From the IMG/VR virus record IMGVR_UViG_3300027759_003485, positions 1 through 21,919 of that record: a stretch of 21,919 nt of DNA. The stretch is one strand, 5' to 3'. The DNA is from a virus. The position numbers and the translations under genes were made by a program. A model generated the notes under the pieces. It worked only from the letters and a program-made list of their open reading frames with translations, ran no database searches and was not told where the DNA came from. The stretch's first letter is position 1. Every line of letters starts with the position of its first letter. Below are positions 1 to 21,919 of this stretch, piece by piece.

Positions 1-550
1 GTAATTTTTTATCATCCATTAACCAATCGTAGTCTAATGGCGCACAGTTATTTAAGAAAACAATCAATCGAAATACATCTCTAGGCATACTAGGATGATC
101 TCTATGAGGCACAAAATAGCCGCCTGTATCACTTTTAACTAAAAAAGTTCTACCCAATGGCATCCATTCGTCTAAGAAATTACTAAGACTATTACAACTA
201 TGATAAACGTTTGTGGGGTGACTGAACTCAAGTTCGCTCAATCTGCGGCCGGCAGCAAAACTAGCCTGTGCTAGGCTGGGATTATCTTTATGTGATTTGC
301 CTTGTAAGTTTGTTACAGTTAAGCTCTTGCGATTGTTTGGTCGATCAGTCCTTGGAAGATAGTCAACCCAGTCATTGTTAAATTGAGAAATCTCATTCAT
401 AAACTGTCCGCAATCAACTTTCCATTTGAGAGGAACTACCTCACCAAGATTAGCTAACACTAATTCGTTAGATAGAGTTTCCATAGAAACTTTAGAAGTA
501 TTGTATTCTGCGGGCCTCCCGCTAATACCATTAGGCACAGTAACATTCAT
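1..550 (-). CDS. 2OG-Fe(II) oxygenase-like protein, partial (C-terminus outside window)
   Basis: Minus-strand frame open from the ATG at 550 to the window edge, giving 183 residues of an incomplete protein. Near residues 144-170 it reads GGYFVPHRDHP followed by RLIVFLNN. This resembles the iron-binding HxD motif (H149, D151) and following strand of double-stranded beta-helix 2-oxoglutarate/Fe(II) oxygenases of the aspartyl/prolyl hydroxylase type. The distal metal His and the 2OG-binding basic residue would lie beyond the window, so catalytic competence cannot be judged. Such oxygenases are common accessory genes in marine T4-like phages; the substrate is unknown. The gene follows the QueC-like gene on the same strand after an 8-base gap and is probably cotranscribed with it. 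No clear Shine-Dalgarno precedes the ATG. The family is inferred from the motif only. Confidence 0.7.
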   Translation of the reverse strand, partial: MNVTVPNGISGRPAEYNTSKVSMETLSNELVLANLGEVVPLKWKVDCGQFMNEISQFNNDWVDYLPRTDRPNNRKSLTVTNLQGKSHKDNPSLAQASFAAGRRLSELEFSHPTNVYHSCNSLSNFLDEWMPLGRTFLVKSDTGGYFVPHRDHPSMPRDVFRLIVFLNNCAPLDYDWLMDDKKL

Positions 551-558
551 ATTAATAG

Positions 559-1137
559 TTATAATAGTCCGTTGTCTTCTTGACCCAGTTTTGAAAAACT
601 CCACGATCTTTCGGTACATTGCCAACAACGATTACAACGACCAATGGACTGTTCTGTACAAGAATGAGTTATATAAATCAAATCTTGTTGATTGTGCTTA
701 AACATCATCTCAATTATATCAGTTTTGTACAGATCAACGAATGGAAATATAATTCTGGGATCATTGGACTTTTTATCTCTCTGTGGGGCTCCGGGCAAAT
801 GATCTAGTTCGGGAGGATTTTGATTAATTCCTATAAACAAACGATTTACTAGATAGTTATTAAAAATGTCAATCACTGCTGTAGTACTTTGTACCCTGTG
901 ATGAGCTCTTGAGTCACCTACATAAATTGTTTCCGGAATACTTAGATTAAATTTTTTGTTAAAGTGTTTGACAATTGGATTGGCATAGCGGCTGGCCCCA
1001 TCCGTTTTGTCTATAGTGAATGGTTGTAGCTGTATTTTTGGTTCTTGCCGTATAAGTAGATACAATAATACAGCACTATCTAGTCCTCCGGAGAGCATAA
1101 TGCCATATTTTTTATCAAGGTCAATTGGTGGAATCAT
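559..1137 (-). CDS. queC: QueC-like PP-loop ATPase (7-cyano-7-deazaguanine synthase family)
   Basis: 192 residues. The N-terminal PP-loop reads SGGLDS (residues 16-21), the ATP-pyrophosphatase signature of QueC/ExsB enzymes. The C-terminus has a four-Cys cluster (C160, C168, C171, C174; SC-x7-CNRCWQC) matching the zinc site of QueC. QueC converts 7-carboxy-7-deazaguanine to preQ0 with ATP and ammonia. In phages the product can feed queuosine or 7-deazaguanine DNA modification. At 192 residues it is somewhat shorter than usual QueC (about 220-230), so a related PP-loop function is possible. A QueD-like gene lies at 9571-10077, supporting a deazaguanine role, but QueE, FolE and a DpdA-type inserting enzyme are not in the window. 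A perfect T4-late box (TATAAATA) lies six bases before the ATG, and no Shine-Dalgarno is seen. Confidence 0.78.
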   Translation of the reverse strand: MIPPIDLDKKYGIMLSGGLDSAVLLYLLIRQEPKIQLQPFTIDKTDGASRYANPIVKHFNKKFNLSIPETIYVGDSRAHHRVQSTTAVIDIFNNYLVNRLFIGINQNPPELDHLPGAPQRDKKSNDPRIIFPFVDLYKTDIIEMMFKHNQQDLIYITHSCTEQSIGRCNRCWQCTERSWSFSKLGQEDNGLL

Positions 1138-1143
1138 CGATGA

Positions 1144-1151
1144 TATTTATA
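1144..1151 (-). promoter_or_regulatory. T4-late-type promoter box for the QueC-like gene
   Basis: The minus strand reads TATAAATA from 1151 to 1144, identical to the T4 late promoter consensus, which occupies about -13 to -6. That puts +1 near 1138, one base before the ATG at 1137, so the message would have almost no leader. A 12-base palindrome, ATCATCGATGAT (1133-1144), covers the end of the box and the start codon. The box match is direct observation; use as a promoter is inferred. Confidence 0.6.
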
Positions 1152-1159
1152 GAAAGGTC

Positions 1160-1187
1160 TTGACTACTAGAATAAAGAGTATATAAT
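1160..1187 (+). promoter_or_regulatory. Sigma70-type promoter for the tRNA-like gene
   Basis: TTGACT (1160-1165), a 16-base spacer and TATAAT (1182-1187). With the usual 7-base offset, +1 falls at 1194, the first base of the tRNA-like acceptor stem, so the primary transcript would need no 5' trimming. It lies back to back with the late box of the QueC-like gene and could also serve the histone-like gene at 1347. Confidence 0.75.
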
Positions 1188-1193
1188 AGTATT

Positions 1194-1303
1194 GTGGTCG
1201 TGAGTGGAATTGGCAGACCTGCCGCTTTTTCCTAGGAGAAGCTGGTGATGGGGCAACGTCCTAGACAACGCCTTTGTAGGTTCGAAACCTACCGACCACA
1301 CCA
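1194..1303 (+). tRNA. Atypical 110-nt class II tRNA-like gene with encoded CCA
   Basis: A 7-bp acceptor stem (GTGGTCG 1194-1200 with CGACCAC 1293-1299), discriminator A and encoded CCA enclose a perfect 5-bp T stem with a TTCGAAA loop (1276-1292). The D region contains GGAATTGGCAGA, typical of tRNA-Leu, although its stem is imperfect. The 75 bases between acceptor and T stem are about 20 more than in a usual tRNA-Leu. The best anticodon arm is a stem CTTTT/AGAAG, extendable to 8 bp with one bulge, and the loop TCCTAGG. This puts CTA at positions 34-36, reading amber codons, but with C instead of the near-universal U33. An alternative pairing, CTAGGA (1232-1237) with TCCTAG (1259-1264), would disrupt that arm. 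The identity is therefore unresolved: an amber-reading tRNA, an interrupted or degenerate tRNA-Leu, or a tRNA-derived regulatory RNA. Confidence 0.7.
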
Positions 1304-1346
1304 GATACTATAATAAGTATTAGAACATAACTTTAAGGAAACAATT

Positions 1347-1538
1347 ATGTCAACAACAGTAGAACAACTCAAAGCAGACTTCGAATCATTCTTAGCTGAG
1401 GACGCAAAGTTCACAGCCGGTAACGGTGCAGCAGGAACCCGTGCTCGTAAGGCACTTCAAGAAGTGGCCAAGGGTGTTAAAGCTCGCCGCAACGAAATCA
1501 CAGAAGAAAAGAACGCTCGTAAAGAAGCCAAGGCTTAA
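1347..1538 (+). CDS. Histone H1-like (Hc1-type) small basic protein
   Basis: 63 residues, rich in Lys, Arg, Ala and Glu, predicted to be largely helical. The pattern FTAGNGAAGTRARKALQEV then KARRNEI resembles the N-terminal domain of bacterial Hc1 histone-like proteins, whose family members bind DNA and compact the nucleoid; small versions are frequent in marine phages. A Shine-Dalgarno AAGGA precedes the ATG with ordinary spacing. It is the first protein gene after the tRNA-like gene and may be read from the same promoter. The next gene starts two bases after its stop. Possible roles are packaging or remodelling of phage or host DNA. The family call rests on pattern similarity. Confidence 0.68.
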   Translation: MSTTVEQLKADFESFLAEDAKFTAGNGAAGTRARKALQEVAKGVKARRNEITEEKNARKEAKA

Positions 1539-1540
1539 TT

Positions 1541-2050
1541 ATGGACGATAAAGATCTAGATATTCCGGGCATTGTTGCCCAGGAAATTAGTAGTTTAGAT
1601 CTAGGTTACGGCGCTGTCCCTCCTGACTATGGTAACATTAGTTACAGTGGCGGCGTCGATACTATCACCATAGATACTAGCACTATGAATAGTATGTATA
1701 GTTCTGGGACAATTACCTTACCATCAACTACTATCACCAATGGTGGGTATACGATTGGGGCTGCTGGCAGTAGTGGACAGTTTTATACCACAGGAACAAA
1801 TGGCTATAATAACTGGAATAATCCACCAACGGTTAATATCACAGGCACTGGCATTGATATGGCTGCTGGCACTGATATTAGTATAGACGGCAAGAGTTTA
1901 AAAACTTTTATGAACAAGATGGAAGAACGCTTGGCCATACTTATACCCGATCCCGCCAAACTAGAAAAGTTTGAAGCACTTAAAAAGGCCTACGAACATT
2001 ACAAACTGATGGAAAAACTCTGTCAGGAACAACCTAAAGAAGAAGATTAA
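1541..2050 (+). CDS. Conserved T4-like phage protein, probably virion-associated
   Basis: 169 residues in two parts. Residues about 30-105 are rich in Gly, Ser, Thr, Asn and Tyr with low complexity, as in beta-rich extracellular or fibrous phage proteins. The C-terminal part (about 115-160) is charged and helical: DGKSLKTFMNKMEERL, then a Pro-Asp-Pro-Ala-Lys-Leu-Glu-Lys stretch and a Tyr-rich helix. C-terminal modules of this kind recur in marine T4-like phage proteins of unknown function. No enzyme motif is visible. It lies between the histone-like gene and thyX, spaced by 2 and 4 bases, so the three are probably one operon. A structural role is inference only. Confidence 0.65.
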   Translation: MDDKDLDIPGIVAQEISSLDLGYGAVPPDYGNISYSGGVDTITIDTSTMNSMYSSGTITLPSTTITNGGYTIGAAGSSGQFYTTGTNGYNNWNNPPTVNITGTGIDMAAGTDISIDGKSLKTFMNKMEERLAILIPDPAKLEKFEALKKAYEHYKLMEKLCQEQPKEED

Positions 2051-2054
2051 ATAT

Positions 2055-2726
2055 ATGGATGTTAAACTGGTATCCTACAGTCAACCCACAGACGAATTTA
2101 GAAATCTGGGCATCGATGATGCGCAGGAACTCATTGCGTATTGCGCCCGTGTGTCCAATCCAAGCAATCAATTTAACTCCGAAACATCAGAGAAGCTTAT
2201 ACGATATTTGGTCAAACACGCACACTGGAGCCCACTTGAAATGGTCTCCGCCTGTGTTGAAATCACTACCACCCGTGACATTGCCCGACAGATCCTTAGA
2301 CACAGAAGCTTCAGCTTCCAGGAATTCAGTCAACGCTATGCTGACCCAACTAAAGATCTCAAGTTTGTTACAAGGGAAGCCCGACTCCAAGACCCCAAGA
2401 ACAGACAAAACTCAGTCGAAGTGGAAGATCAATTACTACAAAATGATTGGTACAGAGCTCAACAACGAGTTATCTATGCCGCCCAACGAGAATACGAATG
2501 GGCTATCGCTAATGGCATAGCTAAGGAACAGGCTCGTGCCGTGCTACCAGAAGGTCTAATTGAAAGCAGACTCTACATGAACGGCACCCTGCGTAGCTGG
2601 ATTCACTTTATCGAACTGCGTAGTGGTAACGGCACACAAAAGGAACATCAGTTAATTGCTCTAGCCTGTGCCAAAGCCATTGCTGCTATATTCCCTATGA
2701 GTGAAAGCCTAGTGCAAAATGGATAA
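2055..2726 (+). CDS. thyX: Flavin-dependent thymidylate synthase ThyX
   Basis: 223 residues, normal for the family. It carries the ThyX signature RHRSFSFQEFSQRY (residues 82-95), the RHRx7S-type motif that binds dUMP and FAD. Upstream, HAHWSPLE (about residues 55-62) matches the conserved His/Ser-Pro-x-Glu region of the family. ThyX makes dTMP from dUMP using methylene-tetrahydrofolate with FAD and NADPH, and acts as a tetramer. Phages carry it to raise dTTP supply or replace host ThyA. Its stop overlaps the next ATG by eight bases, indicating translational coupling. Nothing appears missing. Confidence 0.95.
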   Translation: MDVKLVSYSQPTDEFRNLGIDDAQELIAYCARVSNPSNQFNSETSEKLIRYLVKHAHWSPLEMVSACVEITTTRDIARQILRHRSFSFQEFSQRYADPTKDLKFVTREARLQDPKNRQNSVEVEDQLLQNDWYRAQQRVIYAAQREYEWAIANGIAKEQARAVLPEGLIESRLYMNGTLRSWIHFIELRSGNGTQKEHQLIALACAKAIAAIFPMSESLVQNG

Positions 2727-3099
2727 GCTAAACGAGTTCTGTGAGAACTACGAAGTACAAGTTCTCAACGATCAAAAAAAGAGGGCGAGGTATCATCCTC
2801 CCCGCTTTTTCACAGACCCAGAGAATGCCTCCATTATTAGAGACGATCTAGTTTCCTATGAAACTGAGCGTGTGTTTACTCTAGAAATTCCTGAAAGTAG
2901 ACTACGAGCATTGATTGAGCTTGAACAGCGTTTCTTTAGATGGCAAAAGCACACCAAAGGTGAAGTAGACTTCTTTGATATGTTGATGAGCAAAGAGCGT
3001 GAAGAAGCTGCCTTTAGATTTTCAAACGAAGCTGTACAAAAAGCATACGAACAATATAGTTTGATGCTTAATTTAGCAGGTTATCAAAGGAGATTTTAA
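2719..3099 (+). CDS. Conserved phage protein of unknown function
   Basis: 126 residues, charged and predicted mostly helical, with no Cys clusters or membrane segment. Early Arg-Tyr-His-Pro-Pro and Phe-Thr-Asp-Pro are followed by a helix rich in Leu, Glu and Arg. It overlaps the end of thyX by eight bases, and its stop shares a base with the next start (TAATG at 3097-3101), so it lies in a tightly coupled operon. I do not recognise the family. A link to nucleotide metabolism would rest only on adjacency to thyX. Confidence 0.7.
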   Translation: MDKLNEFCENYEVQVLNDQKKRARYHPPRFFTDPENASIIRDDLVSYETERVFTLEIPESRLRALIELEQRFFRWQKHTKGEVDFFDMLMSKEREEAAFRFSNEAVQKAYEQYSLMLNLAGYQRRF

Positions 3100-3308
3100 T
3101 GGAAACTCAAAAAAGAACAGTAGTAAGAATGTTAACATATCGATTAACTGCTTGGTCATTTACTATCCTATGGACTTATATGTTTACAGGCAATATTGCC
3201 AATGCTACTGGTTTTGCCACTGCATTACATATTCTTTTAAGTATAGACTACTATATTCACGAACGTATTTGGCTAAAAATAAAATGGGGCAAAATCGAAT
3301 CATCTTGA
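3099..3308 (+). CDS. DUF2061-type small inner-membrane protein
   Basis: 69 residues. It starts with a Lys/Arg-rich segment (KRTVVRMLTYR), then a hydrophobic helix at about 14-32, a second at about 35-52 ending in YYIHER, and a basic tail (WLKIKWG). This layout, especially Arg-Met-Leu-Tyr-Arg before the first helix and Tyr-Tyr-x-His-Glu-Arg-x-Trp near the end, matches DUF2061 membrane proteins, which are common in marine phages and bacteria; their function is unknown. AAAGGAG lies at good spacing before the ATG. A sigma70 promoter for the next transcription unit begins in its final codons. Confidence 0.8.
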   Translation: METQKRTVVRMLTYRLTAWSFTILWTYMFTGNIANATGFATALHILLSIDYYIHERIWLKIKWGKIESS

Positions 3309-3333
3309 CAGGTTTCTAGAAAGATAGTATAAT
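3305..3333 (+). promoter_or_regulatory. Consensus sigma70 promoter
   Basis: TTGACA (3305-3310), 17 bases, TATAAT (3328-3333): an exact match to the bacterial sigma70 consensus with optimal spacing. Predicted +1 is near 3340, giving a leader of about 24 bases before the ATG at 3364. The -35 overlaps the stop of the DUF2061 gene. Unmodified host polymerase should recognise it, so the genes from 3364 may be expressed early. Confidence 0.88.
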
Positions 3334-3363
3334 TAAGTTGTTCAACAGAGAAAATATACTACT

Positions 3364-4209
3364 ATGGCACAACATACAAACTACTGGTCATGCACTCCCT
3401 TTGCAGATTGGCTTCGCGGCACCAAAAAACTCAGTGCGGGTACCTCAGAAGAATGGGACGAATGGACCACTGCGGCCCAAATGAAACACAACTTCCGCTA
3501 TTGGCTAGCAGAAGAAGCACTTGGTCACATCCAGGATTTTGTCACCTGGCCTATAAGGAGTTTACACAGTGTTAAGTACTATATTAATAACCGTTGGGTT
3601 ACTCGCACTCATAGCCTTACTGCTCACACCCGAGATATCAAACCAGGAGACTGGTGTGATGTTGGCAACCGTTTCCTTCCTTGCCTTTTCAATGAGTTGG
3701 TGGACTTTGTTGAGATAGAATCAGCTTGGAGCCACATTGCTTGGGGCAGTAAAGAAGACCGTGCCAAATATGATCCCCCGTTCTGGGCCAGCGGATGGTG
3801 GCGGTGGAGAACCTGGCGTTGCCCGCAGGCAGGTATCGATCATCTTGACTGGGCAATGACACTTAAATTTGGCAACGATATGGGCGTGGAAGAAGGCGAT
3901 GAACATTACGGTAAACCAACTGGGCAAGCCATTCGTGCCAAAGAGCTCAAAGAGCTTTATGTATGGTGGACTGTGACCTATCGTGCTCGTCCTGATCCCT
4001 ACGATGCCAGTGGTTGGACTGCGGCCTGTGAAGCCAGCCGTGCGGCCAATGGTGGCAAGCTAAGTTTCAGTACTCCCAAGGATCCTGTACTCAAGAAGGC
4101 GCAAGACAAGGCTCACAAGCTGTTGCAGAAGATTGAAGCAGACTACGAAAAAGAAGATGAAGCCATGATGATTCGTTTGATCAAAGCTCGTGATAGCCTA
4201 TGGACTTGA
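3364..4209 (+). CDS. Conserved Trp-rich phage protein of unknown function
   Basis: 281 residues with unusually many Trp, Tyr and Asp (WWRWRTWRCPQAG near residue 150; TDYWSCTPFADWL-like segment at the N-terminus). The last 60 residues are charged and helical (KKAQDKAHKLLQKIEADYEK). No catalytic motif or membrane segment is clear. It is the first gene after a consensus sigma70 promoter, suggesting early expression. Its stop overlaps the start of the next gene by ten bases. Proteins with this look occur in marine T4-like phages without assigned function. I see no basis for an enzyme call. Confidence 0.75.
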   Translation: MAQHTNYWSCTPFADWLRGTKKLSAGTSEEWDEWTTAAQMKHNFRYWLAEEALGHIQDFVTWPIRSLHSVKYYINNRWVTRTHSLTAHTRDIKPGDWCDVGNRFLPCLFNELVDFVEIESAWSHIAWGSKEDRAKYDPPFWASGWWRWRTWRCPQAGIDHLDWAMTLKFGNDMGVEEGDEHYGKPTGQAIRAKELKELYVWWTVTYRARPDPYDASGWTAACEASRAANGGKLSFSTPKDPVLKKAQDKAHKLLQKIEADYEKEDEAMMIRLIKARDSLWT

Positions 4210-4397
4210 TCTGTCCACAGTGTCAAGGTGCTTGTAAATATAACGAGCATTATGATGCACACTATTGTGAAAATTGTAACCTATGGTTAGAGGAGAAATG
4301 TGGTGATGAAGAATGTGACTATTGCTGGAACCGACCTCCTAAGCCCTCAGACTGTGAGCCCATTCAGGATGTGGGTGCAAAATCTTTGGATAGATAA
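4200..4397 (+). CDS. Small zinc-ribbon-like protein
   Basis: 65 residues with three CxxC pairs (C5/C8, C23/C26, C39/C42) and further Cys at 12 and 34. The first two pairs are spaced as in a zinc ribbon (CPQC then CENC); the third sits in an acidic segment (GDEECDYC). It probably binds one or two zinc ions and may mediate nucleic-acid or protein contacts. The start overlaps the previous stop by ten bases, supporting coupled translation. No specific family is recognised. Confidence 0.68.
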   Translation: MDLICPQCQGACKYNEHYDAHYCENCNLWLEEKCGDEECDYCWNRPPKPSDCEPIQDVGAKSLDR

Positions 4398-4448
4398 CTG
4401 TGAGGAAAGACTTGTTTATAAGCAAGATCCTATTACACAACAACAATA

Positions 4449-4811
4449 TTGGAATACATACAAATGGTGGATAAAGAGAGAATATCAGCACAGGTGCCTG
4501 CAGAAGGCATTCTAAAGCGTAGTGACTGGGGAGATGCAATGACCTATCAGGTGGTCTGCGAGTGTGGGGATAGCAATCACGATCACAATGTCTGGATCGA
4601 AGCTGACGATAACAGCGTTACCGTTACCACCTATACCCAACAAAAATCCAAATGGTGGAGTCAGAATCGTTGGCAAACTATTTGGACATTGTTGACTCGA
4701 GGTTACATAGAATACGAAGGCAGTGTTATTATGACTGAACAACAGGCAGTCAACTATGCCGAAACTCTAAAGAAAGCTGTGGAAGATGTCAAAAATTTCA
4801 AAAAGCCCTAA
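4449..4811 (+). CDS. Conserved phage protein of unknown function
   Basis: 120 residues, with a core rich in Trp and beta-prone residues: CECGDSNHDHNVWIEA at about 37-52, then KSKWWSQNRWQTIWTLLTRGY. The C-terminal 30 residues form a predicted helix (QQAVNYAETLKKAVEDVKNF). The Cys-x-Cys with nearby His residues could bind metal, but this is speculative. Proteins of this pattern are widespread in marine T4-like phages as conserved hypotheticals. The start could equally be the ATG five codons downstream at 4464; neither has an obvious Shine-Dalgarno. It overlaps the next gene by 26 bases in another frame. Confidence 0.72.
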   Translation: MEYIQMVDKERISAQVPAEGILKRSDWGDAMTYQVVCECGDSNHDHNVWIEADDNSVTVTTYTQQKSKWWSQNRWQTIWTLLTRGYIEYEGSVIMTEQQAVNYAETLKKAVEDVKNFKKP

Positions 4812-5352
4812 TCGGCATACCTTTCAAAAAGAAAAATATATAGAACGAATGAAAGAAAAAGGCGAAGCTGTGAACGAAGACTATCTGGCCATGCATGAAT
4901 CCTATGCAGAACAACACAAGGCCAAGTTTGAAGATCCAGCAAGCCGTATAGAAAATATGGAATACGATCTTCTAACCACCGATTGGATTCTGGAAAAGGT
5001 TCGTGAAAGCGATATCTATGCTCAACATCTCTATGCGGCCATGTGTAATAGAGATTTTATCAAACACGATGTCATGCCAATTCTTAAGAATCAACGCTGG
5101 CATTGCAGTTGGAGATACGCCGGAGGTATCATTGCTGACATGCAACAACAAGGCGACTATATCGATTGGTATTGCAGTGGTATCAAACAACTTCCACCAA
5201 CTGAAGAAGAATTTCAAAAGCTATCACTAGAAGAACAAGCTAGAGCAAAGGAACTCGATGCTCGAGTTCCGGAAAGTGTAGTCACTGATGAGATCCGAAA
5301 GGATCTGTTTCGTCTGGGCTGGGTGGTCCAAGACGATGAACTGGACGAATAA
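4786..5352 (+). CDS. Conserved phage protein of unknown function
   Basis: 188 residues. The N-terminal third is basic then acidic and helical. The centre contains NQRWHCSWRYAGGIIADM followed by GDYIDWYCSGI, which is characteristic of a conserved hypothetical family in marine T4-like phages. The C-terminus is acidic (VQDDELDE). No nucleotide-binding or metal motif is evident. It starts 26 bases inside the preceding gene, which suggests coupling or a later true start: the next in-frame ATG is at 4849, after a basic stretch. Function unknown. Confidence 0.75.
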   Translation: MSKISKSPNRHTFQKEKYIERMKEKGEAVNEDYLAMHESYAEQHKAKFEDPASRIENMEYDLLTTDWILEKVRESDIYAQHLYAAMCNRDFIKHDVMPILKNQRWHCSWRYAGGIIADMQQQGDYIDWYCSGIKQLPPTEEEFQKLSLEEQARAKELDARVPESVVTDEIRKDLFRLGWVVQDDELDE

Positions 5353-5375
5353 CCAAAAGGAGATAATAGTCCAAA

Positions 5376-5570
5376 ATGAACTGGGAACTCTATGAAGTCT
5401 GGGCCGAGGATGAAGACGGCCACGAGGAGTTGATTGACACAACTAACAGCCGCAGCCAGGCTTTCAAATTGGCCCAAGATACTCTTGCTGAAGGGTATAT
5501 TGCTAGTATCGTCTATCTGGAAAACGAAGAAGGCGATTTGGAAAAGGTAAAACGATTTGAAAACAGTTGA
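5376..5570 (+). CDS. Small acidic phage protein of unknown function
   Basis: 64 residues, strongly acidic, with an alternating beta-alpha-beta look (WELYEVWAEDEDG, a central helix SQAFKLAQDTL, then SIVYLENEEGD). A good Shine-Dalgarno (AAAGGAG, about 5355-5361) supports the start. Its stop TGA lies inside the -35 of the following sigma70 promoter. The size and pattern resemble small single-domain regulators or inhibitors, but no family is recognised. Confidence 0.7.
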   Translation: MNWELYEVWAEDEDGHEELIDTTNSRSQAFKLAQDTLAEGYIASIVYLENEEGDLEKVKRFENS

Positions 5571-5595
5571 CAATCCCAGAAAATGGTGTTATACT
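5567..5595 (+). promoter_or_regulatory. Sigma70-type promoter
   Basis: TTGACA (5567-5572), 17 bases, TATACT (5590-5595): one mismatch from consensus, optimal spacing. Predicted +1 near 5602 gives a leader of about 24 bases that contains AGGAG just before the ATG at 5626. The -35 overlaps the stop of the previous gene, the same arrangement as at 3305 and 11844. Confidence 0.87.
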
Positions 5596-5625
5596 ATAAG
5601 TATAGATTAACACACAGGAGTGACA

Positions 5626-6795
5626 ATGGCTACTAAAGCAAAACATTTGGCAGATGCTCGTGCAAAAAAAGGTCGTGACCTTAGTCCGAAATGGGAAGGG
5701 CATGAAACTTGGGACACCAATCAATTCTTACGACATTTCCATTCCAGCATGGCGTGGTATCGCTTAGAAAGTTCTAATAAAGAACTTAAACCCAAAGTCA
5801 TCGATTGGATGGGACGTCAAGGCTGTGCCAAAGTAGACATCGATGCTTTTAAGAAAACCAAAGATAATCGTTGTGGAACTACAATGGGTGCAGTTGCTGC
5901 CTGTTTGATCAAAGGTATGCCTGCTATTCGTGCAGATTTTAACGATGGTCGTGATACTGCGGCTTGGTTACGGGCTCGTATCAATGAAGTCATCGAACAA
6001 GGCAAAGACGACAAGGACGACAGCGACGAAGTTGTTGAAGTTAAAAAGGATGTCTACACTCCTAGCATTCAAGAACGTGTTCGTGAAGCCAGTTATAAGA
6101 TGACTGAGGAAATTGAAGCTGCTATTGATGCTTTCCAAACAGATCCAGAAGAGTTTGATCCCAAAGCCTTTAAGGTCCTCAATGTACTGAAAGCCAAAGA
6201 AGCCAAAGCAGCTCATACTCGAATTATTAAAACCTTTTACGAGCGTGATCTTGCAGAGCTTGTTGAGGCTGCGTCTACTAAAGACGAACAGCTTAAAGAA
6301 GGCTACAGTCATTTAACTAAGGCACAGTTGAAGAAGATCACTGCTTTCTATCAAGAAGTTGTCAGTGCCTGCGATATGCTGGGACAAGAAGCCAAAGTTA
6401 ATCGCAAGCCACGTGCTAAAAAGCCTACAGATAAGAGCAAGGTTGTTGGTAAACTCAAGTATATGAAGACCAATGAGCCGCTAAAACTAGTTAGTATTAA
6501 CCCTGAAGATATTATTGGCGCTCAAGAACTATGGATTTATAACAGCAAGACTCGAAAACTGGGCAAGTATGTTGCTGAGGAATTCAAAGAGTTAGGTGTT
6601 AAGGGCACCACTATTATAGGATTTAGTGAAAGTAAGTCTATCCAAAAGACTATTCGCAAACCCGAGGAAAAACTCAAGGAGTTCAAAGCCGCAGGTAAAG
6701 TAGCTTTGCGTAAGTTCTTAGACGATATCAACGCTACAGACGCCCGTATGAACGGTCGTATCAACGAGGAAACAGTACTTCTCAAAGTACAATAA
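5626..6795 (+). CDS. Conserved phage protein of unknown function (large, basic)
   Basis: 389 residues from the ATG at 5626, chosen over the in-frame GTG at 5620 because AGGAG (5616-5620) has proper spacing to it. The N-terminal region (PKWEGHETWDTNQFLRHFH, about 23-41) precedes an acidic linker of Lys/Asp repeats near residues 124-135, a long helical segment, and a Lys/Arg/Pro linker near 262-275. The C-terminal domain contains SINPEDIIGAQELWIYN and GKYVAEEF. Proteins of this layout recur in marine T4-like phages without an assigned role. The linkers suggest two or more globular domains; DNA binding is possible from the basic linker but unproven. The next gene, the first tail fibre, starts 40 bases later behind its own late box. 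Confidence 0.78.
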   Translation: MATKAKHLADARAKKGRDLSPKWEGHETWDTNQFLRHFHSSMAWYRLESSNKELKPKVIDWMGRQGCAKVDIDAFKKTKDNRCGTTMGAVAACLIKGMPAIRADFNDGRDTAAWLRARINEVIEQGKDDKDDSDEVVEVKKDVYTPSIQERVREASYKMTEEIEAAIDAFQTDPEEFDPKAFKVLNVLKAKEAKAAHTRIIKTFYERDLAELVEAASTKDEQLKEGYSHLTKAQLKKITAFYQEVVSACDMLGQEAKVNRKPRAKKPTDKSKVVGKLKYMKTNEPLKLVSINPEDIIGAQELWIYNSKTRKLGKYVAEEFKELGVKGTTIIGFSESKSIQKTIRKPEEKLKEFKAAGKVALRKFLDDINATDARMNGRINEETVLLKVQ

Positions 6796-6806
6796 GATGT
6801 AAAGCC

Positions 6807-6844
6807 TTCTGCCATAGTCGAATAAATACTAGACTATGGCAGAA
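6807..6844 (+). promoter_or_regulatory. 13-bp perfect inverted repeat over the tail-fibre start codon
   Basis: Arms TTCTGCCATAGTC (6807-6819) and GACTATGGCAGAA (6832-6844) are perfectly complementary around a 12-base loop; the right arm contains the ATG (6836-6838). The loop carries a late-promoter-like AATAAATA (6821-6828). RNA reading in from upstream would fold into a stable hairpin hiding the start. RNA begun at the late box (+1 about 6834) would lack the left arm. Confidence 0.85.
6821..6828 (+). promoter_or_regulatory. T4-late-type promoter box for the first tail-fibre gene
   Basis: AATAAATA differs from the T4 late consensus TATAAATA at one position and is followed by CT, as in many T4 late promoters. 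It lies exactly in the loop of the 6807-6844 inverted repeat. Predicted +1 is about 6834, two bases before the ATG. No Shine-Dalgarno precedes that ATG. Confidence 0.58.
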
Positions 6845-7972
6845 AACAACCTCGACAAAGCACTTGCCTACCTAGGCACAAGTTTACAAACACTGGTACA
6901 GCAGGCCAACGGCCCTGTTGATCTAAATCATCTTCATACTAAAATTGCTAAACGCAGTTTATCTGGCGATCAAATTACCGGAGGAACTATTACAAGTTTT
7001 GCAAGTTCTGGTATCAAAGATGAAGCTACTAAACAACAGATTACCGTAAAGGATTCTGGAGTAGAATTTGGAACTATTTCTATAGAACAGGTAAAAGGTA
7101 ATCTAACTGTAGAAAATGCTATCACTGCTAGGTCCATAATTGTAGATATTTTAGAAGTTAAAGAATTAAGAACTGATTTAAAGTTAGGTCAAAGTGCTCC
7201 GTTAGAAATTACAGTCAGTGACGGAGAAACACTAGTAGGTAAAGGCTTGCTATTGAAAGGTCAAGGCCCTACTAAACAATTAATTTTTACAACCAATCCC
7301 GACAAATTTACCAGCACCGAACATTTTGAATTAATCAAAGATAGAGAATATAGGATCAGTGGCGATGCTGTATTGTCAGCCACTGCTCTAGGTCAAGGAG
7401 TGGTAAAGAGTAATCTACGAGAACTAGGTAGACTACGAGGTTTGATTGTAGATGGAAGTGCCAGTTTTGGTCAGTACATCTATTACGATAACAACACCAA
7501 TAGATTAGGGCTAGGAACAGAACAGCCAAATGCAGGATTAAGTGTTTGCGAAGATGGTATCGAAGTATTAGTAGGCACCAAAGACCAAACTCGTGGAATG
7601 ATTGGTACATTTGCCAGCGCACCTTTTGATATTATCACCGACAACACCTCTAGAATTAGCATAGGATCAGCAGGCAACATTCTGTTAGGTAATACCAGCG
7701 AAGGACCTGTTCAAGTTTCTATACACGGAAAGCTGGCTATTCGAGTAAACACTCCTGACCCAGACGTCGATCTTCACGTTAATGGCCCTGTTCGTTTCCA
7801 CGGACATCTACACATCTATGCAGATTCATCTCCGGATTCAGGAACATATAAAACTGGAGACATTGTTTGGAACACCGCACCTAGGGCAGGAGGCAATGTA
7901 GGTTGGGTCTGTGTACGTGCAGGCAGTCCCGGAGACTGGATGCCATTTGGCCCAATAACACAAGCAGGATAA
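6836..7972 (+). CDS. Tail-fibre/adhesin-like virion protein
   Basis: 378 residues. The N-terminal 130 residues include IKDEATKQQITVKDSG and a segment ARSIIVDILEVKEL typical of marine T4-like tail-fibre proteins. From about residue 133 it matches the next gene product throughout: KGQGPTKQLIF, then VKSNLRELGRLRGLIVDG, NRLGLGTEQPNAGLSV, DIITDNTSRISI and a C-terminal GWVCVRAGSPGDWMPFG. This is a beta-rich repetitive fibre-type protein, probably a trimeric tail component or host-recognition protein. The start codon lies within a 13-bp inverted repeat with a late box in its loop, and there is no Shine-Dalgarno. The next gene begins after a one-base gap. Confidence 0.8.
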   Translation: MAENNLDKALAYLGTSLQTLVQQANGPVDLNHLHTKIAKRSLSGDQITGGTITSFASSGIKDEATKQQITVKDSGVEFGTISIEQVKGNLTVENAITARSIIVDILEVKELRTDLKLGQSAPLEITVSDGETLVGKGLLLKGQGPTKQLIFTTNPDKFTSTEHFELIKDREYRISGDAVLSATALGQGVVKSNLRELGRLRGLIVDGSASFGQYIYYDNNTNRLGLGTEQPNAGLSVCEDGIEVLVGTKDQTRGMIGTFASAPFDIITDNTSRISIGSAGNILLGNTSEGPVQVSIHGKLAIRVNTPDPDVDLHVNGPVRFHGHLHIYADSSPDSGTYKTGDIVWNTAPRAGGNVGWVCVRAGSPGDWMPFGPITQAG

Positions 7973-7973
7973 T

Positions 7974-8834
7974 ATGTCAGATAAATTAACACAAGCCGCA
8001 GAGCTGTTATCACAGGCTCTTAGAGAAATAACTCAGGAAAATACAACGGTCTCAGATGATCGTGTTGTAGAATTCAATACAGATGCAGATGGAAATAACT
8101 ATGGCAAAGGGTTAATGTGGAAAGGGCAAGGACGAACAAGACAATTCATCTTTGCTAAGGGCGATAAATTTATCAGCAGTGAGTCCTTAGAACTGTTAAA
8201 AGATCAAGAATTTAGAATTAACAACAACCCTATATTGTCAGAAACACAATTAGGCGCTACCGTTGTTAAAAGTAATCTCCGAGAGTTAGGTAGACTACGA
8301 GGATTGATCGTAGATGGAGATCTAAGTGTCAATCAATATCTTTATTACAACGCTTCAACTGATAGATTAGGTCTAGGAATAGAACAACCTAATGCGGCTT
8401 TAAGCATTGCAGAAGATGGTATTGAAATCTTAATAGGTACCTCGAATGGATCTACAGGAAAAATTGGAACCTTTGCCAGTAATGATTTAGATATTGTCAC
8501 AGACAACACAGCCAGAATTACCATTGAAGGCGGTGGCAACATTAAGTTAGGTAATAAGGCATTTGGTCCTATACAGGTTACAGTTCATGGCAAATTGTCT
8601 GTAGGTGTTAAAACTCTAGACAGTCGTGCAGATCTTCATGTAGCTGGCGCAATTAAATTCAACGAAAGACTGCATCAATATCTCAATGCCATTCCCGATA
8701 ACGGAACCTATGATCGTGGATCTATAGTATGGAACACAGAACCAGATGTAGGTAGATGTGTTGGATGGGTCTGTGTACGTGCTGGAAGTCCTGGAACATG
8801 GATGCCATTTGGTGAAATAAAACAAAGCGGTTAA
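7974..8834 (+). CDS. Tail-fibre-like protein, shorter paralogue of the preceding gene
   Basis: 286 residues. From about residue 42 it is collinear with the upstream protein (KGQGRTRQFIF; VKSNLRELGRLRGLIVDG identical in both; RLGLGIEQPNAALSI; DIVTDNTARITI; GWVCVRAGSPGTWMPFG). The first 40 residues differ and are helical (KLTQAAELLSQALREI); the 130-residue N-terminal domain of its neighbour is missing. The DNA is also recognisably repeated, so this is a tandem duplication followed by divergence or domain loss. AGGA lies upstream of the ATG. The pair may form alternative tips, homologous subunits of one fibre, or receptor-range variants. Confidence 0.78.
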   Translation: MSDKLTQAAELLSQALREITQENTTVSDDRVVEFNTDADGNNYGKGLMWKGQGRTRQFIFAKGDKFISSESLELLKDQEFRINNNPILSETQLGATVVKSNLRELGRLRGLIVDGDLSVNQYLYYNASTDRLGLGIEQPNAALSIAEDGIEILIGTSNGSTGKIGTFASNDLDIVTDNTARITIEGGGNIKLGNKAFGPIQVTVHGKLSVGVKTLDSRADLHVAGAIKFNERLHQYLNAIPDNGTYDRGSIVWNTEPDVGRCVGWVCVRAGSPGTWMPFGEIKQSG

Positions 8835-8835
8835 T

Positions 8836-9483
8836 ATGCAGTGTGATGATGCTGCCATTGTTATCGGCAACGGCGAAAGTAGAATATCTTTAGATATAAG
8901 ATCTTATTGGGATAAAATTACCCTAGTAGGGTGTAATGCTATTCATCGAGATATGAAGGTTAACCATCTTGTCTGCTGTGACCATAGAATGGTTCGCGAA
9001 GCAGTTAACAACAAAAAAGTATCTATTATCTATACTCGACCTAGGTATTACAAAGACTTCTACAAAGTTTTACAAAAAGAAAAGGTAAAAAATTTGCCTG
9101 CGCTGCCCTATGAGGGTTCTCTTAAACCAGATCAACCCGAACATTGGGGTAGCGGTCCGTATGCTGTGTTACTTGCTGCCGAATTAAATTTTAAAAACAT
9201 ATTGATAGTTGGATTTGACCTATATGGAAAACAACATCTAGTTAACAATGTCTACAAAGGCAGTGCAAACTATCTTCCAGAAAACAAATCAGCAGTTGAT
9301 CCTAGTTATTGGATCTATCAAATGAGAAAAGTATTCTTGCATTACACAGATAAGAATTTTAAAATTTTTAATTATGATAATTGGCAATGCCCCGAAGATT
9401 GGCGTTTGCCCAATGTAGAAGTTTTTGAGCTAAACAAATTCTATACAGAGGTTGCAAAACAAATAAATACTGTGTATAATTAA
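8836..9483 (+). CDS. DUF115/sialyltransferase-like Rossmann protein
   Basis: 215 residues. The N-terminus AIVIGNGESR (residues 7-16), followed by LVGCNAIHRD (30-39) and HLVCCDHRMV (44-53), resembles the nucleotide-binding start of DUF115/MAF-type proteins and CstII-like sialyltransferases, which begin with a Gly-Asn-Gly-Pro/Glu-Ser loop and a Cys-Asn segment. A second conserved block, WGSGPYAVLLAAE then ILIVGFDLYG (about 107-134), follows. Homologous-looking proteins occur in marine phages. A glycan-linked role fits its position between fibre genes and kdsA, but this is inference. Its end contains a sigma70-type promoter for the QueD-like gene. Confidence 0.62.
   Translation: MQCDDAAIVIGNGESRISLDIRSYWDKITLVGCNAIHRDMKVNHLVCCDHRMVREAVNNKKVSIIYTRPRYYKDFYKVLQKEKVKNLPALPYEGSLKPDQPEHWGSGPYAVLLAAELNFKNILIVGFDLYGKQHLVNNVYKGSANYLPENKSAVDPSYWIYQMRKVFLHYTDKNFKIFNYDNWQCPEDWRLPNVEVFELNKFYTEVAKQINTVYN
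9452..9480 (+). promoter_or_regulatory. Probable sigma70-type promoter for the QueD-like gene
   Basis: TTGCAA (9452-9457), 17 bases, TATAAT (9475-9480) within the last codons of the preceding gene. Predicted +1 about 9487 gives an 84-base leader before the ATG at 9571, with AAAGGAG close to it. A late-type AATAAATA (9462-9469) lies in the spacer, so the site may work in both phases. The leader holds only a weak 5-bp AGCGG/CCGCT pairing. Confidence 0.6.
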
Positions 9484-9570
9484 AGACACAGCGGTCTTTC
9501 AACGTCATTCATCCCGCTATATAAACTCTGCATGTCGTCAAACTTGCTACCTTAATAAAGGAGACTAGAG

Positions 9571-10077
9571 ATGGCAAATCTTCAACCAGTACTGTACAAG
9601 TACACAAGCACCAAAGAATATCACGACGCATTTCCCTGCGCTTATCGCCAATGGCGAAGTGATAGTCACTGTAATCTAATTCACGGTTATTCGTTTAGTA
9701 TGAAATTTTACTTTGGCACCAACAACTTAGATGTTCGCAATTGGGCGGCAGACTACGGTGGTTTAAAAGAATTAAAGAAAACACTAGAAGATCAATTTGA
9801 TCACACTCTTATTGTTGCACAAGATGATCCAGAAATGGAAACATTTAAACTGCTACAAGAAAAGAACATGGCCAAGGTTGTGGTTCTACCACGATTAGGC
9901 TGTGAAGGTCTAAGCGACATGCTGTACAAGTATGTCAATGGTGTGTACATTCCCGAGATGTGGGGCCCAGGAGAAGCAGAACGCCTGTGGTGCTATCGTG
10001 TAGAAGTTCGAGAAACGCAGAGCAATATGGCGTTCCGTGAAGGTCATCGTGAATGGAATGAGGATCTATTTGCGTAA
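9571..10077 (+). CDS. queD: QueD/PTPS-like 6-carboxytetrahydropterin synthase family protein
   Basis: 168 residues, longer than E. coli QueD (about 120). Family features seen: catalytic-type Cys34 in CNLIHGY, followed by His38; a FDH triad piece (residues 76-78); DYGGLKELK (61-69); and GCEGLSDMLY with the conserved Glu. Two residues expected to be zinc-binding His are Tyr here (FPCAY at Tyr25 instead of the usual His, and HGY instead of HGH at Tyr40). His33 next to the catalytic Cys may compensate. QueD makes 6-carboxytetrahydropterin, a precursor of preQ0 and deazaguanine DNA modification, fitting the QueC-like gene at 559-1137. A folate/pterin role is the alternative. AAAGGAG precedes the ATG. 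Confidence 0.78.
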   Translation: MANLQPVLYKYTSTKEYHDAFPCAYRQWRSDSHCNLIHGYSFSMKFYFGTNNLDVRNWAADYGGLKELKKTLEDQFDHTLIVAQDDPEMETFKLLQEKNMAKVVVLPRLGCEGLSDMLYKYVNGVYIPEMWGPGEAERLWCYRVEVRETQSNMAFREGHREWNEDLFA

Positions 10078-10228
10078 AGCATGGCGTCTTTGGGCTAAAG
10101 CCCTAGGCGCCAAAGAGGGCAATAGCGATCACGAAGCAGATCGTATTGCCCTTATACGCACCTTAATTATATTCTGTTATTTCGTTACAAATCTTTTTAT
10201 TATTGCCGGAGTCATTAGGCATTGGTAA
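10058..10228 (+). CDS. Small single-pass membrane protein
   Basis: 56 residues from the ATG at 10058, overlapping the QueD-like gene by 20 bases; an in-frame GTG at 10037 would add seven residues. The N-terminal half is basic and aromatic ([14 protein letters not shown]). A hydrophobic helix (about residues 33-53; [18 protein letters not shown]) ends in RHW. The positive N-terminal half suggests it stays in the cytoplasm, with one span through the inner membrane. Similar small proteins accompany QueD-like genes in marine phages. Function unknown. Its stop TAA forms part of the TAAATA box before kdsA. Confidence 0.66.
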
Positions 10229-10231
10229 ATA
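10224..10231 (+). promoter_or_regulatory. Possible late-type promoter box for kdsA
   Basis: GGTAAATA followed five bases later by the ATG at 10237. With T4-late geometry +1 would be about 10237, the first base of the start codon. The TAA is also the stop of the previous gene, so chance is a real alternative. No Shine-Dalgarno lies at normal distance from the ATG. Confidence 0.4.
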
Positions 10232-10236
10232 ATAAT

Positions 10237-11079
10237 ATGCGTACATTTAACATTCACAACATCACTGTGGGCAACGATCATCCGTTTATATTGATTGCAG
10301 GCCCTTGTCAAATTGAGAGTCAACAACATGCTCTCGATACAGCCGAACGAATTAAAAATATTACCAGCAAACTGGGAATTAAATTTGTTTACAAAAGCAG
10401 CTTTGATAAAGCTAATCGTTCTAGTGTCGGTACTAAACGAGGTGTGGGTATCAAAGAAGGATTAGAAATTCTTAACACAGTCAAACATCGGCTCGGTGTT
10501 CCAATTCTTACAGACATTCACGAGTCTTGGCAGGCACAAGAAGTTTCAGATGCTGGAGTAGATATTCTACAGATTCCTGCGTTTTTATGTCGTCAGACTG
10601 ATCTGTTGTTAGCAGCAGGTGCTACAGGAAAAGCAATCAATGTGAAAAAAGGACAGTTCCTTGCTCCACACGATATGAAGAATGTTGCGGAAAAGATTGC
10701 CAGCACAGGCAACGAACACATTATGTTATGTGAAAGAGGATATACTCATGGATATAATAATCTTGTTGTTGACATGCGTAGCTTACCCATTATGGCTCGC
10801 ACCGGGTATCCAGTGGTCTTTGATGCCACTCATAGCGTACAACAACCTGGCGGACTTGGAACAGTCTCTGGGGGAGATAGAGCCATGGTACCCTACCTGG
10901 CGAGAGCTGCCATAGCCACTGGCTGTGTTGCCGGAGTGTTTATGGAAACACACGAAGATCCAGACAATGCTCCTAGCGATGGTCCTAACATGATACAGTT
11001 AGACAACCTCAAAGACATATTAGAAGAAATGGTAGCTATCGATGAAATTGTCAAAAGAAGTAAGAGACAGTCTAACTAA
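10237..11079 (+). CDS. kdsA: 3-deoxy-D-manno-octulosonate 8-phosphate synthase KdsA (metal-dependent type)
   Basis: 280 residues, full family length. The enzyme condenses phosphoenolpyruvate with arabinose 5-phosphate to Kdo-8-phosphate, the first committed step to Kdo of lipopolysaccharide. Seen: AGPCQIES (21-28), KSSFDKANR (53-61), [12 protein letters not shown] (195-206), [17 protein letters not shown] (235-251). Cys24, His199, Glu237 and Asp248 match the four ligands of metal-dependent KdsA, rather than the Asn of the metal-free E. coli type. The ATG at 10237 is preferred over the in-frame TTG at 10222. It overlaps the next gene by 38 bases. KdsB and KdtA are not present, so any Kdo made would enter the host pathway or be used by unknown phage enzymes. 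Confidence 0.93.
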
Positions 11080-11860
11080 AGATCAGTTTCGTTTTTATAA
11101 ACAAAACGGATATCTTCCCCCCCTAGAACAAACAACGGTTCAGCCGGTAGATTATGATCCAAACAAGATCACTGTTCTCTGTGTTAAATTTGGTAACAAA
11201 TACGGTCCTGAGTATGTAGAACGATTAAGGAATATGGTCAGTAGACACATGACTCGTCCTTATGAATTTGCTTGCCTCACTGATGATCCTAATCCAATAT
11301 CAGGTGTAAGGACTATCTATCAAAGAAGTGCTGGATATCTTAAACCTTGGTGGCACAAGGTTCACATGTTTGATCCCAATTTAGATATTGCCGGTAGAAT
11401 ATTATATCTCGACCTTGATGTTGTAATCTGCGGCAATCTAGATAAAATTGTGTTTAATCTAGGAACTAATTTTATGGGGATCCAGGACTTCAATCGAAAG
11501 TTTCATCCCAGTTGGCGTATGCTTAATAGCAGTGTAATGAGTTGGATACACGGAACACAAACAGATATCTGGGATAGATTTGTTGCTAATCCTGCAACGG
11601 CACAACGTATGCACGGTGATCAAGATTGGACATGGCATGTAGCTAAAGATCGAATTAGATTTTGGCCTGTGGATTGGATACAGAGTTACAAATGGGAGAT
11701 ACGTAGCAGGGACGAACTGGTTGTAAGGACTGGTAAGAGCGGATTTAAATTTGTTGCTACCGATTTACAAATAAACCCAGCTTGCTCTATTGCTGTATTT
11801 CACGGAGATCCAAATCCCGATGCTGTTCCGGATCCTTTTGTAGTTGACAACTGGAGGTGA
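11042..11860 (+). CDS. GT-A type glycosyltransferase (DxD), GT8-like
   Basis: 272 residues. After a helical N-terminus, a strand ITVLCVKFG (43-51) begins a Rossmann-like GT-A fold. The core motif [16 protein letters not shown] (119-134) contains the Asp-x-Asp pair (D124/D126) that binds Mn and nucleotide sugar, as in GT8 and related retaining transferases. Further on, LNSSVMSW and HGDQDWTWH match the acceptor/His-Gly segments, and FHGDPNP near the C-terminus is typical of this group. Sugar and acceptor are unknown. It overlaps kdsA by 38 bases, so the two are probably translated together and may act on the same glycan. A sigma70 promoter for uvdE lies in its last codons. Confidence 0.83.
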
Positions 11861-11872
11861 TTGTGTTATACT
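11844..11872 (+). promoter_or_regulatory. Sigma70-type promoter giving a leaderless uvdE message
   Basis: TTGACA (11844-11849), 17 bases, TATACT (11867-11872). With the usual 7-base offset +1 is 11879, the A of the uvdE ATG. No Shine-Dalgarno is present between box and ATG. The -35 lies in the final codons of the glycosyltransferase gene. Confidence 0.85.
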
Positions 11873-11878
11873 TAATGT

Positions 11879-12913
11879 ATGAACACTACACACAGACGCA
11901 TAGGCTTTGCCTGCAAATGGATTGACGGACCAAGTCAAATCAATGGCATTAAACAAAAAGACAACTGCAAACAGTATAATACTGGTAGCACCACTGTTGC
12001 TTGGTTAAATAGACAAACTAAAGAAGTAGCGGAACAAAAGCTCTGGGATCTAATGACTCAGAACATTGAATCCACTCGCAAATTAGTAGAACTAGTAGGT
12101 AAACAACATGAAGATCTTAGAATGGTACGACTCAGCAGCGATCTACTGCCTGTGTACACTGAGCCAAGTTGGTGCGGGTTTTGGCGGATTCCCTCTGTCC
12201 GTGACGCTTGTGAAAGAGGATTTCGAGAAGTGGGAGCTTTGGCTCGCGAGAGGGGCGTTAGGCTCTCTTTTCATCCTGGTCAGTTTACTGTGTTGGCAAG
12301 TGCTAGCCCAGATATTGTAGATCGAAGCATCGAAGAATTCGAGTACCATGCAGACATGGCCCGTTGGATGGGCTATGGTCAAACATTCCAAGACTTTAAA
12401 ATTAATGTACACATCAGTGGTCGGCAAGGTCCCGATGGTATTAAGCGTGTGATGCAACGACTAAGTCCAGAAGCCCGCAACTGTATCACAATCGAAAACG
12501 ACGAAATCTCTTGGGGCATAGACTCAAGTCTTGAGTTGGTAAATACCTGCGCATTGGTGCTAGACATACACCATCATTGGATACACACAGGAGAATATAT
12601 TGAACCGACTGACGACCGTATTAAAAGGATTATTGATAGCTGGCGTGGTGTTAGGCCTGTCATACACTACTCTGTTTCTAGGGAAGACGTACTTGGAGCA
12701 CATCCCGGACACACCCGTCCCTCTCTTTCGACCCTCTTAGAAACCGGACATAAAAAAGCAAAGCTCAGAGCTCATTCAAACTTCTACTGGAACACAGCAG
12801 TGAATGAATGGGCACTGAGCTTCCGTGACAACTTTGACATAATGTGCGAAAGCAAGGGCAAGAATCTTGCTAGCTTTGCACTCTACGAACAAGGTCTTAA
12901 GCAGCTGGCTTAG
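11879..12913 (+). CDS. uvsE: UV-damage endonuclease UvdE/UvsE
   Basis: 344 residues. It begins RIGFACKWI, the normal N-terminus of UVDE enzymes, which supports this start. TIM-barrel motifs follow: VRLSSDL (83-89), LSFHPGQFTVL (129-139; His132), KINVHISG (174-181; His178), ITIENDE (203-209; Glu206) and DIHHHWIHTG (229-238), with the His, Glu and Asp residues that hold the metal cluster. UVDE cuts the strand 5' to cyclobutane dimers, 6-4 photoproducts and some abasic sites, an alternative to nucleotide excision repair suited to sunlit water. It has its own promoter without a leader. The gene ends in TAG and overlaps the convergent minus-strand gene by 17 bases. Confidence 0.92.
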   Translation: MNTTHRRIGFACKWIDGPSQINGIKQKDNCKQYNTGSTTVAWLNRQTKEVAEQKLWDLMTQNIESTRKLVELVGKQHEDLRMVRLSSDLLPVYTEPSWCGFWRIPSVRDACERGFREVGALARERGVRLSFHPGQFTVLASASPDIVDRSIEEFEYHADMARWMGYGQTFQDFKINVHISGRQGPDGIKRVMQRLSPEARNCITIENDEISWGIDSSLELVNTCALVLDIHHHWIHTGEYIEPTDDRIKRIIDSWRGVRPVIHYSVSREDVLGAHPGHTRPSLSTLLETGHKKAKLRAHSNFYWNTAVNEWALSFRDNFDIMCESKGKNLASFALYEQGLKQLA

Positions 12914-13172
12914 CTTTTGGCTTGCGTGTACCTGTAGACTTAGTAGGGGCTGCTTTTGGAGCAGGAGCCTTCTTAGGAGCAGCAGGCTTTTTGGCCGCAG
13001 GCTTCTTAGCTGGCTTTGCAGCCGGTGCTGGTTCTACAGGAGCAGGCTGTGCCTCTACTACAGGAGCAGGGGCAGCTTCAACAGCAGGCGTTTCAACTTT
13101 ATAAGGTACCGGTGCAACCTCTGCAGGTGCAGCATCTTTGGCTCCAAATAGTTTCTTGATTAATCCTAGCAT
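12897..13172 (-). CDS. Ala/Pro/Lys-rich histone H1-tail-like protein
   Basis: 91 residues. A short amphipathic N-terminal helix (LGLIKKLFGAK) is followed by low-complexity Ala-Pro-Val-Glu repeats (about 14-50) and then Lys-Pro-Ala-Ala repeats (AKPAKKPAAKKPAAPKK, about 52-68), ending in a basic tail. The tail resembles the disordered C-termini of eukaryotic H1 and bacterial AlgP/Hc1-type proteins, which bind DNA. No globular domain is present, so it is not a full histone. AAGGAG (13187-13182 on this strand) precedes the ATG by nine bases. It is divergent from the SOD operon and convergent with uvdE. Confidence 0.74.
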   Translation of the reverse strand: MLGLIKKLFGAKDAAPAEVAPVPYKVETPAVEAAPAPVVEAQPAPVEPAPAAKPAKKPAAKKPAAPKKAPAPKAAPTKSTGTRKPKAKPAA

Positions 13173-13194
13173 ATTAAAAGTCTCCTTAGGTTTT

Positions 13195-13210
13195 TATTTA
13201 GCGGTAAATA
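13195..13210. promoter_or_regulatory. Palindromic, possibly bidirectional late promoter
   Basis: TATTTA (13195-13200), GCGG, TAAATA (13205-13210): a 6-bp inverted repeat that gives a late-type box on both strands. On the minus strand GCTAAATA lies about 23 bases before the histone-like ATG, with the Shine-Dalgarno downstream of the predicted +1. On the plus strand GGTAAATA lies five bases before the SOD ATG at 13216, giving +1 at or near that A and no leader. Confidence 0.6.
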
Positions 13211-13215
13211 CTCGT

Positions 13216-13773
13216 ATGGCATTTAAATTCATTCAAAACTTCATTGTTGAAGGCAAAAAAGACAAGTTAGTTCAATTGACCTTGCCTTACTCTCGTACAG
13301 ACCTAGATCCCGTTATGAGTGAAGAAACTCTAGACTATCATTTTGGAACACTATATAAAACCTATGTAGATCGTTACAACAAGGGAGAAGGCGATAGAGA
13401 TTTCAACGAAGCTGGCGCATTTCTACATGATATTCTATTCGACCAATATCAAAGTCCATCTAATACCAACAAGCCTAGCGGTGATATATTAGAACTGATA
13501 GAAAGTAAATTTAAAAGTTTTGAAGCATTTAAAGAAGAATTCCTTGAGATAGCAATGGGCATACAGGGCAGCGGATGGGTCTATCTTGCTAAGAGCGGAG
13601 TTATCAAAACAATTGTTAACCATCAAATCAAAGAAGATATTGTATTGCTAATAGATTGGTGGGAACATGCCTGGGCCTTAGACTATCAAGCTGACAAACA
13701 AAAGTATCTAGAAAACCAGTGGAAAATTATTGATTGGGAGAAGATAAATGGCATACTCGGACAAGGTAATTGA
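13216..13773 (+). CDS. Fe/Mn-family superoxide dismutase, divergent
   Basis: 185 residues from the ATG at 13216; 78 further upstream in-frame bases do not look coding. Like other Fe/Mn SODs it begins with LPYSRTDLDPVMSEETLDYH. Metal ligands are present: His42 (LDYHFG), His71 (GAFLHD), Asp147 and His151 (IDWWEHAW); Tyr50 equals the active-site Tyr34. Gly67 with Gln137 in NHQ suggests the Mn-type placement of the active-site Gln. The conserved gateway His30 is replaced by Leu46 and His31 by Tyr47 (TLYKTYV), so activity may be altered. SODs turn superoxide into O2 and H2O2. The end overlaps iscU by 26 bases, linking it with Fe-S assembly. Confidence 0.85.
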   Translation: MAFKFIQNFIVEGKKDKLVQLTLPYSRTDLDPVMSEETLDYHFGTLYKTYVDRYNKGEGDRDFNEAGAFLHDILFDQYQSPSNTNKPSGDILELIESKFKSFEAFKEEFLEIAMGIQGSGWVYLAKSGVIKTIVNHQIKEDIVLLIDWWEHAWALDYQADKQKYLENQWKIIDWEKINGILGQGN

Positions 13774-14134
13774 TCACTATGAAAATCCCCGCAATGTTGG
13801 ATCGTTTGGAAAAGACGATGATAACATCGGTACTGGCATGGTTGGTGCTCCTGCCTGTGGTGATGTTATGCGTTTACAAATAAAGGTTGATCATGATACA
13901 GGTATTATTACAGATGCAAAATTTAAAACGTATGGCTGCGGATCGGCTATTGCGAGTTCGAGTCTCATTACAGAATGGGTCAAAGGAAAAACTCTTGATC
14001 AAGCCAGATCAATCAAAAACTCCGAAATCGCCGAAGAACTAGCCCTACCCCCAGTCAAGATACATTGTTCAATACTAGCAGAAGATGCTATCAAAGCGGC
14101 TGTAAATGATTATCGTAACCGATACAGCGTATAA
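13748..14134 (+). CDS. iscU: Fe-S cluster scaffold IscU
   Basis: 128 residues, full length. It matches IscU throughout: MAYSDKVIDHYENPRNVGSF at the start, ACGDVM (Cys37, Asp39), YGCGSAIASSS (Cys64), and LPPVKIHCSILAEDAIKAA (His106, Cys107), which includes the LPPVK site bound by HscA. All cluster ligands are intact. IscU receives sulfur from IscS and iron, builds a [2Fe-2S] cluster and passes it on. The phage provides no IscS, HscA/B or ferredoxin here, so it must work with host partners. Similarity to proteobacterial IscU is strikingly high, suggesting fairly recent capture. It overlaps SOD and iscA in an operon. Confidence 0.96.
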   Translation: MAYSDKVIDHYENPRNVGSFGKDDDNIGTGMVGAPACGDVMRLQIKVDHDTGIITDAKFKTYGCGSAIASSSLITEWVKGKTLDQARSIKNSEIAEELALPPVKIHCSILAEDAIKAAVNDYRNRYSV

Positions 14135-14432
14135 AAAAATCAAACAAACTTTAGAACGTCGTGGTAAAGGCGTTGGTATACGCATAGGTGTAAGAACTAC
14201 AGGCTGTAGCGGCCTAGCATACACTATAGAATACGTAGACAAATATGAAGCTGAACAAGGTGTAACAAATTTTGCCCAACAAGATTTTGTAGTACTAGTT
14301 GATGCAAAAAGTCTAGTGTACTTAAATGGTTTGACAATGGATTGGGTTCGCAATGGGCTCAATGAAGGATTTGATTTTATCAATCCAAACGAACGTGATC
14401 GATGCGGTTGCGGTGAAAGTTTTCGAGTCTAA
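14106..14432 (+). CDS. iscA: A-type Fe-S carrier IscA
   Basis: 108 residues, full length. It has the A-type Cys set: TTGCSGLAY (Cys34) and the C-terminal CGCGESF (Cys100, Cys102). The run LNEGFDFINPN before the CGC motif, with the preceding region, is closer to IscA than to ErpA or SufA. A-type carriers accept clusters from IscU and deliver them to target proteins, or hold iron. It starts 29 bases inside iscU, so translation is coupled. It ends with a 4-base overlap (14429-14432) with a convergent small gene. Confidence 0.94.
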   Translation: MIIVTDTAYKKIKQTLERRGKGVGIRIGVRTTGCSGLAYTIEYVDKYEAEQGVTNFAQQDFVVLVDAKSLVYLNGLTMDWVRNGLNEGFDFINPNERDRCGCGESFRV

Positions 14433-14716
14433 TATCTGCCAACAGGTAATGTGCTACTAGCCGGCAAGTCCCAGATCTTTTTACGCTCAACTCCCTTGCG
14501 TTGAGCAAATCTTTTGTGATCGCAATTACTACAACAATGAAAATAGTTGTTGCTTAGTCTTTTACGATCTACATGTTTTAAATCTCTTTTAAATGTATCG
14601 TCGCAATTGTCGCAACGAAACACAGCCAAGGTCTTATTACGGATATAGGTGTGTTCTTCCCCTAGCTTACTGCGTCTAACATATTGACTTTCTTGAAGTT
14701 CTGTCATTAGGAACAT
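14429..14716 (-). CDS. Small Cys-rich, probably zinc-binding phage protein
   Basis: 95 residues from ATG 14716, or 92 from ATG 14707; neither has a Shine-Dalgarno. A four-Cys zinc site is likely: CDNC (35-38) and CCSNC (61-65), separated by basic helix KRDLKHVDRKRLSN. The tail contains FAQRKGVERKKIWDLPASS, a segment seen in small marine-phage proteins. This may be a treble-clef/HNH-like nucleic-acid binder, but no catalytic His-Asn pair is evident. The stop is TAG and overlaps iscA by four bases. A late-like TAAATA lies four bases before the first ATG. Confidence 0.68.
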   Translation of the reverse strand: MFLMTELQESQYVRRSKLGEEHTYIRNKTLAVFRCDNCDDTFKRDLKHVDRKRLSNNYFHCCSNCDHKRFAQRKGVERKKIWDLPASSTLPVGRY

Positions 14717-14718
14717 TC

Positions 14719-14726
14719 TATATTTA
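14719..14726 (-). promoter_or_regulatory. Possible late-type box for the Cys-rich gene
   Basis: The minus strand reads TAAATATA from 14726 to 14719, four bases before ATG 14716 and 13 before ATG 14707. The late-promoter geometry would place +1 at about 14715, so the second ATG would be the likelier start if the box is real. Confidence 0.35.
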
Positions 14727-14749
14727 CATTCGGCTTATAAAACTTTGGA

Positions 14750-14757
14750 GCTAAATA
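14750..14757 (+). promoter_or_regulatory. Late-type promoter box for the giant structural gene
   Basis: GCTAAATA, the same 8-mer as the minus-strand box before the histone-like gene. Predicted +1 about 14763 gives a 26-base leader that contains AGGA (14778-14781) before the ATG at 14789. Confidence 0.6.
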
Positions 14758-14790
14758 GTAGAGCAACCTTAAATCTTAGGATTCTACTAT
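14755..14790 (+). promoter_or_regulatory. 8-bp inverted repeat covering the start of the giant structural gene
   Basis: ATAGTAGA (14755-14762) pairs perfectly with TCTACTAT (14783-14790), which includes the first two bases of the ATG. The 20-base loop holds the Shine-Dalgarno AGGA. The predicted late +1 (about 14763) is the first base after the left arm, so only read-through RNA could form the hairpin. The architecture repeats that at 6807-6844. Confidence 0.65.
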
Positions 14791-17700
14791 GGCAAGAAAA
14801 ACGATTGATATAGGTATTGTCGGTAATGACGGTACAGGCGACAGTATTCGCGACTCATTTAGAAAAGTAAATGACAACTTCAGAGAACTCTACGGAGCAT
14901 TAGGACTAGGTAGTAGACTACGTTTTGCTACTCTAGAAGACGCTCCAGTTGGTGGTGAGGGTGACAGCTACTATCAAGGCTTTGAAAATGCTGTTGTTTC
15001 TGTTAATGCCAACGAATCAGGACTAGTATTCAAGCAACTAGTTGCAGGTACTGGTATAAGTTTGGTATTTGAAAACGAAAATGAAATTACAATTACCAAC
15101 ACCAGAAGTACAATTTCTGCAGACGTAAACCCAAGATTAGGTGGGAATTTAAAAGGTCAATCGGGTGGTACACAATACAGAATTCAAGAACTAGCAACGC
15201 CTATTAGTTCAGACGAAGCATCTAACAAAGCCTATACAGACACTAAAATTGCATTAGCTGGTGTGAATGCCGTAGATCCAGCTGTTGGACTTCCTAATTC
15301 TGCGTTTGGTACTATGACTGGTCCATTGGTTCTTTCTAGAGATCCTAGACCAGAAGACGATGTGACCTATAGTGGACTTGTTGCCGCTACCAAAAATTAC
15401 GTAGACAACGCAGGTTATGCTAGCCGTGTTAATTTATATGTTTCTACATCGGGCAGTGACGAACGTATCGGAGTTGGTTCTAGTACACAGGGTCGTGCTT
15501 TAGCATTTGCTTACAGAACTCTAGAAGCTGCATTAAAACGAGCAGAAGAAATCATCAGATCAAGCCCGCCAGAAATTGGGCCTTATAAGAAAGTTTTAAC
15601 CTGGACTAATCCAGAATCGGGTGTTAGAAACAATGCCACACTGACAGAAATTCAAGTATCTCCTGACTCTGGTACAGGGTTTGCAGGGCGAGTGACTCTA
15701 ACAGTAGACAGCGTACAATTGATCAATGGTGGATTTAACTTCCAAGCAGGTGAAGTATTAAAGATTAAACCCGATGGAGAATCCGACACCAACGCCGCTA
15801 CAATTGAGATTTTAACAGTTAACAGTCAACCTGGATCACCCAACGGTCCAATTTTAACCTATAGAATTATAACAGGTGGTAAATTTGATGAAGGTCTAGG
15901 TGGGACTGGCTACGGCTTACCGGATACCAATGTTGACGGATATGTATATTGGTCAGGAATAACTCCAGGCAGTACGTATGGTACTAACGTATTATTCCTA
16001 GTCAAATACCGAGTTAGTACAGCCATTATCGAAACAGCAGGTAGTGGTTACGGTCTGGTATCAGTTCGAGTAAGTCCTACAATAAATGATACAGGTGCAA
16101 CCGCAGGTTTTGGTTTTGCTGATGTGGTTAGTGGAGAGATTGCTGGTGTTACTATCACAGATGGCGGTAATGGCTTTACTGAGTTTCCAGAACTGGTTGT
16201 TAATCTTCCTAGATTTGCAATTTACACAGGACATCAAAGAACAGACTATACTGGTGATGTAACCACAGACAGTGCAATAGCAAGACGTGGACGAGATATC
16301 AGAGAAGGATTGTATCTCTACGGAGAAACATCAGGAGCATTGGCTCAGATTCTAGCACACAGCGGAGAATTGGATACCAGTGGTAACGAACTATTTGACA
16401 TTGATATTAAATACGGTGTTTTTGAGCCCGGCGAGAGTATCAGCTATGGTGATGTGGCCAACACCAGACAATTAGTTGTTTGGGTTGAGGCTGGTATCTA
16501 TTACGAAAACTTACCATTAAAAGTTTCTCAAAACGTGTCAATTCGCGGAGACGAATTTAGACGTAGTATTATTCGACCTAAGAAAGGAATGAGTTCAAGT
16601 CCTTGGGCTTTCCAATACTTTAGACGAGACAAATATATTGATGGATTAAACACAGCTCGAAACGATTATAATGCTGCTCGAGATGATTTGTTTGGCTATC
16701 ATTATCTAGGCAACGCCGACGAACCAATTTATCCAGAAGCACTGATCAATAACAAAGGTTATTATAGATCAGCAGCAGATCTGTTATCATTAAACAAAAA
16801 ATTTATACAAGAAGAAGTCATTGCTTGGATCAACAAGCAGATAGCAGAAGAAAAAACTCCTTATGTAGATTTTGTATATAATCAATCGTTGTGTAAGAGA
16901 GACGTCGGTCTGTTGATTGATGCTATGGTATTTGACCTACGCTATGGTAGTGCTCCTAGAACAATTTCAGCAGCATTAAAATATCGAGGGTCAGCAACTG
17001 ATCTAGGCGATCCTGCTATTGCTATTGGGGAACAATTAGATCAAACAATAGGTGCTATTAGAAGATTAGAGGTAGTAGCTCAGGCAGTGATTAAAAATGT
17101 AGCTGTTGCAATTTCTAGTTATATCAATCCTAGTACAGGTACAGTAATAACCTACAGCGAACCACAGGTGATCGACAGTGCCTACACAGCAGAAACTGGT
17201 GCAGGCGGAACAGCAGTAAACATCCTTTCTGTTACTAGAGACAGCAATTGTACCGTTACAACAGCTATCCCTCATGGATTAGCCACTGGTGAAACCGTGA
17301 CATTCCGTAACATGGGAGGTATGACTAACCTTAATGGTCGTAGCTTTACCATTGCTGTTGCTACTCCTTCATCCTTTGTAATCTATGAATACGGTGTTAT
17401 TACTCCTGTTAATAGTGTAAACTTCACAGCCTATGTTGCAAATTCTGGAGATGTAATACCTAATGGTGGAGTTATTGCAAGACTTACAGATGTTATTGTT
17501 GATATTATTGATACGTCAAGTTCTTCATTCAACGAGCCTTTAGACAATGATAAAATGGACATCTTCTTGATGAATGATGCTACCATTCTACGTGCATTGA
17601 CTATGCAAGGGCACGGCGGCTTTGCTATGATACTTGACCCAGAAGGTCAAATCCTTGCCAAATCTCCTTATGCACAAGAAGGTGCTGTTTTCTCTAAGAG

Positions 17701-20700
17701 CAATGGGCAACATCAATTCAATGGTGGTATGTTTGTTGACGGTTTTGCCGGGAACATACAATTTAGAATCACCGAGAAAGTCAGCAATACACGTTTAAAA
17801 GTTAGCGAATTAAAACGTATTCCTCAGTTGCCGGCTTCGTTCATTGTTGAAGATAATGTATATAGAATCAACTACATTAGAGATTTTACCTATGGCACTA
17901 GTGGCAGCACTGCTACTTTAATTCTAGATGAAACAACACCGTGGCCGTATCCAGTGTTTACCTACAACGAGGCTGTATGTAGTCGAGACGTTGGATTAAT
18001 TATAGACGGTGTAGGTTACGACATTGTTGAAAGTGGTAACTACTGGAGCAGAAAAGCTGCACTGACCTATCGACAGGCCAATGCTGCTGTGGTAATTAAT
18101 GACCAACTAGATTTAACTATTCGTGCCGTTGAGTATGCACATGATCTTGCAAATACAACCTTGACTGCACTTACACCTACAGTGTACTACGATTCTAGCA
18201 AAGCTGTTGTTTCTCAAAGTAAAATAAACTACAGTAATATTATTCGTAGAGGAACAACTGCGGCTCCTACACTAAGCATGCCTAGTCCAGCAGGAGCACC
18301 ATCAAATAGAACCAATGCCAAGGCTCTTTTGATAAACAACAGTGATTTCTTAAAGCAATTAGGAACTGGATATATTACAACCACTTATCCATTGTTGGCA
18401 TTTTCTTCGCCTCAATCGCAACGTGATATTGAATATATTATTTCAGCTATCTGTTATGACTTAAACTACGGCGGAGATAGTGAAACTAGAGATGCTGCCT
18501 ATAGATATTTTAACGGTGTCGGTGATGCATTATCATTACAAGTATTGTCTACACAATATCAGGCCTGTGAAAATGCTCTAACTACGGTTAAGGATGCCGC
18601 CAAACAAGTTATTGTTAATACCACAGTGTCAACAACTTACGGTGCGGCCAGCACTCAGGTTAAAGATTTGGTCAATCCAAGTGACAGTACAGTTGTAGCT
18701 GTTTTAGAAACACTGTTCTCAATTGTAATTAATGCCTTAGCTGCATATAGAACCACAGGCGGAAGCGAAGCTGCTAAACTTGCAGCAGGTGTTGCTGCGG
18801 CTAACATTGCAGCTTCTACATATCCAAATTTGGTTTCTGATTCTGCAGGTAGAACCTACGATACTTATAGAAAAACTGCAAGAACTACATTGCAGGCGGC
18901 CAAAGCTACAATTCAAACAAATACTATTGCATGGATAACTGATAACTCAAACGTATTTGAAATTCTGATGCCTGGTAACAGATCAATGTTGAGCAACGAC
19001 TTCACACAGATCTGTGACATGGGCTATGGCCTAATTGCTGCCAACGGTGGATTAACTGAAGCCGTATCCATGTTTACCTACTACTGCTATACTTCTTATT
19101 ACTCACTAACAGGCGGACAGATTCGAAGTGTAGGTGGCTCAAGTGCTCACGGTGTTTACGCTTTGGCCGCAGAAGGCAGTGATCCTTTAGAGGTTCCAAC
19201 AGCGGTTGATTTGTACTATGAACTTACACAGGGTGCTGTAATTTATAATGTAGGAGGTCTCTATAACAATGCCGAGGCAGGATTTATTGTCTATGTTACA
19301 GATTACGATTATAATCCAAGAAGTTTCAGCGAAGTTGAAGTTGATCACGGCGGAACTACTGGACTGGTAAGATATCCTGTAATTTCTGCGGTATCTGAAA
19401 GTGATTTCCCGAGTGACAGTACCGGGCAAAAACTTTATAGATTAAACCTTAGTTCGGACACAGACGGATTAGTTGATGCAATTCCAAACGGAACTAGAGT
19501 CACGCTGAGAATGAATACCGAAATTATTCTAACAGGCGGCGTTGTTGGAGTTGCTGTTCGTCCTAGTACTGCGTTGAAATTATACGAATTGTACACAAGT
19601 CAACTATATCGTGTGTTACAGTTTACAGATTACTTCCCCCCAACCTACGAAAACAGAACCTGTACATTTAGTGTATCTAACCAAACTATTGTTACCACTA
19701 CACCGCATAACCAACTGCCTGGTTATGCCGTGAGATTCTATACTAGTGGCGCACTGCCAGATGGATTTATACAGGATGATACTTATTGGGTCGTTGACGA
19801 GGGCTATACTACAACTACATTTAAAGTTGCATTGACTAAAACTGGAAGTCCTATATCAATAGCAGACGCAGGAAGTGGTAGTCATTATTTTGTTGCAACC
19901 AAGCTAGCCAATACGCTATTAAAAGATGGCTACAACTGGGCCGAAATGACTCTCCAGCCGCGTCAAGATTATGCGGTTAGAACCAGTAGCCCGGGAGGTC
20001 CTAGACTAATTATCGGGCCTAGAGAAACTACATCAACCTATGTATATAAGATTCTATCAGTAGGAACTACAGCATGGAACTCAATTGGTTATGTAGGATC
20101 CCCAACAGTAGGTGGTACCTTTACTAGAAATAGTACAAGTTTAGCAGACTACGGAACAGGCACCTGCGTGGTTAACAGTGCTATTTGTACGTTTACTCAC
20201 GCAACTAATACTGTCAATAGAAACGGTCACGGTTTTAGCGACGGAGACGTTGTTAGATTTGATACCAATGGAACTATGCCTTCGGGTGATCCAGGCTTAT
20301 CTGCCTTTATACAGTACATTGTCTACAACAAAGGTACCAACGATTTCCAACTTGTTGGCTATCCAGGAAGCACTACAGTTATTGATTTCAGTGATGTCGG
20401 CAGCGGAACAATTGCAGTTGACCTAGTTAATGGTGCAGCAGGCAGTACAAAACTTGCCATTGTTGAAGTTGGAACCAACGACACTCCTAGAATTGTTGGA
20501 ATGAAATTTGGTTGGAAAGGTCGAGTATATGAAGTCACACAATATGATAGTCCTGCTATCACTGGTGAGTCATATGCTAATGTTTATTTTACTCCAGCAT
20601 TAGAGGATAGTGCTGTTGCAGTCTATGGATCAGTAACACTGTTTGCCGGTGTTGCCGCTAGAACAGACGGCTCGCAGGGCACACTGACAATTCGTATTGC

Positions 20701-21919
20701 ATTGACTCGTGTTACATCACATGACTTATTAGACATTGGTACTGGTAGCTATGCTGATACAAACTATCCAAACGAGATTTATGGACCTCCTATACGTATT
20801 GCCACAGAAACATTATTGGATACCACAGGTGAAGTTGAGTACGCACAGATTGTAGAACGTGGTGAAGGACGCTGTTTCTTTGTAACCACTGACCAATTTG
20901 GTAACTTTTCCGTTGGTCCGTTCTTTAGAGTTGACCAAGGTACTGGTACTGTTACATTCTCAGCGTCATTGGCGTTAAGTAACTTGAGTGGTTTGGGATT
21001 CAAACGTGGTGTTCCAATTGCTGAATTCTCCACAGACAGTTCAATGTCTGACAACGCCACTGATACAGTACCAACAGAAAATGCAACAAGAACATATATC
21101 GATCGTCGTCTAGGCGTAGACCACGGTGGAGTTACTGTTGACAGTGGACGACTGCTTCCTGTTACCACAGGTGGCTTCTTGGCATTGACTGGTCAATTGG
21201 CTATGAAAGGCTCGCTGAATCTTGACCAAAACAGAATTAAAAATATTGCAGATCCTGTGGATCCACAGGATGCTGTTAACTATCGAAGCATTAGTTTCAA
21301 TGCTATTATTGCTAATAGCTTTATTGGACAGTATGTAGGTGCAGGTATGACTATTGCATTTACAGGTACAGGCAACGAAGGTCGTGCTGTTACTGTAGGT
21401 GGCGACTTGAGTGTGCCTGGCGATAATGCTATCACTACAGGTATTGATTCAACACAAAACGAATGGAACGTTTATATCAAAGACAATATCATTGATAATG
21501 CAAATATCAATAGTGCTGCGGCAATCGCCCAGAGCAAACTGTCAATGGTTACCGCTACTACCAGAGCTAACGCTGTAGGTATAACACAAGCAGATCGAGG
21601 ACTTGCTAGTTTTAATTCAGCAGAATTTACACTAACTAATGGTTGGACCGAATTAAAAACCAACGGGATAGAACTAGGAAAATTTGCTCAAATTGCCACT
21701 GATACGGTTTTAGGTAGAAGTGCCGCAGGCACAGGTGATGTTAGTGCTGTAGCATTTAGTACTGTTGTAGACGAAGGATTTGGCGTTAAGAAGAGTCAAT
21801 ATAGTTCAACTGGTTTCTTACGTAGAACTGGTGTGTCAACTTTCAGCAGTGACAGTGACTATTCAATCGTTGAGGCTGTAGCTTTATATACGGGCCAAAC
21901 TGACGTTACTGCTAACAGC
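14789..21919 (+). CDS. Giant virion structural (tail/fibre) protein, partial (C-terminus outside window)
   Basis: Frame open from the ATG at 14789 to the window end: 2377 codons, no stop, so the full protein is larger. The N-terminus RKTIDIGIVGNDGTGDS followed by FRKVNDNF is the usual start of large structural proteins of marine T4-like phages. Residues about 565-605 (EAGIYYENLPLKVSQNVSIRG) resemble a pectin-lyase-type beta-helix. A module of the form C-x-RDVGLIID-x-YD-x-Y recurs near residues 702, 1064 and 1212. Residue 1410 onward (DMGYGLIAANGG, then GGQIRSVGGSSAHGVYALAAEG) is another marine-phage signature. Near 2145-2165 MKGSLNLDQNRIKNIADP matches T4-like fibre repeats. It is probably a distal tail or fibre component. 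A late box and an inverted repeat precede it. Confidence 0.88.
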   Translation, partial: MARKTIDIGIVGNDGTGDSIRDSFRKVNDNFRELYGALGLGSRLRFATLEDAPVGGEGDSYYQGFENAVVSVNANESGLVFKQLVAGTGISLVFENENEITITNTRSTISADVNPRLGGNLKGQSGGTQYRIQELATPISSDEASNKAYTDTKIALAGVNAVDPAVGLPNSAFGTMTGPLVLSRDPRPEDDVTYSGLVAATKNYVDNAGYASRVNLYVSTSGSDERIGVGSSTQGRALAFAYRTLEAALKRAEEIIRSSPPEIGPYKKVLTWTNPESGVRNNATLTEIQVSPDSGTGFAGRVTLTVDSVQLINGGFNFQAGEVLKIKPDGESDTNAATIEILTVNSQPGSPNGPILTYRIITGGKFDEGLGGTGYGLPDTNVDGYVYWSGITPGSTYGTNVLFLVKYRVSTAIIETAGSGYGLVSVRVSPTINDTGATAGFGFADVVSGEIAGVTITDGGNGFTEFPELVVNLPRFAIYTGHQRTDYTGDVTTDSAIARRGRDIREGLYLYGETSGALAQILAHSGELDTSGNELFDIDIKYGVFEPGESISYGDVANTRQLVVWVEAGIYYENLPLKVSQNVSIRGDEFRRSIIRPKKGMSSSPWAFQYFRRDKYIDGLNTARNDYNAARDDLFGYHYLGNADEPIYPEALINNKGYYRSAADLLSLNKKFIQEEVIAWINKQIAEEKTPYVDFVYNQSLCKRDVGLLIDAMVFDLRYGSAPRTISAALKYRGSATDLGDPAIAIGEQLDQTIGAIRRLEVVAQAVIKNVAVAISSYINPSTGTVITYSEPQVIDSAYTAETGAGGTAVNILSVTRDSNCTVTTAIPHGLATGETVTFRNMGGMTNLNGRSFTIAVATPSSFVIYEYGVITPVNSVNFTAYVANSGDVIPNGGVIARLTDVIVDIIDTSSSSFNEPLDNDKMDIFLMNDATILRALTMQGHGGFAMILDPEGQILAKSPYAQEGAVFSKSNGQHQFNGGMFVDGFAGNIQFRITEKVSNTRLKVSELKRIPQLPASFIVEDNVYRINYIRDFTYGTSGSTATLILDETTPWPYPVFTYNEAVCSRDVGLIIDGVGYDIVESGNYWSRKAALTYRQANAAVVINDQLDLTIRAVEYAHDLANTTLTALTPTVYYDSSKAVVSQSKINYSNIIRRGTTAAPTLSMPSPAGAPSNRTNAKALLINNSDFLKQLGTGYITTTYPLLAFSSPQSQRDIEYIISAICYDLNYGGDSETRDAAYRYFNGVGDALSLQVLSTQYQACENALTTVKDAAKQVIVNTTVSTTYGAASTQVKDLVNPSDSTVVAVLETLFSIVINALAAYRTTGGSEAAKLAAGVAAANIAASTYPNLVSDSAGRTYDTYRKTARTTLQAAKATIQTNTIAWITDNSNVFEILMPGNRSMLSNDFTQICDMGYGLIAANGGLTEAVSMFTYYCYTSYYSLTGGQIRSVGGSSAHGVYALAAEGSDPLEVPTAVDLYYELTQGAVIYNVGGLYNNAEAGFIVYVTDYDYNPRSFSEVEVDHGGTTGLVRYPVISAVSESDFPSDSTGQKLYRLNLSSDTDGLVDAIPNGTRVTLRMNTEIILTGGVVGVAVRPSTALKLYELYTSQLYRVLQFTDYFPPTYENRTCTFSVSNQTIVTTTPHNQLPGYAVRFYTSGALPDGFIQDDTYWVVDEGYTTTTFKVALTKTGSPISIADAGSGSHYFVATKLANTLLKDGYNWAEMTLQPRQDYAVRTSSPGGPRLIIGPRETTSTYVYKILSVGTTAWNSIGYVGSPTVGGTFTRNSTSLADYGTGTCVVNSAICTFTHATNTVNRNGHGFSDGDVVRFDTNGTMPSGDPGLSAFIQYIVYNKGTNDFQLVGYPGSTTVIDFSDVGSGTIAVDLVNGAAGSTKLAIVEVGTNDTPRIVGMKFGWKGRVYEVTQYDSPAITGESYANVYFTPALEDSAVAVYGSVTLFAGVAARTDGSQGTLTIRIALTRVTSHDLLDIGTGSYADTNYPNEIYGPPIRIATETLLDTTGEVEYAQIVERGEGRCFFVTTDQFGNFSVGPFFRVDQGTGTVTFSASLALSNLSGLGFKRGVPIAEFSTDSSMSDNATDTVPTENATRTYIDRRLGVDHGGVTVDSGRLLPVTTGGFLALTGQLAMKGSLNLDQNRIKNIADPVDPQDAVNYRSISFNAIIANSFIGQYVGAGMTIAFTGTGNEGRAVTVGGDLSVPGDNAITTGIDSTQNEWNVYIKDNIIDNANINSAAAIAQSKLSMVTATTRANAVGITQADRGLASFNSAEFTLTNGWTELKTNGIELGKFAQIATDTVLGRSAAGTGDVSAVAFSTVVDEGFGVKKSQYSSTGFLRRTGVSTFSSDSDYSIVEAVALYTGQTDVTANS

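Follow-up and report, generated by a model that had tools for sequence, protein, structure and literature searches.

The stretch of DNA analysed here (the window, 21,919 nucleotides in full) is a 21.9-kb uncultured virus record that is itself a fragment; no DNA similarity to cultured phages was found for it. An early unit with a sigma70-type promoter leads directly into a late gene, and no terminator lies between the two in the window (Table 1). The sigma70 promoter has at most one mismatch out of 12 in 110 of 113 relatives, compared with 3–7 mismatches in stretches inside the gene. The N-terminus of the late gene product, MAENN..., is common to all six sequences of the window's own type and matches start-to-start in L083–L085. 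The two tandem fibre-like virion genes 3' of the junction match phrog_2617, phrog_21471 and phrog_6002, and a giant gene farther downstream has a T4 gp9/10-like N-terminus. The tail-fibre label given in the initial annotation was borne out to the extent of profile matches to short tail fibre and virion structural families.

Table 1. Features at the early/late junction of the window, in order of position
Feature	Position	Strand	Remarks
sigma70-type (early) promoter of the upstream gene	5567..5595	+	TTGACA-17-TATACT; 11/12 consensus matches
Upstream gene (phrog_11903), function not assigned, probably early	5620..6795	+	start GTG 5620 or ATG 5626, after AGGAG
Hairpin left arm, TTCTGCCATAGTC	6807-6819	+	5' of the predicted late start, hence on read-through RNA only; kept while the preceding spacer varies
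Hairpin loop, GAATAAATACTA	6820-6831	+	12 nt; holds the late promoter
T4-type late promoter, AATAAATA	6821..6828	+	in the hairpin loop; GATAAATA in most relatives
Hairpin right arm, GACTATGGCAGAA	6832-6844	+	covers codons 1-3, ATG included
Predicted late transcription start zone	6833..6836	+	leader 0-3 nt; deduced from the T4 start rule and the gaps found in relatives
Putatively gated late gene for a 378-aa tail-fibre-like virion protein	6836..7972	+	no Shine-Dalgarno sequence; profile matches
Tandem paralogue, directly after the preceding stop	7974..8834	+	presumably same late operon; profile matches

The arms at 6807-6819 and 6832-6844 form a perfect 13-bp inverted repeat with the ATG (6836-6838) inside the right arm and the promoter motif in the 12-base loop, exactly as initially annotated. 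The motif agrees with 7 of the 8 bases of a TATAAATA-like element, and relatives carry GATAAATA, AATAAATA or CATAAATA in its place. This repeat is the sole perfect stem of at least 13 bp with a loop of at most 30 nt in the window, and also the longest. Its existence is by itself only modestly unusual; a 13-bp stem arose somewhere in 3 of 200 dinucleotide-shuffled versions of the 21.9-kb window, so that position and conservation, not stem length, carry the argument. When the 60 nt upstream of the promoter were shuffled, none of 200 shuffles matched the observed stem (p=0.005). Folding placed the AUG of the late gene within a stable 13-bp helix on the read-through RNA (z = -5.1 versus shuffles for the RNA around the hairpin), while the late transcript was ordinary (z = -0.07). 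Opening the first 12 nt from the AUG cost 17.5 kcal/mol on the read-through RNA versus 0.9 kcal/mol on the late RNA. The folding comparison proposed in the initial annotation thus came out in its favour, with the start covered on the former RNA and no fold available to the latter. The promoter lies 3' of the left arm in the window and in the same order in relatives, so the late RNA, judged by sequence only, should lack the left arm. No Shine-Dalgarno sequence precedes ATG 6836; relatives with a leader have one, for example AAAGAGAG.

Relatives were collected by five scans of viral contigs for junctions of the same two genes. The upstream gene was present at 263 loci, at 230 of which it was followed by NATAAATA and then an ORF start; 117 of these junctions were distinct and fell into 31 sequence types by shared 8-mers. 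The gap from NATAAATA to the ATG at the 117 junctions was 5 nt (n=34), 7 nt (n=24) or 18-23 nt (n=59). In 30 of the 31 types the downstream proteins belong to one family with very different N-termini. Inverted repeats of unrelated sequence enclose the promoter and cover the start region in type after type, as in TCTAAGGGTTGAT...ATCAACCCTTAGA (L284), GTTTGGCGTAGTTTGAT...ATCAAACTACGCCAAAC (L038), ATAGTCCGGTCTT...GAGACCGGACTAT (L276), TGATGGAGTCTCT...AGAGACTCCATTA (L082) and GGTCTGTCATAGTT...GACTATGACAGACC (L324, where the homologue is 51% identical to the window's gene). Altogether the hairpin recurs, with differing arms, in 20 of the 31 types. Shuffling of the upstream flank alone gave p<=0.01 at 28 of 53 first-round junctions versus 3 of 300 ordinary genes. 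In leadered types the hairpin covers positions -11 to +2 around the ATG. Counting against the gate, the long stem in leaderless gap-5 types usually begins 7-9 nt past the AUG, and the AUG is enclosed by a short nested hairpin instead. At L257, L258, L277-L280, L282 and L283 the fibre gene is missing and a different gene, with an ordinary ribosome-binding site, comes next; neither the late promoter nor the hairpin is present there. Cultured relatives of the upstream gene (PA5oct, phiN3, Cr30, OC, BUCT-ZZ01 and DLP_6) have other genes downstream and no such hairpin.

To compare junctions we used the opening cost of the start region on the read-through RNA minus that on the late RNA. Together with a best-stem measure, this replaced base-pair counts (start region versus upstream) in minimum-energy folds, which were uninformative, as shuffled flanks pair too. 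The excess had a median of 12.5 kcal/mol at junctions without a terminator versus 1.2 kcal/mol in 400 ordinary genes, and exceeded 8 kcal/mol at 82% of the former versus 0.5% of the latter. As a positive control, the measure singled out e, I-TevI, 49, segB and I-TevII in T4. A 209-aa T4 ORF on the minus strand at 52456 (reverse-complement coordinates), with GATAAATA 12 nt before its ATG, scored 11.8 kcal/mol, like the known gated genes. A hairpin at every late promoter can be ruled out; late sites above 8 kcal/mol made up only about 14% of those in the large relatives, the focal ones included, and gating is therefore selective.

Hairpins and terminators tended to replace one another at the junction. 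A strong hairpin was present in 1 of the 7 types that carry an intrinsic terminator and in 19 of the 24 that do not (Fisher p=0.0036); by locus the figures were 3 of 29 and 74 of 88 (p=7e-13), but sequence types are not fully independent, and the type-level p, itself approximate, is to be preferred. Weak hairpins or none were seen in five types without a detected terminator, one of which (L006/L009) has a terminator-like stem missed by the T-run rule. That two unrelated devices occupy the same place suggests a single need, namely to stop early transcription from expressing the late gene.

An alternative is that the hairpin terminates the early mRNA from upstream, or stabilises its 3' end, and overlaps the start codon only by coincidence. 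In the window the hairpin starts 12 nt past the stop codon of the upstream gene, and a true terminator fills the same interval in other types. What follows the hairpin, however, is coding sequence without a T run beyond 6844, and the hairpin was not among the hits of the terminator scan, so that it lacks the GC-rich stem plus T run of an intrinsic terminator. Types with a true terminator mostly have no hairpin. The placement of the arms follows the ATG or Shine-Dalgarno sequence and the promoter, as the coverage in leadered types illustrates. The right arm lies within the coding region, which a terminator would not need, and similar hairpins occur at other late starts that are not behind the upstream gene. 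We regard this explanation as improbable.

Pairing between the arms was further examined by covariation. Among nine gap-5 junctions, 8 of 14 pairs were changed on both sides (score 0.45 versus 0.15 when shuffled and at most 0.09 when slid), and among five leadered junctions 3 of 13 pairs were compensatory (score 0.34 versus 0.14 shuffled). One row, L179, was left out of one covariation alignment, its arm having been misplaced by MAFFT. The window's own set had 2 compensatory pairs of 14, a number reached by 21 of 500 shuffles; this sub-family alone offers weak evidence for pairing, since its right arm is coding and barely varies. Across related phages, the arms are thus kept as a pair through compensatory changes, the outcome that the initial annotation had expected of a real gate.

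Departures from pairing inside the stems bear on whether the repeat acts as RNA. Read in the message sense they were G-U rather than A-C by 19:3 (p=0.0009), a count limited to positions with two Watson-Crick pairs on either side; a first version that included the stem ends gave 24 G-U versus 28 A-C and no bias. The bias, which rests on the second definition, favours RNA over DNA. A dyad acting as DNA, either as a cruciform or as a symmetric site bound by a protein to control the late promoter in the loop, would fit the position of that promoter and the perfection of the repeat in the window. The arms, however, are unrelated between types and leave no shared binding site, the internal wobble is biased in the sense strand, and the right arm follows the Shine-Dalgarno sequence or AUG in leadered types, all of which make such a role very improbable. 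Chance combined with codon constraint in a conserved N-terminus might appeal to the 13-bp stems in 3 of 200 shuffled windows and the little-diverged sub-family of the window, but it is already contradicted by the comparative data, namely the recurrence in 20 of 31 types with different arms, the covariation, and control genes that almost never reach such opening energies, and its probability is negligible.

Late genes gated by a start-region hairpin have been described in T4 (e, soc, 49, I-TevI, I-TevII and segB) and in Aeh1 (mobE) (PMC3014915, PMC2988022). The gate is defined there by sequestration of the Shine-Dalgarno sequence and/or the AUG; release of the Shine-Dalgarno sequence on the late RNA is a trait of the T4 examples and not part of the definition (PMC3014915). 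As in T4, the late promoter lies inside the hairpin, the start would be sequestered on read-through RNA and the late RNA would lack the left arm; the L050/L354 type, GGATAAATACTC-GAAA-GAGAGTTTATCCATG, is almost identical in layout to I-TevI and segB. Unlike the T4 genes, the window and all gap 5-7 types have no Shine-Dalgarno sequence and essentially no leader, and T4 has no late-promoter motif less than 12 nt from an ATG. The gene affected also differs, being a fibre-like virion gene at one conserved junction where the hairpin is rebuilt, or exchanged for a terminator, across lineages. The comparative evidence, together with the two favourable tests that the initial annotation had named, supports its T4-style gate logic. 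Because the Shine-Dalgarno trait of the T4 examples is missing, we class the window's gate as a putative variant of the T4-type hairpin gate, without a Shine-Dalgarno sequence and practically leaderless.

Similar arrangements occur at other late genes of these phages. A DAHP/KDO8P-synthase-like gene is hairpin-gated in L007 (8236) and in L047/G007 (L047: 7276), with arms ATGTACGCAT...ATGCGTACAT; in the window (10225-10260) this gene keeps the right arm in its coding start without the left arm and the exact promoter. A gated 241-aa gene is present in G004, G006 and G014 with differing arms, and a gated 94-95-aa gene in G001 (126146, minus strand), G002 (80931, plus), G006 (83757, plus) and G014 (218051, minus). 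The arms of the leader stem of this latter gene covary (TATACGTG/CACGTATA versus TATGCGT/ACGCATA), with the predicted start within the left arm. The giant gene at 14789 was considered as gated and rejected, its TAGTAGA/TCTACTA pairing being weak and not conserved.

The late promoters resemble the gp55-dependent promoters of T4 in having a TATAAATA-like element near late starts, and a gp55-type sigma gene lies beside a gp47-like (SbcD) gene in large relatives (G001 and G002; phrog_12791, E 1.7e-80 and 7e-79). The late sigma was found in 8 of 9 searched relative contigs of at least 128 kb (the eight measuring 128-356 kb), the exception being G003, a 146-kb fragment; no gp55 was found in G003-G007, all fragments, or in the window, a 22-kb fragment. 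The late promoters differ from those of T4 in that GATAAATA rather than TATAAATA dominates at the junction and about half of the late starts have a gap of 4-7 nt. In T4, a late transcript begins about 13 nt downstream of the first base in the promoter motif. By this rule, a gap of 5 makes the A of the AUG the first transcript nucleotide and the window's gap of 7 gives a leader of 0-3 nt; the 5' end near 6834 proposed in the initial annotation follows from the same rule.

In contigs G001-G007 (L114-L168) the promoter-ATG gaps of late genes are sharply two-peaked, at 4-7 and 18-30 nt. The NATAAATA-to-ATG gap was 4-7 nt in 59 genes of seven large relatives, 8-17 nt in 9 and 18-30 nt in 49; the corresponding numbers were 0, 6 and 16 in T4 and 2, 2 and 19 in PA5oct, and permuted motifs gave no comparable peak. 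These distributions suggest that G001-G007 have a large class of leaderless late genes that T4 lacks and PA5oct has hardly at all. If the T4 start rule applies to them, the window's gene and roughly half of the late genes in these phages appear leaderless, with a promoter-ATG gap of 4-7 nt found at no T4 gene. In the window, the QueC-like gene (559-1137, minus strand) has TATAAATA ending 6 nt before its ATG (region 1137-1151), within a short ATCATCGATGAT palindrome, and its start is probably another of the leaderless type. Among cultured phages, the Pseudomonas aeruginosa jumbo phages PA5oct, MIJ3 and Paride come closest, both in gp55 (48% identity) and in the upstream gene (40%), but have a neck-protein gene without a hairpin after the upstream gene and almost no (2) leaderless-type late starts. 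PA5oct does carry a gated leadered late gene of 478 aa at 134989 (L367), with a start-region hairpin GTCTCCGTC...AACGGAGAC around GATAAATA. The limited collection of literature searched contained no description of T4-like phages with leaderless late mRNAs.

Sequence comparison establishes the parts of the gate, the paired conservation of its arms, the energetics, the trade-off with terminators and the presence of gp55 in relatives. Taken together these make it very likely that a cis-acting RNA gate controls a late virion gene lying directly behind an early gene; we infer the existence of the read-through RNA, the late 5' end, and the block and release of translation. Early in infection, host-sigma70 transcription from the upstream promoter would pass through the upstream gene into the late gene. 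On this read-through RNA the 13-bp hairpin would bury the AUG, with no Shine-Dalgarno sequence at hand, and the fibre protein would not be made. Late in infection, a gp55-type sigma would initiate at AATAAATA in the hairpin loop, and the resulting RNA, starting on the AUG or no more than about 3 nt from it and devoid of the left arm, could not fold and would be translated (nearly) without a leader.

We also favour, with less assurance, a broader proposal in which late expression in these uncultured, gp55-encoding phages follows a leaderless programme. The promoter of roughly half of their late genes would be fixed 4-7 nt before the AUG, so that the mRNA starts with the initiation codon itself and can do without a Shine-Dalgarno sequence. 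Early silencing by hairpins or terminators would be confined to places where an early gene reads in, and gates would be rebuilt from new sequence at each exchange of the N-terminus.

A trick known from a handful of T4 genes thus appears to be under strong selection at one early/late junction across a phage group, where unrelated sequences do the same job and terminators serve as an interchangeable alternative. The opening energy across the start provides a simple sequence test by which such gates may be found in any phage genome. The junction further suggests that some T4-related phages make late mRNAs without a leader, a class that T4 itself lacks.
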